Source of the DNA: an uncultured Bacteroidales bacterium
Lineage (GTDB): Bacteria > Bacteroidota > Bacteroidia > Bacteroidales > Bacteroidaceae
Direction: 5' to 3'
Assembly: GCA_902778625.1 (NCBI GenBank)
Contig: CACYYM010000001.1
Location: 62,001-126,000, forward strand
Length of the DNA stretch: 64,000 bases
The position numbers and the translations under genes were made by a program. Below, in pieces: positions 1 through 64,000 of this stretch; position 1 is the stretch's first letter; every line of letters begins with the position of its first letter. A model generated the notes under the pieces. It did no database searches, had not been told where the DNA came from, and worked only from the letters and a program-made list of their open reading frames with translations.

Positions 1-1227
1 TACACTTCCGGCTTCAAGGCTGACGGCAACTTCACGCAGAGCGGCGGCGACATTACCATCAGTGTGACAGGCGGCGCAGGACGCGGCATTGGCGTTAATG
101 GCACACTGACCATAAATGACGGCAGCATTAACGTCACCAACACCGGAGCCACAAGCAACAGCAGCACCTATCATTGCACGGCAAAGGGTCTGAAGGGCGG
201 AGTCGTGGCACTCAACGGCGGCACTGTGACTGTCACCATGAGCGGTGCATCGGCCAAAGGCATCAAAGCTGACAGCGACGACGGCGGAGGGCACATGACT
301 ATCACAGGCGGTACAATCAATGTCACCACATCTGGTGCTGGCTCGTATGACTATACCGATCGCGACTCAAAGGGCGCGGGCTGCCTGAAGGCTGACGGCG
401 ACATGGGCATAAGTGGTGGCACACTCACATTGAAATCAACCGGCACGGGCGGCAAATGCATCAAGGTGGACGGCTCACTCCACGTCAGTGGAGGCGAAAT
501 CTCCGCCACCACCACAGGCGGCACCTTCTCGTCGAACAACAGCAAGTCACAGCCGAAAGTTGTCAAGAGTGACGGCAGTATGACATTCAGCGGCGGGAGC
601 ATCACAGCCACGTCGAACGGCCATGAAGCCATCGAAACCAAAGGCATCCTGACCATCACCGACGGCACAGTCTATGCCTTCAGTTCGTCGGACGACGCCA
701 TCAACTCCGCCTCGCATATGTATCTGCAAGGCGGCACAGTGACGGGTGTCAGCAACGGCAACGACGGCATCGACAGCAACGGCAACATGTACGTCAGCGG
801 CGGCACAGTCATAGCATGTGGGGCAGGTGGTGCAGAGTGCGGCTTGGACGCAGCGGAACGCTACAATCTCTATATCACAGGTGGCTCAGTGCTCGGCATT
901 GGTGCAGGCAACAACACCGTCACCGCAACTTCTGGCTCGCAGTGTGTGCTCAGCACGACAAGCAACACTTATTCGGCAGGCACGGCTGTTTCTGTAAAGA
1001 GCAACTCAACGACACTTGCATCGTTCACCATTCCAACAGGCTACTCGCCCTCTTCTGGCGGCGGTGGCGGCGGACATGGTGGACCAGGAGGAGGACCAGG
1101 GGGTGGCGGTTCTGGCTTTAGCTTCCTGCTCAGTTGCTCTGGACTGACTTCCGGCAACAGCTATACAGTGACCATAGGTTCCTCGTCAACCTCATGCAAG
1201 GCAGCTACCAGCTATTCGGGAAGATGA
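1..1227 (+). CDS. Beta-helix carbohydrate-binding protein, 3' part (Cthe_2159-like)
   Basis: The frame is open from base 1, so the start lies before the window. About 408 codons are visible, ending in TGA. The protein is built of short repeats of the type GGTxTVT or KGIKADG (for example SGGTLTLKSTG, KCIKVDGSLHVSGG, GGTVTGVSNGNDGIDSNG), each about 20-25 residues. That pattern is what the Cthe_2159/DUF4353 right-handed beta-helix, carbohydrate-binding family looks like. Near the C-terminus a glycine-rich linker (about residues 345-375, GGGGGGHGGPGGGPGGGG) precedes a small tail with two cysteines. A secreted or surface location is likely, but the signal peptide is outside the window. The exact ligand cannot be read from the sequence. 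It ends 38 bp before the sensor kinase and may or may not share its transcript. Confidence 0.75.
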   Translation, partial: YTSGFKADGNFTQSGGDITISVTGGAGRGIGVNGTLTINDGSINVTNTGATSNSSTYHCTAKGLKGGVVALNGGTVTVTMSGASAKGIKADSDDGGGHMTITGGTINVTTSGAGSYDYTDRDSKGAGCLKADGDMGISGGTLTLKSTGTGGKCIKVDGSLHVSGGEISATTTGGTFSSNNSKSQPKVVKSDGSMTFSGGSITATSNGHEAIETKGILTITDGTVYAFSSSDDAINSASHMYLQGGTVTGVSNGNDGIDSNGNMYVSGGTVIACGAGGAECGLDAAERYNLYITGGSVLGIGAGNNTVTATSGSQCVLSTTSNTYSAGTAVSVKSNSTTLASFTIPTGYSPSSGGGGGGHGGPGGGPGGGGSGFSFLLSCSGLTSGNSYTVTIGSSSTSCKAATSYSGR

Positions 1228-1265
1228 TGTTACAATAAAATCCCTGATTCTTCCGTTTTATATAT

Positions 1266-2426
1266 ATGAAACGAAACGTCTGGCTGAAACAGTCGCGTCA
1301 GGAGAACCTGATATACTTGGCAATATGGGGTTTGCTTTTTGCAGCCCCGCTGCTGAGTTTGTATATGCGGACGGCTGGCGATTCAAATGCCGTGTTCGAC
1401 TGGACTGAGGTGTTTATCGTATGGCGTCGTTTCATCCCATTCCTGTTACTGTTCCTCATCCATAGCTTTCTGTTGGCACCGCTCTTAGTACACAAACAAA
1501 AGCGTGTGGCTTATTTCTCCTTTATGGCTATCATTGTTGTAGCCTTCACGTTCTATCAATGTTCCAATAGACCAGAGGAGAGGCCACGGAAAGGCACGCC
1601 GGCAGGATTGGCCAGGAAACCGCCAATGACACTTGAAGACAAACACCCGCCGCACGCCAACGATGTGTCACCACAAGCTGAGATGCGTCCTTCACACAAA
1701 CCCCATCACAAAGCACCACCTCCCATTATTGGCGAACATGATATCATGGCTGTTGTGGTGCTCATTCTGATGCTTGGCGGCAATCTGGGCGTCAAGTACT
1801 ACTTTAAGACGTGCGATGATCGTAAACGGTTGGCCGAGTTGGAGCGGCAGAACCTTGAGCAACAACTGGAGTATCTACGATACCAGATAAATCCGCATTT
1901 CTTCATGAACACGCTCAACAACATCCATGCCCTTGTTGACATTGATCCGGTGAAAGCAAAGGACACTATTCTGGAGTTGTCGAAGATGATGCGCTATGTC
2001 CTCTATGAAGGCAACAAACAAGGTGTGCCACTCTCCAGAGAACTCGACTTTGTCCGCTATTATGTAACGCTGATGCAACTACGCTATACGGATAAGGTGA
2101 GGATTTCGCTTGACATGCCTCAGGTAGTTCCAGACCGCCAAATAGCACCGCTGATACTCATCACGTTCATCGAGAATGCTTTCAAACACGGTGTCAGCTA
2201 TCAGCATGAATCTTTTATTGAAGTGAATATTTACATAGAGAATAACAAGCTGAAATTCACATGCCGTAACACAATAGCAGAAATGCCGAATGAAGAGAAA
2301 GGCGGCGTGGGGCTGGCCAATATCCGAAAGCGACTCTTTCTGCTCTACCGCAACAATTACATACTACACATCCACGATGACTCAGACATCTATTCCGTTG
2401 GTCTTGTCATTCCGCTTAAAACCTAA
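1266..2426 (+). CDS. LytS/YehU-type sensor histidine kinase
   Basis: A 386-residue membrane kinase of the His_kinase (PF06580) family. Four hydrophobic segments lie at about 15-35, 52-75, 81-99 and 159-178. The phosphoacceptor box reads YQINPHFFMNTLNNI, with the histidine at residue 211. The N-box is FIENAFKHG (N304) and the G-box is GGVGLANIRKR (346-356). A helical linker (about 185-205) joins the membrane part to the kinase core. The stretch between the third and fourth membrane segments (about 100-158) is rich in proline and histidine, which is odd and could be a ligand or metal-sensing loop. The next gene, 13 bp downstream, is a LytTR response regulator, so the two form a two-component pair. 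The signal sensed is unknown. Confidence 0.93.
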   Translation: MKRNVWLKQSRQENLIYLAIWGLLFAAPLLSLYMRTAGDSNAVFDWTEVFIVWRRFIPFLLLFLIHSFLLAPLLVHKQKRVAYFSFMAIIVVAFTFYQCSNRPEERPRKGTPAGLARKPPMTLEDKHPPHANDVSPQAEMRPSHKPHHKAPPPIIGEHDIMAVVVLILMLGGNLGVKYYFKTCDDRKRLAELERQNLEQQLEYLRYQINPHFFMNTLNNIHALVDIDPVKAKDTILELSKMMRYVLYEGNKQGVPLSRELDFVRYYVTLMQLRYTDKVRISLDMPQVVPDRQIAPLILITFIENAFKHGVSYQHESFIEVNIYIENNKLKFTCRNTIAEMPNEEKGGVGLANIRKRLFLLYRNNYILHIHDDSDIYSVGLVIPLKT

Positions 2427-2439
2427 ATCATAAATATTC

Positions 2440-3174
2440 ATGATCCGCTGTCTCGCCATCGACGATGAGCCTTTGGCTCTCAAGCAACTTGTCAGCTATA
2501 TCAAGAAAGTGTCATTCCTGGAACTCACGGCACAATGCCATAGTGCAATGGAAGCGCGTTCGATCTTGAGAAGTGAGACTGTCGATGCCATCTTCTGCGA
2601 CATCAACATGCCCGACCTTGGCGGTATGGAGTTCGTCAAGTCGCTTGCCGTACCTCCACTCATCGTATTTACCACTGCATACTCTGAATATGCCGTGGAA
2701 GGCTTTCGTGTGAATGCCGTCGATTATCTGCTAAAGCCATACAGCCTGCAAGAATTTCAAAGGGCAGCAAACAGGCTTAAAGAAAGGATGGGTTTCATAC
2801 ACATGGAGCCGCTGGCACCCCTCGCGTTTGGGAAGGAGGAGAGGGGAGATACCCTTTTCCTGAAGGCTGGGCAGCGCATCGTGAAGGTGAGTGTTCCCGA
2901 CATCAGATACATCGAAGGAATGAGTGAATATGTGAAGGTGTGGCTGGACAGCCAAGCTAAGCCCATCGTTACTCTGCTATCAATGACAAAGATAACGGAA
3001 AACCTGCCCAGATATTTCATGCGCATTCACCGATCATACATTATCAACCTCAATAAGATTCAGGAAGTAAACAAAAACCGCGTCATCATGGATGCCAACA
3101 CTTATCTTCCCATCGGAGACTTGTACAAAGATGCTTTCCAAAGATACTTAGACACAAAGTTTTTAGGAAAATAG
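2440..3174 (+). CDS. LytTR-family response regulator
   Basis: A 244-residue regulator with an N-terminal receiver domain and a C-terminal LytTR DNA-binding domain. Receiver residues seen are the acidic pair in IDDEP (D8, D9), phosphoacceptor D54 in FCDINMPDLGG, T79 in FTTAY and K99 in LLKPY. The LytTR part runs from about residue 137 (KAGQRIVKVSVPDIRYIEG) to the end and contains the typical FMRIHRSYIINLNKI segment. It follows the sensor kinase by 13 bp, presumably as a cotranscribed cognate pair. LytTR regulators bind direct repeats upstream of target genes. No target is evident here, although the beta-helix protein gene upstream is a possibility. Transcription probably ends before the convergent tRNA gene. 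Confidence 0.94.
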   Translation: MIRCLAIDDEPLALKQLVSYIKKVSFLELTAQCHSAMEARSILRSETVDAIFCDINMPDLGGMEFVKSLAVPPLIVFTTAYSEYAVEGFRVNAVDYLLKPYSLQEFQRAANRLKERMGFIHMEPLAPLAFGKEERGDTLFLKAGQRIVKVSVPDIRYIEGMSEYVKVWLDSQAKPIVTLLSMTKITENLPRYFMRIHRSYIINLNKIQEVNKNRVIMDANTYLPIGDLYKDAFQRYLDTKFLGK

Positions 3175-3190
3175 GTTTTCACCAAACAAT

Positions 3191-3227
3191 ACAAAAAGAA
3201 GCAAAGTCCCTCGACCTTGCTTCTTTT
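3191..3227 (-). terminator. Intrinsic terminator of tRNA-Val
   Basis: On the minus strand an 11-bp perfect stem (bases 3194-3204 with 3217-3227, AAAAGAAGCAA) closes a 12-nt loop just after the tRNA 3' end. The descending arm ends in a short U-rich tract, as expected for a rho-independent terminator. Confidence 0.7.
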
Positions 3228-3228
3228 G

Positions 3229-3303
3229 TGGGCGCTGAGGGATTCGAACCCCCGACCCTCTGCTTGTAAGGCAGACGCTCTGAACCAGCTGAGCTAAGCG
3301 CCC
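3229..3303 (-). tRNA. tRNA-Val (UAC)
   Basis: Read on the minus strand, this folds as a 75-nt cloverleaf. The acceptor stem is GGGCGCT/AGCGCCC with discriminator A. The D-arm is GCTC...GAGC. The anticodon stem TCTGC/GCAGA carries loop CTTACAA, so the anticodon is UAC (valine). The T-arm is GGGGG-TTCGAAT-CCCTC with one G-U pair. The 3' CCA is not encoded: the bases after the discriminator read CAA. It stands alone and converges on the response regulator gene. Confidence 0.97.
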
Positions 3304-3420
3304 TAACAGACTGCTTTCTCTTGAAAAGCGCTGCAAAGGTACAACAATCCCTCGAAACCTGCAAGCATTTCGCCAAAAAAGTTTAACAGAGAGACCTTTC
3401 GAGTTAATAAAAGCAGAATT

Positions 3421-3448
3421 TCTAAACTCTAAACTCTAAACTCTAAAC
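3421..3448. repeat. TCTAAAC heptamer, four tandem copies
   Basis: Four perfect head-to-tail copies of TCTAAAC lie directly upstream of the promoter-like box of the GT117 gene, followed by a T-tract. A 7-bp unit of this kind is prone to slippage. A loose relative (TTTAGAGTT-type sequence) occurs near 21400. Confidence 0.85.
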
Positions 3449-3457
3449 TTTTTTTCG

Positions 3458-3466
3458 TACCTTTGC
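3458..3466 (+). promoter_or_regulatory. Bacteroidetes -7 box, GT117 gene
   Basis: TACCTTTGC matches the TAnnTTTG -7 element of Bacteroidetes sigma-ABfr promoters and lies 37 bp before the ATG at 3504. Confidence 0.65.
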
Positions 3467-3503
3467 ACGGAATTTACACATCTTATATATATAAGGAAGC
3501 GAA

Positions 3504-6500
3504 ATGAAGCATTTCAGACTTATCGACAACCTGATGGGGTGGCTCACCTTCGCCATCGCTGCCTATGTCTATTGCAGCACGGTGGAACCCACCGCGAGTT
3601 TTTGGGACTGCCCCGAGTTTATAACGACAGCTTACAAGCTGGAAGTCGGTCACCCGCCTGGGGCACCTTTCTTCATGCTCACAGCCAATCTATTCACTCA
3701 ATTTGTGAGCGACCCCACGAAAGTTGCGCTGATGGTCAACATGATGAGCGCCTTGTTCAGCGCCGCTTGCATCATGTTCCTCTTCTGGAGCATTAGTCAT
3801 CTGGCTCGAAAGCTCGTTGGCGTGAACGGACAGGTACAGAATCTTGCTCAACTAATCACGGTCGAAGCAAGCGCGTTGACGGGTGCGTTGGTCTATACCT
3901 TCAGCGACACCTTCTGGTTCAGCGCAGTCGAAGGCGAGGTTTACGCTTACAGTAGCCTCTTCACGGCTGTTGTCTTCTGGTTGATGCTCAAGTGGGAAGA
4001 CCACGCCGACGAACCCGGAAGCGACCGTTGGCTTATCCTCATCGCCTATCTGACCGGCCTGAGCATCGGCGTTCACCTGCTGAACTTGCTCTGTCTGCCT
4101 GCCCTCGTCCTCATCTTCTATTATAGAAAGGTGAAGAATGCCACGTTGAAAGGTGCCATGCTGTCGCTGGTCGGCAGCGGACTGCTCATTGCTGCCGTGC
4201 TCTACGGCATCGTGCCGGGCATCGTGAAGGTAGGCGGCTGGTTCGAACTTCTCTTTGTCAACACCCTGAGCATGCCTTTCAACACGGGCGTCATCGTGTA
4301 CATCGCCCTGCTCGTAGGCATCGTGCTTTGGAGCATTTGGGAAACGATAAAGCAGAAGAGCCGCACCCGAATGACGCTCTCCTACCTGCTGAGCGTGGGC
4401 ATGCTGGGCATTCCGTTCTATGGTTACGGCTGGACGAGCATCATCTTCGGCGTGATTGTTCTGGCTCTGCTTTATGTCGCTCTTCAATGGAAGAAAGAGG
4501 GCAAGCCGCTTGTTACCGCTCGATTGATGAACACGTCGCTGCTCTGCATGCTCATGATAATGATTGGCTACAGCTCGTACGCCGTGATTGTTATCCGCAG
4601 TTCAGCTAACACGCCGATGGACCAGAACTCTCCCGAGGACATCTTCACCCTGGGAACTTACCTGAGTCGAGAGCAGTACGGCGACCGCCCGCTGCTTTAC
4701 GGACAGGCCTACACCAGCCAAGTTTTGCTCAAGCCCGACGGTAACTATTGCGTTCCAGTCAGCAAGAAGGGTGCTCCCGTCTATCAACGTAAGGAGAAGC
4801 AGGACAAGGAAAACGAGCCCGACCGCTATGAGATTCAGCGCTACAAGACGGACTATGTCTATCAGCAGAACATGTTCTTCCCTCGCATGTACAGCGAAGC
4901 CCACTCTGGAGCCTATGAAAGCTGGATGGGAGGCGTCAAAGGAACGGTCAAGACATACGAGCGCTGCGGCGAGATGGTGCAGATAAAGACACCGACACAG
5001 CTCGAGAACCTGCGCTTCTTCCTCAGCTATCAAGTCAACTTTATGTATTGGCGTTACTTCATGTGGAACTTCGCAGGACGCCAGAACGACATTCAAGGCA
5101 ATGGCGAATGGGAGCATGGCAACTGGATTACGGGCATTCCGTTCCTCGACAACATGCGTCTTGGCGACCAAAGCAAACTGCCAAGCGACCTCAAGGAAAA
5201 CAAGGGACACAACGTCTTCTACTGCTTACCGTTGCTGCTTGGCCTGATTGGTCTGCTTTGGCAACTCTTCAAGAACGACGAGAAGACTGCAAATGGTGAA
5301 GGCGAGCAGCAGTTCGGTATCGTCTTCTTCCTCTTCTTCATGACAGGTCTCGCCATCGTGCTCTATCTGAACCAAACGCCTATGCAGCCTCGTGAACGTG
5401 ATTACGCTTATGCTGGTTCATTCTATGCGTTTGCCATTTGGGTAGGCCTCGGCGTGGCAGGCATTGCTTACTACCTGCAGAAGCTCTTGAAGAACGAGAT
5501 GGCTTGCGCTCTGCTCAGCTGCATCTGCATCCTTGTGCCCATACAGATGGCAGGTCAGACGTGGGACGACCACGACCGCAGCGGACGCTACACTTGCCGC
5601 GACTTCGGCCGCAACTATCTCGAATCGCTGCCAAAGACAGGCTTCCCAATCATTTATACAAACGGCGACAACGACACCTTCCCTCTTTGGTACGCACAAG
5701 AGACCGAAGGCTTCCGCACCGATGCCCGCGTCTGCAACCTCTCTTACCTGCAGACCGACTGGTACATCGACCAGATGAAGCGTCCGTCGTACGATTCTCC
5801 GGCCGTGCCCATACACTGGAGCAGACTGCAATATGTTGCAGGAACTCGCGAGGGAATAACCGTTCGACCAGGCACTTTGGAACGCCTTGTCGAGTCTTAT
5901 AAAGACGACCCGCAGACACTTCGCGACTTGCTTGGCGACGATCCGTTCGAGCTCAAGAGCATCATCGACAACTGGGTGCTCAGCGACAATCCCGACCTGC
6001 GCTTCATCCCAACCGACAGTATCGTCTTCACCATCGATAAGGAAGCCGTCCGTCGAAGCGGCATGATGATGGCTGGAGACAGCATTCCCGACAAGATGCA
6101 CATCAGCCTCAAGGGCAAACGAGCTGTCTATAAGAGCGAGATGATGATGTACGAGATGATTGCTCAATGCAACTGGGAGCGTCCTCTCTACGTTGCCATG
6201 ACCGTCGGACCTGACAACTACGGACACCTCAACGACTACTTCGTGCAGGAAGGACTTGCTTATCGTATCACGCCATTCAAGACAACAAATAGCGGCAAGG
6301 ACATCGATACGGAGAAGATGTACGAGAACCTGATGACGCGCTTCGCTTTCGGCGGTATCGACAAGCCGGGCATCTACCTCGACGAGACCGTTATGCGCAT
6401 GTGCGGCACCCATCGCCGAATCTTTGCGGTGCTGGCTTCCAGGCTTGTTCAGGAAGGCAAACTCGACAAAGCTGCCGACGTTGTAGCTAAGGTCGAGAAG

Positions 6501-6911
6501 GTCATTCCACCAAGCAATGTGCCTCACACCTACACCAGTGGCTCGCTCGAGTTAGCACGTGTCTGGAACACCATCGGCGGCAAGAAGGAAGCGAACGACA
6601 TCGCCCTTTCCATCGCGAACAAGGCTTCCGAGTACCTCGAATGGTATCTGAACCTGCCGAACAAGATGCTGCTGCTCGACCAGAAGGAGTGCTTCAGCTA
6701 CCTCTACCAGATGCACAGCGCTTTGGGCATTATGGAGAGTGCCGGCAGCAACAAGGTCATGGAGCTCAGCAAGAAGCTCGACCTTTACAACCAGCTCATT
6801 CAGGCCCGCTTCTATGGCAGCGTCGGCATGGATGCGCAAGCAGAAGAAGCCGATGAAGCAGAAGAGGAGGAAGCCTATGAAGAAGAGCTCCTCGAAGACG
6901 ATACCATATAA
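3504..6911 (+). CDS. DUF2723 / GT117-family membrane glycosyltransferase
   Basis: A 1135-residue integral membrane protein. The N-terminal part carries the DUF2723 signature: SFWDCPEFITTAYKLEVGHP at about residues 32-51, then PPGAPFF, with an acidic residue in the first extracytoplasmic loop as in GT-C transferases. About a dozen hydrophobic segments follow up to about residue 680. The C-terminal ~450 residues are mostly soluble and end in a very acidic tail (EEEEAYEEE). DUF2723 proteins are classed as GT117 and regarded as relatives of protein O-mannosyltransferases. The donor and acceptor are not readable here, but a role in glycosylating exported proteins or envelope glycans is the natural guess. 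The ATG at 3504 follows a TACCTTTGC box. The stop overlaps the start of the deacetylase gene (ATAATG), so the two are probably co-translated. Confidence 0.88.
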   Translation: MKHFRLIDNLMGWLTFAIAAYVYCSTVEPTASFWDCPEFITTAYKLEVGHPPGAPFFMLTANLFTQFVSDPTKVALMVNMMSALFSAACIMFLFWSISHLARKLVGVNGQVQNLAQLITVEASALTGALVYTFSDTFWFSAVEGEVYAYSSLFTAVVFWLMLKWEDHADEPGSDRWLILIAYLTGLSIGVHLLNLLCLPALVLIFYYRKVKNATLKGAMLSLVGSGLLIAAVLYGIVPGIVKVGGWFELLFVNTLSMPFNTGVIVYIALLVGIVLWSIWETIKQKSRTRMTLSYLLSVGMLGIPFYGYGWTSIIFGVIVLALLYVALQWKKEGKPLVTARLMNTSLLCMLMIMIGYSSYAVIVIRSSANTPMDQNSPEDIFTLGTYLSREQYGDRPLLYGQAYTSQVLLKPDGNYCVPVSKKGAPVYQRKEKQDKENEPDRYEIQRYKTDYVYQQNMFFPRMYSEAHSGAYESWMGGVKGTVKTYERCGEMVQIKTPTQLENLRFFLSYQVNFMYWRYFMWNFAGRQNDIQGNGEWEHGNWITGIPFLDNMRLGDQSKLPSDLKENKGHNVFYCLPLLLGLIGLLWQLFKNDEKTANGEGEQQFGIVFFLFFMTGLAIVLYLNQTPMQPRERDYAYAGSFYAFAIWVGLGVAGIAYYLQKLLKNEMACALLSCICILVPIQMAGQTWDDHDRSGRYTCRDFGRNYLESLPKTGFPIIYTNGDNDTFPLWYAQETEGFRTDARVCNLSYLQTDWYIDQMKRPSYDSPAVPIHWSRLQYVAGTREGITVRPGTLERLVESYKDDPQTLRDLLGDDPFELKSIIDNWVLSDNPDLRFIPTDSIVFTIDKEAVRRSGMMMAGDSIPDKMHISLKGKRAVYKSEMMMYEMIAQCNWERPLYVAMTVGPDNYGHLNDYFVQEGLAYRITPFKTTNSGKDIDTEKMYENLMTRFAFGGIDKPGIYLDETVMRMCGTHRRIFAVLASRLVQEGKLDKAADVVAKVEKVIPPSNVPHTYTSGSLELARVWNTIGGKKEANDIALSIANKASEYLEWYLNLPNKMLLLDQKECFSYLYQMHSALGIMESAGSNKVMELSKKLDLYNQLIQARFYGSVGMDAQAEEADEAEEEEAYEEELLEDDTI

Positions 6912-7525
6912 TGTTCATTGAGCAGCCGCCTAAAATCTTCCGCTGGTTCTATCCCCACGCTTTGTGGCGGATAGAACCGCACAGAAAGGTTGTCTTCCTT
7001 ACCTTCGACGACGGACCTATCCCCGAAGCGACGCCCTTTATCCTTGACACATTGGATCGCTTCGACGTGAAGGCCACGTTCTTCATGGTGGGCGACAACG
7101 CGGCAAAGTACCCGCACCTGCTCGACGAAGTGCGGATGAGAGGACATCAGATCGGCAACCACACCTACAACCACATCTCCGGAGCACGCCACACGCCATG
7201 GACTTACCTCTCCAACATCGTGAAGGCGAACGAGCTGTTCCACACCAAGCTCTTCCGGCCACCGCACGGTTGGATAGGAATGGTGCAGTACCGAGTGCTA
7301 CGCTACTGCGGCTTCAAGGTCGTGATGTGGGACGTTGTGACGCGCGACTACAGCCGTCTGCTAACTGCCGACGACGTCGTGAACAACGTGAAACGCTTCA
7401 CCCGAAACGGCAGCATCATCACGCTTCACGACTCGCTGAAGAGTATCGACAAGCTCAAGCACGCCTTGCCCGAGATACTTGCTTGGCTGAAAAAGGAAGG
7501 ATATGAGTTCGGCGTTATTGAATAG
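6911..7525 (+). CDS. Polysaccharide deacetylase (NodB domain, CE4)
   Basis: A 204-residue NodB-homology protein. Motif 1 is TFDDGP (D33, D34). Motif 2 is HQIGNHTYNH (metal-binding H84 and H88). Motif 3 is LFRPPHGW (R116). A motif-5-type ITLHDS carries H173. All residues needed for metal-dependent N-deacetylation of a sugar polymer are therefore present. No signal peptide or membrane anchor is evident (N-terminus MFIEQPPKIF), so either the protein is cytoplasmic or it is exported by other means. Its start overlaps the stop of the GT117 gene and its end overlaps the QueG-like gene by 23 bp, so all three appear to be one operon. Confidence 0.92.
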   Translation: MFIEQPPKIFRWFYPHALWRIEPHRKVVFLTFDDGPIPEATPFILDTLDRFDVKATFFMVGDNAAKYPHLLDEVRMRGHQIGNHTYNHISGARHTPWTYLSNIVKANELFHTKLFRPPHGWIGMVQYRVLRYCGFKVVMWDVVTRDYSRLLTADDVVNNVKRFTRNGSIITLHDSLKSIDKLKHALPEILAWLKKEGYEFGVIE

Positions 7526-8402
7526 CAAACTTGTCAAAGCCCAGGCCTCGCGCTTGGGTTTTGTCGCTTGTGGCCTGGCAAAGGCAGAACCTGTGGCTGA
7601 GAGCTTTGCCATACGCTACCGGCGGTGGCTCGACCTCGATTTCTGTGGCGAGATGGACTACATGCGTCGCAACGTCGAGATGCGACTGAAGCCGGACTTG
7701 CTCGTGCCTGGCGTAAGAACCATCGTCAGCCTTGCCATGAACTTCATGCCTTCGGAACATCAACCCGGCATCAGCCTCTATGCACAAGGCAAGGACTATC
7801 ACGATGTCCTTCGGGAGCGTATGCAGCAACTCATGCAGGCTTGCGGACTCGAAGGCCGGTGCTTCGTCGATACGGCACCCGTGCTGGAGCGTTATTGGGC
7901 TTGGCAGAGCGGCGTCGGAATCGTCACTCAGAGCGGACTCGTTGCTGTACCTGGTTATGGTCCCACTGTCTTCCTCGGAGAACTTTTCCTGACGCAGGAA
8001 GCCGACACTTACGACGAGCCTCTGCCCGACTCTTTGCCAGAAGAGGTTGGTTGGGCAAAGGTCTGCCCCGCTCTCACACCCGAAGGCCTCGACGCACGTC
8101 TCTGCATCAGCTATCAGACCATCGAGCATCGTGGTCCGTTGCCCGACAATCTTCGGCTCGCTGCCACCTTCTACGGCTGCGACCGTTGCCTTCGTGCCAC
8201 TCCTCAGTTCGCCGAATCGCATCCTACGGCAGAGCCTGCCTTCCAACCTTCCGAAGCTCTCTTGCAGATGGCGCCCGACGATTGGCAAAACCTCACGGAG
8301 GAGCAGTACAGAAGCCTCTTCAAAGGCTCCGCCATCAAGCGCGCAAAATACGACGGTCTCAAGCGAAATATTGAGCGTTGGCTAAAGCATTGTAAATCAT
8401 AG
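7503..8402 (+). CDS. QueG homologue with one Fe-S cluster motif lost
   Basis: A 299-residue relative of epoxyqueuosine reductase QueG, the cobalamin and 2x[4Fe-4S] enzyme of the last step of tRNA queuosine synthesis. Family hallmarks seen are the N-terminal LGFVACGLAKAE, VDTAPVLER (D123 at the catalytic Asp position), the FLGELF stretch, and LDARLCISYQTIEHRG followed by GCDRC. The usual first ferredoxin motif CxxCxxCxxxCP is reduced to a lone CP (C188), and the second motif's last cysteine is threonine (T233, CLRATP). What remains is C188, C201, C226 and C229, precisely the set expected to hold one of the two clusters in a ferredoxin-like fold. The frame is clean, so this is not a frameshift. 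It may be a divergent QueG or a protein with a new reductive role. A queA gene lies at 21.5 kb. Confidence 0.8.
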   Translation: MSSALLNSKLVKAQASRLGFVACGLAKAEPVAESFAIRYRRWLDLDFCGEMDYMRRNVEMRLKPDLLVPGVRTIVSLAMNFMPSEHQPGISLYAQGKDYHDVLRERMQQLMQACGLEGRCFVDTAPVLERYWAWQSGVGIVTQSGLVAVPGYGPTVFLGELFLTQEADTYDEPLPDSLPEEVGWAKVCPALTPEGLDARLCISYQTIEHRGPLPDNLRLAATFYGCDRCLRATPQFAESHPTAEPAFQPSEALLQMAPDDWQNLTEEQYRSLFKGSAIKRAKYDGLKRNIERWLKHCKS

Positions 8403-8420
8403 GCATGTGAGAAGGCAAAA

Positions 8421-8513
8421 AACGCCGCGTGCGGCGTTGGCAATTTCCGCGTGCGGCGATGGCAATCTCCGCGTGCGGCGTTTGAAATCTCCGCAGGCGG
8501 CGTTTGAAATTCC
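8421..8513. repeat. 22-bp-pitch palindrome array A (GC-rich)
   Basis: Four palindromes start at 8425, 8447, 8469 and 8491, each exactly 22 bp after the last. Three are CCGCGTGCGG and the fourth is CCGCAGGCGG. The 12-bp spacers are also similar (for example CGATGGCAATCT and CGTTTGAAATCT). The array fills the gap between the convergent QueG-like and PHP genes. Confidence 0.93.
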
Positions 8514-8525
8514 CTTCTCAGAAAT

Positions 8526-9260
8526 TCAATTTTTCCCATCCTTTTCAGAGATGTACTGCATGAACTTTTCTGTGTCGTAGTTCAGGATGAGTTCGTCAGG
8601 AAATTCGGTCTCTTGCAAGAGCGGCCAGATGAAACTGTAGTTGGCAATGTCGTAGCTGATATGGGCGTCGCTGCTCAGGACGATGGGCACTTCGTACTGC
8701 TTGCACAGGCGCAGTATCTCGAGGTTGTTCGCGAGGGCCGTCTCCTTGTTTCGGCGGGGATTGAGGCTACTATTGTTGATTTCGAGCAAGGTTTTCGTTT
8801 CCTTTGCTGCCAACACGACGGGCTCGAACAAAAGTTCGGCAGTGCCGTCGCCCGGATGCGAAATGATTTGCGTCCACGGATTGCGGATGGCGTTTATCAT
8901 GCCTCTCGTGTTCTCCTCAATTGTACCGCCTTCCCAACAAAGCAGATGGATGCCGGCAATGCGGATGTCGAGCATCTTGTAATAATACTCGTCGAGGTCG
9001 AGCGTACCCTTCGTGTCAAGAATGTTCAGCTCAGCACCAAGCAAGAGACGCAGGTCGCCAATCTGTCGGGGCACTACGTGCAAGTTACGGAAATAGATGG
9101 GGTTGCAGGTGCCTGGAATGCCCGGAGCATGCTCCGTGATGCCAAGTATGTCGAGCCCTTTCTGCTGAGCGGCTGCCACCATTTCCTGCAAGCTGCTGTA
9201 GGCATGGCCGCTCATGATGGTGTGCGTGTGGACGTCAAGTGATATCTTCTTCATCTTCAA
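8526..9260 (-). CDS. PHP-domain phosphatase/phosphoesterase (YcdX type)
   Basis: A 244-residue PHP-superfamily protein. It opens with the metal-binding motif LDVHTHTIMSGHA, then GLDILGITEHAP (about 35-46), with further ligands in IAGIHLLC, IISHPGD and VLSSDAH. This arrangement matches the YcdX group of trinuclear-zinc phosphatases. The physiological substrate is unknown. The protein is cytoplasmic, with no signal sequence. Its start region overlaps the end of the RluA-type gene by 26 bp, and it is the last gene of a minus-strand run beginning at dapB. Confidence 0.88.
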   Translation of the reverse strand: MKMKKISLDVHTHTIMSGHAYSSLQEMVAAAQQKGLDILGITEHAPGIPGTCNPIYFRNLHVVPRQIGDLRLLLGAELNILDTKGTLDLDEYYYKMLDIRIAGIHLLCWEGGTIEENTRGMINAIRNPWTQIISHPGDGTAELLFEPVVLAAKETKTLLEINNSSLNPRRNKETALANNLEILRLCKQYEVPIVLSSDAHISYDIANYSFIWPLLQETEFPDELILNYDTEKFMQYISEKDGKN

Positions 9261-10830
9261 ATGTTTTATCTTCGAATGTAATACTGTAAGCGTGGAGCAT
9301 CAACCGCTGTGACGCCCTTCCATAAAGTCTGTCGCCGACGATGGGATTGTTCAGTCCAAGCGGGTGGGCGCAGTGAACGCGAAGCTGATGGGTGCGGCCT
9401 GTAACTGGTCGAAGCTCCAACAATGCGTGACCGTCTTTGTTGTCGAGCACCTTGTATTGCGTCTCTGCTGGCTTGCCATGCTCTTTATCTACCATCTGCC
9501 GGGGGCGGTCGTCGATGTCGGGACGCAAGGGCAAGCTTATTGTGCCCTCTTCTCCGACGGACATCTCGCGCTCCAACAAAGCATGATAAACCTTGTGGAT
9601 GCGTCGGTGTAGGAAAAGTTCCTGCAGCTCGTGGTACTTCTCTTCGGTCAAAGCAATGAGCATCAGGCCGCTCGTATCCATATCGAGACGATGCACAATG
9701 AGTGGGCCTTTTGCCGATGGAATGGAGCTTTTTATTGCATCCTGCACGTTTGGCAGCTCGTCTTTGCCTGGCACGGAAAGCATCCCCGCCGGTTTGCTCA
9801 CAACTGCCAACTCCTTATTATTATATATAATGTGTAGCTGCAAAAGCAACTTTTCCTGATCTGCAAGCAAAGGATTCGCTTCGACGTTGAGCCCCTGAAG
9901 CATGTGGCGAAGGATGGGACGGCATTTGCTATTACAAGCCGGATAGTAATGTCCGTCGTGCCTCACTTCATCAACCGGCGAAGCGCCCACCCAGAACTCT
10001 GCCATACAAAGCGGCTGCAGACATTCTCTGTATGCGGCTTGCAGCAATCTCGGCGCGCAACACTCCCCTGCCCCAGACGGCGGAACAGCAGGAGCAAAGA
10101 GCTCAGGTAGGGCTTTTTCCTCTCCTTTCGCATTGAGAAACACAAACTGGCGGAACAACCATTGCTGCAAGGCGATGCTTCGCTCATGGCGTTCTTGCTG
10201 CAGTCTTTTTATCTCGTCTTGCTTCTCTCGCAGCGTTGCCTCATCTTCAAGAACACGTTGCTCCCAAGCTTGTTTCAATCTTCGAAATTCCGCCTTTTGG
10301 AATTGACTCTCTCGAACGAGCCTTCGCTCATTTTCGCCCATTTCATCGGGAAAAATAGACTTACGCTGGACATCACGCTCTGCTTTACTTCGCTGCATCA
10401 GCCTCTTGTATGCGGCAAGCTCTTCGTCCATCTTCGCTCGCAAAGGACTCGGCCTTAAGGCACTCTCGAGTAAGGCAATCCGACGGTTGATGTCGCTGAT
10501 GGCAGCCTCTTCCTCCTGAAAGTGGCAACCGGGAGCCATGAGGTCGAAGACTGGCGGAACGAAGTACGGATGCTGCGTCTTGCCGTCGAGCGTACCAGAA
10601 AAGGCTGCAAGGAAACCCCGCTCGCTGCCTTTCGCTACCACCAATACCCCAAGCATCTTGCCTTTCTCCAATTCCTCGTGCCACTCTTCATGCTGATTGA
10701 CATACGCTTGCACTTCGTTCGCCGCCGCAACACACAGCGGATGGGGCTCGTAGCAAAAGGGAAAGGTGAACTGCTCTGGCGCGTTTACCTCCTTAAAACA
10801 GGCAGGCAAGGAATGCAAAGTTACAGCCAT
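9235..10830 (-). CDS. RluA-family pseudouridine synthase with long N-terminal extension
   Basis: A 531-residue protein. The C-terminal ~200 residues are a RluA-type pseudouridine synthase, with VVSKPAGMLSVPG (about 343-355) and the catalytic motif HRLDMDTSG (380-388, catalytic Asp D383), and later RTHQLRVHCAHPLG. The first ~300 residues are an extension containing a charged, probably coiled-coil segment (about 130-220). Ordinary RluA enzymes are about 220-330 residues, so this is a long form. The RNA target is presumably rRNA or tRNA. It overlaps the WbqC-like gene upstream by 10 bp and the PHP gene downstream by 26 bp, so translation is likely coupled. Confidence 0.92.
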   Translation of the reverse strand: MAVTLHSLPACFKEVNAPEQFTFPFCYEPHPLCVAAANEVQAYVNQHEEWHEELEKGKMLGVLVVAKGSERGFLAAFSGTLDGKTQHPYFVPPVFDLMAPGCHFQEEEAAISDINRRIALLESALRPSPLRAKMDEELAAYKRLMQRSKAERDVQRKSIFPDEMGENERRLVRESQFQKAEFRRLKQAWEQRVLEDEATLREKQDEIKRLQQERHERSIALQQWLFRQFVFLNAKGEEKALPELFAPAVPPSGAGECCAPRLLQAAYRECLQPLCMAEFWVGASPVDEVRHDGHYYPACNSKCRPILRHMLQGLNVEANPLLADQEKLLLQLHIIYNNKELAVVSKPAGMLSVPGKDELPNVQDAIKSSIPSAKGPLIVHRLDMDTSGLMLIALTEEKYHELQELFLHRRIHKVYHALLEREMSVGEEGTISLPLRPDIDDRPRQMVDKEHGKPAETQYKVLDNKDGHALLELRPVTGRTHQLRVHCAHPLGLNNPIVGDRLYGRASQRLMLHAYSITFEDKTFEDEEDIT

Positions 10831-11378
10831 AGAAGGCCCTCCGGTCCTTGGTTAAAGAGCAAATCCACGATGCTGAGATTGGGCAAGAAGCCGTGCTTGG
10901 AGGCAAACATTTGGTAGTAAGGTCGGACTTCAAAGGCTGGCAACTGAGCAAACGCATCGCCCTCATATGATGTTGTTCTTGTGACAGGTTTGCAGATGTC
11001 GAGCAGCGAAGCGACCAACATCATCAGCTCCTCGTTGAAATCTGCAAGGAAATCCCACTTTTTTTCGTAAAAAGGGGCGAATTCATCGGCATAATACTCG
11101 AAGAAAGGCGACTGCCTGTAACTGCTTTCTAGGGCAATCCAATGCTGATGCCTCCAGTTGCCGTGGTCGCTGATTCGCACATCGCGCATCATCGTCTTGC
11201 CTTCAGTCTTAACGATAGGAATGCTGAGGGCAAGCGGTCCCGACGGGCTGTCTATCCGACAACGGTTGCGAAGAGTTTGCTTCGTAAAGTGGTCGCAGAC
11301 CTCGTACCGCACTTCATCATTGCGATAGTAGGCACTGAAGTGAGAGACGGGAGCGAGGTAGCAACAGGGCAGCAACAC
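10821..11378 (-). CDS. WbqC-like family protein
   Basis: A 185-residue cytoplasmic protein of the WbqC-like family. The recognisable opening segment is PCCYLAPVSHFSAYY, followed by the RNRCRIDSPSGPLALSIPI region; further on comes GNWRHQHWIALESSYRQSPFFEYY (about 94-117), which is typical of the family. WbqC proteins were first noted in O-antigen clusters, but their activity is not firmly established. Here it sits between lepB (14 bp upstream) and the RluA-type gene (10-bp overlap), so it is in a housekeeping operon rather than a polysaccharide cluster. Confidence 0.85.
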   Translation of the reverse strand: MLLPCCYLAPVSHFSAYYRNDEVRYEVCDHFTKQTLRNRCRIDSPSGPLALSIPIVKTEGKTMMRDVRISDHGNWRHQHWIALESSYRQSPFFEYYADEFAPFYEKKWDFLADFNEELMMLVASLLDICKPVTRTTSYEGDAFAQLPAFEVRPYYQMFASKHGFLPNLSIVDLLFNQGPEGLLWL

Positions 11379-11392
11379 GGCAGAAGAGGCAA

Positions 11393-12841
11393 CTACTTGA
11401 TGTTATCGACAAGCGAGAACAGGCGATTCCATCGAATATGGTGGCCGCTGAACCATGCCCTGTCTGCATCTGTACTGAGCCATATAAAGATAGGTTTACC
11501 CACAATGTGGTCCTCGGGAACAAAGCCCCAATAGCGTGAGTCGGCAGAGCAGTGGCGGTTGTCGCCCTGCATCCAGTAGTAGTCCATCTTGAAGGTGTAC
11601 TCCGAAGCCTTCTGTCCATTGATGAGGATGTCGCCTTCGTCAGTTATCTTCAGGTCGTTGCCCTCATAAATACGGATGGGACGCTCGTAGATGGCGATAT
11701 TGTCCAACGTCAGCTTGATGCTCTCGCCCTTCTTCGGAATCCAAATCGGCCCGTAATTGTCCTGCGTCCAGCCCGTGTAGGCGTTCTGCGGATACAGTCC
11801 CATGTCGCGATCAAGAATGGGTGTGATGCTTTCCACGTATTCCGTGTGTGCCTCCAGCGCCTTCTTTGCCTCGGCAGTCAGAGGTATCTCGCCGCTTGCA
11901 TACAAGTCCTTTACGTCCTTGACACTCAGGCCAAGTTCATAGATGAGGGCATCAGGGAGATAGTTTGTCTTGAGCTGAACGTGGTAATTGAACTGCACAT
12001 TCTTGGGCGCAGGGTTCTCCTTGCCATCCAGATAGACTACCTTATCTCGTATCTCGAGCGTTTGTCCGGGAAGTCCGATGCAACGCTTCACATAGTTCTC
12101 ACGACGGTCAACAGGACGCCAACCCACTTCTCCGAAGTCTTGCGAGTTAAGTCGAATGTACTGACGTCCTAGCTCATAGACCGTGCTGTAATACTGTCTT
12201 TGCTGCAACGGAGTCAAGTCTTCAGGCTGCGGAACCGTACCCGTCTGCTGCTGATAGAGCTGCGTGCCGATACCGTAACACATGGCATAGTACTCGGTTT
12301 GGTATTTGACTTCGCTGACGATGGTGTCGCCTGCGGGGTAGTTGAACACGACGATGTCGTTGAGTTGGATGGGCTTAGGCGTCACTCTCTTGTATTTCCA
12401 TTGCGGCCACTCCAAGTAGCTCTTGCCGCCAAAGGGAAGTGTGTGCTGGCAAAGCGGCATGTGAAGCGGCGTCTGCGGCACTCTTGGTCCGTAGCTCATC
12501 TTGCTTACAAGCAGATAGTCGCCGACCAGCAAGCTCTTCTCGAGCGAGCTCGAAGGGATGGTGTAGTTCTGGAAGAAGTAGATGTTGACGAAGTAAACAG
12601 CGACGAGGGCAAAGACGATGGCATCGACCCAGCTCATCACGGTCCTTACAACGGGGTTCTCCGCATCCTTCCACCACGTCCATGGAATGCGTTTGGTAAT
12701 GTAGGCATCAAAGATGAAAGGCACGATGATGAGTCCCCACCAGGCATCTACCCAGTAGAGGAAGGCAAGGTAAAGGGCGATGGCGATAATGCCTTTTGCC
12801 CAGTCTTTTGCTGTCGGTTGATATTTTTTCTTTTTGGTCAT
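11393..12841 (-). CDS. lepB: Signal peptidase I
   Basis: A 482-residue membrane serine protease of family S26 that removes signal peptides from exported proteins. Three N-terminal hydrophobic stretches lie at about 14-30, 33-46 and 71-91. The catalytic serine is S99 in TIPSSSLEKSL (PSGSM in most bacteria). The lysine-bearing box is NYVKRCIGLPGQTLEI, and the C-terminal box is GDNRHCSADSRYWGFVP. It is longer than the E. coli enzyme owing to insertions between the boxes, which I regard as usual for Bacteroidetes. It starts 5 bp after dapB and is followed by the WbqC-like gene. Confidence 0.95.
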   Translation of the reverse strand: MTKKKKYQPTAKDWAKGIIAIALYLAFLYWVDAWWGLIIVPFIFDAYITKRIPWTWWKDAENPVVRTVMSWVDAIVFALVAVYFVNIYFFQNYTIPSSSLEKSLLVGDYLLVSKMSYGPRVPQTPLHMPLCQHTLPFGGKSYLEWPQWKYKRVTPKPIQLNDIVVFNYPAGDTIVSEVKYQTEYYAMCYGIGTQLYQQQTGTVPQPEDLTPLQQRQYYSTVYELGRQYIRLNSQDFGEVGWRPVDRRENYVKRCIGLPGQTLEIRDKVVYLDGKENPAPKNVQFNYHVQLKTNYLPDALIYELGLSVKDVKDLYASGEIPLTAEAKKALEAHTEYVESITPILDRDMGLYPQNAYTGWTQDNYGPIWIPKKGESIKLTLDNIAIYERPIRIYEGNDLKITDEGDILINGQKASEYTFKMDYYWMQGDNRHCSADSRYWGFVPEDHIVGKPIFIWLSTDADRAWFSGHHIRWNRLFSLVDNIK

Positions 12842-12846
12842 GACAT

Positions 12847-13560
12847 TTAGAATTTGAATAAGTCGGACATCGTAAGCAGGCCAGAGTGCTCTACCGTATA
12901 TTCTGCCGCGAGGACGGCACCTAGAGCAAAACCCCGACGGCTGTGGGCATCGTGGGTGATTGTTATCATATCTTCGGGCGAATCATACGTAATGGAATGA
13001 ATGCCAGGCACTTCCTTGCGACGGATATCATCGATACGGAGAACACCTTCATTAGTCTCGTGCAGTCCCCAACGCTGTTTGCGGTCCAGGTTTTCCACGA
13101 TTTGCTCCGCCAAGGTTATGGCTGTGCCGGACGGCGCATCGAGCTTGTGGACATGATGCGTCTCGACGATGTTGACGTCATACTGCGTGAAGCGGTTCAT
13201 TATCTTAGCAAGATAGGTGTTGACAGCACTGAAGATGGCGACGCCCACACTGAAGTTCGAGGCCCAGAAGAGCGTTTTGCCAGCCTCGCAAGCCTGCTTC
13301 ACGTCGTCGCCATGTTCCTTCATCCAGCCAGTACTTCCGCTGACGACTTTCACGCCAGCCCGCCATGCCTTGAGGTAGTTGTCGTAGGCCGTCCATGGCG
13401 TTGTGAACTCGATGGCAACGTCTGCACTTGCAAAAGCGGGGCTATTAAACTCGTCTTGATTGTCGATATCGATGATGCTGACGATTTCGTGACCACGTGA
13501 AACGGCTATTTCCTCAATCATACGGCCCATCTTGCCGTACCCGATAAGTGCTATTTTCAT
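12847..13560 (-). CDS. dapB: 4-hydroxy-tetrahydrodipicolinate reductase
   Basis: A 237-residue NAD(P)H-dependent reductase of the diaminopimelate/lysine pathway. It has the nucleotide-binding LIGYGKMGR at the N-terminus and the DapB signature ETHHVHKLDAPSGTA, containing the catalytic His and Lys. It is first in a minus-strand run with lepB, WbqC-like, RluA-type and PHP genes, with no large gaps. A CAAAAGTA box (TACTTTTG on the minus strand) lies 23 bp upstream of the ATG. Confidence 0.96.
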   Translation of the reverse strand: MKIALIGYGKMGRMIEEIAVSRGHEIVSIIDIDNQDEFNSPAFASADVAIEFTTPWTAYDNYLKAWRAGVKVVSGSTGWMKEHGDDVKQACEAGKTLFWASNFSVGVAIFSAVNTYLAKIMNRFTQYDVNIVETHHVHKLDAPSGTAITLAEQIVENLDRKQRWGLHETNEGVLRIDDIRRKEVPGIHSITYDSPEDMITITHDAHSRRGFALGAVLAAEYTVEHSGLLTMSDLFKF

Positions 13561-13582
13561 ACGTTACAGAATAATTTTCGTG

Positions 13583-13590
13583 CAAAAGTA
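13583..13590 (-). promoter_or_regulatory. -7 box for dapB operon
   Basis: Minus-strand TACTTTTG fits the TAnnTTTG element. It is placed back to back with the plus-strand box at 13613, giving a compact divergent promoter region. Confidence 0.6.
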
Positions 13591-13612
13591 CTGCTTTTCG
13601 AGCAATTTTGCG

Positions 13613-13620
13613 TACTTTTG
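13613..13620 (+). promoter_or_regulatory. -7 box for DUF2851 gene
   Basis: Plus-strand TACTTTTG lies 34 bp before the ATG at 13655. Confidence 0.6.
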
Positions 13621-13654
13621 TTTCACAAAATAAGTTAACAGAGCCAAAATAAGT

Positions 13655-14881
13655 ATGGAAAGGCTGCTGCACTACGTATGGAAGCACAAGATATTGCCGC
13701 TTAAGCCACTCACAACGGAGGATGGGCAAGAGCTGGAGGTCATCGACCCTGGTTTGCACAATCACGACCAAGGTCCTGACTTCTTCAATGCCAAGATTCG
13801 ACTGGCCGGAACGGTTTGGGCGGGCAATGTCGAGGTGCATCTCCGTTCGTCGGACTGGTACAGACACCACCACGAAAGTGACGCGGCCTACAACAGCGTC
13901 ATCCTTCATGTCGTGGGAGAAATCGACGGAGAGGTCGTGACGCAGGAAGGAAAGACACTTCCGCAGGTCCAACTCGACATTCCAGAGGGCATCCGTCAGA
14001 GTTACGAAGAGCTCTGCCGAACAGAGGATTATCCACGCTGCCACCGCATAATTTCCTCGATTCCATCGATAAAAACGCATCAGTGGATGGACGCCCTGCT
14101 CGTTGAAAGACTGAAGGAGAGGTCGGAAAAGGTAGCCGAAAGAGCAGAGCGAACTGGTGGCGATTGGGAACGCGCCACGTTTGTCACTTTGAGTCGAAGT
14201 TTCGGCTTTGGTCTGAACGGCGATGCCTTCGAGCGTTGGGCCATGCGGATTCCACTCTCGGCTGCTGGCAAACATCGCGACGACCTGTTCCAAATCGAGG
14301 CACTCTTCCTTGGAATGGCGGGCCTTATCGATGATGTCGAGCCCCACAAGAGCAGTCAGGAAGTCCATCTTCTCCAGCAGGAATTCGAGTTTCTGAAGCA
14401 CAAATTCAGCCTCGAAAACCCGATGAAACGGGAGGATTGGCGTTTCCTGCGAACCCGTCCGAGCAACTTTCCCAATATGCGTATCCTGCAAATCGCAGAA
14501 CTCTATCACAGCGGACGAGCCCAGATGAGCAGGCTGCTTGAGGCAAAGAGTGTGGAAGAATTGCAAACATGCCTCGCCGTAAAGGGAATGACGGCAGCCA
14601 GTCGTCGACTACTTATTATCAATACAGTGGTGCCGCTCCTGTTCGCATACGGTCGGCACACCAGCAACGAAGACATTTGCCAGCGATCCATCCGGCTCCT
14701 GGAGGAGCTTCCTGCAGAGAACAACTACATTCTACGACAATGGAACGACTGCGGACTGAAGGTCAAGACGGCAGCCGACAGCCAAGCTCTCATCCAGCTG
14801 AAACGCCAATACTGCGACAGGATAGACTGCCTCAGATGCAGGTTCGGTTACGAGTATCTCAAGGGAGGAGAAAAAAGATAG
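13655..14881 (+). CDS. DUF2851 family protein
   Basis: A 408-residue soluble protein of the DUF2851 family, which is common in Bacteroidetes and uncharacterised. The typical N-terminal segments are MERLLHYVWKHKILP and DQGPDFFNAKIRL, then WAGNVEVHLRSSDWYRHH (about 54-71). A cysteine-bearing C-terminus (QYCDRIDCLRCRFG) could bind a metal. The N-terminal part resembles a nuclease-like fold in sequence feel (GNVEVHLRSSDW), but that is a guess. The 22-bp repeat array AT-1 begins immediately at its stop codon. Confidence 0.85.
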   Translation: MERLLHYVWKHKILPLKPLTTEDGQELEVIDPGLHNHDQGPDFFNAKIRLAGTVWAGNVEVHLRSSDWYRHHHESDAAYNSVILHVVGEIDGEVVTQEGKTLPQVQLDIPEGIRQSYEELCRTEDYPRCHRIISSIPSIKTHQWMDALLVERLKERSEKVAERAERTGGDWERATFVTLSRSFGFGLNGDAFERWAMRIPLSAAGKHRDDLFQIEALFLGMAGLIDDVEPHKSSQEVHLLQQEFEFLKHKFSLENPMKREDWRFLRTRPSNFPNMRILQIAELYHSGRAQMSRLLEAKSVEELQTCLAVKGMTAASRRLLIINTVVPLLFAYGRHTSNEDICQRSIRLLEELPAENNYILRQWNDCGLKVKTAADSQALIQLKRQYCDRIDCLRCRFGYEYLKGGEKR

Positions 14882-14962
14882 CGTGGTTAAAATAAAAACT
14901 TAACACGTTAAAATGCCTAACTTAACACGTTAAAATGATCAACTTAACACGTTAAAATTTGA
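14882..14962. repeat. 22-bp-pitch array AT-1
   Basis: Three near-identical 22-bp units begin at 14897, 14919 and 14941 (shared part AACTTAACACGTTAAAA), preceded by a partial unit. The centres CGTG/CACG lie at 14882, 14904, 14926 and 14948, exactly 22 bp apart. Each core is TAAC-AC-GTTA, a palindrome around AC, the same architecture as the GC-rich arrays. Confidence 0.92.
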
Positions 14963-14994
14963 GACAACACTAGGCTCATGAAAAAACATAACAC

Positions 14995-15405
14995 ATGAAA
15001 GAATACGCATACAAACTTAAGATGAAAGTTCGCGACTATGAGTGCGACCTCGAGGGAATCGTCAACAATGCTAATTATCAGCATTATATGGAGCACACCC
15101 GCCATGAGTTTTTGCTCGAGGCAGGTATCAGCTTTGCCGAGATGCTGGAGCAGAACATCGTCTCCGTCGTGGCTCGCATCACAATCGACTACAAGACGCC
15201 GCTCCGTAGCCGCGATGAATTCCTCTCTTGCCTCAATGTCCGATTGGAAGGCATCCGCTACGTCTTCTGTCAAGACATCTATCGTGTGAGCGATATGAAA
15301 CTGGCAGCAAAGGGAAAAGTCGATGTCGTATGCCTCGTTGACGGCAAGCTCAGTCGCTGTCCTGAACTGGAAGAGAAACTGAAAGCCCATTGTCCAGAAC
15401 TATGA
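14995..15405 (+). CDS. Hotdog-fold acyl-CoA thioesterase (YbgC/4HBT)
   Basis: A 136-residue single-domain hotdog thioesterase. The active-site region VRDYECDLEGIVNNANYQHY (about 12-31) carries the Asp/Gly-x-Val/Asn-Tyr pattern of the 4HBT/YbgC family, followed by the YMEHTRHEFL helix. It hydrolyses acyl-CoA or acyl-ACP thioesters; the substrate length cannot be told. Its stop codon overlaps the dprA start (ATGA), so the two genes are coupled. Confidence 0.9.
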   Translation: MKEYAYKLKMKVRDYECDLEGIVNNANYQHYMEHTRHEFLLEAGISFAEMLEQNIVSVVARITIDYKTPLRSRDEFLSCLNVRLEGIRYVFCQDIYRVSDMKLAAKGKVDVVCLVDGKLSRCPELEEKLKAHCPEL

Positions 15406-16532
15406 CTGACCAAGAGACTCTATACATGATGGCTTTGACGCAGGTTCCTTCGCTGAGCCTCACGAACCTGCATCTGCTGATTGATGAGCTGGGTTCTGCT
15501 TCTGCAATCTACGAAAACCGCAAGAATCTCAAGCAAGTTCTACCATCGGCTTCACCCAAATTTCTCGATGGAATGGGCGATTTTTGCAATTATCTGAAGC
15601 GAGCCGAAGAGGAACTTGAGTTCTGCAGAAAGGGCAAAATCCGTTGTTTAGGCTTGAACGACGAGGACTATCCGCAGCGACTCAAGGACTGCAACGACGC
15701 TCCTGTCCTGCTCTACTATCGCGGTTCTGCCAATCTCAACTCGCAACACATTGTCAGTATGGTAGGCACGCGACAGATTACAAACTATGGGAAGGACCTC
15801 TGCCGCTCGTTTGTTCGCGACTTGAAACAGGTTTGCCCGGATGCTTTGGTAGTGAGCGGACTGGCTTACGGTGTTGATGTGAATTGTCATCGGGCTGCTC
15901 TGGAACAAGGTTTGGAGACGGTCGGCGTGCTTGCTCACGGGCTCGACCAGATCTATCCGCGTCATCATCGGGAGACCGCAAAGCAGATGGTCGATCAGGG
16001 AGGTTTGCTGACTGAGTACATGTCGAACACCATAATTGACAAAAGAAACTTCGTGCAAAGGAATCGCATCGTGGCAGGTGTGTCGGATGCGGTCATCGTG
16101 GTGGAAAGCGCAACAAAAGGCGGTTCCCTCATCACCGCAGAGATTGCACAAAGTTACAATAGGCAGGTGTGGGCTTTCCCTGGTCGCGTCTTCGACACCT
16201 ACTCGTCGGGATGCAACATGCTCATCTTCAAGAACAAAGCTTCGCTGTTAACCAACGCCGAAGACTTCTGCCTGGAAATGGGATGGACGGATGATGTGCA
16301 ACACCAGAAGCAACTCTCCGAAGGCATACAGCAAGAGCTCTTCGCTGACGATTATAGTGCCGAGGAACAAGCTGTCCTACAGGCACTTGCAAGGGACGAC
16401 AGCAAGCAGATAAACGTCCTCGCAGTCGAGACAAATATCGCGATTGGCGAGCTCTCCAGCCTCCTCTTTTCGCTCGAAATGAAAGGCGCTGTTCAATCAC
16501 TCGTCGGAGGCAGGTACAAATTGCGTCGCTGA
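15402..16532 (+). CDS. dprA: DNA-processing protein DprA
   Basis: A 376-residue DprA/Smf homologue, which loads RecA on incoming single-stranded DNA during transformation. An N-terminal helical SAM-like region precedes the Rossmann-like DprA core with VGTRQITNYG, VSGLAYGVDVNCHRAAL, GVLAHGLDQIYPRHH and GSLITAEIA. A winged-helix domain forms the last ~65 residues. An upstream TTG at 15390 is in frame, but I prefer the ATG at 15402 because it forms an ATGA overlap with the thioesterase stop. No other competence gene lies adjacent, although a ComEA-like HhH protein is encoded at 28.8 kb. Confidence 0.95.
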   Translation: MTDQETLYMMALTQVPSLSLTNLHLLIDELGSASAIYENRKNLKQVLPSASPKFLDGMGDFCNYLKRAEEELEFCRKGKIRCLGLNDEDYPQRLKDCNDAPVLLYYRGSANLNSQHIVSMVGTRQITNYGKDLCRSFVRDLKQVCPDALVVSGLAYGVDVNCHRAALEQGLETVGVLAHGLDQIYPRHHRETAKQMVDQGGLLTEYMSNTIIDKRNFVQRNRIVAGVSDAVIVVESATKGGSLITAEIAQSYNRQVWAFPGRVFDTYSSGCNMLIFKNKASLLTNAEDFCLEMGWTDDVQHQKQLSEGIQQELFADDYSAEEQAVLQALARDDSKQINVLAVETNIAIGELSSLLFSLEMKGAVQSLVGGRYKLRR

Positions 16533-16629
16533 AGCCCACACGATGCGACATATAGAACAGGAAAAGGAAATTTAGCACACCTGAAGTGGTAAAAAATATG
16601 CAAGGTGACTAATTTTTCTTGCAAAATGT

Positions 16630-16659
16630 TTGCAAATAAGAAAATAATTCCTACCTTTG
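16630..16659 (+). promoter_or_regulatory. Promoter of greA leader
   Basis: A -33 type TTTGC at about 16630 and a -7 box TACCTTTG at 16652-16659 are separated by about 18 bp, a full Bacteroidetes promoter. The likely start is near 16666, some 130 bp before the greA ATG. Confidence 0.7.
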
Positions 16660-16690
16660 CAGACGGCTAACATAAAAAACGAAAAATGTT

Positions 16691-16730
16691 AAGGGTTCCG
16701 ACTTCATCTGTCGGGATTCTTCTTTTTTTT
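16691..16730 (+). terminator. Intrinsic terminator/attenuator in greA leader
   Basis: A continuous 12-bp stem including G-U pairs (16691-16702 with 16710-16721) has a 7-nt loop TTCATCT and is followed by an unbroken run of T. It lies 35-70 bp downstream of the greA promoter, so a transcript from that promoter would meet it before greA. The 160 bp back to dprA, with a promoter in between, makes it less likely to serve only dprA. Confidence 0.8.
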
Positions 16731-16797
16731 CGTGTTTGACCTAAGGCCAAAAGGCTATATATATAGATAATGTATAATTAAAACATAAACTAATTAA

Positions 16798-17265
16798 ATG
16801 GCTTACATGACACAAAAAGGCTACGACGAGCTCGTAGCAAAGCTGCAGCACATGGAAAGCATCGACAGACCTGCCGCTAGTGCTGCCATCGCAGAGGCAC
16901 GCGACAAGGGAGACCTGTCGGAGAACGCTGAGTATGATGCTGCTAAAGAGTGGCAGAGCAAGCTCGAGACTGAGATTGCAATGCTCAAGAAGACTATTAT
17001 CGAGGCAAAGATCATTGACACTACCCACCTCGACACCAGCACAGTGCAGATCCTTTCGACCGTCGAACTGCGCAACGTAAAGAACAAGATGACGATGAAA
17101 TACACGATCGTCAGTGCCACAGAGGCAGACCTGCGTAGCGGCAAGATCAGCGTGGAGACACCAATTGCCAAGGGCTTGTTGGGCAAGAAGGTAGGCGACG
17201 TCGTAGAGATTAAAGTGCCTCAGGGCACCATTCAGCTCGAAGTGATCAGCATTCACTTTGACTAA
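16798..17265 (+). CDS. greA: Transcription elongation factor GreA
   Basis: A 155-residue GreA. It has the N-terminal coiled coil with MTQKGYDELVAKLQHM and the tip region IAEARDKGDLSENAEYDAAK (about 37-56), whose acidic residues reach into the RNA polymerase secondary channel to stimulate cleavage of backtracked RNA. The C-terminal FKBP-like domain has SVETPIAKGLLGKKVGD. It is followed 52 bp later by a HIT gene. The 130-bp leader contains a terminator-like hairpin, pointing to attenuation. Confidence 0.97.
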   Translation: MAYMTQKGYDELVAKLQHMESIDRPAASAAIAEARDKGDLSENAEYDAAKEWQSKLETEIAMLKKTIIEAKIIDTTHLDTSTVQILSTVELRNVKNKMTMKYTIVSATEADLRSGKISVETPIAKGLLGKKVGDVVEIKVPQGTIQLEVISIHFD

Positions 17266-17278
17266 AAGGAGAGATTCT

Positions 17279-17313
17279 ACAAATCGTAAATTGTAACTCG
17301 ACAAATCGTAAAT
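17279..17313. repeat. 13-bp direct repeat at 22-bp spacing
   Basis: ACAAATCGTAAAT occurs at 17279 and 17301, a spacing of 22 bp, in the greA-HIT gap. The spacing equals that of the intergenic arrays, but the core lacks the CRYG centre, so the relation is uncertain. Confidence 0.75.
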
Positions 17314-17317
17314 AAAA

Positions 17318-17710
17318 ATGGCAAGCATCTTTTCCCGTATTGTAGCTGGCGAAATTCCCAGTTACAAAATTGCTGAGGACGAGCGCTACTACGCTTTCCT
17401 CGACATCAGCCCCTTGCAGAAAGGTCACACCCTGGTGATTCCAAAGCGAGAAGTGGATTATATCTTCGACCTCGAGGATGACGAATTGGCTGGACTTCAA
17501 GTGTTTGCAAAGAAGGTGGCACGTGCCATCAAGAAGGCCATCCCCTGCGTGAAGGTGGGACAATGTGTGCTCGGACTTGAGGTTCCGCACGCTCACATCC
17601 ACCTCGTGCCCATGCAAAGCGAGGCAGACATGCGGTTCACCAACCCTCACCTCAAGCTCACGCCCGAAGAGTTCGAACAGATTGCGGAAAGCATCAGAAA
17701 GGAATTATAG
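17318..17710 (+). CDS. HIT-family nucleotide hydrolase/transferase
   Basis: A 130-residue histidine-triad protein. The signature HAHIHLVP lies near residue 91 (GLEVPHAHIHLVPM), with the N-terminal IFSRIVAGEIPSYKIAED typical of the HINT/HinT branch, which hydrolyses adenosine phosphoramidates and similar nucleotides. It lies 52 bp after greA and 25 bp before the SGNH hydrolase gene. Confidence 0.94.
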   Translation: MASIFSRIVAGEIPSYKIAEDERYYAFLDISPLQKGHTLVIPKREVDYIFDLEDDELAGLQVFAKKVARAIKKAIPCVKVGQCVLGLEVPHAHIHLVPMQSEADMRFTNPHLKLTPEEFEQIAESIRKEL

Positions 17711-17735
17711 CTCTAACAACGAAATAAAATACATC

Positions 17736-18428
17736 ATGAAAACTAGAATCATCGCAGCCATTGCTTTGCTCTGCATCGCACTCGGCGCACAGGCACAGAA
17801 ACACGAGTTCGCCAACTGGAAGCGTTACGCTGAATCTAACCAAGCACTTGGCGCTCCTGCCAAGGGTGAGAAGCGCGTCGTTCTGATGGGCAACTCCATC
17901 ACCGACGGCTGGCCACGCACGCGGCCTGAGTTCTTCAAGGACAACAACCTCATCGGCAGAGGCATTGGCGGTCAGACCTCTTACCAGTTCCTCCTGCGCT
18001 TCCGCGAGGACGTCATCAACCTGCAGCCCAAGGTTGTTGTCATCAACTACGGCACAAACGACATCGCCGAAAACACCGGAGCATACAACGAGGACTTGAC
18101 CTACGGCAACGTTCTCTCGATGGTAGAGCTCGCCAAGTATCACAAGTGCAAAGTCATCCTGACAAGTTGTCTGCCTGCAGGCGGGTTCAGTTGGCGTCCG
18201 TCGGTAACCGACAGCATGGACAAGATACGCAAACTCAACGCTCGCGTTCAGGCTTATGCAAAGGCGAACAAGATTCCGTACGTCGATTACTTCAGCGCTA
18301 TGGTCAATGCCGACGGCACAGCCATGAAGGCTGAGCTGGCTAACGACAATCCCGGTGTGCATCCTAATGCCGACGGCTATGCAGTCATGGAGAGCCTGCT
18401 GCTGCCCGTCATAAAGAAACTGCGCTAA
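17736..18428 (+). CDS. Secreted SGNH/GDSL hydrolase
   Basis: A 230-residue exported esterase-type hydrolase. The start at 17736 gives a clean signal peptide, MKTRIIAAIALLCIALGAQA; the frame is open further upstream but that would overlap the HIT gene. SGNH blocks are all present: block I VLMGNSITDGW (catalytic Ser), block II GIGGQTSYQ (Gly), block III NYGTNDI (Asn) and block V NPGVHPNADGY (His). This type often deacetylates or de-esterifies sugars in Bacteroidetes. It lies 8 bp before manC. Confidence 0.93.
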   Translation: MKTRIIAAIALLCIALGAQAQKHEFANWKRYAESNQALGAPAKGEKRVVLMGNSITDGWPRTRPEFFKDNNLIGRGIGGQTSYQFLLRFREDVINLQPKVVVINYGTNDIAENTGAYNEDLTYGNVLSMVELAKYHKCKVILTSCLPAGGFSWRPSVTDSMDKIRKLNARVQAYAKANKIPYVDYFSAMVNADGTAMKAELANDNPGVHPNADGYAVMESLLLPVIKKLR

Positions 18429-18436
18429 CACATCTC

Positions 18437-19513
18437 ATGACAGACAATAAGTATTGTCTCATCCTGGCCGGCGGCAACGGCAGTCGTCTCTGGCCTATCA
18501 GCCGGACTGTCAAGCCCAAGCAGTTCCTCGACCTCTTTGGCACAGGACGCACCTTGCTGCAACAGACGTACGACAGGGTCGCCAAGTTCATTGACCCGTC
18601 GCACATCTACGTCAGCACGAACGTAGCGTACCTGCCGCTTGTCTATGAGCAGTTGCCCGAAGTGGACGACATGCACATTCTGGAGGAACCGCTTCGCAGG
18701 GGCACTTTGGCAGCTGTGGCTTGGGGTTCGGTGTTTATCGCGAAGCAAGATCTGCAGTCGACTTTGTTCGTCACGCCTTCCGACCAAATCATCCTGAAAG
18801 AGGAAGAGTACCGGCAGGATGTGCTCGACGGACTGGAGTTCGCCAGCGAGAACGACGGACTTCTCGTGATGGGCATCACGCCTTCACGACCTGAAACGGG
18901 CTATGGATACATCCAGATGAACGACGACGAGCCGCTCAGCCACGACATCTTCCCCGTCAAGTCGTTCACCGAGAAGCCCAACGACGAGTTCGCAAACATT
19001 TTCATGCAGGAGGGCAACTTCCTTTGGAACACCGGTTTGCTGTGCTTCAGCACACGAGTTATGCTGGACAACCTCTTTATGCTTGTGCCCGAGTATCGCG
19101 TCGAGATACCCCGAATGATGGCCGAAGCCGAGAGTGCCGACCCGAAACTCGTGCCCGAGAGCTTCAACGTGCTGCCCAACTACAACATGGACGTCAGCAT
19201 CCTGGAGCGCAGCGAGCACGTCTATGTGCAGCGCGGACACTTCGGCTGGGCAGATATCGGCACGTGGGCAAGCATCGGAAAGGACGTTCCTGGCGACAAC
19301 GATGGCAACGTCCTGATGGGCACGAATGCGTATCTTTACGAATGTTCGGGCAACATCATCCGCATGCCGGAAGGTCACACGGCGGTCGTAAAAGGGCTAA
19401 AGGATTACGTCATCGCAGAGGAAGGAGAGTTCCTGATGATTTGTCCGCGTCAGGATGTCGCAGCGATGCGCCGCATGCACACCGACACGAAGTTCGGCGA
19501 GCCTAAGAGTTAA
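18437..19513 (+). CDS. manC: Mannose-1-phosphate guanylyltransferase
   Basis: A 358-residue nucleotidyltransferase making GDP-mannose from mannose-1-phosphate and GTP. The N-terminal signature LILAGGNGSRLWPISR and the lysine motif KPKQFLDLFG are followed by FVTPSDQ, FTEKPNDEFAN and the GWADIGTW motif near residue 272. Only the transferase part is present, with no fused isomerase domain. GDP-mannose feeds glycan and fucose precursor synthesis. The last codons overlap, on opposite strands, the end of the DUF2027 gene. Confidence 0.94.
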   Translation: MTDNKYCLILAGGNGSRLWPISRTVKPKQFLDLFGTGRTLLQQTYDRVAKFIDPSHIYVSTNVAYLPLVYEQLPEVDDMHILEEPLRRGTLAAVAWGSVFIAKQDLQSTLFVTPSDQIILKEEEYRQDVLDGLEFASENDGLLVMGITPSRPETGYGYIQMNDDEPLSHDIFPVKSFTEKPNDEFANIFMQEGNFLWNTGLLCFSTRVMLDNLFMLVPEYRVEIPRMMAEAESADPKLVPESFNVLPNYNMDVSILERSEHVYVQRGHFGWADIGTWASIGKDVPGDNDGNVLMGTNAYLYECSGNIIRMPEGHTAVVKGLKDYVIAEEGEFLMICPRQDVAAMRRMHTDTKFGEPKS

Positions 19514-20243
19514 GCGCCTCTTTCACCTGTTCTGCGTTGATAAAGACGTTTCGGACAGGTTTGTCATCCCTTATAACGTCTTCCGTCCAATTGGGTTCGT
19601 TGAAGAACGCGTTGGGCTGGAAGACGTGCAGTTTATAGAACTTCGTCAGGTTTAGGCGAAGTTCTGTTGTTATAGCGGGCTTGAGGGCGAACGGTTTGTC
19701 CTGTTTCCAAGCAATGGTTTGGATGCAGAGGCGCTCCAAATCGTTGACCTGCGAGCGGTCGAACGCCTCGACGAAGAGCTTGCTGTTAGGCTCTATGATG
19801 CCTGAGAAACGCAATCGCCAGCTCGCTCCCTCCGCGCTCATCAGCGAGACCTGCATGTAGTAGTTGCTGTCGTTCACAAGGTACGACTCGAAGCCCGTGC
19901 TGGAGATTTCCTTCACTTCGTCTGGCAAGAAGGACAGATAGAGGTTGAGCCGTTCGCCTTCACGGCGTTCGAGAGGCTTCGGCTTGAACGTGATCGGCTT
20001 TTCCTCTGGCTCTTCTTCCTCCCTCGCCTTAGTGGCAGAGGTGGAGAGAGGCTTCTCCCTCTCGCGCGTATTCACCTTGCTGATGTCGTACTCCTCGTTG
20101 CCTACGACAACGACATCCTGCATCAGCATCGGTATCTCGAACCCGTCTTCGTCCTCGACGAGCACAATGTTCTTACCCTGAAAGCCACTCACTCTGCCTC
20201 CTCCCACCTCGGAGAGGAATCGCACTTGATCGCCTATTTTCAT
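19503..20243 (-). CDS. DUF2027 family protein
   Basis: A 246-residue protein of the DUF2027 family, of unknown function and seen mainly in Bacteroidetes. It opens with a small beta domain (MKIGDQVRFLSEVGGGRVSG, then IPMLMQDVVVV), followed by a charged, low-complexity linker (about 58-98, rich in E, K and P) and a C-terminal beta-rich domain with LNLYLSFLP and YYMQVSLMSAEG. Many relatives end in a Smr domain; none is visible here. I chose the ATG at 20243 because a longer frame would start at a TTG inside the -7 box. Confidence 0.82.
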   Translation of the reverse strand: MKIGDQVRFLSEVGGGRVSGFQGKNIVLVEDEDGFEIPMLMQDVVVVGNEEYDISKVNTREREKPLSTSATKAREEEEPEEKPITFKPKPLERREGERLNLYLSFLPDEVKEISSTGFESYLVNDSNYYMQVSLMSAEGASWRLRFSGIIEPNSKLFVEAFDRSQVNDLERLCIQTIAWKQDKPFALKPAITTELRLNLTKFYKLHVFQPNAFFNEPNWTEDVIRDDKPVRNVFINAEQVKEALNS

Positions 20244-20264
20244 CGTTTCGCTGTTTTGTTTCTG

Positions 20265-20272
20265 CAAAGGTA
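20265..20272 (-). promoter_or_regulatory. -7 box of DUF2027 gene
   Basis: Minus-strand TACCTTTG, 22 bp before the ATG. It overlaps the TTG that would begin the longer frame, which settles the start. Confidence 0.65.
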
Positions 20273-20310
20273 CGACAAAGCGTATGAAATTCCAAAAAAC
20301 AAATGTTAAA

Positions 20311-20411
20311 AACGCCGCGTGCGGCGTTGGCCATTTCCGCGTGCGGGGATTGCCATCGCCGCACGCGGCGTTTGAAATCCCCCTGCACGGGGTTGAAATT
20401 CACCGTAGCGG
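20311..20411. repeat. 22-bp-pitch palindrome array B (GC-rich)
   Basis: Palindromes start at 20315, 20337 and 20359 (CCGCGTGCGG twice, then CCGCACGCGG). Decayed members CCCTGCACGG and CCGTAGCGG follow at 20381 and 20403. All are 22 bp apart. The array lies between the DUF2027 promoter and the metallopeptidase terminator. Confidence 0.92.
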
Positions 20412-20412
20412 A

Positions 20413-20450
20413 CAAACAAAAATCCGTGCAGCTCCAACGAGTTGCACGGA
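20413..20450 (-). terminator. Terminator of metallopeptidase gene
   Basis: On the minus strand a 12-bp stem (20423-20434 with 20439-20450, one G-U pair, 4-nt loop) is followed by a T-tract, 27 bp after the stop of the metallopeptidase gene. Confidence 0.85.
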
Positions 20451-20476
20451 CAGGTTTCTTGTAAAAAGAGGTTCTC

Positions 20477-21349
20477 TTAAAGTTCAGCATCGCTGCACTG
20501 GAAAGTCGTGCCTCGACGGATGTCGCCCGTCTCAAGGCCAAGCTTGAGCCACTTCATGCGTTGCTTGCTGGTGCCGTGTGTGAAGGTCTCGGGCTGGGAA
20601 TAGCCGCGGGCTTTCTCCTGCAGATAGTTGTCGCCGATGACCTGAGCGCAGCGGATGGCTTCTTCCAGGTCGCCGTCCTCAATGCTTCCGAACATCTTGT
20701 TGTCATGATACGCCCAGACGCCTGCATAGAAGTCGGCAAGGAGTTCGAGGCGGACGCTCAGCTTGTTGGCCTCTGCCGCGCTGAGTTTCGACATCTGCTG
20801 GTGCACCTTTCCGAGTGTTCCGAGCAGGTATTCGACGTGATGTCCCACTTCGTGAGCAATGACGTAGGCATAGGCGAAGTCGCCGTCAGCACCCAGCTGT
20901 TGCTTCATCGACGAGAAGAACGAGAGGTCAATGTAGAGGCACTGGTCGGCTGAACAATAGAAGGGGCCCATGCTTGCCGAGCCGTTACCACAACCCGTTT
21001 GTACCGCGCCCGTGTAGAGCACCATCTTTGGTGCTTCGTAGGTGCGGCCGATCTTCTTGAACTCCTCTGTCCAGACGTCTTCCGTGCCTGCGAGAATCTG
21101 CTTCGAGAACGTTGCGAGCGCCTGTTCTTCCTCGGTAAACTCACGTCCGCCCTCTGCTTGCTCCGTCACTTCGCCCATCATGCTTGGTGCCAAGCTGATG
21201 ATGTCGGCCAGATTCAGGCTGCCCTTCGACATGAATGTCATCACGAGAGCAATAATGATGCCGACGATGCCGACGCCACCTGCCTTGGCAGCAGTCATGC
21301 CACGGCGGTCGTCGACGTTTGTACTTTCTCTTCTTCCTGATAGTTTCAT
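20477..21349 (-). CDS. Neutral zinc metallopeptidase (YpfJ type)
   Basis: A 290-residue membrane-anchored protein of the putative neutral zinc metallopeptidase family (PF04228). One transmembrane helix lies at about 24-40. The zinc motif AHEVGHHVEYLLG (HEVGH 166-170) follows a region with paired cysteines (GCGNGSASMGPFYCSADQC). A third ligand is probably in LELLADFYAGVWA. The frame is open much further upstream, but MKLSGRREST at 21349 gives the family's usual length and sits below a minus-strand TATATTTG box. The substrate is unknown. Confidence 0.9.
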   Translation of the reverse strand: MKLSGRRESTNVDDRRGMTAAKAGGVGIVGIIIALVMTFMSKGSLNLADIISLAPSMMGEVTEQAEGGREFTEEEQALATFSKQILAGTEDVWTEEFKKIGRTYEAPKMVLYTGAVQTGCGNGSASMGPFYCSADQCLYIDLSFFSSMKQQLGADGDFAYAYVIAHEVGHHVEYLLGTLGKVHQQMSKLSAAEANKLSVRLELLADFYAGVWAYHDNKMFGSIEDGDLEEAIRCAQVIGDNYLQEKARGYSQPETFTHGTSKQRMKWLKLGLETGDIRRGTTFQCSDAEL

Positions 21350-21377
21350 AATATCTAAGTTTATGTGTTTTGCTTTG

Positions 21378-21385
21378 CAAATATA
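21378..21385 (-). promoter_or_regulatory. -7 box of metallopeptidase gene
   Basis: Minus-strand TATATTTG, 29 bp before the ATG at 21349, supporting the short start. Confidence 0.5.
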
Positions 21386-21449
21386 TAAAATAAAGTTTAA
21401 AGTTTGATATTTAGAGTTCAAAGTTTTTCCGTATTTAATAAAATCTTTG

Positions 21450-21457
21450 TATTTTTG
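21450..21457 (+). promoter_or_regulatory. -7 box of queA
   Basis: TATTTTTG lies 10 bp before the ATG at 21467, implying a very short or absent leader. Confidence 0.5.
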
Positions 21458-21466
21458 CAGTTGTAT

Positions 21467-22687
21467 ATGGACACAAAGCACATTCAAATACGCGATTACG
21501 ACTATCCCTTGCCCGACGAGCGCATTGCGAAGTTCCCATTGACAGAGCGCGACAGCAGCAAACTCCTTGTCTATGAAGGCGGACGCATCAGCGAAACGGT
21601 GTTCCGCAACCTGCCTTCGCTGCTGCCCGAGGGAAGTCTCATGGTCTTCAACAACACACGAGTCATCCAGGCGCGGCTGCATTTCCGTAAAGGCGAAGCT
21701 CAGGACGGTGCCCTCATCGAAGTGTTCCTCCTGGAACCGGCCAACCCCGTGGAGTATCAGGAGAACTTCGCCACGAAAGGTTCTTGCTCGTGGTATTGCC
21801 TCGTGGGAAACCTGAAGAAATGGAAAGAAGGACCTCTGACGAGGGATTTCAAAATACAAAATTCAAAATACAAACTAACGGCAGAACGCGTCGGAACGCA
21901 TGGCACGAGCCAGGAGATTAAGTTTGAATGGGATGCCAGCCTCACTTGGGCCGAGGTCATCGATGCAGTCGGCGAGTTGCCCATCCCGCCGTATCTCAAC
22001 CGCAAGACGCAGGAGAGCGACAAGACAACCTATCAGACCGTCTATTCCAAGATAAAGGGATCTGTTGCGGCACCAACAGCCGGACTGCATTTCACGAAAC
22101 GCGTCCTTGCAGACATCGATGCAAAAGGTATCGAGCGCGAAGAGGTGACGCTTCACGTGGGTGCCGGCACATTCCGACCCGTCAAGAGTGAAGACATCGG
22201 CGGGCACGACATGCACACCGAGCACATTGCCGTCCATCGCCAAACCATCGAACGGCTCCTTGCCCACAACGGCGAAGCGATTGCCGTCGGAACAACCAGC
22301 GTCCGCACACTCGAAAGCCTTTACTATCTGGGGGTGCTGGCCAGTCAGGGCAAGGAAGATCTCCATGTGCCCCAGTGGATGCCTTATGAATACAACGACT
22401 CGCTCTCGGTAAAGGATGCCCTCACTGCCCTACTCCATTACATGGACGAGCGACAGGAGGATGTTCTGCACGCTTCGACGCAAATCATCATCGCCCCAGG
22501 CTACAAGTACCACATCGTGCGTCGCATGATAACGAACTTCCATCAGCCGCAAAGCACACTGCTCCTTTTGGTCAGCGCCTTTATTGGCGAAGGCTGGCAC
22601 GACGTCTATGACTATGCACTGAACCACGACTTCCGCTTCCTCAGCTACGGCGACAGCTCAATGTTAACTCTCAATGAAAGTATATAG
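21467..22687 (+). CDS. queA: tRNA preQ1(34) S-adenosylmethionine ribosyltransferase-isomerase
   Basis: A 406-residue QueA, which transfers and isomerises the ribosyl group of SAM onto preQ1 in tRNA to give epoxyqueuosine. Family motifs are YDYPLPDERIAKFPL at the N-terminus, SLMVFNNTRVIQARL, SVAAPTAGLHFT, LHVGAGTFRPVK and MITNFHQPQSTLLLLVSAFIG. The ATG at 21467 follows a -7 box; an earlier TTG-type start is unlikely. A 14-bp tandem repeat (21848-21875) lies inside the gene and encodes FKIQNSKYK in a variable loop. Epoxyqueuosine made by this enzyme needs QueG or QueH for completion, which makes the odd QueG homologue at 7.5 kb relevant. Confidence 0.95.
   Translation: MDTKHIQIRDYDYPLPDERIAKFPLTERDSSKLLVYEGGRISETVFRNLPSLLPEGSLMVFNNTRVIQARLHFRKGEAQDGALIEVFLLEPANPVEYQENFATKGSCSWYCLVGNLKKWKEGPLTRDFKIQNSKYKLTAERVGTHGTSQEIKFEWDASLTWAEVIDAVGELPIPPYLNRKTQESDKTTYQTVYSKIKGSVAAPTAGLHFTKRVLADIDAKGIEREEVTLHVGAGTFRPVKSEDIGGHDMHTEHIAVHRQTIERLLAHNGEAIAVGTTSVRTLESLYYLGVLASQGKEDLHVPQWMPYEYNDSLSVKDALTALLHYMDERQEDVLHASTQIIIAPGYKYHIVRRMITNFHQPQSTLLLLVSAFIGEGWHDVYDYALNHDFRFLSYGDSSMLTLNESI
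21848..21875. repeat. 14-bp tandem repeat inside queA
   Basis: Two head-to-tail copies of TTCAAAATACAAA plus one base. The stretch is much more AT-rich than the surrounding gene and stays in frame. Confidence 0.85.
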
Positions 22688-22688
22688 C

Positions 22689-25055
22689 ATGAAACAACTT
22701 CTCATAATGCTCCTTCCGGCACTATTTCTGGGAGCAAAAGCACAGAACAACGTTTTTCACACAACTCAAGCGGCAGAAGCGGAACCGATGTCGCAAGTAA
22801 TAGAGCGAGGTCTGCAGAGAGCCACCAGTCAATCGCTACTGATGGCCAACTCTCTGAAAAACAAACAAAACTTCCTGCCACGCACCTATGAGAATGGACA
22901 GCTGCAGACCTGTCGCTACGACAATTGGGTGTCGGGATTCTTCCCCGGCGTGCTCTGGATGCTTTATGAGAATAGCGGCGATGCGCAACTCCGACAACTT
23001 GCCGAACTCTACACAGAGCGCGTGGAGCCTGCCAAGAAACTCACTAACACACACGACCTGGGCTTCATGCTCTATTGCAGTTTCGGACAAGGCTACCGCC
23101 TCACGGGGAACCAGCATTATCTGAACGTCATCACCGAAGGGACGCAAAGCCTGCTCACCCGTTGGAACCCTAAACTCGGTGTTATCAAGTCGTGGGATTT
23201 CGGCAAGCAATGGCAGTATCCTGTCATCATCGACAATATGATGAACCTCGAGATGCTCTGCTTCATGACTCGCGAGTCAGGCGACCGTCGATACGAGAAA
23301 ATAGCAGAGACACACGCCCAAACCACCATCAAGAATCACTTCCGCGAAGACAACAGCACGTTCCATGTAGTGTCATACGACACCATAACCGGTCAGCCTC
23401 ACGCAAAGAACACGTCGCAAGGCTATGCCGACGGCAGTTCGTGGGCTCGAGGCCAGTCTTGGGGACTCTACGGCTACACCATGATGTACCGCGAGACGCG
23501 GAATCCTCTCTATCTTAAACAGTCTCGCAAGATTGCCACATTCCTGATAAACCATCCCCGATTGCCTGCCGACAAAGTGCCCTATTGGGACTATGATGCC
23601 CCCGATATCCCGAATGCAAAGCGAGATGCATCGGCTGCATCAATAATGGCCTCTGCATTGATAGAGCTGAGTCAGCTCGACCCAAGTGAGATGGCACCGA
23701 AATGGCTGTCGGTGGCTGAAGAGCAACTCCGCACACTCAGTTCGCCTGCATATCTGGCAAAGGAAGGAGAGCAAGGCGGCTTTATCCTGAAGCACGGCCT
23801 GGGTCACATGCCAGAAAAGAGGGAAGTGGACGTGCCCCTTACCTATGGCGATTACTATTATGTGGAGGCACTGATGCGCCTGAAGAAGTTGCAGGAAAAG
23901 CCAACAGGGATGGACAACCGTCGCCTGTGGGTACAGGAAATGACCCGTATTGCGCGTCCGGTTCTGGAAAATCTGGCAGCCGGTACACTTAAAAAGAATA
24001 TGCCGTTTGAGTCTCTCTCCGACGACCCCTTGCGCCGCGAGGTGTCGTATTTGGAAGCTGTAGGCCGTACAATCTGCGGCATCGCCCCGTGGCTGGAGCT
24101 TGGTCCCGACGACACAGAAGAAGGGCGGCTGCGTGCCCAATATATCAATCTCGTTACGAAAGGACTGAAGAATGCAGTCAACCCCAATTCACCTGACCAT
24201 CTGATGTTCGACAACCGCCATACCCAGCCATTAGTAGACGCTGCGTTTCTAGCCGAGGGTATCCTGCGGGCACCAACACAAATCTGGGGACGCCTAGACG
24301 CACAGACCCGCAAATGGCTCATCGACGAATGGAAAACGTCGCGAGGCATCAAGCCCTACGAGAGCAACTGGCTGCTGTTTTCGTCCATTGTAGAAGCTGC
24401 TTTGCTGGAATTTACGGGAGATTATGATGCCGAGCGCCTGAACTACGGCATCAAGCGATTCCGCGAAGATTGGTATAAGGGGGATGCATGGTATGGTGAC
24501 GGCAATGCATTCCACATGGACTATTATAACAGTTTGGTCATCCATCCGATGTTCACCGAAGTGCTTCGAATCATGAAGAAACACAATCTGTCGGGTGCCG
24601 ACTTCCTGCCCATTCAAGAAAAGCGACATGGACGACTGGCAGCATCGCTCGAGCGGATGATATCGCCCGAAGGGAGCTATCCCGTCACCGGTCGTTCCAT
24701 TACCTATCGCTTCGGTTCGTTCCATGCTCTGTCAGATGCTGCATATCTGCATCTGCTTCCGCAAAATGTCAATCCTGCACAAGTGCGCTGCGCCCTCACA
24801 GCCGTCATCCAGCGCCAACTTAGCCAACCACGCACCTTCGATGCAAATGGCTGGTTGCGCATTGGATATGCCGGCAGCCAAATCCATATGTCGGAGGATT
24901 ATATCAACACGGGCAGCGTGTATCTCTGTATGGCCGTCTTCCTGCCGCTCGGCCTTCCAGCTGATGATCCATTTTGGGCAAATCCTGCCACAGATTGGAC
25001 GTCCCTCAAAGCATGGAACGGCATCGATGTCGGAGCAGACCATGCCATAGAATGA
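22689..25055 (+). CDS. GH88-type unsaturated glucuronyl hydrolase fused to DUF2264
   Basis: A 788-residue secreted two-domain enzyme, with signal peptide MKQLLIMLLPALFLGAKA from the ATG at 22689. Residues about 35-400 form an (alpha/alpha)6 GH88/GH105 domain with RYDNWVSGFFPGVLWMLYE, THDLGFMLY (candidate catalytic Asp near 123), a second Asp in IIDNMMNLEML, and DGSSWARGQSWGLYGYTMMY. GH88 enzymes remove the unsaturated uronic acid left by polysaccharide lyases. Residues about 415-780 match DUF2264 (SLSDDPLRREVSYLEAVGRT, WLLFSSIVEAALLEF, DGNAFHMDYYNSLVIHP), which I recall being placed in GH154 as a glucuronidase family, though I cannot check it. It starts 1 bp after queA stops. A GH115 gene follows. 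Confidence 0.88.
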   Translation: MKQLLIMLLPALFLGAKAQNNVFHTTQAAEAEPMSQVIERGLQRATSQSLLMANSLKNKQNFLPRTYENGQLQTCRYDNWVSGFFPGVLWMLYENSGDAQLRQLAELYTERVEPAKKLTNTHDLGFMLYCSFGQGYRLTGNQHYLNVITEGTQSLLTRWNPKLGVIKSWDFGKQWQYPVIIDNMMNLEMLCFMTRESGDRRYEKIAETHAQTTIKNHFREDNSTFHVVSYDTITGQPHAKNTSQGYADGSSWARGQSWGLYGYTMMYRETRNPLYLKQSRKIATFLINHPRLPADKVPYWDYDAPDIPNAKRDASAASIMASALIELSQLDPSEMAPKWLSVAEEQLRTLSSPAYLAKEGEQGGFILKHGLGHMPEKREVDVPLTYGDYYYVEALMRLKKLQEKPTGMDNRRLWVQEMTRIARPVLENLAAGTLKKNMPFESLSDDPLRREVSYLEAVGRTICGIAPWLELGPDDTEEGRLRAQYINLVTKGLKNAVNPNSPDHLMFDNRHTQPLVDAAFLAEGILRAPTQIWGRLDAQTRKWLIDEWKTSRGIKPYESNWLLFSSIVEAALLEFTGDYDAERLNYGIKRFREDWYKGDAWYGDGNAFHMDYYNSLVIHPMFTEVLRIMKKHNLSGADFLPIQEKRHGRLAASLERMISPEGSYPVTGRSITYRFGSFHALSDAAYLHLLPQNVNPAQVRCALTAVIQRQLSQPRTFDANGWLRIGYAGSQIHMSEDYINTGSVYLCMAVFLPLGLPADDPFWANPATDWTSLKAWNGIDVGADHAIE

Positions 25056-25205
25056 GCTCTATTTCTTACCGAATCCATTAAGATAATCAACCTGCCAGCG
25101 CAGTTCTGTTGCAAACATCATACCATTTCGAAACCTTCTTGTGCAAAAATAAGCAATTAAGCAACATTTTTCGACCGAAGGGGGGGTGTTGTGTGCAAGA
25201 TATCG

Positions 25206-25213
25206 TACCTTTG
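25206..25213 (+). promoter_or_regulatory. -7 box of GH115 gene
   Basis: TACCTTTG, 24 bp before the ATG at 25238. Confidence 0.65.
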
Positions 25214-25237
25214 CACAAAACCTTTAATATATATGGT

Positions 25238-28200
25238 ATGAATGCTAGACGCTCTCTTTTGGCAGCAATCTGCCTGATGGTTTCCTTCCTGGGCACCAAT
25301 GCCGACGAACTGCAGGTCGTAACTTCGCCTGTCGATGGTTGTTTTGCGATTGCCGGTTCGACAACTGCAGACAAAGCCATCGTCCTTTACGATGACCAGG
25401 ATGCTGAGGTTGTGAAGACGGTCATCGATTGTCTTCTTTCCGACCTCAAAGCAGTCACCAAGAAGACTTTTACGAAGTACAAGACGGGACCGACGACTCT
25501 GAAGAACCCCATCATCGTCGGTACAATCGGGCAGTCGAGCCACATCGACGGGCTGATTGCAGACGGCAAGATCGACGTGAGCGATGTCGAAGGCAAATGG
25601 GAAGCATTCGGCATGCAAGTCATCGACAACCCGATGGAAGGCGTAGCAAAAGCGCTCGTCATCTTTGGTTCGCAACCTCGTGCAACTGCGTACGGCATGC
25701 TTGAACTGAGCCGTATGGCAGGCGTGTCGCCTTGGATATGGTGGGCAGATGTCGCACCAGCCACAAAGACACAGCTCTACGTGACGCCCGGCCGCCGTGT
25801 CTTCGGCTCGCCATCGGTCAAGTTCCGCGGCATCTTCCTTAACGACGAGGACTTCGGCCTGCGTCCTTGGGCAGCGAAGAAGATGGACACGAACCTCAAC
25901 AACTTCGGTCCCAAGACCTACGCCGCCATTATGGAGCTGCTGCTGCGCCTTCGTGCCAACACACTATGGCCGGCAATGCATGCAGGCTCGCGTGCCTTCT
26001 GGTTCGAGAAGACAAACATCCCGCTCATCATGAAGTACGACATCTACATGGGCAGCAGCCACTGCGAGCAAATGCTGCGCGACAATGAGTACGAGTGGGG
26101 AAAGACAGGCGACAAGTTCGGCGGGCATGGCAACGACGACTGGGTGTGGAAGACGAACAAGGACATGATAAAGCGCTACTGGGCAGAGCGCGTGGGCGAG
26201 AGCCGCGGCAAGAACGCCATCTACACGCTCGGCATGCGTGGCGTTCACGACACGGGCATCAACGGCTATAGCAACACGGCAGAACGCGTGGCTGCTTTGA
26301 CAGAGATTATTGCCTACCAGCGTCAGCTCCTTGCCGACAGCATTGGCGACCCGACCACCATCCCGCAGATCTTCATTCCCTACAAGGAAGTGCTCGACTG
26401 CTACAACGCAGGCCTGCAAGTGCCCGACGACGTCACGCTGATGTGGGTGGACGACAATCACGGCTACATACGCCAGATGCCGAACCCCGCAGAGCAGGCT
26501 CGCTCGGGCGGCAACGCTGTTTACTATCACCTCTCCTATTGGGGCAGCCCCGACTCTTACCTGTGGCTGAGCAGCATTTCGCCTTCCCTTTGCAGCTACG
26601 AGCTGAGCAAAGGCTATGCACAAGGCATTCGCGACCAATGGATAATCAACGTGGGCGACATCAAGCCTGCAGAGGAGGAACTCGAGTTCTGCATGGATCT
26701 GGCTTGGGACATCAACAGCTGGACGCCGGAACGTGCCCATCTCTACACGCGCGACTGGGCAGCACGAACGTTTGGCGAAGAGTTTGCCGACGAGATAAAC
26801 GAGATAAAGATGGCGTACTATCGTCTTTGCATTGCTGCCAAGCCTGAGCACGTCCAGCTTTGTCACTTTGACCACTCGAATGCACAGATTGATGCGCGTA
26901 TTGCAGAGTATCAGGAACTGTACGACAAAGCTGCTGCAATGCGTTCGCGCATGCCTTCCTCGCTTCGTGATGCTTATTACCAGCTCATCGAATATCCCGT
27001 TCGCGCCAGCGCCGACATGAACATCAAGTTGCTCCGTTCGCGCCAGAGCTTTGTCTATGCTTGGGCAGGTCAGGGCGAGAAGGCGCTCACATATTCAGCA
27101 GCAGCGCAGAACGCTTTCAACGAAATCATCACGCTTACAAACAAATACAACGCCGGCTTCCTGAATGGCGGCAAATGGCAAGGTATGATGGATTACAAGC
27201 CAAACAACTGGACGCAGCACCTCATGCCTTCCGTCGCAACGGCGGACGATGTGGCAGAACAAGAGAGCAGCATCCTCGAGCCCAACGTTACCATCATCGC
27301 CGGAGGCAGCTACGACAACGCATCCTCGACGGTTAAGACGCTGGAAGGGCTCGGCATCCGAGGCACCACAGCTACCGTTTGGCCGCTCGACATGCAGGCT
27401 TACACGTCTGCCAGCTCAGCGCCCTATGCCGAATACACCTTGCCCGTGAAGGAAGGACTCAACGTCATACAAGCCCGTTGCCTGCCAACGTTCCGCCTTA
27501 ACAACGATTACGACATCCGCATAGGCATCTCCGTCAACGGCGGCACAGCGAAGGTCATCTCCATCAAACAAACGGAGCGAACCGAGTCGTGGGACGAGAC
27601 GGTGGCATTAGGCTACATTCCCGCAGGCGTTCATTACACGAGCACAGAGAACAAAACGGTCAGCGTGCGTGTCTCCTTTATGGACCCGGGCCTCTGCGTC
27701 AGCGCTTTGGCAAGCATTCCATTCAGTGCCGGAACGGAAGACCTGACGAGCCTCTTGACCAATCCCGACTTTGAGTATGGCGGCACAGGCGGCACTCTGA
27801 ATCCGCAAGGAGGCTTGATTCGTGGTGTGCCTAAAGGTTGGAAAGCAACAAATATCAGCAACGGCAACTCTTGGGGCGTGAACCAAGATGCCAAGCATCT
27901 CTGGGGCATCAACGTCTTCTGGGCAAGCGGGAAACCTATGCCAAACACCTACGAGCTCTCGCAAACCATTGCTGCATCGAAGCTCGGCGCAGGCACATAC
28001 CTCGTCACCTGCTTGCTCGGCGTGCAGAAAGACAAGATGGCGAACTGCCGACTCTTTGCCAACAAGAACGTTCAGTACTATGGGAAAGAGAGCGATTACC
28101 TTGCGTCGATGCTCACGTCGAGCGAGACAAACACCTTCGCAGGCTATGGTCCGTCCGGTGCTGGCAAGATGACCTTGCGGCCGATGGCTGTGATGGTGAC

Positions 28201-28519
28201 GCTCAAGGACGGCGAGAGCCTGAAGCTCGGCATTCGCACCAGCAACTTCAAGGCCGACGGAACACGAAGCACCAGCGACAGTCACGGCTGGTTCAAAGTG
28301 GACCACTTCCGCCTGCAACGCATCGACGCAAAGGACGATGCAGACGGAATCATCGACCTTAAAGACCTTAAAGACCTTAAGGACCTTAGAGACCTTAAGG
28401 ACTTTAACGTCCAATACTACGACCTCAAGGGGCAAGCGGTCCCTTTTGGCGTAACGCGTCAGGGCGGCATCTTCATCATGCGTCGTCCTGACGGCAGCGT
28501 CGTCAAACTCGCAAAGTAG
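25238..28519 (+). CDS. GH115 alpha-glucuronidase
   Basis: A 1093-residue secreted protein, with signal peptide MNARRSLLAAICLMVSFLGTNA from the ATG at 25238. The glyco_hydro_115 core is clear: FRGIFLNDEDFGLRPWA (about 192-208), GMRGVHDTGINGY, MWVDDNHGYIRQMPNP, YYHLSYWGSPDSYLW and MDLAWDINSWTPE. GH115 enzymes release (4-O-methyl)glucuronic acid from xylan and related polymers. A C-terminal beta-rich region follows, then six copies of a GACCTTAAR 9-mer encoding KDLKDLKDLRDLKD, then a tail ending in YDLKGQ...VVKLAK that resembles Bacteroidetes C-terminal sorting-type tails. It probably acts with the GH88-DUF2264 enzyme on uronic-acid side chains. Confidence 0.92.
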   Translation: MNARRSLLAAICLMVSFLGTNADELQVVTSPVDGCFAIAGSTTADKAIVLYDDQDAEVVKTVIDCLLSDLKAVTKKTFTKYKTGPTTLKNPIIVGTIGQSSHIDGLIADGKIDVSDVEGKWEAFGMQVIDNPMEGVAKALVIFGSQPRATAYGMLELSRMAGVSPWIWWADVAPATKTQLYVTPGRRVFGSPSVKFRGIFLNDEDFGLRPWAAKKMDTNLNNFGPKTYAAIMELLLRLRANTLWPAMHAGSRAFWFEKTNIPLIMKYDIYMGSSHCEQMLRDNEYEWGKTGDKFGGHGNDDWVWKTNKDMIKRYWAERVGESRGKNAIYTLGMRGVHDTGINGYSNTAERVAALTEIIAYQRQLLADSIGDPTTIPQIFIPYKEVLDCYNAGLQVPDDVTLMWVDDNHGYIRQMPNPAEQARSGGNAVYYHLSYWGSPDSYLWLSSISPSLCSYELSKGYAQGIRDQWIINVGDIKPAEEELEFCMDLAWDINSWTPERAHLYTRDWAARTFGEEFADEINEIKMAYYRLCIAAKPEHVQLCHFDHSNAQIDARIAEYQELYDKAAAMRSRMPSSLRDAYYQLIEYPVRASADMNIKLLRSRQSFVYAWAGQGEKALTYSAAAQNAFNEIITLTNKYNAGFLNGGKWQGMMDYKPNNWTQHLMPSVATADDVAEQESSILEPNVTIIAGGSYDNASSTVKTLEGLGIRGTTATVWPLDMQAYTSASSAPYAEYTLPVKEGLNVIQARCLPTFRLNNDYDIRIGISVNGGTAKVISIKQTERTESWDETVALGYIPAGVHYTSTENKTVSVRVSFMDPGLCVSALASIPFSAGTEDLTSLLTNPDFEYGGTGGTLNPQGGLIRGVPKGWKATNISNGNSWGVNQDAKHLWGINVFWASGKPMPNTYELSQTIAASKLGAGTYLVTCLLGVQKDKMANCRLFANKNVQYYGKESDYLASMLTSSETNTFAGYGPSGAGKMTLRPMAVMVTLKDGESLKLGIRTSNFKADGTRSTSDSHGWFKVDHFRLQRIDAKDDADGIIDLKDLKDLKDLRDLKDFNVQYYDLKGQAVPFGVTRQGGIFIMRRPDGSVVKLAK
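28355..28408. repeat. 9-bp GACCTTAAR repeat, six copies, in GH115 gene
   Basis: Units start at 28355, 28364, 28373, 28382, 28391 and 28400. They encode a charged LKD repeat just before the C-terminal tail. The same unit occurs between mutL and trpS at 44669-44711. Confidence 0.9.
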
Positions 28520-28570
28520 CAAAAATCGCCCATTCCATCGATAAAACGACTCATTTTTATAAAGGGAACC

Positions 28571-28805
28571 AACCCTTTTCGTTAAGAGAATCAACCCTTT
28601 TTACGGGCCGAAACAATCAACCCCACATGCCGAACAAAGTGCTTCGGCATGTGGGGTTTCTCATTACCGCACGCGGGGTTCGTTATACATACATGTATCT
28701 ACAATTATACATACATGTACATTTAATTATAGATACATGTATGTATAACGAACTCGACACGCGAAGTTGAGTGGCACAGCATGTGAAGTCGAATGATTCG
28801 ACGTG
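28571..28805. repeat. 22-bp-pitch mixed-arm array G
   Basis: Nine centres of the form C-purine/pyrimidine-G stand at 28626, 28648, 28670, 28692, 28714, 28736, 28758, 28780 and 28802, each exactly 22 bp apart: CATG, CATG, CACG, CATG, CATG, CATG, CACG, CATG, CGTG. Arms differ: 28667 is CCGCACGCGG, and three consecutive units are ATACATGTAT or ATACATGTAC. An AACCCTTTT direct repeat at 28571 and 28593 also has 22-bp spacing. The array fills the gap between the convergent GH115 and HhH genes. Confidence 0.92.
28621..28660 (+). terminator. Hairpin after GH115 gene
   Basis: A perfect 14-bp inverted repeat (28621-28634 with 28643-28656) has an 8-nt loop, followed by TTTCTC. It lies 100 bp after the GH115 stop and is built from the first two units of array G. 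The T-tract is short, so termination is plausible rather than certain. Confidence 0.6.
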
Positions 28806-28818
28806 TGGCGACGGCTGA

Positions 28819-29733
28819 CTACTCGAATGAAATGTAGGGACGGAGCCTGTCGAGGTCGGTGGCTTTAAAGTATTTGAGGTGCGACAGCTCGTCGATGGAT
28901 TGGAGTTCTCCCTTGTTCTGGCGGTGCTCCCAAATGACTTCGGCCTGATAGAAAGAGAGGTACGGATGCTTCATCATCTGCTGGACCGAGAGCTTGTTGA
29001 CGTTTATCTTTGTCGGCTCGACGGGCGAAACGGTCATGTATTTCAGGACGGAATCGGGCAGTTCTATGGCTTCCATGGCCTGTTCGACCTTGACGAAGCC
29101 ACCGAGCTGCCTGCGGTAAGCCACGATTCGGGCTGCCCGTTTGGTGCCGATGCCGGGTATCATCTTCAGCTGCGAAGTGTCGGCCAAGTTGATGTCGATG
29201 GTCTGGCCGAAGGCTATCTTTGGCTGTTTTGGGAAAGAATCCTCGTGGACTTCTTCCGCTTCGCGTCTCTCGGCTTCTTGGGCCTGCCATCGCTCTTCCT
29301 CGACGGAAACGGCTGACTCGACATATTGGTACTCCGTGCTGATCCGGATATAAGGCCGCAGGCGTTCCCATTGCTCGTTGGTGAGGTGGGGCACATTCAT
29401 GAAGTCCTCGGGTTTGCTGTATCGTCCGTGCTTTGCCCTATAGCGATAAATGCTCCGAACCTGCCATTTGGAAAGTCCCAAGCGAAGCAAGGTTGTAGAG
29501 TCCGCCACGTTTGGATCGAAAGGGAAGGACTCGACGGCCTCTTCCTTTTCTGCATAAACGAAAGGTTTTGCCGGCTTGCTCAACCACTCGCGCCTTTCTT
29601 CCTCTTCTTCGGTGACGTCCCTGGGAGTCTGCCACTTCCAGATGGAATAGCCCACGATGCCAAGGAGCAGCACCCATTCGAGCGCAAGCAAGGCTCGTCG
29701 TTGGCGGGGAGTCAGAGTCGGAAGGCGTTTCAT
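28819..29733 (-). CDS. Helix-hairpin-helix protein, ComEA-related
   Basis: A 304-residue protein with one N-terminal membrane helix (about 12-34, LLALEWVLLLGIVGYSIWKW) and helix-hairpin-helix DNA-binding repeats. These are DSTTLLRLGLSKWQVRSIYRY (about 77-97), then DTSQLKMIPGIGTKRAARIV with the classic PGIG hairpin, SVQQMMKHPYLSFYQAEVI, and SIDELSHLKYFKATDLDRL. Membrane-anchored HhH proteins of the ComEA type hold incoming DNA during uptake, so it may act with dprA, but this is inferred from the family. Its ATG overlaps the stop of the transporter gene upstream by 4 bp. Confidence 0.88.
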   Translation of the reverse strand: MKRLPTLTPRQRRALLALEWVLLLGIVGYSIWKWQTPRDVTEEEEERREWLSKPAKPFVYAEKEEAVESFPFDPNVADSTTLLRLGLSKWQVRSIYRYRAKHGRYSKPEDFMNVPHLTNEQWERLRPYIRISTEYQYVESAVSVEEERWQAQEAERREAEEVHEDSFPKQPKIAFGQTIDINLADTSQLKMIPGIGTKRAARIVAYRRQLGGFVKVEQAMEAIELPDSVLKYMTVSPVEPTKINVNKLSVQQMMKHPYLSFYQAEVIWEHRQNKGELQSIDELSHLKYFKATDLDRLRPYISFE

Positions 29734-31082
29734 GGGAGGAGTTCTCGCAAGAAGACAGCCGCGATGGCAAGAGGCGCGACATATCGGATGATGAAGTAAT
29801 AAAGCCTGAACAGCTTGAAGCGAAGCTTGCCGCCGTTGGTCAACTCGTTCTCCACAAGCTTTCTATCCAAGTACCACCCTACAAAAAGACAGATGATGAT
29901 GCCGCCGATGGGCAGGATGATCTTTGAGGCTGTGAAGTCGAACAGCTCGAAGATGTTCAAGCCGAAAAGCTTGACGTCGCCCAGCACGCCAAACGAAAGC
30001 GAGCAGAAGACACCAAGGGTCATGCAAGCGACCGACACTGCGATGGCTGCCTTCTTGCGCGAGACGTGGAAGGCCTCCAGGACGTAAGCCGTCACGCTCT
30101 CGTGAAGAGACATCGCGCTGGTCAAGGCCGCCAGCAGGAGTAGCAGGTAGAAGAAGCCCGAGAAGATGTAGCCGAGCCAAGGCACATGACTGAATGCGAT
30201 GTTGAAGACACTGGGCAGCGTGATGAAGACCAGTCCCGGTCCGGCATCCACGCTGACGTTCTCGACGCTGAAGACTGCAGGAAAGATGATGAAGCCGCTT
30301 AGGATGGCGACTATCGTATCGATGGTACTCACGCCCACCGCTGTCTTGGGCAGGTTCGTGTCCTGTCGGAAGTAAGACGCATAAGTGCAGAGGCAACCCA
30401 TCGCAAGGCTGAGAGAGAAGAACGCCTGCCCAACTGCACTGAGTATCACGCTGGCGGTAAGCTTCGAGAAGTCCGGTTTCAACAGGAACCGCAAGCCTTC
30501 TCTGGAACCCGGCATACCGAAGGAACAAACCACGAGAATGCCGATGATGAGCAGCAGCAAGGGCATCATGAGCTTCGACGACTTCTCGATGCCGGACTGA
30601 ACGCCCTTGGCGATGATGACGTGCGTCAGTGCCATGAAGATGACGCCCATCAGTATCGGCATCCAAGGGTTGCTGACGAAACCCGTAAAGACCTGACTAT
30701 AGTCGCGGTCCGCTTGCAGCCTTCCGCCAACAGACTGAATGAGATAGAAGAGCGTCCAGCCACTGATAACAATGTAGTAAGAGAGTATCATGAACGCGAC
30801 GAACACGCCAGCGATTCCCTCGATGCGCCACCACTTGCCCGGTGCGAGCTTTGCAAACGCATGAATCGTATTGGTGTGAGTGTGACGGCCAATAAGGAAC
30901 TCGCTCATCATGACAGGGATGCCTATCACAGCGATGCAGAGGAGATAGACAAAGATGAATGCCGCGCCGCCATTATTGCCGACTTCAGTCGGGAAACGCC
31001 ACACATTGCCCAAGCCCACTGCCGAGCCCGCGGATGCCAACACGGCGCCTATCTTGCTGCCAAAGTCCGTTCTTTTTTCCAT
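29730..31082 (-). CDS. Sodium-dependent transporter, NSS/SNF family (copy 1)
   Basis: A 450-residue, roughly 11-12-helix transporter of the neurotransmitter:sodium symporter family. It shows the unwound TM1 motif SAGSAVGLGNVWRFPTEVG (about 14-32), GGAAFIFVYL and FFSLSLAMGCL in TM6. Bacterial members import amino acids or related compounds with sodium. It is the downstream member of a tandem pair (18 bp apart) and overlaps the HhH gene. The substrate is unknown. Confidence 0.94.
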   Translation of the reverse strand: MEKRTDFGSKIGAVLASAGSAVGLGNVWRFPTEVGNNGGAAFIFVYLLCIAVIGIPVMMSEFLIGRHTHTNTIHAFAKLAPGKWWRIEGIAGVFVAFMILSYYIVISGWTLFYLIQSVGGRLQADRDYSQVFTGFVSNPWMPILMGVIFMALTHVIIAKGVQSGIEKSSKLMMPLLLLIIGILVVCSFGMPGSREGLRFLLKPDFSKLTASVILSAVGQAFFSLSLAMGCLCTYASYFRQDTNLPKTAVGVSTIDTIVAILSGFIIFPAVFSVENVSVDAGPGLVFITLPSVFNIAFSHVPWLGYIFSGFFYLLLLLAALTSAMSLHESVTAYVLEAFHVSRKKAAIAVSVACMTLGVFCSLSFGVLGDVKLFGLNIFELFDFTASKIILPIGGIIICLFVGWYLDRKLVENELTNGGKLRFKLFRLYYFIIRYVAPLAIAAVFLRELLP

Positions 31083-31100
31083 AGGTCAGTACTTTTCGCG

Positions 31101-32477
31101 TTATATGAAGAGTGGGAATAGTTCGTTGAGGAAAATGACGAGAATACCAAAAGGCGCAACCCAACGGATGAGGAAAAGCAGCGGTTTCATCGTACGAACC
31201 GGGATACTGCCGTCGTTGGTCAGTTGCTGTTCGACAAGTTTCCTGTCGAAATACCAACCGACGAAAAGGGTTATGAGAAGTCCGCCAAGCGGCATGAGGA
31301 ACTTCGTAACGGTGTAGTCGAAGAGGTCGAAAATGCCTTTGTCACAAAAAGTCACTTCTTTCCAAGGACCGAACGAGAGCGAGCAGAACCCGCCAAGCAC
31401 CAAGCAGATGACGGTGACGATGGCTGCGGCCTTGCGCCGGCTCTTGCTGAAGTGCTCGGAAATAAAGGCTGTGCAGATCTCGTGCATACTTATGCTGCTC
31501 GTCAAAGCGGCAAGCAGGAGCAGGACATAAAAGAGGAGCGCAAAGGCATAACCTATCACGGGCATCTCGCTAAAGCTGAGCAGGAAGACGTTTGGCAAGG
31601 TGATGAAGACGAGGCCGGGCCCTGCGTCGGGCGAAATGCCAACACTGAATACTGTCGGAAATATGATGAAGCCGCTCAAGACGGCTACCATCGTGTCGAT
31701 GATGCAGACGTTCATCGCGCTCTTCACCAGCCTTGTCTCTTTGCTGAAGTACGATGCGTAGGTCACAAGGCAACCGAGCCCAACGCTGAGAGAGAAGAAG
31801 GCTTGTCCCATGGCACCAAGCACGACGTCGGGCGTAACCTTACTCAGGTCGGGCTGCAACAGGAAGCGAATGCCGTCTTTTGCACCTGGCATGGTGAGCG
31901 AGAAAGCAACCAAGAGCACGATAATCGCGAGGAGCAAGGGCATCATGAGTTTCGAGTAACGCTCGATGCCGTGCTGTATGCCGCGTGCCACAACGAGGTG
32001 GGTCAGCAGCATAAAGATGGCAAGATACAGGATAGGCTGCCATGGGTCGGAGACAAACGCGTTGAATGCTGCACCGAAGTCTGTGCCTTTGCCGCCTTGC
32101 AACTGTCCGAGGGCTGATTGAATCGTATAGTGGAGCGTCCAGCCTGCCACTACGGAATAGAATGAAAGCACGAGAAAGCCGCCAAGCACGCCCATGATGC
32201 CGGCCACAATCCAAGGCTTGCCGGGCGACAACTTCTGGAAGGCTCCGATGGCATTACTGCGTGCGGAACGTCCGATGACGAATTCGCTAATCATCACAGG
32301 CATGGCGAGGAGGAAGATGAAAGCGAGGTAGATGAGGATGAATGCCGCGCCGCCACCTTTTCCCACCTCAGTAGGGAAACGCCATATGTTGCCCAAGCCC
32401 ACTGCCGAGCCTGCCGAAGCCAGGATGACTCCCAACTGGCTGCCGAAGCTTCCTCTTGGGGTGCTTTCCGATTTCAT
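31101..32477 (-). CDS. Sodium-dependent transporter, NSS/SNF family (copy 2)
   Basis: A 458-residue NSS transporter, a paralogue of its downstream neighbour along its whole length: SAGSAVGLGNIWRFPTEVGK, AFFSLSVGLGCLVTYASYFS, GPGLVFITLPNVF. It has 11-12 hydrophobic segments. The pair probably arose by tandem duplication and diverged in substrate or regulation. It is first in the minus-strand run, with a minus-strand TATCTTTG box 29 bp upstream. Confidence 0.94.
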   Translation of the reverse strand: MKSESTPRGSFGSQLGVILASAGSAVGLGNIWRFPTEVGKGGGAAFILIYLAFIFLLAMPVMISEFVIGRSARSNAIGAFQKLSPGKPWIVAGIMGVLGGFLVLSFYSVVAGWTLHYTIQSALGQLQGGKGTDFGAAFNAFVSDPWQPILYLAIFMLLTHLVVARGIQHGIERYSKLMMPLLLAIIVLLVAFSLTMPGAKDGIRFLLQPDLSKVTPDVVLGAMGQAFFSLSVGLGCLVTYASYFSKETRLVKSAMNVCIIDTMVAVLSGFIIFPTVFSVGISPDAGPGLVFITLPNVFLLSFSEMPVIGYAFALLFYVLLLLAALTSSISMHEICTAFISEHFSKSRRKAAAIVTVICLVLGGFCSLSFGPWKEVTFCDKGIFDLFDYTVTKFLMPLGGLLITLFVGWYFDRKLVEQQLTNDGSIPVRTMKPLLFLIRWVAPFGILVIFLNELFPLFI

Positions 32478-32505
32478 ATAGCGATGTTTTTATCGTAAAA
32501 CGTTG

Positions 32506-32513
32506 CAAAGATA
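32506..32513 (-). promoter_or_regulatory. -7 box of transporter operon
   Basis: Minus-strand TATCTTTG facing away from a matching plus-strand box 21 bp away; a divergent promoter pair. Confidence 0.6.
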
Positions 32514-32526
32514 CACAAAAAAGCCG

Positions 32527-32534
32527 TATCTTTG
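32527..32534 (+). promoter_or_regulatory. -7 box of VanZ-like gene
   Basis: TATCTTTG, 28 bp before the ATG at 32563. It rules out the longer frame starting at 32503. Confidence 0.6.
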
Positions 32535-32562
32535 CATCGAATTGTATAAAAAGAGTCGTTAT

Positions 32563-32934
32563 ATGCTACGCTTGTACTTGCGCCACTACCCTTTTGCACT
32601 TATTATCATAGTCGTCATCGCACTTCTCTCCCTTTTGCCTATTCCAGACATGAAGATGGGCGTAGAGGTTCCGCTTGCCGACAAATGGACACACATGGTG
32701 ATGTACGGTGTACTGACGCTTGCCATCTGGTTCGACTACCGACGCTGCCACCAGCGATTGGAAACGGGAAGGCTTCTGCTTTGGGCTTTCCTGGCACCCA
32801 TCGCGATGGGCGGACTGCTGGAACTTGCACAGGCATATCTGACCACTTGCCGCAGCGGCGAGTGGCTCGACTTTGTGGCCAACACGATTGGTGTTTGCTT
32901 AGGAACAATCGGCGGACTGCTGATGAGAAGGTAA
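32563..32934 (+). CDS. VanZ-like membrane protein
   Basis: A 123-residue membrane protein of the VanZ-like family. Hydrophobic segments lie at about 10-25, 45-58, 72-90 and 100-118. The charged motif DKWTHMVMYGVLT (about 40-52) and the GGLLELAQ segment are typical. VanZ itself gives low-level teicoplanin resistance, but most family members have no known function. It converges with a VanX-like gene 9 bp away. The pairing is suggestive, yet it is not a vancomycin cluster because no ligase or VanH homologue is present. Confidence 0.85.
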   Translation: MLRLYLRHYPFALIIIVVIALLSLLPIPDMKMGVEVPLADKWTHMVMYGVLTLAIWFDYRRCHQRLETGRLLLWAFLAPIAMGGLLELAQAYLTTCRSGEWLDFVANTIGVCLGTIGGLLMRR

Positions 32935-32943
32935 AAGGTTGAT

Positions 32944-33729
32944 TTACAACTGACGGACCGGGAAGTTGAAGTAGGTGTCGGGGAACGGCTCGTCCTTCAG
33001 GCAGAAGTGCCACCATTCGGTGGGGAACGGCTTGAATCCGTGGCGCAACATGGCCTCGCGCAGTATCATGCGATTGCAGAACTGCTCGGGCGTAATGCTC
33101 CGACCGGCCGGGCTCTTGGCGTTGTCGCCCGTAAACGCCTGCGTCTCGGGGTCTCCGCAAAAGTCGGGATGGCTCTCGGGGCCAAACCAATCGAACGTTC
33201 CGCCCATGTCGAGTTCTTTTTCCGTCCGCATGTCGAAGAGCGTGAGGTCAACGGTAGAGCCTCTCGTATGCCCGCTCTTCGCACAGATATACTCTTGGTC
33301 AAAGAGGACGCTCTTGTCGAGGTCGGGATAGAAGAACTGCCGCATGAGTGTGTCGGGCACGTTTTCCGCCCAGCGTACGAAGTGGTCGACTGCCCGCTGC
33401 GGACGGTAGGCGTCGTATATCTTCAGGCGATAGCCCAAGGCCTTCAGGTCGTCGCTGACAGCCCTGAGACTGTCGGCAGCCTGACGCGTCAGCAAAGCCG
33501 TTGGCTCGAGGTAGCCGTCGATGCGCGTTCCGACGAAGTTGTATGTGCTGAAGTACCTGATCTCCAGGATGGCATCAGGCACGGCATCGGTGAGCGTCAC
33601 GAACTGGCTGGAGTCTTCCTCCGGGCAGGTCGGACGATTCCGAAGGTATTCATGGAGATAATGGCCGCCAATACCGCCGCCGATGGTCAGTGCGATGACC
33701 GCCAAAAACAACAGAATTGTTTTCTTCAT
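32944..33729 (-). CDS. VanX-type D-Ala-D-Ala dipeptidase (M15)
   Basis: A 261-residue zinc peptidase with an N-terminal hydrophobic signal or anchor (about 4-22). Catalytic features of the M15D group are IYDAYRPQRAVDHF (about 104-117), SGHTRGSTVDLTLFD (zinc ligands H154 and D161) and TEWWHF (E238, H241). YNFVGTRIDGY is also typical. It should cleave D-Ala-D-Ala or related dipeptides in the periplasm, for peptidoglycan recycling or nutrition. It is monocistronic by appearance. Array C lies just upstream. Confidence 0.93.
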   Translation of the reverse strand: MKKTILLFLAVIALTIGGGIGGHYLHEYLRNRPTCPEEDSSQFVTLTDAVPDAILEIRYFSTYNFVGTRIDGYLEPTALLTRQAADSLRAVSDDLKALGYRLKIYDAYRPQRAVDHFVRWAENVPDTLMRQFFYPDLDKSVLFDQEYICAKSGHTRGSTVDLTLFDMRTEKELDMGGTFDWFGPESHPDFCGDPETQAFTGDNAKSPAGRSITPEQFCNRMILREAMLRHGFKPFPTEWWHFCLKDEPFPDTYFNFPVRQL

Positions 33730-33748
33730 AGCATAGGGTTTTTCAATG

Positions 33749-33846
33749 CCGCCAGGGGAAGTTTCAAACGCCGCGTGCGGGGATTGCCATTTCCGCGTGC
33801 GGGGATTGCCATCGCCGCACGCGGCGTTTTATTTCCCCCTTAAGGG
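33749..33846. repeat. 22-bp-pitch palindrome array C (GC-rich)
   Basis: Units at 33749 (CCGCCAGGGG), 33771, 33793 (both CCGCGTGCGG), 33815 (CCGCACGCGG) and 33837 (CCCTTAAGGG) are all 22 bp apart. The last keeps a palindrome but with a new centre. It lies between the VanX-like promoter region and the GH76 stop. Confidence 0.92.
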
Positions 33847-33853
33847 CGTTTTT

Positions 33854-35299
33854 TCATCTGACAAAGATTTTCTTCCTTTGAAAGATGTAGAGACCACTGT
33901 CGAGCTGATGGACCTGTTCGGATGTTGCATCCTTCATGACGAGTTTGCCGTCGGGCGTATAGACATCCGACGGGCCGTTGTACTTCTCCTCGCCAACCTC
34001 ATTAATGGGAGTCGGGTCAGTGGCGGGGAACATCAGCATGAGGGCAGGCATTCCGCTGGCACCATAGCTCTCCACGACGGCGTCCTCTGCGGTTGCCTTT
34101 GCGAAGTTGCCAAGCTGGATGCCACGCGTCGGGTCCATGTTTGTGTAAGCCCTCTGGATGTTCTTCTGGACGTGCTCCAGATACTTCTTCTTCAACGAGT
34201 CGCTCAGGCCGCAGTCATAGACGAGCATCTTGATGTACTGCGCATAGATGGCAGCATAGATGCCCTGCTCGTAGCCGTTCTCGTACTTGAGGATGTTGCC
34301 GATGCACATCTTGCTCATCACGTAGTTGGCAGCCTTCTGTGCCTTGGTGATGTAGCTCACCTCGTTTGTCAGCAAGTAGAGCAGACAGCTGGCGCCGATG
34401 TATGTCGCCTGATTGTAAAGATGGTCGCTATACTCGGGACCGCCACCGTGGATGCCGTCGGCCACACGTCCGCTGCTGGTCACGAGCGTACCGTCTGCCC
34501 AGGCATAAATCTCCTTGGCTTTCTCGAGATACCACTCCTTCGTCTGCTTCGTCGGATACTCTGTCGTGGGCGGTGTACGGCCCTCCGGCACGAGTTGGTG
34601 AAGCAAACAGGCGGCTATGACAGTCGGAAAGTTAATGCATGCGGAGCGGAAGTCGCCAGGCTGGTGCGGATCAGCGTGAGCGATGGGCTGCCATTCCCAG
34701 AACATACCGCCACCGGATGCTCCGGGGAAGCGCGCCGGGTCGGCATAAGAGCCGTCGTCGCCTACACTGGGTGAACCATACCACACGCGGCAGAAACTTC
34801 TCTCCGAATACGTGAGATACTCCGACTTGCCGAAGGTCTGGTATGCACGAGCTAATGCACACGTCCACCACATGATATCGTCATAGACGAACCAGCCGTT
34901 GTTCGTGTTGGGATTGTGAAAATCGAAGCTCACATAGTGACGTTTCTCGCCAGCGTATATCTTGTTGTGCAGGTTCTTGTACTTGCTCGCACGAGCCTCG
35001 TTTCCCTCTTTCACAGCACGGTTGTAGGCGTTGATGACCATGTCGTACATGATGGCCTGACACCAAATGGCAGCAGCACAGCCGGAGACGTCGTTGTCGC
35101 GAAAGCCGTTACCGCGGTGGTCGGCTTTGGGTTGCTTCGTATCGGCCTTGTAAATGTTACGCGAGTTGTCGAGGAATGCCGTATTGAAGTCGTCGTACGC
35201 TTTCCACTCTGCTTCGTTGTCGTAAGTAATCGTCACCTGAGCACTGGCATAGCCCACGCACGCCATCATACCGAGGATCAGGGCAAACAATCTTTTCAT
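33854..35299 (-). CDS. GH76 alpha-1,6-mannanase-type hydrolase
   Basis: A 481-residue secreted protein with signal peptide MKRLFALILGMMACVGYASA. The GH76 domain covers about 25-420. The catalytic Asp pair is D140-D141 in WFVYDDIMWWTCALARAY, and other family segments are GSYADPARF, FFWEWQPI-like and VADGIHGGGPEYSD. GH76 enzymes are endo-alpha-1,6-mannanases acting on fungal-type or bacterial mannans. The last ~50 residues (VYTPDGKLV...GLYIFQRKKIFVR) look like a C-terminal sorting-type tail. Its ATG overlaps the stop of GH92 (ATGA), so the two are co-translated. Confidence 0.92.
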   Translation of the reverse strand: MKRLFALILGMMACVGYASAQVTITYDNEAEWKAYDDFNTAFLDNSRNIYKADTKQPKADHRGNGFRDNDVSGCAAAIWCQAIMYDMVINAYNRAVKEGNEARASKYKNLHNKIYAGEKRHYVSFDFHNPNTNNGWFVYDDIMWWTCALARAYQTFGKSEYLTYSERSFCRVWYGSPSVGDDGSYADPARFPGASGGGMFWEWQPIAHADPHQPGDFRSACINFPTVIAACLLHQLVPEGRTPPTTEYPTKQTKEWYLEKAKEIYAWADGTLVTSSGRVADGIHGGGPEYSDHLYNQATYIGASCLLYLLTNEVSYITKAQKAANYVMSKMCIGNILKYENGYEQGIYAAIYAQYIKMLVYDCGLSDSLKKKYLEHVQKNIQRAYTNMDPTRGIQLGNFAKATAEDAVVESYGASGMPALMLMFPATDPTPINEVGEEKYNGPSDVYTPDGKLVMKDATSEQVHQLDSGLYIFQRKKIFVR

Positions 35300-37596
35300 T
35301 TTTTCTTCTTCTTAGCTTTACTCGTCGCTTTGTACTCCTTGCTGAAGGAATACGGCGCAGCATCGGCCGCTGTGCCGCGCTGGCGGTTGGGCTCTGCCTG
35401 CATGGTATAGTCCATCCTCATGCCAGCCACCACGTCAGCGTGCTTCACAAAGTTCTTGCCGTAATCTGAGCCATTGACCTTGAGGGCACCGACGTAGCGG
35501 TTCACGTCGCTCTGCTGTGGAGCAGTGATGACAACGTCTTTGCCATTTTCGAGATGCAAGGTCATCTTCTTGAAATAGGGTGCACCGAGCACGTACTCGC
35601 CGCTGCCAGGGCACACGGGATAGAAGCCCATAGCCGTGAAGATGTACCAGGCCGATGTCTGACCGTTGTCTTCGTCGCCGCAATAGCCATCAGCGTGCGC
35701 GTTGTACATGCGGTTCATCGTCTCGCGCAGCCAGTACTGGCTCTTCCAGGGCTGACCGCTGTACGCGTACATATAAATCATATGCTGGATGGGCTGGTTA
35801 CCATGCGCGTAGTTACCCATATTCATGATCTGCATCTCGCGAATCTCATGTATGACACCGCCATAGTAGCTGTCGTCGAAGATGGGAGGCAGGATGAAGA
35901 CGCTGTCGAGCATCTGGTTGAAGACATCGTTTCCGCCCATGAGGTCAATCAAGCCCTGCGGGTCGTGGAACACACTCCAGGAGTAGTGCCAACTGTTGCC
36001 CTCTGTGAAAGCGTCGCCCCACTTGAAGGGATTGAAGTTGGGCGCCCATTCGCCATTGGCAAGTTTGCCACGCATGAGGTTGTGACTCTTATCAAAAAGA
36101 TTCTTGTAGTTGAACGCGTGCTCGGCATATACCTTTATCTCCTTTTCTGGTTTGCCGAGGGCCTGGCCGAGCTTGTAAATGCTCCAGTCGTCGAAAGCGT
36201 ACTCAAGGGTGCGGGCAGCGCTCTCATTGATGCTGTCGTAGGGAACGTAGCCAAGCTTGTTGTACGTCTGCCATTGCTTGCGGCCGCTAGTGGTGCGGGG
36301 CAGGTCGGCATTGGCGCCGTGCTTCACCGCTTCCCAAAGGGCATCAATGTCGTAGCCGCGGATGCCCTTAAGGTAGGCGTCGGCAACCACGCTCGCTGAG
36401 TTGTTGCCCACCATGCAGGCACGGTGGCCGGGCGCACTCCATTCGGGCAAGAAGCCGCTCTCTTTGTAAGCGTTCGCCCAGCCTTCCTGCATCTTTTGGC
36501 TCATACTGGGATACATCAGGTTGACCAGGGGGAAGAGGGCGCGGAAGGTGTCCCAGAAGCCGGTGTCGGCAAAGAGATAACCGGGCAGCACCTCGCCGTT
36601 GTAGGGGCTGTAGTGCACGACCTGGCCACTCGCATTAATCTCGAAGAAACTACGAGGGAAGAGGGTGCTGCGATAGAGGCAACTGTAGAAGGTGCGCAGG
36701 CGGTCGACGTCGCTGTTATCGTCAACGTCAATGACACTCAGCACCTTGTTCCATTCCTGACGCCCTGCCTCAGACACTTCCTCCAGACTCTTGCTGCCAA
36801 GCTCCTTGAGGTTCTGCTCGGCCTGCTCGATGCTGATGAAGGAGCTGGCAACGCGCACGTTGACCTGCTCGCCGCGCTTCGTCTGGAAGCCTACAGCGGC
36901 TGCCGCATGCTTGCTCTGCATCTCAAGATTCCGACTCTCCTTGCCTTCGTCGGCTGTCGAGGTGTAGGTGAAAGGACGGTCGAACTGCAGAACGAAGTAG
37001 TTCTTGAAGTTGCGGGGCACGCCTCCACTGTTGCGTGTCGTATAACCCACCACTTTGTTCTCACCCGGAATGACCTTCACATAAGAGCCGCGGTCGAAGG
37101 CATCGACGATCACGAAGTTCTTGCCTTCCGGATACGTGAAGCGGAAAATGGCAGCGCGACTGGTGGGAGCTATCTCCGTCGTGATGTCGTAGTCGGCGAG
37201 GTACACTTTATAATAGTGAGGCTTGCTCACCTCGGCCTTATGGCTGAACCAACTGGCACGTTTGTTCTCGTCATAAATGGGAGCATCACCTGCTTCGGGC
37301 ATGATGTTGAACATGGCGTAGTCGTTCATCCAAGGGCTTGGCTGGTGCGTTTGCTTGAAGCCGCGAATCTTTTCGGCATCGTATGTGTAGCACCATCCGT
37401 CGCCCATTTTGCCGGTCTGTGGCGTCCAGAAGTTCATGCCCCAGGGCACTGCGATGGCTGGATAGGTGTTGCCTGTGGAGAGGCCGCCCGTGGAGTGTGA
37501 GCCGACGAGCGGGTTGACGTACTGAACGGGGTCGTCGATAGCGAAAGCTCCTGTATACAGGAATGTGGCGATGGCTGCCAGAAAGAGTCTTTTCAT
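35296..37596 (-). CDS. GH92 alpha-mannosidase (copy 1)
   Basis: A 766-residue secreted exo-alpha-mannosidase with signal peptide MKRLFLAAIATFLYTGAFA. The ATG at 37596 is preferred to a GTG eight codons earlier. GH92 features are YVNPLVGSHSTGGLSTGNTYP, FTEGNSWHYSWSVFHD (candidate catalytic Glu), HGNQPIQHMIYMY and the calcium/base region GDEDNGQTSAWYIFTAMGFYP. Compared with the second GH92 in this window, the HGNEP motif reads HGNQP, which may change subsite recognition. It sits between DUF1080 and GH76 in one run, consistent with mannan or N-glycan breakdown. Confidence 0.94.
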   Translation of the reverse strand: MKRLFLAAIATFLYTGAFAIDDPVQYVNPLVGSHSTGGLSTGNTYPAIAVPWGMNFWTPQTGKMGDGWCYTYDAEKIRGFKQTHQPSPWMNDYAMFNIMPEAGDAPIYDENKRASWFSHKAEVSKPHYYKVYLADYDITTEIAPTSRAAIFRFTYPEGKNFVIVDAFDRGSYVKVIPGENKVVGYTTRNSGGVPRNFKNYFVLQFDRPFTYTSTADEGKESRNLEMQSKHAAAAVGFQTKRGEQVNVRVASSFISIEQAEQNLKELGSKSLEEVSEAGRQEWNKVLSVIDVDDNSDVDRLRTFYSCLYRSTLFPRSFFEINASGQVVHYSPYNGEVLPGYLFADTGFWDTFRALFPLVNLMYPSMSQKMQEGWANAYKESGFLPEWSAPGHRACMVGNNSASVVADAYLKGIRGYDIDALWEAVKHGANADLPRTTSGRKQWQTYNKLGYVPYDSINESAARTLEYAFDDWSIYKLGQALGKPEKEIKVYAEHAFNYKNLFDKSHNLMRGKLANGEWAPNFNPFKWGDAFTEGNSWHYSWSVFHDPQGLIDLMGGNDVFNQMLDSVFILPPIFDDSYYGGVIHEIREMQIMNMGNYAHGNQPIQHMIYMYAYSGQPWKSQYWLRETMNRMYNAHADGYCGDEDNGQTSAWYIFTAMGFYPVCPGSGEYVLGAPYFKKMTLHLENGKDVVITAPQQSDVNRYVGALKVNGSDYGKNFVKHADVVAGMRMDYTMQAEPNRQRGTAADAAPYSFSKEYKATSKAKKKKK

Positions 37597-37609
37597 TGTG
37601 TTTTGCTTT

Positions 37610-37664
37610 TTAGGATGCACTAGGTTTTTCTAGGAATACCTAGGCTTTCCTAGGAATACCTAAT
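37610..37664. repeat. CTAGG array at 10-bp pitch
   Basis: CTAGG starts at 37620, 37630, 37640 and 37650, with degenerate members TTAGG at 37610 and CTAAT at 37660, all 10 bp apart. Two are full CCTAGG palindromes. The array fills the gap between DUF1080 and GH92. Confidence 0.9.
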
Positions 37665-37665
37665 A

Positions 37666-38427
37666 TTAAAGTTCCTTTATCTTCACGTTCTTGAACCAAA
37701 CCTCGTTGCCGTGGTCCTGCAGCAGGATGCGTCCGTCGCGATTGCCGAAGTCGGGCCAGTTCTTGTACTTGCTGTAAGCTACCAGGGCGTTCCACTCCTG
37801 GTTGTTGCGTTCGTACTCCAGCATCTTCACGCCGTTGAGCCAGTGCTCCACATGGCTGCCCTTGACGATGACCATTGCGGTATTCCACGCTGTGATGTCG
37901 AAAGGCTTCTGTTCGGGAGCGGGAATAAGGTCGTAAAGCGAGGCGAGCTTGCGGTTGCCCTTCACGCCGAGCTTTGCATCGGGATGACGCAGGTCGTCGA
38001 GTATCTGGAACTCGCAGCCGATGGCACTGCCTTCGCCCTGATTCATGTCGGGATCGACGAAGTACTTGATGCCGCTGTTGGCGCCCTCGGTTATCTTGAA
38101 GTCCACCTTGAGGATGAAGTTATGGTAGGTCTTGTCGGTCACGATGTCGCCGCCGTTGCCGCTCTCGGCTCCGTTGGCAGCCTCAACCTTGAGCACGCCG
38201 TCCTCTATGCGCCAGCCCTTTTGAGGGAAGGTCTGGAGCTTTGCACCTCGCCAGCCGTTCGTTGTCTTGCCGTCCCAAAGGAGTTTCCAACCCTCGCGCT
38301 GTTCCTGTTCAGAGAGCACGTTGTCGGTTGTAGGAGCGGGAGCGGGCTGCTGAGCCACGGTCTTCTTTACTTTTGCAGATGCGGGTAGCACGGCCAGCAT
38401 GGCCATGATGAATATAATCTTTTTCAT
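37666..38427 (-). CDS. DUF1080 (3-keto-disaccharide hydrolase-like) protein
   Basis: A 253-residue secreted protein with signal peptide [18 protein letters not shown] and a short Pro/Ala linker. The DUF1080 domain includes [39 protein letters not shown] and [20 protein letters not shown] at the C-terminus, a jelly-roll, concanavalin-like fold. Members have been reported to hydrolyse 3-keto-glycosides produced by Gfo/Idh-type oxidoreductases. Here the gene directly follows such an oxidoreductase (36 bp) and precedes GH92/GH76, so a joint role in glycan cleavage is plausible. Confidence 0.88.
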
Positions 38428-38463
38428 TGTGTTTAGTTTTTAATTGTTATCCTTGGAATGTTA

Positions 38464-39894
38464 TTAATCAATCTTATAGAACTCTTCCCAGCCGCGGCGT
38501 GGGGGCATGCCGGTGAGCATGGCGTTGGCGAACTCGTTGTTTGTGAACTTCTTTGTCCTCGGGTCGAAGAAGAGCTGTGTGTTGAGGCGCTGTGCGATGA
38601 CACCGAGGCAGAACACCTGGCAGAGCACGCCAGCTATCTGGAACGGCGAACGCGTCTTCTCTTCTCCCTTGCAGGCACGCAGGAAGTTGACGTAGTGGTT
38701 GCTTGGGCTCTTGGGCACCTGCGGCAGCTTGTCCTTCATGGCCTCTGCCTTCTCCTTCGGGATGATTTCGAGCGTACTGCCATGACTTGCGCCCTTGAAG
38801 GTGAGGTCGCGGCCGTAGATAATCTTTCCGGGGTTAATCTTCTGCTGCGTGTATTCTCCCTGACCGCTTGCGGGGATGCCGTCGGCCAGTTTGCTCTCGC
38901 CGTAGCCTTCGGGCAGAGGCGGCAGGTTGTCGGTGCCGTCGTACCAGATGACGTCGCATGGAGGCATGTTGCCGCGAGCGCCGAAACGGAACTCGATGGT
39001 GCTGCTGAAGGGATAGAAGAACTCGTTGTGGTTCTTGGCGTACTTCATGTTTATCTCGTAAGGCAGTCCGAGGTTGAGGAACTCGTGAACCGTGTCGAGC
39101 AGGTGAGCGCCCCAGTCACCGAGAGCTCCCATGCCGAAGTCGTACCAGCTGCGCCAGTCGCCTTGATGGTAGAGCTTACTGAAGTTATGGTAGCGGATGC
39201 CGCCGTGCCATGTGTCGTAGTCCATACCTTCGGGAATGGGATCGCCCTCGGGCATCTTCGTCATGTTCCAGTCGTACTTGTGCCAACGGCGGTCGTTGTT
39301 CATGTGAGCCACCACCTTCGTGACGTCCTTGATGATGCCTGCTTCCTGCCAAGCCTTGAACTGGAAGTAGTTAGCCTCGGAGTGTCCCTGATTGCCCACC
39401 TGAGTGGCGAGTTCGGGATGACGGTTAGCCATCTCGATGAGGATTTCGCCCTCCTGGAAGGTACGGATGAGGGGCTTCTCGCAATAGACGTGCTTGCCAT
39501 GCTTCATGGCAGCCATGCACACGAAAAAGTGCGTATGGTCTGGCACGCTGACAGCAACTGCATCGAAGTGGTCGCTGTACTCGTCGAAAAGTTTACGGAA
39601 GTCCGTGTAGCGCTTTGCATCGGGGTACATGTTCAGCACCTTCTGGCACTGCTTGCCTTGCAGGTCAACGTCGCAAAGTGCCACGACGTCCACCATGTTC
39701 GTCTTGGCAAACTCGTCGATGTTCTGCTGACCGCGATTGCCAATGCCGATGTAGGCAATCTTAACTTTCTCGTTCTTGGGAGCTGCTGCAGGCTGCTCTT
39801 TCTTCTTCTTGGCAGCGAGCATCTCACCGGGAGCAAAAGCCATGCCGGCTGTTGCCATACCCATTCCTTTCAGGAAATCTCTTCTAGTTGACAT
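38464..39894 (-). CDS. Tat-exported Gfo/Idh/MocA oxidoreductase
   Basis: A 476-residue NAD(P)-dependent oxidoreductase with an N-terminal twin-arginine signal (TRRDFLKGMGMATAGMAFA). The Rossmann motif YIGIGNRGQQ lies at about 48-57, VSVPDHTHF at about 116-124 and the active-site EKPL at 139-142. Such exported Gfo/Idh enzymes can oxidise sugars at C3, giving 3-keto-glycosides. It heads the run Gfo/Idh - DUF1080 - GH92 - GH76 and has a minus-strand TAACTTTG box upstream. Confidence 0.9.
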   Translation of the reverse strand: MSTRRDFLKGMGMATAGMAFAPGEMLAAKKKKEQPAAAPKNEKVKIAYIGIGNRGQQNIDEFAKTNMVDVVALCDVDLQGKQCQKVLNMYPDAKRYTDFRKLFDEYSDHFDAVAVSVPDHTHFFVCMAAMKHGKHVYCEKPLIRTFQEGEILIEMANRHPELATQVGNQGHSEANYFQFKAWQEAGIIKDVTKVVAHMNNDRRWHKYDWNMTKMPEGDPIPEGMDYDTWHGGIRYHNFSKLYHQGDWRSWYDFGMGALGDWGAHLLDTVHEFLNLGLPYEINMKYAKNHNEFFYPFSSTIEFRFGARGNMPPCDVIWYDGTDNLPPLPEGYGESKLADGIPASGQGEYTQQKINPGKIIYGRDLTFKGASHGSTLEIIPKEKAEAMKDKLPQVPKSPSNHYVNFLRACKGEEKTRSPFQIAGVLCQVFCLGVIAQRLNTQLFFDPRTKKFTNNEFANAMLTGMPPRRGWEEFYKID

Positions 39895-39934
39895 AAGAAT
39901 AGCTATTTTGTTGTTGAAAATATACTTTCGCGTA

Positions 39935-39942
39935 CAAAGTTA
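39935..39942 (-). promoter_or_regulatory. -7 box of Gfo/Idh-GH92-GH76 run
   Basis: Minus-strand TAACTTTG, about 40 bp before the ATG at 39894. Confidence 0.55.
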
Positions 39943-40036
39943 GCAAAAATAATCGTACTAACAAGCGTTTCGCTGTTAAAAAATGTACAACATGGTGCGT
40001 TTTTTCTATTTACCCTGTATGAGAGCATAAAAAACG

Positions 40037-40111
40037 TCGCATGCGGAAATTAAAACGCCGCACGCGGGGATTGCCATCGCCGCACGCGGAGATTGCCAAC
40101 GCCGCACGCGG
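40037..40111. repeat. 22-bp-pitch palindrome array D (GC-rich)
   Basis: Units at 40037 (TCGCATGCGG), 40058, 40080 and 40102 (CCGCACGCGG three times); steps are 21, 22 and 22 bp. It lies in the 323-bp gap between the Gfo/Idh promoter and the terminator of the small-protein gene. I see no gene in that gap. Confidence 0.92.
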
Positions 40112-40155
40112 CGTTTTACATCCCCCCACAGCATCCTCAAAATGCCCATACAGAC

Positions 40156-40191
40156 AACAAAAAAAGCAGGAGGCGCCACAACACCTCCTGC
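40156..40191 (-). terminator. Terminator of the 58-residue protein gene
   Basis: On the minus strand, GCAGGAGG pairs with CCTCCTGC (40166-40173 with 40184-40191) and a run of T follows. It lies 29 bp after the stop of the small gene. Confidence 0.85.
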
Positions 40192-40219
40192 TCTCTTTAT
40201 TGAACAGACAAACAGCAGA

Positions 40220-40396
40220 TTACCATTCGTCGTCCCAAACAGACTTGTCGGTGACAGAGATGCCCTTTACGTCCTGCTCGTAGTCATTCATGTTGGAGTT
40301 GTCAATCTGCTCTGTGTTGTTCATCGAGAGTGCCATCAGGTTCTCAGTGTGCAACTCTACGGTCAGAAACTTTGGAGAAATATATGTCTTTTTCAT
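40220..40396 (-). CDS. Small 58-residue protein, MKKTYxxP type
   Basis: An ATG-to-TAA frame of 58 codons starting MKKTYISPKFLTVELHTENL and ending in DKSVWDDEW. Small proteins opening with MKKxYxxPxxxVxxLxxE...LMALS and ending in an acidic tryptophan-containing tail are a recurrent type in Prevotella and Bacteroides. Their function is unknown to me. It lies 109 bp downstream of the 822-residue secreted protein gene on the same strand and is followed by a strong terminator, which supports a real transcript. There is no signal peptide or cysteine. Confidence 0.75.
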   Translation of the reverse strand: MKKTYISPKFLTVELHTENLMALSMNNTEQIDNSNMNDYEQDVKGISVTDKSVWDDEW

Positions 40397-40505
40397 AATT
40401 TGAGATCTAGATATTTAGAGAATTTGAACATAAGAAAAGGAGGCGTAATGTTGTTTCAGAAGCTGCATACGCAGCCCTTTCTTATTGTCTTATTTCCTAC
40501 ATTTA

Positions 40506-42974
40506 TTATTTTACCATTACCTTCTTTCCGTTCACAATGTTGATGCCCTTCTGCATCCTGCTGATGCGCTGACCGGCAAGGTTATAGATTGTCCCGTCTT
40601 GCACTTCGCTGCCAAAGAGCTCTTCAATTGCTGTTGCTTCGTCATCTCCTTCAAAGAAGAAGGACTTCACACCACCAACGGGAACAGTCAAATAGCACTT
40701 ATTCTGGCCGCAGAGTACACCACTACCGGATACCTGATAGAAGGCCTGTACGTTTGTGCTCTTATTGGTGGCAAGCATGTATGAACCACTAGGTATTTCA
40801 GTCGTGGTATTCAGAGCACCTGTCAACCAACCAGAGGTATAAGTATCATTTACTTTCTTATTCCATCCGATGATTGTGTACTTACTTCCCTCTGTAGCAT
40901 GGATGATGTACGGAGTATTCTGGACATAAGCTCCAGCTACAGGAGTAAGTGTCAACACATTTCCTTCAGCTCCGCTACAAGAATATATATCAAGTCCGTC
41001 AATGCGTGTGCAAGGACAAGGCAGAATCATCGTGCCATACTCCTTGTTCATTGTGATTTTGACGTTTGCAAGAGCTCCATAGGTAGCAACCTGATTGAGA
41101 TAGTTCTGAATCATCGTGCCATTTGCGCTTTCAATAAATGCCATCTTTGCCTCGTCTGTATCGGCAACTTCCTGTGCGGCATCAATGGCTGCATTGATTG
41201 ATGCTGGAGCAGCAAACTCACTTGGACCCATTACGGTTGAACCGTCAAGGATGTCAAATTTGGTTGCTGTCGAGAGTTCTGTAAACTTCGTGTTAACAAA
41301 GTTATTCAAGGCAGCTAGAGCATCAGCCGGATCAAAGTCATCTGCCTCCTCTATTGCATACAGACAGCCGTCGTCCAACTCATTAGAGTCATCTCCCCAG
41401 CCATTTATGACGATACCATAAGTATATGAGGAGCTACTATTGATTATCTTACTTGAACTTCCACCGAAACGAAGCTGATACAAGGGAGTTGTGGTAGCAA
41501 CGAAGCTTATGCGGTCGCTCGTTCCTGTGATACAATCTGCCAAAGGTGCAAGATTGGAATTCTTGTATGTCACAAATTTTTCATCTTCCACACTATATAG
41601 ATAGTAGCTGCCCAAATAGTTGAGGATTGCAAATTTTTTAGCAGAGATGCCGAGCGCACCCTTTACAGGAGAAGCCAAGTACGTGTTACCAGAATCAGTA
41701 TATGTGGAGAGACCGCCACGTGCATTGTTGCGAGTTTTAATATAATAGCTCTTATTATTACTGAGGTTTGTATAAGGATAGACAATGCCACTCTTCAATG
41801 TGCGAATCACCTTGATGTGGCAATCAGTTGTTTCGATGTTGCCTTGCGTAGAATAATCATAGTAGGTGTCGGCATTGATGGCCGAAGGTACGCTGACTTC
41901 ACTATTCTTATCTTGAACAACTACCACACTGCGAACGTAAGTCTCGCCATCAGACTCATAAAGGTCATACGTTACATTGACTGTAGTAGCAAAGATTTCC
42001 AATGCTGCTGTCGGATCGAAGTCTTCGGCCTCTTGTATCAGGTATGCGCAACCATCATCTGCTGTTGCCCAAGTATCAATGGTTATCTGATTGCTGCCAC
42101 CTACATTGATATTCTTGGATGCATTGAAATATACACGTACTGCGCGAGCCTTGAAACTAGAAGCATCATCAAAATAAACGGCTTCTGCCTCCAATGGATT
42201 ATCAGTTAGAGTGTTAGCAGAAGTAAGATACTTACCTGCATTGCAACTATAGAGATAATAGCTCGTACCATCATCTGGGGTAACCAATGCAAATTGTTGC
42301 TTAGCATCAGAACTTGAAGGTGCAAGTCCTAGTTTGGCAATTGTAGTGAGGGCTGTTCCACCATTATCCACTGCCCAAGCACTGCGGTTACATGTAACGG
42401 TGTAGCATTTGTTCGGATTGACTTGACTCAAAGCGGAAACATAAGCAGGGTCTTCAGCAAGCGTTACTGTCAAGGCTTTTATTCCAAAGAACTCAGCTGT
42501 AGTGGATGTCTGCTGAATAGTGATAGATACGCTCTGTTGAGAAAGACCACTTTGTGTAAATGTATGCGCAGTAATACTGGATAAAGGGTCTTGGGTATCA
42601 TCTCCAACCGTTATTTTATATGGTCTTGCACCTGCACAAGACTGTGCGGTCATTGAGAAACCTGAAATCAGATAACCTTCAGGTGCCGTCAATGTAAGAG
42701 TCTCATCTGTTTGTACTTCGGAAGTTTTGATTGACAGACAGTACGTGTTCCACCATAGAGCGCGATCAATAATGGGAGCAGTAAGAACCACCCCTGCCAA
42801 GCCAGAACTTGCTTTTGTGGTAAAGGTGTTTGGGGTTACACTATTATTGCGACTACCATAGTAGTCGAATGGTTGATTGGTGCTACCGCCATCAACAAGA
42901 GTGACAGTCACTTCTGCCCAAGCCCCAACTGTTGCAACGAGAGCGAGGAGTAATAAAGTTAGTTTTTGTTTCAT
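40506..42974 (-). CDS. Large secreted protein with duplicated beta domain
   Basis: An 822-residue protein with signal peptide MKQKLTLLLLALVATVGAWA. I do not recognise a named catalytic family. At least two similar segments of about 140-190 residues occur: one begins VNPNKCYTVTCNRSAWAVDN and passes through QQFALVTPDDGTSYYLYS to CAYLIQEAEDFDP, the other begins NLSNNKSYYIKTRNNARGGL and passes through SYYLYSVEDEKFV to CLYAIEEADDFDPADALAAL. This suggests a repeated beta-trefoil-like or carbohydrate-binding domain. The C-terminus (IYNLAGQRISRMQKGINIVN, then GKKVMVK) is a typical Prevotella secreted-protein tail. The ATG at 42974 is chosen for the signal peptide; the frame is open upstream. A surface or secreted location is likely. 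Confidence 0.8.
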   Translation of the reverse strand: MKQKLTLLLLALVATVGAWAEVTVTLVDGGSTNQPFDYYGSRNNSVTPNTFTTKASSGLAGVVLTAPIIDRALWWNTYCLSIKTSEVQTDETLTLTAPEGYLISGFSMTAQSCAGARPYKITVGDDTQDPLSSITAHTFTQSGLSQQSVSITIQQTSTTAEFFGIKALTVTLAEDPAYVSALSQVNPNKCYTVTCNRSAWAVDNGGTALTTIAKLGLAPSSSDAKQQFALVTPDDGTSYYLYSCNAGKYLTSANTLTDNPLEAEAVYFDDASSFKARAVRVYFNASKNINVGGSNQITIDTWATADDGCAYLIQEAEDFDPTAALEIFATTVNVTYDLYESDGETYVRSVVVVQDKNSEVSVPSAINADTYYDYSTQGNIETTDCHIKVIRTLKSGIVYPYTNLSNNKSYYIKTRNNARGGLSTYTDSGNTYLASPVKGALGISAKKFAILNYLGSYYLYSVEDEKFVTYKNSNLAPLADCITGTSDRISFVATTTPLYQLRFGGSSSKIINSSSSYTYGIVINGWGDDSNELDDGCLYAIEEADDFDPADALAALNNFVNTKFTELSTATKFDILDGSTVMGPSEFAAPASINAAIDAAQEVADTDEAKMAFIESANGTMIQNYLNQVATYGALANVKITMNKEYGTMILPCPCTRIDGLDIYSCSGAEGNVLTLTPVAGAYVQNTPYIIHATEGSKYTIIGWNKKVNDTYTSGWLTGALNTTTEIPSGSYMLATNKSTNVQAFYQVSGSGVLCGQNKCYLTVPVGGVKSFFFEGDDEATAIEELFGSEVQDGTIYNLAGQRISRMQKGINIVNGKKVMVK

Positions 42975-43076
42975 GATTTGTTTTGATATTTTGTTAATAA
43001 TGTTTTGTTCATGGTTTGCGGTATGTCGTTGATAGACATTATATATTATTTTACGCGTGTGCGCACAAAATGCAAA

Positions 43077-43084
43077 CAAAGATA
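43077..43084 (-). promoter_or_regulatory. -7 box of the 822-residue protein gene
   Basis: Minus-strand TATCTTTG, giving a leader of roughly 95 nt before the ATG at 42974. Confidence 0.5.
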
Positions 43085-43220
43085 TGTGTTTTTGCTTTTG
43101 AACTGCCGTTTTTTATGTTAATAAATATTAATATGCCATGAAGCAGGACAAAATGGAGAACAAAAAGGAGTATTGGGAAACATGGGAAAAGGAAAAATCA
43201 TATTGCAAGACAGTTAACAT

Positions 43221-43295
43221 AACGTTGCGAAATGTCTCACTTAACGTGCTAAAAATAAATTTTAACGTGCCGAAATGAAACACTCGACACGTTGC
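43221..43295. repeat. 22-bp-pitch array AT-2 (degenerate)
   Basis: Centres CGTT (43223), CGTG (43245), CGTG (43266) and CACG (43288) are spaced 22, 21 and 22 bp apart. Flanks resemble array AT-1: TAACGTGCTAAAA, TTAACGTGCCGAAATG. It lies in the 597-bp gap between the 822-residue protein gene and trpS; no gene is seen in that gap. Confidence 0.8.
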
Positions 43296-43336
43296 AATTC
43301 TGCTCGCAATGATGGGTGACTTTTGCGCAATCTGTT

Positions 43337-43387
43337 TTGTTTGTTCGTTCTTCCCTCTCTATATAAGGGGGAAGAACGAACAAACAA
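43337..43387. repeat. Perfect 19-bp inverted repeat
   Basis: Bases 43337-43355 and 43369-43387 are exact reverse complements (TTGTTTGTTCGTTCTTCCC and its partner) around a 13-nt loop. There is no T-run directly after it on either strand, so it is not a standard terminator. Confidence 0.9.
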
Positions 43388-43407
43388 GAACAAACAAATT
43401 CGCAAAA

Positions 43408-43568
43408 CACTCGTCACTCATCACCAACCCCACATAATACCCTGAATGTCAACCAAATACAAGGATGATGAGTGGGTGATGAGTGATGAAGAGTCGTCAG
43501 GCACTCATCACCTTCGCTACTTGCGATTAACAGGGGCTTTAAGGCCTGTTGGTGATGAGTGATGAGTG
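43408..43568. repeat. 161-bp element with 21-bp imperfect inverted termini
   Basis: The left end (43408-43428, CACTCGTCACTCATCACCAAC) matches the reverse complement of the right end (43548-43568) with one mismatch. Inside, the same motif GGTGATGAGTG occurs again as a plus copy near 43475 and a minus copy near 43502, so four copies alternate minus, plus, minus, plus and can form nested hairpins. It abuts the trpS stop. It has no coding capacity, and a target-site duplication is not clear. Confidence 0.85.
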
Positions 43569-43571
43569 TTT

Positions 43572-44660
43572 TTATTTCTGGAAGCGGAGTGCTTGTTCTT
43601 CGATGAGGGCGCGGTCGTCGAAGTAGTTTATCTTCATGGCCTTGCGCACTTCGTCCATCGTCTTGCAGGCTTCTTCCCGGGCTACTTCACAACCTTTGCG
43701 GAGTATCTCGTAGACGGCGGGTATGTCTTTCTCGTACTCTGCTCGGCGCTGACGGATGGGTTCGAGCACTTCCTGGAGCACGCCCATGAGAAGCTTCTTG
43801 CACTTCACGTCGCCGAGTCCACCACGGGTGTAGTGGTCCTTCATCTCCTGCAGGGTGGCGTATTCGCCCGTAATGCGCGACACTTGCTCGTCTGTTGCGA
43901 AGGCGTCGAGATAGGTGAAGACGGTGTTGCCCTCGAGGTGCCCGGGGTCGCTGACCTGCAGGTGCTCTGGGTCGGTGTACATTGTCTTGACCTTCTTGTT
44001 GACCTCATCTGCCGGGTCGCTGAGGTAGATGCAGTTGCCGAGGCTCTTGCTCATCTTGGCCTTGCCGTCGGTACCTGGCAGGCGCAGGCAGGCTGCGTTC
44101 TCGGGCAGGAGTATGTTTGGTTCGACAAGTGTCTCTCCGTAGATATTGTTGAAGCGGCGCACGATTTCTCGGCACTGCTCGAGCATGGGCTCCTGGTCGT
44201 CGCCGGCAGGCACGGTTGTTGCCTTGAACATTGCGATGTCGGCTGCCTGACTGATGGGATAGGTGAAGAAGCCGACGGGGATGCTTTCGCCGTTGAAGCC
44301 GCGCATCTGTATCTCGGTCTTGACGGTCGGATTGCGTTGCAGGCGTGAGACGCTGACCATATCCATGAAGTAGAACGAGAGTTCGCAGAGTTCGGGTATT
44401 TGACTTTGGATGAAGAGCGTTGTCTTCGATGGATCGAGGCCTGCTGCGAGGTAGTCGAGGGCGACTTCGATGACGTTCTGTCGCACCTTCTCCGGGTTGT
44501 CAATGTTGTCGGTGAGCGCCTGTGCGTCTGCCTCGAAGACAAATATCTTGTCGTAGAGGCCCGAGTTCTGAAGTTCTACGCGACGGCGAAGCGAGCCGAC
44601 ATAGTGCCCGATGTGGAGCTTGCCGGTGGGGCGGTCGCCTGTAAGGATGATCTTTTTCAT
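43572..44660 (-). CDS. trpS: Tryptophanyl-tRNA synthetase
   Basis: A 362-residue class I synthetase. The HIGH-type signature is [14 protein letters not shown] (about 11-24) and the KMSKS loop is [27 protein letters not shown] and [20 protein letters not shown] agree with TrpRS. It is somewhat longer than the usual ~330 residues. It is the last gene of a minus-strand run that includes mutL. The 48-bp gap from mutL holds a 9-bp tandem repeat. Confidence 0.96.
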
Positions 44661-44668
44661 TATTATAA

Positions 44669-44711
44669 GGACTTTATGGACTTTAAGGACCTTAGGGACC
44701 TTAAGGTCTTA
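44669..44711. repeat. 9-bp GGACYTTAN repeat between mutL and trpS
   Basis: About five tandem 9-mers from 44669 (GGACTTTAT, GGACTTTAA, GGACCTTAG, GGACCTTAA, then a partial unit). The last overlaps the mutL stop codon. The unit matches the repeat inside the GH115 gene. Confidence 0.9.
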
Positions 44712-46514
44712 GTTAAACATCTTATCTATTTGTTCCTGCTGGAGGATCGTGATTATAGTCTTGCCGCTGGGCGAGAGGTTCGGGTTGTCGCACTGGAAGA
44801 GGTCGCCGATGAGCGTCTCCATCTGTACGGGTGTAAGCACCTCGCCTATCTCGATGGCATTGTGACGAGCCAGGACGAGGGCCAGCTGGTGGTGCAAGGC
44901 ATCGGCATGGGCACCGTCCTGCTGCTTGACGGATTCCACCATCTGCTGCACGACAGCCACCGGATTGCTTTGTCCGGAGGGAGCGCCGACGATGGAGAAC
45001 GAGCTGCCGCCAAGCGATGTGATGTCGAAGCCAAGTGCCCGCACGTCGTCGAGAATGCCGGTGAGCAGGGCTGCGTCGGACGGCGAGAGCTCGAGCAGTT
45101 CGGGGAACAGCAGGCCTTGTGTAGCGGCGTTGTGCTCCTGCATCTGCTTCATGTAGCGCTCGTAGAGGATGCGTACGTGGGCGCGTCGCTGATCGACCAT
45201 CATCAGGCCCGACTGCACGGCGGTCAGGATGTACTGGCCCTTGTATTGATAGTGTTGGCTGCTCATCTCCATCTCCTCTTGGAAGAGGTTCTGGGAACTC
45301 TGGATATTCTGAGTGTTCGGAATACTCTGATTAGTCTGAGAAGCTGCCGCTTGCTCGTAGAGTTTCTCCCATTGTCGCGTTGGCTTGCGGCTCTCGTTAT
45401 GGCTGCTGAAGGGGTTGTAGGTCGGATTGACTTGCACGCGAGGCACTTTGACATCGCCAAGCCCTCGTGCATCGTAAGTCGGTATGTCGGGACGCCCTTC
45501 CACATCGAAGTCTATGGTGGGCACAGCGTTGAACTTGCCCAAAGCATCGCGGACGCCAGCAAGGACGATGCTCCAGATCTCCGTCTCGTTCTCGAACTTA
45601 ATCTCCGTCTTCGTGGGGTGTATGTTGACGTCGATATTGGCAGGATCGACCTCGAAGTAGATGAAGTACGGCACCTGGTCGCCGTCGGGAATGAGATGGC
45701 TGAAGGCTTCCATCACTGCGTAATGGAAACGCGGATGTCGCATGAAGCGGCCATTGACGAAGAGAAACTGCGAGGCACCTTTCTTGCGTGCTGCCTCGGG
45801 TTTGCCCACGAAGCCACTTATCTTCACAAGCGACGTCTCTACCTGTAAAGGCAAGAGCTGTTCGCCAAGTTTCTTGCCAAAGATGCCGACGATGCGCTGC
45901 AAGCTACCGCCGGCAGGCAATTGCATCAGCTGATTGCCGTTGCTCGAAAGGGTGAACGAGACGGACGGATTAACCAAAGCAATGCGTTCGAAATCCTGTA
46001 TGATGTTGTTCAACTCGGTCTGGTTCGACTTGAGGAACTTCCTTCGTGCCGGCACGTTAAAAAAGAGATTGCTCACCTCGAAGTTGGCTCCAACTGGGCA
46101 TGAACAGACTTCCTGCGACACGACTTTCGAGCCTTCGAGGCACAACTGCACACCCAGCTCTTGCTCTGCCGTTCTTGTCGTCAGCTTGACCTGCGACACA
46201 GCAGCGATGGATGGCAATGCCTCACCCCGGAAGCCCATCGTCTGGAGCGTGAAGAGGTCTTCGGCCTTCGCTATCTTGGACGTTGCATGGCGCTCGAAAG
46301 CCATTCGGGCATCTGTCTCGGTCATGCCCTTGCCATCGTCGATGACCTGTATGGACGTACGACCTGCATCCTGCACCAGCACGTCGATAGTCGTCGCACC
46401 TGCATCGACAGCATTCTCCATCAATTCCTTGATGACGGATGCCGGACGCTGCACAACCTCGCCAGCGGCAATCTGGTTGGCAACGGAGTCGGGCAGAAGG
46501 TGTATGATGTCCAT
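44709..46514 (-). CDS. mutL: DNA mismatch repair protein MutL
   Basis: A 601-residue GHKL ATPase that links mismatch recognition to strand removal. The N-terminal motifs are QIAAGEVVQRPASVIKELMENA (about 14-35, as two adjoining pieces), DAGATTIDV, DDGKGM and the TMGFRGEALPSIAAVS loop. The C-terminal dimerisation domain begins near residue 415. The endonuclease motif DQHA(x)2E(x)4E of many MutL proteins reads MVDQRRAHVRILYERY here, so strand-nicking activity is doubtful. It lies between the 97-residue membrane protein gene and trpS. Confidence 0.95.
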   Translation of the reverse strand: MDIIHLLPDSVANQIAAGEVVQRPASVIKELMENAVDAGATTIDVLVQDAGRTSIQVIDDGKGMTETDARMAFERHATSKIAKAEDLFTLQTMGFRGEALPSIAAVSQVKLTTRTAEQELGVQLCLEGSKVVSQEVCSCPVGANFEVSNLFFNVPARRKFLKSNQTELNNIIQDFERIALVNPSVSFTLSSNGNQLMQLPAGGSLQRIVGIFGKKLGEQLLPLQVETSLVKISGFVGKPEAARKKGASQFLFVNGRFMRHPRFHYAVMEAFSHLIPDGDQVPYFIYFEVDPANIDVNIHPTKTEIKFENETEIWSIVLAGVRDALGKFNAVPTIDFDVEGRPDIPTYDARGLGDVKVPRVQVNPTYNPFSSHNESRKPTRQWEKLYEQAAASQTNQSIPNTQNIQSSQNLFQEEMEMSSQHYQYKGQYILTAVQSGLMMVDQRRAHVRILYERYMKQMQEHNAATQGLLFPELLELSPSDAALLTGILDDVRALGFDITSLGGSSFSIVGAPSGQSNPVAVVQQMVESVKQQDGAHADALHHQLALVLARHNAIEIGEVLTPVQMETLIGDLFQCDNPNLSPSGKTIITILQQEQIDKMFN

Positions 46515-46554
46515 TATATTTCGTTATGACGTTCTAACGTAATTACAAGGTTCT

Positions 46555-46848
46555 CTATCTTATTCCTGTCAGCAGGAAGCGCCAAAGGATGAGCAAGCCG
46601 AAGAGTATGACGAGGATGATGGGCCAGCCAAGCTTCGAGCCATTCTCCTTGTGTTTCTGTGCACGTGGGGTGTAGTTGATGAATGTGCCACGAAACTTGT
46701 CGGGATCGTAGGTCTCTTCGTTTGCAGGCACTTCTCCCTGCTCACGCTTTACCTCATCGACAAGTTTCTGCAGACGGTCGCGCGACTCGTCTGTGTAAAT
46801 GCTTACTCGGCGGAACTTACGTGGTTCTCTTGTGCTGAACAGTCTCAT
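46555..46848 (-). CDS. Small membrane protein (97 residues)
   Basis: A 97-residue protein with a soluble, charged N-terminal part (MRLFSTREPRKFRRVSIYTD) and one C-terminal membrane helix (about 76-94, IILVILFGLLILWRFLLTG). I do not recognise a named family; its place between the OstA-like gene (4 bp) and mutL (40 bp) seems familiar from Bacteroidales gene order, but I cannot verify that here. It is probably tail-anchored with its N-terminus in the cytoplasm. Confidence 0.8.
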   Translation of the reverse strand: MRLFSTREPRKFRRVSIYTDESRDRLQKLVDEVKREQGEVPANEETYDPDKFRGTFINYTPRAQKHKENGSKLGWPIILVILFGLLILWRFLLTGIR

Positions 46849-46852
46849 ATTC

Positions 46853-48610
46853 TTACTCTTCGACGGGGTTTATGGAGTTAATGGAATCAGCAGGCTCTAC
46901 AGGTTCTGTGGCTTCAACAGGTTCTGTGGCTTCAACAGGTTCGGCAGGGTTTAAGCCTCGCTTCTTCTTGATGTCGCTGAGCTTCTGCCTTGGAGCCGAG
47001 TGACGCACGCTCTCCTTGAGCTCCGTGCCTGCTCTCTTAGGTCGCCACTCGAAAAGGTCGTACTGGTCGAGCGGCCGTATGTAGTCGAACCATGCAAAGT
47101 TCTGCAAGTAGAGTGCGTCAGAGGGGATGAGCGCTATCGGATACATGATGCCCGTCGCGGCGGGCATCCAGATGTGGTCCACCTGGTTCTTGTTCACAAA
47201 CATCTTCAAGAGGGAAGTCTCGGTGTGGTTCATCTCAACCATGATGCTGTCCTCGTCGAAAGGATAATAGTTAACGAAGACGTTGCCCTCAGACGTCGAC
47301 AGATACAACTCGCCGTCCTTGAAGTAGGAGTGCATCTCGTGTCCCGTCACTTGATTGTAATGGATATCGTCTATCTTCTCGACCGACATAGCTTGCCGCA
47401 GCACTTGTATGCTGTCGATGTTCTCTCCGTTGAAGAAGATTCTTATTTCTTCGCCCAGCTGCTGTTGCCCTTGCTGCCAGATGATTGGGTCGCGGTACAT
47501 GAAGAGCACGCTGTCGCGCGTGTCATAAACCAACGAGTCGCAAACAGCTTGCAGGTCGCGACGAAAGGCTCGCATGTGATAGTAAGCATGAACGACGCGA
47601 TAGGTGGAGTCTGTGTCGATGTTGTACGTGAACGCTTTGATTGTGTCGGCATGGGCATACATCGTGTCTTGCTGGCTATAGTCGATAACCAAAGCGCTGT
47701 CCGTCGCCATGACATAACCTGTGCTGTCTTCGTAGTAACAATATTCGCCAGTGAACATATTCTTGTTAACAACGTCAGTATATACAACGTTGCCAAAAGC
47801 CTCAGCGGTAGCGACATCGTCGTTCCATACTACGCTGTCGCCGACGAGTCGCTTGCCGTTGTTCGTCAGGATGCTTCGGTCAAGCAAATGTGTATGCTGG
47901 GCTTGCGTATCATAGTAACCGAGCTCGCTATAGATATGGTTCTCGCCATTCTCAATGTTCGAAGGGCCAACGATGTGGGCAATAGCGGTCTCCGTATTAT
48001 AATGCAGCGTGTCGGAAATAAGAATGGTCTCTGGTTTGGCAGGCGGTGCGGGATTAACCAAGCGGACGTTGTAATTGAAGACCGCTTCATGCGTTGGAGG
48101 GCTGTACTCGCCCCAATCGCTTGTCAACTGATTGTTGTGGTCGAGGACCTTTCCGCCTTCGAAGAAGTAACCGAGTTCATAGAGACGGTCATAGTCGAGA
48201 CTGTCGGTGTAGATGGTCATAGTTCCGTGCTTGAGCACAACATCATATCGTGCCCGTGCCAAACGGTCGAGGCCGTTATAGTAAAGCACTTCGCTATTGA
48301 GATGAAGCGTATCGCCTTGGTTCATTCGGACATGACCGAAGGCGTCGAAGGAGTTACTGTCCTCGTAGTAAAGTGCACTGTCGCAGTACATGAGTACACC
48401 TTCGTGGCGGAAGCGGACATCGCCCACAAGGATTTGTGCCGTTCGATGAATGTGCTCGTCGAAGTATAGGTGGTCAGCATGCAACAGGTGCACCTTGCTG
48501 TCGGATTGCGTTCGCTTTCCAGCAGGCTTGCGGTCCGGTGTTACAGCCATAAGCAGGCAAAAGCAGAAGAACAGGGACGCACAAAGGATGTATAGTCGCC
48601 GACTCTTCAC
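46853..48610 (-). CDS. OstA/LptA-like LPS transport protein
   Basis: A 585-residue exported protein with an N-terminal hydrophobic signal (about 6-23). It contains repeated OstA/LptA beta-jellyroll segments: HLLHADHLYFDEHIHRTAQI, LVGDVRFRHEGVLMYCDSAL, FGNVVYTDVVNKNMFTGEYC. Such proteins bridge LPS through the periplasm. It is much longer than E. coli LptA, as I would expect in Bacteroidetes. The last ~25 residues are a PVEATE repeat encoded by an 18-bp tandem repeat. The start overlaps the stop of the parvulin gene upstream by 4 bp, tying LPS transport to outer-membrane protein folding. Confidence 0.88.
   Translation of the reverse strand: MKSRRLYILCASLFFCFCLLMAVTPDRKPAGKRTQSDSKVHLLHADHLYFDEHIHRTAQILVGDVRFRHEGVLMYCDSALYYEDSNSFDAFGHVRMNQGDTLHLNSEVLYYNGLDRLARARYDVVLKHGTMTIYTDSLDYDRLYELGYFFEGGKVLDHNNQLTSDWGEYSPPTHEAVFNYNVRLVNPAPPAKPETILISDTLHYNTETAIAHIVGPSNIENGENHIYSELGYYDTQAQHTHLLDRSILTNNGKRLVGDSVVWNDDVATAEAFGNVVYTDVVNKNMFTGEYCYYEDSTGYVMATDSALVIDYSQQDTMYAHADTIKAFTYNIDTDSTYRVVHAYYHMRAFRRDLQAVCDSLVYDTRDSVLFMYRDPIIWQQGQQQLGEEIRIFFNGENIDSIQVLRQAMSVEKIDDIHYNQVTGHEMHSYFKDGELYLSTSEGNVFVNYYPFDEDSIMVEMNHTETSLLKMFVNKNQVDHIWMPAATGIMYPIALIPSDALYLQNFAWFDYIRPLDQYDLFEWRPKRAGTELKESVRHSAPRQKLSDIKKKRGLNPAEPVEATEPVEATEPVEPADSINSINPVEE
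46903..46945. repeat. 18-bp tandem repeat at the OstA-like C-terminus
   Basis: GTTCTGTGGCTTCAACAG occurs at 46903 and 46921, with partial copies on both sides. It encodes PVEATE repeats in the minus-strand gene and should vary in copy number. Confidence 0.85.
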
Positions 48611-49971
48611 TTTACCCAGCCCTCATATTGGAACTCGCAGTCTCTCCAGTCAGGATTGATGCGGATGTATGTACTTTTCTGTTTCTCTTTTATCCAATTA
48701 AGGATTGTTTCCTCGCCTTTCTTGTTTTTCACGATGTCCTGCATCACCTGGAAGTCTTCGGTAATGCTGGCACGGTGTGTGAGGGTACGATTCTTAAGTC
48801 GGGCGATGGCACAGACTGTCTTGCCTTTCGTGTTAATCATAGTGAAGGGCTTCGATATCTCGCCCACTTCGAGCGACTCGACCGTGCGGGCAAGTTCGGA
48901 GGAGAGAGCCGAGAGTTCGCTCATCTCGAAACGAGTGGAGGTCTCGCCCGTTTCTCTGTTAATGTTGGAGACGATGCCGTGATTATTGCGCGAGTCCTTG
49001 TCATCGGAAGCATAGCGAGCGGCATCCTCGAACGATATCTTGCCATCGACAATGTCTGCCTTTATGGAATCGAGGACGACGAGTGCGCTGTCAATGTCTG
49101 CCTGTGCCACTTCGGGCCGCTTAAGGATGTGACGGCACTTAATCTTATCGCCGCGCTTGTCGATGAGCTGAATGATGTGGTAGCCGAACTCGCTCTGAGC
49201 AATCTTGCTCACCTTATTGGGATCTGTCAGGCTGAATGCAATGTTGGCAAAGCCCGGGTCGAGCTCTGTCTTTCCCATGTATGGCATTTCACCGCCCTGG
49301 CGCGCCGAACCCGGGTCTTCGCTATAGAGGCGGGCAAGAGTAGAGAAAGACGTCGAGCCACTATTGACACGCTCTGTGTAGTCGCGCAGCAAGTCTTTGA
49401 TGCGATCAATCTCTGTCTGGGGAATACGCGGCTGAAGCACGAGAATCTGCACCTCGACCTGAGTTGGGATGAGCGGCAAACTGTCTTCTGGCATATCCTT
49501 GAAGAAGCGACGAACTTCTGCTGGCGTCACCTTGATATCTGACATGAGCTGCTCACGCATACGCATCGCAACCATTTCGTTCTTGACCATATCGTGCATC
49601 TCTTCGCGTATCTGCACCATTGGCATCTTCATGTACTCTTCGAGCTTCTCCTTTGAGCCTGCCATCATGATTCTCTTGTTGAGTTCCTCCTCGACGTATG
49701 GGCTTGCATCGGCATCGCTGACATCGATGCTGTCGATGACTGCCTGATGCAGAAAGAGCTTTTGGATGGCAAGCTGTTCCGGTATAACACAATAAGGATT
49801 GCCCTTCAGCTGTGTGCCATATTCCATGCGGCGCTTCTCGACGTCGGAGCGCAATATAGCCTCATCCCCCACGACCCAAACGACCTCGTCTATGACATTC
49901 TTCTGTGCCACAGAGAGCAGGCTGAAGAGCACTGCGAAGAGGCAAAGCGCGTATCGTTTCCTTGCGTTCAT
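48607..49971 (-). CDS. SurA-like peptidylprolyl isomerase
   Basis: A 454-residue periplasmic foldase with signal peptide MNARKRYALCLFAVLFSLLSVA. An N-terminal SurA-type helical chaperone part (DEVVWVVGDEAILRSDVEKR) is followed by a parvulin PPIase domain (about 170-270, with FSTLARLYSEDPGSARQGGE and FGYHIIQLIDKRGDK). A second, degenerate one begins CRHILKRPEVAQADIDSALV. It assists outer-membrane protein biogenesis. It lies 4 bp after the other parvulin gene and overlaps the OstA-like gene. Confidence 0.92.
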   Translation of the reverse strand: MNARKRYALCLFAVLFSLLSVAQKNVIDEVVWVVGDEAILRSDVEKRRMEYGTQLKGNPYCVIPEQLAIQKLFLHQAVIDSIDVSDADASPYVEEELNKRIMMAGSKEKLEEYMKMPMVQIREEMHDMVKNEMVAMRMREQLMSDIKVTPAEVRRFFKDMPEDSLPLIPTQVEVQILVLQPRIPQTEIDRIKDLLRDYTERVNSGSTSFSTLARLYSEDPGSARQGGEMPYMGKTELDPGFANIAFSLTDPNKVSKIAQSEFGYHIIQLIDKRGDKIKCRHILKRPEVAQADIDSALVVLDSIKADIVDGKISFEDAARYASDDKDSRNNHGIVSNINRETGETSTRFEMSELSALSSELARTVESLEVGEISKPFTMINTKGKTVCAIARLKNRTLTHRASITEDFQVMQDIVKNKKGEETILNWIKEKQKSTYIRINPDWRDCEFQYEGWVK

Positions 49972-49975
49972 GCTT

Positions 49976-51394
49976 TTAATGGTTGTTTACTGTCGCGAGC
50001 ACTGCTTTGTCTATCTCGACGGTGTAGCGCTTGCGAAGTTCTGCCACAAACTCATCTTCCTTGAAGCGTTGATAGTCGCTGACCACCTGATTGCTGACGT
50101 CGGTCCACTCGGCGGGTCCTTTCTTAAGCATTTTGCCGAGAACGCCGATATAATTGCAGTTCTTATAGGGTTTGAGTTCGGCGGTCTTGTCTTTGAAGGC
50201 GATACGGTCAACGTTGGGATTTTCGCCTTTCTTGAAGACACGGCGCTCCATGCGAACCATAACGCTGTCCTTGTTGTATACCGAGCGGATGGTGTTCAGC
50301 CACTTCTCCTGCGGCAGCTTCTTCACGAGCTTCTTCACGCCCTTGACGTCTGCCTCGTTGCGACAGTAGTACACCATACCGCTGTAGTGCGGCTCGTCCC
50401 AAGCATATTGCTTCTTGTTCTTCTTGAAATACTTCTGAAGGGAGAGGGTGTCTGTCGCTGCGGGTTCCCAAATCTTCCTGTTGCATTCCTCGAAGAGGAG
50501 CAAGCCATCGTGATATTCCTGCACTAAGTATTTGAGCTCATTGTCCTTTGCACAGAACTCTTCCGTCTTCTCGTCAAGAATTTGCTCGATGGTCTTTTCG
50601 TTTTTTCCTGAGATAGAATCGAGGACTTGCTGAGAAAGCTGGTTCTCGATGCCTTGTGTCTCGAGGAACTGCTGAATCTTGTCGTGCAGTTCGTCGTATG
50701 TCTCAAGGTCTTTTCTGCCCATAAGCTTAACAATGTCGTAGCCGAAAGGCATGAGGAAAGGCTCGCTCATCTCACCTTCCTGGAGTGAATAGGCGACGTC
50801 CTCGAACTCCTTTACGAGCTGATTGGGACCAATCCAAGGCAGCATGCCACCGCGAGAGGCAGAGCCATAATCCTGTGACTCTTGTTTTGCCATCTCAGCG
50901 AAGTCAGCGCCGTCCTTCAGGGCCTGATAGATGGAGTCAATCCGCACTTTGGCTGCCGCCTTTTGTTCTTCGGTGGCGTCCTGTGCCAGATGAATCAGGA
51001 TGTGAGCGGGCTGCAAAAGCTGCTTGCCTTCGAGTCGGGCGAGCAGACCGTCGTAGTAGTTACGAACCTCTTTCTCCTTTGCACCTTCGGGCACGAGAAG
51101 CGGACGTATCTGCTGGTCGCGATACTGACGGAACTCTTTCTGATAGCTTGAGAGGGTATCGAGATGGTCGTCGAGGGCAGCTTGCACCTTGAGCTTGTAG
51201 TTCACGAAGAGGTCGGCATACTCTTCGACGCTCTTCTTGTCGATGACGCCTTCCGAATTGTTCTTATTGTAGTTGTACTCGAATTCGCTGCGAGGAACGG
51301 GGACTCCGTTGATTCGCATCACGATGGGATCTTCCTGAGCAGCAGCTGTCAGTGCCAGAGCTACCAATGCAAAGCTGATAAGTATCTTTTTCAT
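49976..51394 (-). CDS. Parvulin-type peptidylprolyl isomerase
   Basis: A 472-residue periplasmic protein with signal peptide MKKILISFALVALALTAAAQ. The PPIase domain covers about 120-225 (PAHILIHLAQDATEEQKAAA, DFAEMAKQESQDYGSASRGG, FGYDIVKLMGRK). A long N-terminal helical region carries NGVPVPRSEFEYNYNKNN, and the C-terminal half resembles another, poorly conserved PPIase segment. It lies 44 bp downstream of guaB and 4 bp before the SurA-like gene. The paired foldases probably serve different clients. Confidence 0.92.
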   Translation of the reverse strand: MKKILISFALVALALTAAAQEDPIVMRINGVPVPRSEFEYNYNKNNSEGVIDKKSVEEYADLFVNYKLKVQAALDDHLDTLSSYQKEFRQYRDQQIRPLLVPEGAKEKEVRNYYDGLLARLEGKQLLQPAHILIHLAQDATEEQKAAAKVRIDSIYQALKDGADFAEMAKQESQDYGSASRGGMLPWIGPNQLVKEFEDVAYSLQEGEMSEPFLMPFGYDIVKLMGRKDLETYDELHDKIQQFLETQGIENQLSQQVLDSISGKNEKTIEQILDEKTEEFCAKDNELKYLVQEYHDGLLLFEECNRKIWEPAATDTLSLQKYFKKNKKQYAWDEPHYSGMVYYCRNEADVKGVKKLVKKLPQEKWLNTIRSVYNKDSVMVRMERRVFKKGENPNVDRIAFKDKTAELKPYKNCNYIGVLGKMLKKGPAEWTDVSNQVVSDYQRFKEDEFVAELRKRYTVEIDKAVLATVNNH

Positions 51395-51438
51395 CTTAAT
51401 GGGGTTAATAGGCTTTATAGGGTTATTGGGTTAAGGGT

Positions 51439-52917
51439 TTACTGCGGACGGCTGTAGTTGGGCGCCTCGCTGGTAATGGTAACATCGTGCGGATGGCTTT
51501 CCTGGACGCCGGCGTTGGTGATGCGGACGAACTTGGCATTGTGCAAGTCCTTGATGGTTGCAGCGCCGCAATAGCCCATACCGCTGCGGAGGCCGCCGAT
51601 GAGCTGATAGATGACTTCCTGCACGGAGCCCTTGTAGGGAACTCGTCCTGCGATGCCTTCGGGCACAAGCTTCTTCGTATCCTTCACGTTGCCTTGGAAG
51701 TAACGGTCTTTCGAGCCGCACTCCATTGCTTCGAGCGAGCCCATACCGCGATAGCTCTTGAACTTCCTTCCGTTATAGATAATGGTATCACCGGGGCTTT
51801 CCTCTGTGCCAGCGACGAGCGAACCGATCATCACGCTGTAACCTCCGGCAGCAAGAGCCTTGACGACGTCGCCGCTATAGCGCAAGCCACCGTCGGCAAT
51901 GAGGGGCACATCGGTTCCTTCGAGTGCAGTGGCAACGTCATAGACGGCACTGAGCTGAGGCACACCTACGCCTGCGACAACGCGCGTGGTGCAGATACTG
52001 CCGGGGCCTATGCCGACCTTGATTCCGTCTGCGCCTGCCTCGACGAGCATCCTGGCTGCTTCGCCTGTGGCAACGTTGCCTACAACGATATCGACATTGG
52101 GGTACATCGCTTTGGCTTCCTTCAGTTTCTCGACAACGAACTTGCTGTGTCCGTGAGCGGTATCGATGACGATGGCATCGACGTCGGCTTCGACGAGCGC
52201 CTTGATGCGGTCAAGCGTGTCGGGCGTTACACCCACGCCTGCAGCTACGCGCAGACGGCCTTTGCTGTCCTTGCACGCCATCGGTTTGTCCTTTGCCTTC
52301 GTGATGTCCTTGTAGGTGATGAGACCGATGAGCTTGTTGTCGTCGTCGAGGACGGGCAGCTTCTCTATCTTGTTCTCCTGCAGAATCTTGGCAGCGGCAC
52401 CGAGGTCGGTCTGGACGTGGGTCGTAACGAGATTCTTGCTCGTCATCACTTCGTCGATCGGGCGGTCGATGTTCTGCTCGAAGCGAAGGTCGCGATTCGT
52501 CACGATGCCTTTCAGGTGACGTTCATCGTCGACAACGGGAATACCGCCGATATGGTATTCTGCCATCAGCTCGAGGGCGTCGCGCACGCTGCTGCCCAAC
52601 TTTATCGTGATGGGATCATAGATCATGCCGTTCTCGGCACGCTTCACGATGGCAACCTGACGAGCCTGCTCATCGATGCTCATATTCTTGTGTATCACAC
52701 CGATGCCACCTTCGCGGGCAATGGCAATCGCCATTGTTGCTTCGGTGACGGTGTCCATCGCTGCCGTCACGAAGGGAATCTTCAGTTCGATGTGGCGCGA
52801 GAAACGTGTTTCGAGCGAAACCGTACGAGGCAACACCTCAGAATAGCCGGGAACCAACAGGACGTCGTCGTAGGTGAGACCGTCCATCACAATCTTGTCT
52901 GCAATAAATGATACCAT
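51439..52917 (-). CDS. guaB: Inosine-5'-monophosphate dehydrogenase
   Basis: A 492-residue IMPDH that oxidises IMP to XMP, the committed step of GMP synthesis. The barrel starts at [17 protein letters not shown]. Two CBS domains lie at about 95-210 ([40 protein letters not shown]). The catalytic loop is [20 protein letters not shown] with the active Cys. The flap has AIGR-like LGSLEAM and the C-terminus [12 protein letters not shown]. It heads a minus-strand run through to trpS, with a TATCTTTG box 26 bp upstream. Confidence 0.97.
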
Positions 52918-52942
52918 AACCTTATAATAAAATTTTTGCGTG

Positions 52943-52950
52943 CAAAGATA
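52943..52950 (-). promoter_or_regulatory. -7 box of guaB run
   Basis: Minus-strand TATCTTTG, 26 bp upstream of the guaB ATG. Confidence 0.65.
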
Positions 52951-53087
52951 AGGAAAAAAAGCTTAGGTTGTACCGCCTGCCATTGTATTTTTTCCCTTAT
53001 TTCACATTTATTATATAAATCGCGCAGGTGGTGTTGGGATTTTCGGCATAGCTGATTGACGAATATGGCACACCATATTTTCAAACG

Positions 53088-53162
53088 CCGCAGGCGGCGA
53101 TTTAATTTCCGCGTGCGGCGATGGCAATCCCCGCACGCGGCGTTGGTCATCCCCGCACGCGG
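53088..53162. repeat. 22-bp-pitch palindrome array E (GC-rich)
   Basis: Units at 53088 (CCGCAGGCGG), 53109 (CCGCGTGCGG), 53131 and 53153 (CCGCACGCGG); steps are 21, 22 and 22 bp. It lies between the divergent guaB and iron-sulfur protein genes, between their promoters. No gene is seen in this 371-bp gap. Confidence 0.93.
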
Positions 53163-53245
53163 CGTTTTTTACCCCCGAAAAACAAAAATATGCCTCTGCA
53201 CAAAAAAAATTGCAGACTTTTGCAGGAGCATTCACCATTTATTAG

Positions 53246-53253
53246 TACATTTG
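53246..53253 (+). promoter_or_regulatory. -7 box of iron-sulfur protein operon
   Basis: TACATTTG, 36 bp before the ATG at 53289. Confidence 0.5.
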
Positions 53254-53288
53254 CAACGGCAGAGTACACATTATAATCATATATAGTT

Positions 53289-54821
53289 ATGCTGAAAAAA
53301 ATCCGTTTGACATTCGCCATCATCTTCTGGGTGCTGATTACGTGGCTGCTCCTCGACTTTACGGGAACAGCGCAAGCCTACTTGGGATGGATGGCCAAGA
53401 TTCAGTTCATTCCGGCACTGCTGGCGCTGAACATCGGAGCGCTGCTCTTTGTCGTCACACTCACCCTGCTGCTGGGACGCATCTACTGCTCCGTCATCTG
53501 TCCCTTGGGCGTAATGCAGGACTTCATCGCCTGGCTGCGCCGCAAGAAGAACAAGTATAACTTCTCGCCGGCCAAAAACACTTTGCGATACACAGTGTTG
53601 GTTATTGCCTGCGCCTCGCTGGCTCTGGGCGTTGCCTGGCTGGGCGGACTTATCTTTCCCTATAGTACGTACGGCCGCATCGTCTCAACGATTTTCGCTC
53701 CGTTATACAAACTCGCGAACAACGGACTGGCAGCTATATCCGAGCACTACGACAGCTACGCCTTCTACGAGGTTGAGGTTTGGCTCAAGAGCGTCGCTGC
53801 TCTTATCATCGCTCTGCTGACATTGGGCATCATCGCAGTGCTGGCCTGGAAGAACGGACGCACATGGTGCAACACGATCTGCCCAGTCGGAACACTGCTC
53901 GGGCTCATCAGCAAGCAGTCGTTCCTCAAGATTAACATCGACGCCGACAAATGCAAGAACTGCCACAAATGCGAACGCAACTGCAAGGCTGCCTGCATCG
54001 ACCTCGACACGCATACCGTCGATTACTCCCGTTGCGTGGTGTGCGGCAATTGCCTCGATGAGTGTAAGTTCGACGCGTTGAAACTCACCTCAAGCCCCTC
54101 GACACCTTCCTCTTGCTCACAAAAAGCAGATGAAGGGCGACGTGCAGTACTGACGGGAGTAGCTTTGCTTGCTGGCACAGCCATCGCTAAGGCTCAGGCA
54201 AAGGTCGAACCTAAGACGACCGATGGCGGCTTGGCTGACATCGTCAAGAAGAAGAAAACGCGTCGCGAGAAACTCATCACACCTCCGGGTTCGCTTTCGA
54301 TACGCAACCTCCGCAGTCATTGCACGGCCTGCCAACTCTGCATCGACGCTTGCCCGAACGACGTGCTACGTCCCAGCAGCAGCCTCGACCGCTTCATGCA
54401 GCCCGAGGTTAGCTTCGAGAAAGGCTATTGCCGACCGGAATGCACACGTTGTTCCGAGGTCTGCCCGACCTCTGCAATACATCCCGTCACCGTTGAACAA
54501 AGGACTGCAATACAGGTAGGGCACGCTGTGTGGACGCGCGACCTCTGCGTTCCCGTCAAGGACGAGAAACCTTGCGGACTCTGTGCCCGCAAATGTCCAG
54601 CCGGAGCCATACAGATGGTGCCCCTGCATGCTGGCGTGCATCAGGACGGTTGGCGCTGGCGCGATGCCGACGGCCAGGAAATCCCAAGAGATAAAGTCCT
54701 GCTCATTCCCGTCATCAACGAAGAGAAGTGCATCGGTTGCGGTGCTTGCGAGAACCTCTGCCCATCGAGTCCCATCAGCGCCATCTACGTCGAGGGACAC
54801 GAAGTGCATAAAGAAATATAA
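53289..54821 (+). CDS. NapH/NapG-like 4Fe-4S membrane protein
   Basis: A 510-residue electron-transfer protein. The N-terminal half (about 1-265) is NapH/CcoG-like, with four membrane helices, the two membrane CxxxCP motifs YCSVICPLG and WCNTICPVG, and then paired ferredoxin motifs CKNCHKCERNCKAAC and CVVCGNCLDEC. After a linker containing a Tat-like stretch (RRAVLTGVALLAGTAIA, about 284-300) comes a NapG-like part with four more cluster motifs, among them CTACQLCIDACP, CTRCSEVCP, CGLCARKCP and CIGCGACENLCP. It looks like a NapH-NapG fusion. Fifteen bp later comes a Tat-exported aldo/keto reductase with its own clusters, a likely electron partner. Confidence 0.9.
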   Translation: MLKKIRLTFAIIFWVLITWLLLDFTGTAQAYLGWMAKIQFIPALLALNIGALLFVVTLTLLLGRIYCSVICPLGVMQDFIAWLRRKKNKYNFSPAKNTLRYTVLVIACASLALGVAWLGGLIFPYSTYGRIVSTIFAPLYKLANNGLAAISEHYDSYAFYEVEVWLKSVAALIIALLTLGIIAVLAWKNGRTWCNTICPVGTLLGLISKQSFLKINIDADKCKNCHKCERNCKAACIDLDTHTVDYSRCVVCGNCLDECKFDALKLTSSPSTPSSCSQKADEGRRAVLTGVALLAGTAIAKAQAKVEPKTTDGGLADIVKKKKTRREKLITPPGSLSIRNLRSHCTACQLCIDACPNDVLRPSSSLDRFMQPEVSFEKGYCRPECTRCSEVCPTSAIHPVTVEQRTAIQVGHAVWTRDLCVPVKDEKPCGLCARKCPAGAIQMVPLHAGVHQDGWRWRDADGQEIPRDKVLLIPVINEEKCIGCGACENLCPSSPISAIYVEGHEVHKEI

Positions 54822-54835
54822 AAGGAGACCAGGTT

Positions 54836-56227
54836 ATGAAAGATATCACAAGACGAGACTTCCTGAAAGTCTCTGGCACAGCAGCCGCCACAACAGCTTT
54901 GGCATCGTGCGGCATAAAAGACGACAACGCCGACGGCGAAGTGGATTACATGGGGCACCACGACGGCCCTGTCCCCACAGATAAGATGACATACCGCACC
55001 AATCCCAAGCAAGGCGACAAGGTCAGTCTGCTCGGTTATGGATGGATGCGCCTGCCCAACACAAAGGACGAAGACGGTCGCGACATCATCGATCAGGAGC
55101 AGGTGAACCGCCTCTGCAAGTACGCGCTCGACCACGGCGTCAACTACTTCGACACATCGCCCGCCTATTGTCGCGGCAAGAGCGAGGAAAGCCTGGGCAT
55201 TGCCCTCGAAGCAAGCGGCTACAAGCGCAGCGACTACTTCATCGCAACAAAGATGTCGAACTTCTCGCCCTCGCAGTACGAATTCGAGGAAGGCAAGGCG
55301 ATGTTTGAACGCAGCCTTGAATATCTCAAGACAGACTACATAGACTATCTCCTGCTGCACAGCATCGGGGGAGGCGGCATGAACCCCGTCCACCAGCGAT
55401 ACCTCGACAACGGACTGCTCGACTGGCTCGTGGAACAGCGCGAGGCAGGACGTATCCGCAACCTCGGCTTCTCGTTCCATGGCGACGTCGCCGTCTTCGA
55501 CTGGGCAATGGCTCATCATGAAGAATATCATTGGGACTTTGTACAAATACAGGCGAACTACGTCGATTGGAACAACGAAGAAGACAAGGGACGCTCGGGC
55601 AAATATCTGTATGACGAACTCGTGAAGCGCAAGATTCCCGTCGTCATCATGGAACCCTTGCTTGGCGGCAGGCTGTCCAAGGTGCCCGACCACGTCGTGG
55701 CGCACTTCAAGCAACGCAAACCCGAGGACAGCGTGGCATCGTGGGCATTCCGCTACATTGGCTCCAAGCCGGCAGTGCTCACCGTGCTGAGCGGCATGAC
55801 CTACATGGAGCACCTTGAGGACAATCTGCGCACGTATTCCCCGCTTGAACCTCTCACCGAAGAGGAACAGCAATGGCTCGAGGGCGAAACGGCAACACTC
55901 ATCAAGAGCTACCCGACGATTGACTGCAACGACTGCAACTATTGCATGCCTTGCCCGTATGGCCTCAACATCCCGGCCATATTTGTACATTATAATAAAT
56001 GCGTGAACAAAGGCAACGTGCCAGAGAGTCAGCAGGCGGCGAACTACGCAAAGGCTCGTCGAGCATTCCTCATCGGCTACGACCGCAGTGTGCCCAAACT
56101 CCGCCAGGCCAACCACTGCATCCAGTGCCGCGAGTGCATACCGCACTGCCCACAGCAGATTGACATTCCTCGCGAGATGCAACGCATCGACAGCTTCGTC
56201 GAAAAGCTCAAGCAAGGAACGCTCTAA
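54836..56227 (+). CDS. Tat-exported 4Fe-4S aldo/keto reductase
   Basis: A 463-residue protein. The N-terminus is a twin-arginine signal (TRRDFLKVSG) that ends in a lipobox-like ALASC (C25), so a Tat lipoprotein is likely. The aldo/keto reductase barrel spans about 55-345 (VSLLGYGWMRLPN, GVNYFDTSPAYCRGKSEESL, DYLLLHSIGGGG, FSFHGD). A C-terminal ferredoxin domain has CNDCNYCMPCPYGLNIP (about 364-380) and CIQCRECIPHCPQQIDIP. It follows the NapH/NapG-like gene by 14 bp and ends at a strong bidirectional terminator. The substrate is unknown. Confidence 0.92.
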   Translation: MKDITRRDFLKVSGTAAATTALASCGIKDDNADGEVDYMGHHDGPVPTDKMTYRTNPKQGDKVSLLGYGWMRLPNTKDEDGRDIIDQEQVNRLCKYALDHGVNYFDTSPAYCRGKSEESLGIALEASGYKRSDYFIATKMSNFSPSQYEFEEGKAMFERSLEYLKTDYIDYLLLHSIGGGGMNPVHQRYLDNGLLDWLVEQREAGRIRNLGFSFHGDVAVFDWAMAHHEEYHWDFVQIQANYVDWNNEEDKGRSGKYLYDELVKRKIPVVIMEPLLGGRLSKVPDHVVAHFKQRKPEDSVASWAFRYIGSKPAVLTVLSGMTYMEHLEDNLRTYSPLEPLTEEEQQWLEGETATLIKSYPTIDCNDCNYCMPCPYGLNIPAIFVHYNKCVNKGNVPESQQAANYAKARRAFLIGYDRSVPKLRQANHCIQCRECIPHCPQQIDIPREMQRIDSFVEKLKQGTL

Positions 56228-56245
56228 GTCAGGGCGGACACGAAA

Positions 56246-56278
56246 AAAGGCGCCTTCCCGCGTTGGGAAGGCGCCTTT
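56246..56278. terminator. Bidirectional intrinsic terminator
   Basis: A perfect 14-bp stem (56246-56259 with 56265-56278, AAAGGCGCCTTCCC) closes a 5-nt loop, with A-run before and T-rich bases after. It lies between the convergent aldo/keto reductase and second GH92 genes and should serve both. Confidence 0.9.
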
Positions 56279-56289
56279 CCTGTTGCCTC

Positions 56290-58527
56290 TTATTTCTTTT
56301 CGCTCATCATGAAGTCGAGCGTGCCGCCTTCGACGAGTTGCTTGTGCGTGAGCTTCCAGTCTGTTATCTTCTTGCTGTTAAGCTTCACGCCCTTGACATA
56401 GATGGCTTTGTCTGACTTGCGCGGCGCATTGATAACCAAGTCCTTGCCGCTGGGCATGTGCAGCACAGCGCGACGGAAGAGCGGCGTTCCGATGACATAC
56501 TCTGCAGCGCCGGCATTGAAGGGGTAGAAGCCGAGAGCCGAGAAGATGTACCAGGCGGACATCTGTCCACAGTCGTCATTGCCTGCATAGCCGCAGGGCG
56601 TGGCGTTGTAGAACTGGCTTCGAACCTGTTCCACAAGCTCCTGCGTACGCCACGGCTGACCGGCGAAATTGTAGAGATACACGGTGTGATGGCTCGGCTC
56701 ATTGCCGTGAGCATACTGTCCGATGAAGCCTGATGCGTTGCCATTCACTTCGCCGCTCGTTTCTGTCAGTGTGAAATTCTCGTCAAGCTTCTTGAGGAAA
56801 GGCTTCACGCCACCGAAGAGGTCGATGAGCCCTTGCGGATTCTGCGGCACGAACCACATGTATTGCCATGCGTTGCCCTCGACGAAGCAGGGATTCTCGT
56901 AGCTCAACGGGTCGAAGGGCTCAATCCAGTTGCCCTTGTCGTCCTTCGGCTGGAAGAAACCTGTGGCGGGGTTGAAGAGATTGCGGTAGAACTCGCTACG
57001 TTTGATGAAGCGCTCGTAGTCGGCTTGCCTGCCGAGCTTCTTGGCGACGGCTGCCACACACCAGTCGTCGAATGCCTGCTCCATCGTGATGCTGACGCTG
57101 ACGTTCTGCTTGTTCTGCGGCATGTAGCCATACTCTTCCCAAACCTCGAAGGGACTGTTCGGATGAGTTCTCGTGCTACTCTCCACCATTGTCTGATATG
57201 CTTTCTCGACATCAAACCCGGGCAGTTCGGACATGATGGCATCGGCAACGACGGGGATGGCGTGGTTGCCTATCATGCAATAGTTATCCTGTCCCCAAAG
57301 GTCCCAAATCGGCAGGTAGCCGTAGGTCTCGTGGTGCAGCACCATATCCCTGACGAACTGCACTGCAATCTTCGGATAGAGAAGCGTGTAAAGAGGATGA
57401 GCTGCGCGGAAGGTGTCCCAGAGGCTGAACGTGCTGTGATAGCTTTGGCCTGCAGGCATTTGCTTAATCTCGAAGTTCGTGTCCATGTAGCGGCCATCGA
57501 CGTCGCTTATCGTATTGGGCTGCATGAGAACATGGTAGAGGCCGGTGTAGAAGATGGTCTTCTGTTCGTCGGTACCCTCGATGTCAATCGTCGAAAGCTC
57601 CTTCTCCCATGCGTCATGGGCGGCCTTTGTGTAATAGTTGAAGTCGAAGGACTGTGCCTCTGCCTTCATGTTCTTGCGTGCTCCGTCGTTATCGACAGCC
57701 GAGATGGCGACCTTCGCCAATACATCTTTCTTATTATTAGGGAAGCGCAGGGCAGCCCTCAGTGTGCGTCCGTTAATGACATCGCTGCCGCCTGCGTTGC
57801 GTCCGCCGTCCATCAGCAGACGGCTCTCAAACGGACGCGAGAACTCTATCCTGAAATAGACCTTGCGGAGTTTTGCCCAACCGGTCACGACACGGAAGCC
57901 CTCGATGGTCGAATCATCGACGATGCGTATCTGGCTCTGGATGATCTGATAAGCGCGTCGTCCGGTATAATACGCGTCACCGCGGAAGGTCATGCGGTCG
58001 AGGTCGAGAATGACGGTCTGCTCCTTGCCTTCGGGGAACGTGTACTTATGGATGCCGGCATGAACGGTTGCCGAAAGTTCGACGTTGATGTTCTCGCCGC
58101 CAAGTAGGTCGACCATGTAGTAGCCGGGCACAGCCTTTTCCTGCGAATGCTTGAAGGGCAGCGCGAAGATGCCCTTGCGCAGTAGTTCGGGCGTAACATG
58201 CTTGGTGGTCGGCATCAGTGAGATGTCGATGAGGTCGGTGCAACCCGTCCCGCTGAGGTGCGTGTGGGTAAAGCCGAAGATGGAGTCACGGTTGTAGTCG
58301 TAGCCGCAGCAAGGGTCCCAGGTGACGTACTGCTCCGTCTCAGGAGCCAGCTGCACCATGCCCTGAGGCATTGTAGGGCCAGGGAAAGTGCTGCCACTGA
58401 GAGCGCCGGTATCGTCGGTCTGCGTGCCGATAAACGGGTTGACATACTTCGTATAGTCCGTCGCTACGCTGCTCAGAGCGGCACATGCGGAGAGACAAAG
58501 AATTGCTATGCGTTTTGTGTAATACAT
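56290..58527 (-). CDS. GH92 alpha-mannosidase (copy 2)
   Basis: A 745-residue secreted alpha-mannosidase. The signal peptide is MYYTKRIAILCLSACAALSSVA. Family segments are YVNPFIGTQTDDTGALSG, FVEGNAWQYMWFVPQNPQGL (candidate catalytic Glu), YAHGNEPSHHTVYLYNFAGQ and GYAGNDDCGQMSAWYIFSAL, with the base/calcium Asp pair. Unlike copy 1 at 35.3 kb, the HGNEP motif is intact. It stands alone on the minus strand, convergent with the aldo/keto reductase gene, and probably trims terminal alpha-linked mannose from glycans. Confidence 0.95.
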   Translation of the reverse strand: MYYTKRIAILCLSACAALSSVATDYTKYVNPFIGTQTDDTGALSGSTFPGPTMPQGMVQLAPETEQYVTWDPCCGYDYNRDSIFGFTHTHLSGTGCTDLIDISLMPTTKHVTPELLRKGIFALPFKHSQEKAVPGYYMVDLLGGENINVELSATVHAGIHKYTFPEGKEQTVILDLDRMTFRGDAYYTGRRAYQIIQSQIRIVDDSTIEGFRVVTGWAKLRKVYFRIEFSRPFESRLLMDGGRNAGGSDVINGRTLRAALRFPNNKKDVLAKVAISAVDNDGARKNMKAEAQSFDFNYYTKAAHDAWEKELSTIDIEGTDEQKTIFYTGLYHVLMQPNTISDVDGRYMDTNFEIKQMPAGQSYHSTFSLWDTFRAAHPLYTLLYPKIAVQFVRDMVLHHETYGYLPIWDLWGQDNYCMIGNHAIPVVADAIMSELPGFDVEKAYQTMVESSTRTHPNSPFEVWEEYGYMPQNKQNVSVSITMEQAFDDWCVAAVAKKLGRQADYERFIKRSEFYRNLFNPATGFFQPKDDKGNWIEPFDPLSYENPCFVEGNAWQYMWFVPQNPQGLIDLFGGVKPFLKKLDENFTLTETSGEVNGNASGFIGQYAHGNEPSHHTVYLYNFAGQPWRTQELVEQVRSQFYNATPCGYAGNDDCGQMSAWYIFSALGFYPFNAGAAEYVIGTPLFRRAVLHMPSGKDLVINAPRKSDKAIYVKGVKLNSKKITDWKLTHKQLVEGGTLDFMMSEKK

Positions 58528-58592
58528 AATTAAAACATGTTAATAGTTTGCGCAAAGTTCGGGATTTCTTTTGTCATTCACAAAAAAAAGCC

Positions 58593-58600
58593 TAACTTTG
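58593..58600 (+). promoter_or_regulatory. -7 box of small secreted protein gene
   Basis: TAACTTTG, 23 bp before the ATG at 58624; it supports that start over the longer frame. Confidence 0.6.
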
Positions 58601-58623
58601 TGGCGAAAAAGACGACGAAACGC

Positions 58624-59037
58624 ATGAAACACCCTCTCTTCCTGCTGCTTACGGCACTGCCATTCTGCACTCTTTCCGCCCAATTACGCGACACGACACG
58701 CGTCGATACCCTACGTCAAGTTGAGGTTCAAGCCGACTCTGTCCTGCGCGTCAACGAAGCCATACGACGAGCAATAGGCAAAGAGAATGCCACACGCATC
58801 GGCTACCCCTCGGTGAGCGACGTGCTCGGCCCACGCATAACGGACAAAATCATGCACCCGTTCGCCGTGAAGGACCGCAAACGCGACAAGAAGCACGCAC
58901 GCGACCGCAAGATTCTGCAGGAGTACGAAGAGCTGGGGCGCATCAAGACCTTCGAAGAGCTCCTCGACGAAGCCATCCGGCAGCAAGCCATCGAAGACGG
59001 CAAAGAGCCGCCCACTCGCTCAGGGAAAAAGAAGTAG
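58624..59037 (+). CDS. Small secreted protein of unknown function
   Basis: A 137-residue protein with signal peptide MKHPLFLLLTALPFCTLSA. The mature part is highly charged, with a basic middle (DRKRDKKHARDRKILQEYEE) and a basic end (SGKKK). The segment TTRVDTLRQVEVQADSV recalls the TonB-box/plug-like start of some Bacteroidetes exported proteins, but the rest does not match a family I know. It lies between a divergent GH92 and a CPBP protease gene, separated from the latter by array F. Confidence 0.7.
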   Translation: MKHPLFLLLTALPFCTLSAQLRDTTRVDTLRQVEVQADSVLRVNEAIRRAIGKENATRIGYPSVSDVLGPRITDKIMHPFAVKDRKRDKKHARDRKILQEYEELGRIKTFEELLDEAIRQQAIEDGKEPPTRSGKKK

Positions 59038-59117
59038 CAGGCAAGTACTTCCGTAGCCCCCATTTTACCCATTCTGTCCATCAAACTCATCTTTCCCATT
59101 TAGCCCCCCAAAAAACG

Positions 59118-59192
59118 CCGCACGCGGAAATTGCAATCGCCGCACGCGGGGATGGCCAACGCCGCACGCGGGGATTGAAACGCCGCCTGCGG
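59118..59192. repeat. 22-bp-pitch palindrome array F (GC-rich)
   Basis: Units at 59118, 59140 and 59162 (CCGCACGCGG) and 59183 (CCGCCTGCGG); steps are 22, 22 and 21 bp. It lies between two co-directional genes. Confidence 0.93.
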
Positions 59193-59239
59193 GGATAATT
59201 TTTACCCCGAACGAAACAAGCAAACATAAACCCAAAAAA

Positions 59240-60121
59240 ATGAACTGGCACAAACTCTCTCCTGCCCTCCTGACCCTGCTCGTTTTCCTCTTGGCACAAG
59301 GAATCGGCACACTCTTGATTGTACTCATCGCCATGCTGGTCTCGCCAGAACTCCGCACAAGCATCGGAACCTACATGAGCGGCGCCGCCGACGGATTGCC
59401 CCTTTTCGAAACAATACCCGCCGCGTTCATGGCACTCACCCTCATAGCAGTGGACATCATCGCCGTGCTCTTTTGCTACTCCCCCCTGCGCTACATCCGA
59501 CCCGTCACAGCCGCCGACATCGCCTCCATCCGCTGGCGGCCAGGCTTGATAGCCGTCGCAGCAGGCATCCTCGGAGCGCTCTGCATCTCTATACTTACCG
59601 AGAAAGTACAGCTGCCCGACGTCATGCTGCAAATGATGCTCGCAATGTCGCACAACCTCTGGGGCTTGCTCGCACTCATCATCATCGGCCCCATCGCCGA
59701 AGAACTCCTCTTCCGCGAAGCCATCGAAGGCGAAATACTCCGCCGAGGCGCCAACCCCTGGCTGGCAATCATCGTCTCAGCCATCGCCTTCGGCGCAGTG
59801 CATCTCAACCTCGCCCAAGGCCTCTACGCCCTCCCGCTTGCAATCCTCTTTGGCATCATCTACTACAAGACCGGCAACATCGTGCTCACCTCCCTCCTGC
59901 ACATCCTTAACAACGGCATCGCAGCACTGCAGCTATACACCCTCGGCGAAGGCATCGAAGACATCTCCTACGCCGAATGGTTCGGCGGATCCACCCGCGC
60001 CTACACATTCACGCTACTTTGCGGCATCCTGTCCCTCCTTCTCATCAAGATTTTCTGGAAATCCTATCCCACAAACGAAAAGCAACAAAAAAAGGCCCTT
60101 CCCGAACGGAAAGAGCCTTAA
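59240..60121 (+). CDS. CPBP-family intramembrane metalloprotease
   Basis: A 293-residue membrane protein with about eight hydrophobic segments. The CPBP/CAAX-protease motifs are PIAEELLFREAI (E154, E155, R159), FGAVHLN (H188) and a second histidine in TSLLHILNN. Bacterial members are linked to bacteriocin self-immunity or signal processing, but this one has no such neighbours. The ATG follows an A-rich tract directly. A poor hairpin spans its stop codon. Confidence 0.9.
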   Translation: MNWHKLSPALLTLLVFLLAQGIGTLLIVLIAMLVSPELRTSIGTYMSGAADGLPLFETIPAAFMALTLIAVDIIAVLFCYSPLRYIRPVTAADIASIRWRPGLIAVAAGILGALCISILTEKVQLPDVMLQMMLAMSHNLWGLLALIIIGPIAEELLFREAIEGEILRRGANPWLAIIVSAIAFGAVHLNLAQGLYALPLAILFGIIYYKTGNIVLTSLLHILNNGIAALQLYTLGEGIEDISYAEWFGGSTRAYTFTLLCGILSLLLIKIFWKSYPTNEKQQKKALPERKEP

Positions 60122-60211
60122 AGGTGTGTTAAATTTCTTAAACAGAGGCGCGTTTGTGTTAATTTTACTTAAACGCACCATATCACACAACGTTATTACT
60201 ATATGAAATCG

Positions 60212-60219
60212 TACCTTTG
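60212..60219 (+). promoter_or_regulatory. -7 box of coiled-coil lipoprotein gene
   Basis: TACCTTTG gives a leader of about 90 nt before the ATG at 60315. The leader is AT-rich, as in highly expressed Bacteroidetes outer-membrane genes. Confidence 0.65.
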
Positions 60220-60314
60220 TGGTGAATTTACACCTAAAAGGGGTAAACTATGTAAAGAAAAGAAAGTCACAACGGAACTACATTATTTATTAATTAATAA
60301 ACGTTTTATTACAA

Positions 60315-63300
60315 ATGAAAAAGAAACTCATTCAAATTCTCATGCTGATGGTAGCTACAGTCAGCGTGGGGTCGTTCGTATCTTGTAAGGATACTAACGA
60401 AGACCTGTACAACGAGTTGCGTACCCAAAATCTTGAGAATGCAACTGTTGCCGAGGCTCTTGAGGCTCGTATCAAAACGTTAGAGGATCTCATCGGTAAG
60501 ATGAAAGCCTGCGAATGTGATACAACCTTGATGCTTTCTTGGGTAAACGCAGAAGACCAGCATCTGCAGGATCAGATTGACGAGCTCAACAAGAAAATCG
60601 CAGACTTGGCAGAAGCTGACAAGTACTACACAAAGGAAGAGATCGACAAGATGATCGCAGACTTGGCCAACGAGTATGCGAAACTCCTTGATTTCACACA
60701 GCTGAGAGATGACTTCCAGAAGCATGTCATTGCTTACACCGTGGCCGTAACACTCCTCCAAGAAAAGGTTAAGGATCTTGAGGAATGGAAGAAGGACGTC
60801 GTTTCCTGCAAGTGCGACCTCGAAAAGCTCGGCATACTCGAAGGACGCATCATCGAAGCTGAGGCCAACGCAAGCGCAGCACTGGAGCTTGCCCAAGCAG
60901 CAAAGAACCTGGCAGACATTAACAAGACTAACATCGAGAATCTCCAGAACACCGTCGACGGACTCGAAACAAAGGTAACTGTCGCATCAACCGACGCTGC
61001 CAACGCACTGGAGAAAGCTGCCGAAGCTAAGGCTAAAGCCGATGCCAACGAGGCACTCATCAGCGCCCTCACAGCACGCGTTGCAGTAAACGAAACCAAC
61101 ATCGCAAACCTCCAAGAGACTGTCAACAACCTGTCAAAACTTGCTGAGCAAGTAGGCGCCAACACAGAAGCCATCTCTACTCTCAAGACCAACGTTCAGG
61201 ATTTGAGCAACAAGTACGACGAGATGAGCACAACCCTCGCAACTCTTCAGCAGCAAGTTGAGGACTGCCAGAAGATTTGCGCAGCAAACCTCGCAACAGC
61301 AAAGGCAGAGCTCAGAACTGAGATCCAGGAGCTGAAGACAGAGCTCTTGAAGGAAATCAGCGCAAACTCTCAGGCCATTGAAGACATCGTTAAGCAGCAC
61401 GAGGCAGACGTAGAGTGGATTAAGGAAGCTCTCCGCCAGCTCGGCGAAAAGGCTGAAAGCCTCACATCTATCATCGAGCGCCTCGAAAAACTCGAGAAGA
61501 CAGAAACTGGCCTCGACAAGCGTCTCAAAGATGCAGAGACAAAGCTCAAAGACCTCGAGCCCAGAGTGCAAAAGCTTGAAAACAACGTAAGAGCTCTGTG
61601 GGATCACATGAAGGTTGCAGAGGATCAGCTCAAGGCCATCATCCCCGTCGTTTGGGGCCTCACAGGAGAAGTTGACGCTATTCAGGAATACCTGCGCAGC
61701 CAGGTAACAGGGCTCATCGTTCAGGGCACATACAACCCCATGTTCGGTAGCTTCAGCATCCCCGCTAACATCCAGTCTAACGTCCTGGTTGCATACTATG
61801 GCAAGCCCAAGACAAAGGTTGAATTCCCAACCACTGACAACGCAAACTACGTTCGCAAGAAGGAAGTTCTCACCGCTAAGGATTGGGAAATGATCAGCGA
61901 TGTGGAAAAATTCATACAAGGTGCCAACATGCCACTCATAAACGAGGCTGAAGACGGCAATGCAAGTGCCGGCAAGGTATACGTAACAGTTAACCCAACC
62001 TCTTTCGACGCTACAGGCCTGCAGCTTGACATCGTCAACACACAGGACGTGGTATCACCCATCACACTCTCTCCCCTCCAGAAGAGCGACGCTACTCTGC
62101 AGTTCGGCTTTACCCGTGCAGACAACGGCTTCTACGAAGCTGAAGCTTCCATCAAGAAGAAAGATCTCGATAAGGTTGAGCTCGCTTTCAACGAAGAAAC
62201 GATTAGAGGAATCATCGCAGAAGCTCAGGACAAGATGCACGAAGCTGCTGACAACTTCTTCAACACCACAGGTGCAAGCGGAGATCTCGGTTGGCTGGCT
62301 ACCAGAGTTTACAACATCATCCACGAGCTCAGAATTGACCAGAGCGGCCTGAAGTGCCCGTATAAGGATTTCGAAGGAAAGGATCAGGCAATCTATTCTC
62401 AGTACAACATCGCTGCTACAGTGCTCAGACCTCTCAGCCTGGCATCGTTCAAGGACCTCCACTTCTACACCATCCCCGGTTACGAAGATGTCAACGACTT
62501 CCTTGATAAGATTGCAGCAACCCTGAACGGCCACGTTCACGTAATCTTCCAGGACAACAACATCTGGAAGGTTCAGGATCTCTTCAACAACCTGCAGGTT
62601 GAAGGCATTGACCTCGCATCATACACCAACAACCTCATCGCTCGCTTCAACGCAAGAGTATCTCACTTCAACCTGAATGGTCTCAACTACACACTGACTA
62701 TCCCCGGCACAGGTTATCTCGACGTTAAGTTCAACAAAAACCTGACAGATGGTGGCAGTGCAGTAACCATTCCTGAAGAAATCGCATACGACGAAAGCAA
62801 TCCTACCATTAAGAAGTCTGCAATCGTTATTGGCGGCGACATTACCACAGGCTTGACAACAATGCTTGTTGTTCCCGCAGTAGATGGAGACGGCATCATC
62901 AGCGCTTATGCATGCATCGATCTGATTGATGTAACTGCAACCCTCGCCGACGGTGAATTCGTACTTACCTCAACAAATGAAGGTGCACGTGCGGTTGCTG
63001 TCTATGCAGGCGGTGCAATCAATGCTACAGGCTATCCTGAAATCCTCAAGTTCGACACCGTTGTTGGAGCTGATGGCGAAGTCAACATTCCTGTTGTAAC
63101 AGAAATTGCAGGCGATGCAGCTAAGATCGTTGAAGAACTCACGAAGCTCCTCAATGAAGTAAATGACGCTTTGGCACAAATCAACAAGTACGAAGACATC
63201 ATTGCAGGTGAGAACGGTTGGATTAACAAGTTTATCAACCAGTACATCAGAAAGTATCTGGACAAGATCAACCACACCTCTGTATACTTCTTCAACTCCA

Positions 63301-63713
63301 TCAACCGCCGCTTCGGTCCGTTCTTAGTAGCAAGCAACGACTATAAGGGCTTCAAGAGACTGAGCACTAACGTTTATCTGCCCACCGAGCTGGAGAAGGA
63401 AGGTCTGCATCTCTATCCCACAACGAAGAACATGGAGCTCATCGTGCCCATCGCAAGAAAGCACATTGCAGTAACCAATGTTTACGACGGAACAGGTAAG
63501 AGCGCACAGAAGGACAATGACTACAATCTGATTAAGGCTTTGAAGGATGTCAACGCATCTGACAAGTTCAACACCGTTATCGATGGTACAGAGCGCATGA
63601 TTGCTGTTGACCCATCAACAGTGAAGAGCGGTTACACCTACGAGGTTGCATACTCTGTTCTCGACTTCGAAGGCAAGATTTCTACCCAGAAGTACTACAT
63701 CAAGATTAAGTAA
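60315..63713 (+). CDS. Large coiled-coil surface lipoprotein
   Basis: A 1132-residue protein with a lipoprotein signal (MKKKLIQILMLMVATVSVGS, then FVSC, C24). Residues about 35-440 are a near-continuous heptad coiled coil (ENATVAEALEARIKTLEDL, VNETNIANLQETVNNLSKL), interrupted by Cys-bearing turns (CECDTT, CKCDLE, CQKICA). The rest is beta-rich and of no family I can name with certainty; the N-terminal half resembles what is often labelled a PL29-lyase N-terminal domain, a label for coiled coil rather than for lyase activity. The gene lies 44 bp before an OmpA-type porin. A long rod anchored in the outer membrane, perhaps surface-exposed, is the best reading. Confidence 0.8.
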   Translation: MKKKLIQILMLMVATVSVGSFVSCKDTNEDLYNELRTQNLENATVAEALEARIKTLEDLIGKMKACECDTTLMLSWVNAEDQHLQDQIDELNKKIADLAEADKYYTKEEIDKMIADLANEYAKLLDFTQLRDDFQKHVIAYTVAVTLLQEKVKDLEEWKKDVVSCKCDLEKLGILEGRIIEAEANASAALELAQAAKNLADINKTNIENLQNTVDGLETKVTVASTDAANALEKAAEAKAKADANEALISALTARVAVNETNIANLQETVNNLSKLAEQVGANTEAISTLKTNVQDLSNKYDEMSTTLATLQQQVEDCQKICAANLATAKAELRTEIQELKTELLKEISANSQAIEDIVKQHEADVEWIKEALRQLGEKAESLTSIIERLEKLEKTETGLDKRLKDAETKLKDLEPRVQKLENNVRALWDHMKVAEDQLKAIIPVVWGLTGEVDAIQEYLRSQVTGLIVQGTYNPMFGSFSIPANIQSNVLVAYYGKPKTKVEFPTTDNANYVRKKEVLTAKDWEMISDVEKFIQGANMPLINEAEDGNASAGKVYVTVNPTSFDATGLQLDIVNTQDVVSPITLSPLQKSDATLQFGFTRADNGFYEAEASIKKKDLDKVELAFNEETIRGIIAEAQDKMHEAADNFFNTTGASGDLGWLATRVYNIIHELRIDQSGLKCPYKDFEGKDQAIYSQYNIAATVLRPLSLASFKDLHFYTIPGYEDVNDFLDKIAATLNGHVHVIFQDNNIWKVQDLFNNLQVEGIDLASYTNNLIARFNARVSHFNLNGLNYTLTIPGTGYLDVKFNKNLTDGGSAVTIPEEIAYDESNPTIKKSAIVIGGDITTGLTTMLVVPAVDGDGIISAYACIDLIDVTATLADGEFVLTSTNEGARAVAVYAGGAINATGYPEILKFDTVVGADGEVNIPVVTEIAGDAAKIVEELTKLLNEVNDALAQINKYEDIIAGENGWINKFINQYIRKYLDKINHTSVYFFNSINRRFGPFLVASNDYKGFKRLSTNVYLPTELEKEGLHLYPTTKNMELIVPIARKHIAVTNVYDGTGKSAQKDNDYNLIKALKDVNASDKFNTVIDGTERMIAVDPSTVKSGYTYEVAYSVLDFEGKISTQKYYIKIK

Positions 63714-63757
63714 GGCAACAACCTCTTTCTGAACTAAACTCATTTAAATAAACGATT

Positions 63758-64000
63758 ATGAAACTTAAGACAATATTCATGTCAGCTGCACTGCTTGCGG
63801 GATGCCTCACAGCTTCCGCACAGCAGCCGCAGGCTGCGGACGCAAAGCCTTGTAACGGTTTTGCTCCTCATTGGTATGTTCAAGCTCAGATTGGTGGACA
63901 GTACACTCTGGGCGAAGTAAAGTTCGGTGACCTCGTATCTGGCAACCTTCAGGTAGCTGGCGGTTACAACTTCACTCCCGTGTGGGGTCTGCGTCTTGCT
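63758..64000 (+). CDS. OmpA-type outer-membrane protein, 5' part
   Basis: The first 81 codons of a gene that runs off the window. Signal peptide MKLKTIFMSAALLAGCLTASA is followed by HWYVQAQIGGQYTLGEVKFG and LQVAGGYNFTPVWGLRLA, the opening strands of an OmpA-like beta-barrel. The C-terminal peptidoglycan-binding domain, if present, is outside. It follows the coiled-coil lipoprotein gene by 44 bp and is probably cotranscribed. Confidence 0.85.
   Translation, partial: MKLKTIFMSAALLAGCLTASAQQPQAADAKPCNGFAPHWYVQAQIGGQYTLGEVKFGDLVSGNLQVAGGYNFTPVWGLRLA

Follow-up and report, generated by a model that had tools for sequence, protein, structure and literature searches.

Within the 64,000-nucleotide stretch of DNA analysed here (the window), a GH115 family gene (25109–28519, forward strand) and a gene for a helix-hairpin-helix (HhH) protein (28819–29733, reverse strand) converge on an intergenic array. 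The array is a 22-bp lattice of nine units (28617–28814), whose CRYG centres lie at 28626 + 22k (k = 0 to 8): CATG at 28626 and 28648, CACG at 28670, CATG at 28692, 28714, 28736, CACG at 28758, CATG at 28780 and CGTG at 28802. The exact 22-bp pitch of these nine centres is as originally described; the start of the array, placed earlier at 28571, was corrected to about 28617. The earlier coordinates begin in a different, two-copy 22-bp repeat, AAYCAACCCTTTT (28567–28600), which has no CRYG centre. Repeats of 9 and 18 bp (GACCTTAAA / TAAGGACCT) were also noticed at 28355–28407 and at 44666–44710; those at the first site lie inside the GH115 gene, where they encode a repetitive peptide close to the C-terminal end, and those at the second site are intergenic.

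Against the nine consecutive centres observed, dinucleotide shuffling of the gap (2000 rounds) yields at most three and shuffling of the whole window (200 rounds) at most four, and the gap has no CRYG chain of three or more at any other spacing from 10 to 39 bp tested. Chance, or an artefact of assembly or masking, might be suspected given that the genome sequence is a draft (39 contigs, 89% complete) and that the relatives compared below are nearly all metagenome assemblies. However, the shuffles never approach the observed runs and the same period is found in independent assemblies of many species; this explanation is refuted and we give it practically no weight.

The nine centres are not independent of each other. 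Units 1 and 2 form a single hairpin, AACCCCACATGCCGAA...TTCGGCATGTGGGGTT (28619–28658), with a stem of 16 bp, in which 22 bp separate the two CATG centres and the dyad is of a second type, displaced by 11 bp from the CRYG dyad (the +11 dyad). Unit 3 (28661–28682) is the GC-rich unit ACCGCACGCGGGGTT, of a family common to the other arrays of the window. Units 4–6 are the AT-rich core (3 × 22 bp, 28683–28748) of a CATG cassette at 28678–28753, whose borders are GTTCG...CGAAC. In units 7–9 (28749–28814) the arms are unrelated and the register is kept (TCGA-CACG-CGAA, ACAG-CATG-TGAA and TCGA-CGTG-TGGC). Because units 1–2 are one hairpin and units 4–6 one 66-bp cassette, the nine units represent about six independent placements.

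GC-rich 22-bp arrays are also located at 8425–8510 (a convergent gap), 20313–20372, 33769–33818, 40033–40111, 53115–53177 (a divergent gap) and 59113–59196, and a TTAA-CACG-TTAA array at 14886–14958 provides the window's third arm family. In several related species, the gap orthologous to that at 33769–33818 contains arrays that differ in sequence. Over 446 kb of this genome, 71 CRYG chains (at least three centres at 22-bp steps) were found, a count that includes some arrays read again in the CGCG frame. In the autocorrelation of intergenic CRYG tetramers, lag 22 has 192 pairs and lag 44 has 121, with most other lags in single digits; highs at lags 20, 24, 42 and 46 are due mainly to CGCG within CGCACGCGG. 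With exact CCGCRYGCGG and TACATGTA masked, 71 pairs are left at lag 22 (background roughly 5) and 51 at lag 44. The 22-bp peak thus persists without these copies, and the original prediction withstood the autocorrelation test that had been set for its refutation. Among 16 tetramer classes in the intergenic DNA of this genome, CRYG is the best phased, at 24.5 times background for lag 22 as against 8.7 for the next class. The proposal that the GC-rich and AT-rich families belong to one class was borne out and can be widened, as these two and many more arm families share the 22-bp register, often adjacent and in phase. The GC-unit pair pattern also has five matches in viral contigs.

What is conserved in a unit apart from its centre? 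The 89 units of this genome that lie outside the GC-rich and AT-rich families have the consensus YMAAYTYARCRYGYTRARTTKR, in which a second dyad, GTTKRYMAAC (GTT-N4-AAC), is positioned 11 bp from the CRYG dyad. The idea that the centre and the register alone are conserved goes too far, as the GTT/AAC border around the +11 dyad is also kept in this genome. Arm complementarity exceeds a shuffled-partner control (z = 5.1 when every unit is counted, 2.1 when each array contributes one). Past the last GC-rich unit of an array, dyad strength peaks at 21–22, 32–33, 43–44, 54, 65 and 76 bp, and these peaks persist where the next unit belongs to a non-GC family. The units repeat every 22 bp and the dyads about every 11 bp. 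The polarity of the CACG and CGTG centres has no clear sense-strand bias (74 versus 60 units; 22 versus 15 arrays). When the AAC/GTT consensus pattern was searched in 121 genomes of the family, which include just six species of the same genus and none of the closest relatives, this genome was the sole match.

GTT and AAC boxes within imperfect palindromes are also features of integron attC sites, and the arrays are similar to attC in both respects. They differ in that their pitch is much too short and there are no cassettes of the integron kind; the best integron integrase match in this genome scores 75 bits against a cut-off of 265, and integron-type recombination was rejected.

The CATG cassette is a dispersed family, with 88 unit pairs of at most three mismatches in the genome and borders of the form GTTCR...YGAAC across its copies. 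For most of the cassettes examined, the flanking units in register carry different arms; the centres of these flanking units are mostly CRYG, the others being CNNG-like or degenerate. Genome-wide, 24 cassette ends are followed by N4-CRYG, a count that covers CRYG-followed ends only, and none of the 24 ends listed belongs to a kb-sized element. Of the features of a MITE, inverted-repeat termini and near-identical dispersed copies are present in the CATG cassette only, and the dinucleotides at its borders are not exact duplicates. Several other species (G005, G027, G020, L028, L037 and L039) have three-unit CATG cassettes of their own, at positions partly common with those of this genome, and the sequence changes in them are symmetric across both arms (TATA to TGCA).

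The gap 3′ of the HhH orthologue, which was used to locate the corresponding position in other species, contains a 22-bp array in most of the named relatives (rumen and gut Prevotellaceae or Bacteroidaceae), often of unrelated sequence; one relative has hardly any gap here. L021, L037 and L022 share the same array after the HhH gene, at about five, four and two units, respectively. In pairwise comparisons of gaps between this genome and five related species, an array was present in both in 31 cases, in this genome only in 8, in the other only in 5 and in neither in 161. For 54 of 69 pairs of arrays in the same gap, alignment of the two members does not exceed the 95% level set by arrays taken from different gaps. 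One register accommodates different unit families, and a given gap retains an array whose sequence is replaced from one species to the next.

The differences in length between orthologous gaps favour multiples of 22 bp, as the original prediction had suggested should be checked, with a mean cosine of 0.58 for 56 non-independent array pairs versus 0.12 for 150 arrayless pairs. One orthologous gap in six species has lengths of 8, 52, 52, 52, 74 and 96; this series is of an AT-rich array of another unit type, lacking CRYG, and supplies several of the cosine pairs. The repeat concerned, AT-rich CAAATCGTAAATAGTAAATCGT with a 22-bp step and no CRYG, is found at G000:C1:79265-79317 and in the orthologous gaps. 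Both units and three-unit cassettes come and go by steps of 22 bp. A whole array can also be missing from the gap of a species (110 bp versus 12 bp), so that the array is dispensable in that gap.

The period is genus-wide. In stretches from 36 species of the same genus, the commonest period reported by Tandem Repeats Finder is 22 bp (40 rows), followed by 15 and 21 bp with 12 rows each. The sequences of the 22-bp units vary by species, for example TTGCTTGTACATGTACAAGCAA, GAGTCCATGTGCGTGGACTCAA and AAGACGCGCGTCTTACAGCTGA. A motif-free scan gives lag-22 densities per Mb of 132 in this genome, 46 in the genus (slightly favoured, since the stretches G003, G016 and G027 were chosen for matches to the CRYG pattern), 20 in other genera of the family and 0 in E. 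coli; the order-level control amounts to 80 kb. Lags 20 and 23 give 0–2, and lag 21 gives 32 in the genus and 13 in other genera of the family. Coding repeats and AT-rich 7-bp repeats probably contribute to the lag-21 signal, which makes 22 bp the safer claim. Intergenic repeats of 21 or 22 bp with other sequences were seen in other genera of the family (for example L181 15638–15680, L180 9063–9105 and L183 170–226) and suggest that the period extends beyond the genus; a 22-bp dyad repeat, AACGTTCTTGCAAGAACCAAGC, was seen outside the family, in L100 near 11633 (G047, from another family of the order).

Elsewhere in the genus the unit centres are often not CRYG (CCGG, CCAG, CGCG, CTAG and others), and even in this genome a CACG centre can correspond to CCTG when the orthologous unit within one and the same array is compared. 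It had been proposed that whatever maintains the arrays reads the centre and the spacing rather than the arms. The spacing part of this proposal agrees with the persistence of pitch and dyad symmetry across species; a reading of the centre is not supported, as the centre drifts like the arms.

The arrays prefer the 3′ ends of genes. In this genome, where genes were called with a simple codon-usage script that may miss small ones, arrays occupy 16 of the 25 convergent gaps, 41 of the 139 tandem gaps and 7 of the 29 divergent gaps, and the arrays in tandem gaps are closer to the upstream stop in 31 cases and to the downstream start in 10. The bias recurs in close relatives (gaps of 60–400 bp: 14 of 24 convergent, 20 of 81 tandem, 1 of 25 divergent) and in the remainder of the genus (10 of 32, 5 of 133 and 2 of 32, respectively). 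Such a position could be that of tandem RNA hairpins that terminate or protect transcripts in the manner of bidirectional terminators or REP stem-loops. In keeping with this, the RNA of the GH115/HhH gap folds strongly (z = −10.9), and a few array ends are terminator-like: 8421–8438 (−), 33813–33826 (+) and 28619–28658 (−). However, a GC-rich stem followed by a T-tract fits few arrays and not the arrays in general, many units having neither perfect stems nor T-tracts, and the two 20-kb stretches scanned hold no more terminator-like sites than shuffles do. There is no pairing bias at the RNA level, because G-T (79) and A-C (82) mismatches between the sense-strand arms in tandem gaps are about equal, and RNA hairpins would not require a 22-bp pitch. 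A search of the window against Rfam gave a tRNA as its sole match. Selection at the RNA level was rejected on the mismatch and terminator counts, and we regard RNA-level elements as an unlikely account of the arrays.

REP and BIME elements are short high-copy palindromes, often clustered, that lie 3′ of coding regions in convergent and unidirectional gaps, and some REP families are species-specific; G-U pairing has been cited in REP work as support for a function as RNA (Di Nocera et al. 2013, PMC3733652). The arrays described here are likewise made of many-copy short intergenic palindromic units that favour convergent gaps and the 3′ ends of genes. Unlike REPs, their unit consensus has no GTAG or CGTC tag (the source covers these two superfamilies only), their pitch is constant at 22 bp with several unrelated unit families in one register, they have no G-U pairing bias and no RAYT was found in the genome. 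The arrays thus resemble REP/BIME in place and symmetry, yet they are not a REP.

Dispersed palindromic elements replicated within a genome are also described as REPINs, which need a RAYT (Y1_Tnp) according to the available text of the reports (PMC3116915, PMC2817692). Neither RAYT/Y1_Tnp nor IS200/IS605 was found in this genome (89% complete), and strong Y1 matches are present in just a few of 61 genomes of the genus and absent from several array-rich ones; mobilisation by RAYT was rejected. Another relevant element is the BrickBuilt MITE of Porphyromonas gingivalis, from another Bacteroidales genus, which the accessible portion of the source describes as 23-nt tandem units, intergenic only, of one sequence family with a leader, a tail and inverted-repeat ends (19 copies in ATCC 33277; PMC4596501). 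The difference is that a pitch kept across unrelated sequences is a feature of the arrays here, and that portion of the source gives no evidence of it for BrickBuilt. A search of the literature on 22-bp arrays in the Prevotella-like group returned nothing matching.

A further explanation would be a DNA-wrapping signal for gyrase or an HU-like protein, in which bendability in helical phase, and so periodicity alone, matters. It would account for a conservation that is specific to the period and independent of sequence at convergent 3′ ends, where supercoils collect, and E. coli REPs have been reported as gyrase targets (PMC3733652). Across 107 units from the genus, however, the 11-bp harmonic of GC/AT alternation is depleted (z = −3.9), as is that of purines (z = −2.5). 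Gyrase- or nucleosome-like wrapping was rejected on the depleted GC/AT harmonic, and a wrapping signal in general seems quite improbable.

Two readings then have to be weighed more closely. First, we tentatively favour, at a little less than an even chance, a BIME-like palindrome lattice at gene 3′ ends, genome-wide and genus-wide, which is handled as DNA and whose pitch and symmetry outlive its sequence. Second, the arrays may be a selfish or passive repeat derived from one ancestral 22-bp palindrome, spread by slippage and in-phase insertion of cassettes, with the pitch merely inherited; we consider this possible but less probable. Unit identity is 0.81 within an array and 0.59 between arrays, as simple tandem duplication would give, which supports the passive repeat and counts against the lattice. 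The dispersed CATG cassette with its near-identical copies, the shared array of about five, four and two units in three species and the orthologous gaps without arrays also speak for the passive repeat. The strongest objection to a passive repeat is that dissimilar units, and mostly unalignable arrays in the same gap, keep the 22 bp and the dyads. Drift should accumulate spacings of 21 and 23 bp between dissimilar units, but CRYG pairs with dissimilar flanks number 28 at lag 22, only 3 at lag 21 and 2 at lag 23 (11 at lags 20, 24 and 27). Moreover, unrelated units are joined in phase, and searches of this genome for RAYT, IS200/IS605 and integron integrase found none. Three other points count against the palindrome lattice: a species may lack the whole array in a gap, the palindromy of some arrays is weak (the best dyad averages 6.5 of 11, versus 5.3 when shuffled), and two turns of B-DNA are slightly shorter than 22 bp.

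On the palindrome-lattice reading, a putative symmetric (dimeric) DNA-binding or DNA-processing protein would handle the lattice as DNA, occupying it once per two helical turns and tolerating large base changes. Such occupancy, or an enzyme that copies units in phase, could keep the pitch and the symmetry while the letters drift. The likely use would be at the ends of transcription units, for example in insulating convergent genes or in fixing nucleoid structure. A broader claim, that what is inherited as information is the pitch and the dyad phase and not the letters, and that a putative protein or in-phase enzyme maintains the arrays throughout the family while unit sequences and their centres are replaced in one species after another, is conceivable but doubtful.

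Known intergenic palindromes (REP, BIME, REPIN and MITE) are recognised by their sequence. Here the letters are largely replaced between species while the spacing and the mirror symmetry stay, which suggests that the spacing is read more than the sequence. That both are kept at the same places over many species despite the turnover of sequence is not usual in DNA to which a protein binds or which a protein copies. A factor that reads the pitch, if there is one, would represent a new type of chromosome-organising or repeat-copying factor in bacteria; if there is none, the arrays would offer a clean natural example, in bacteria, of a satellite-like repeat whose length is fixed.
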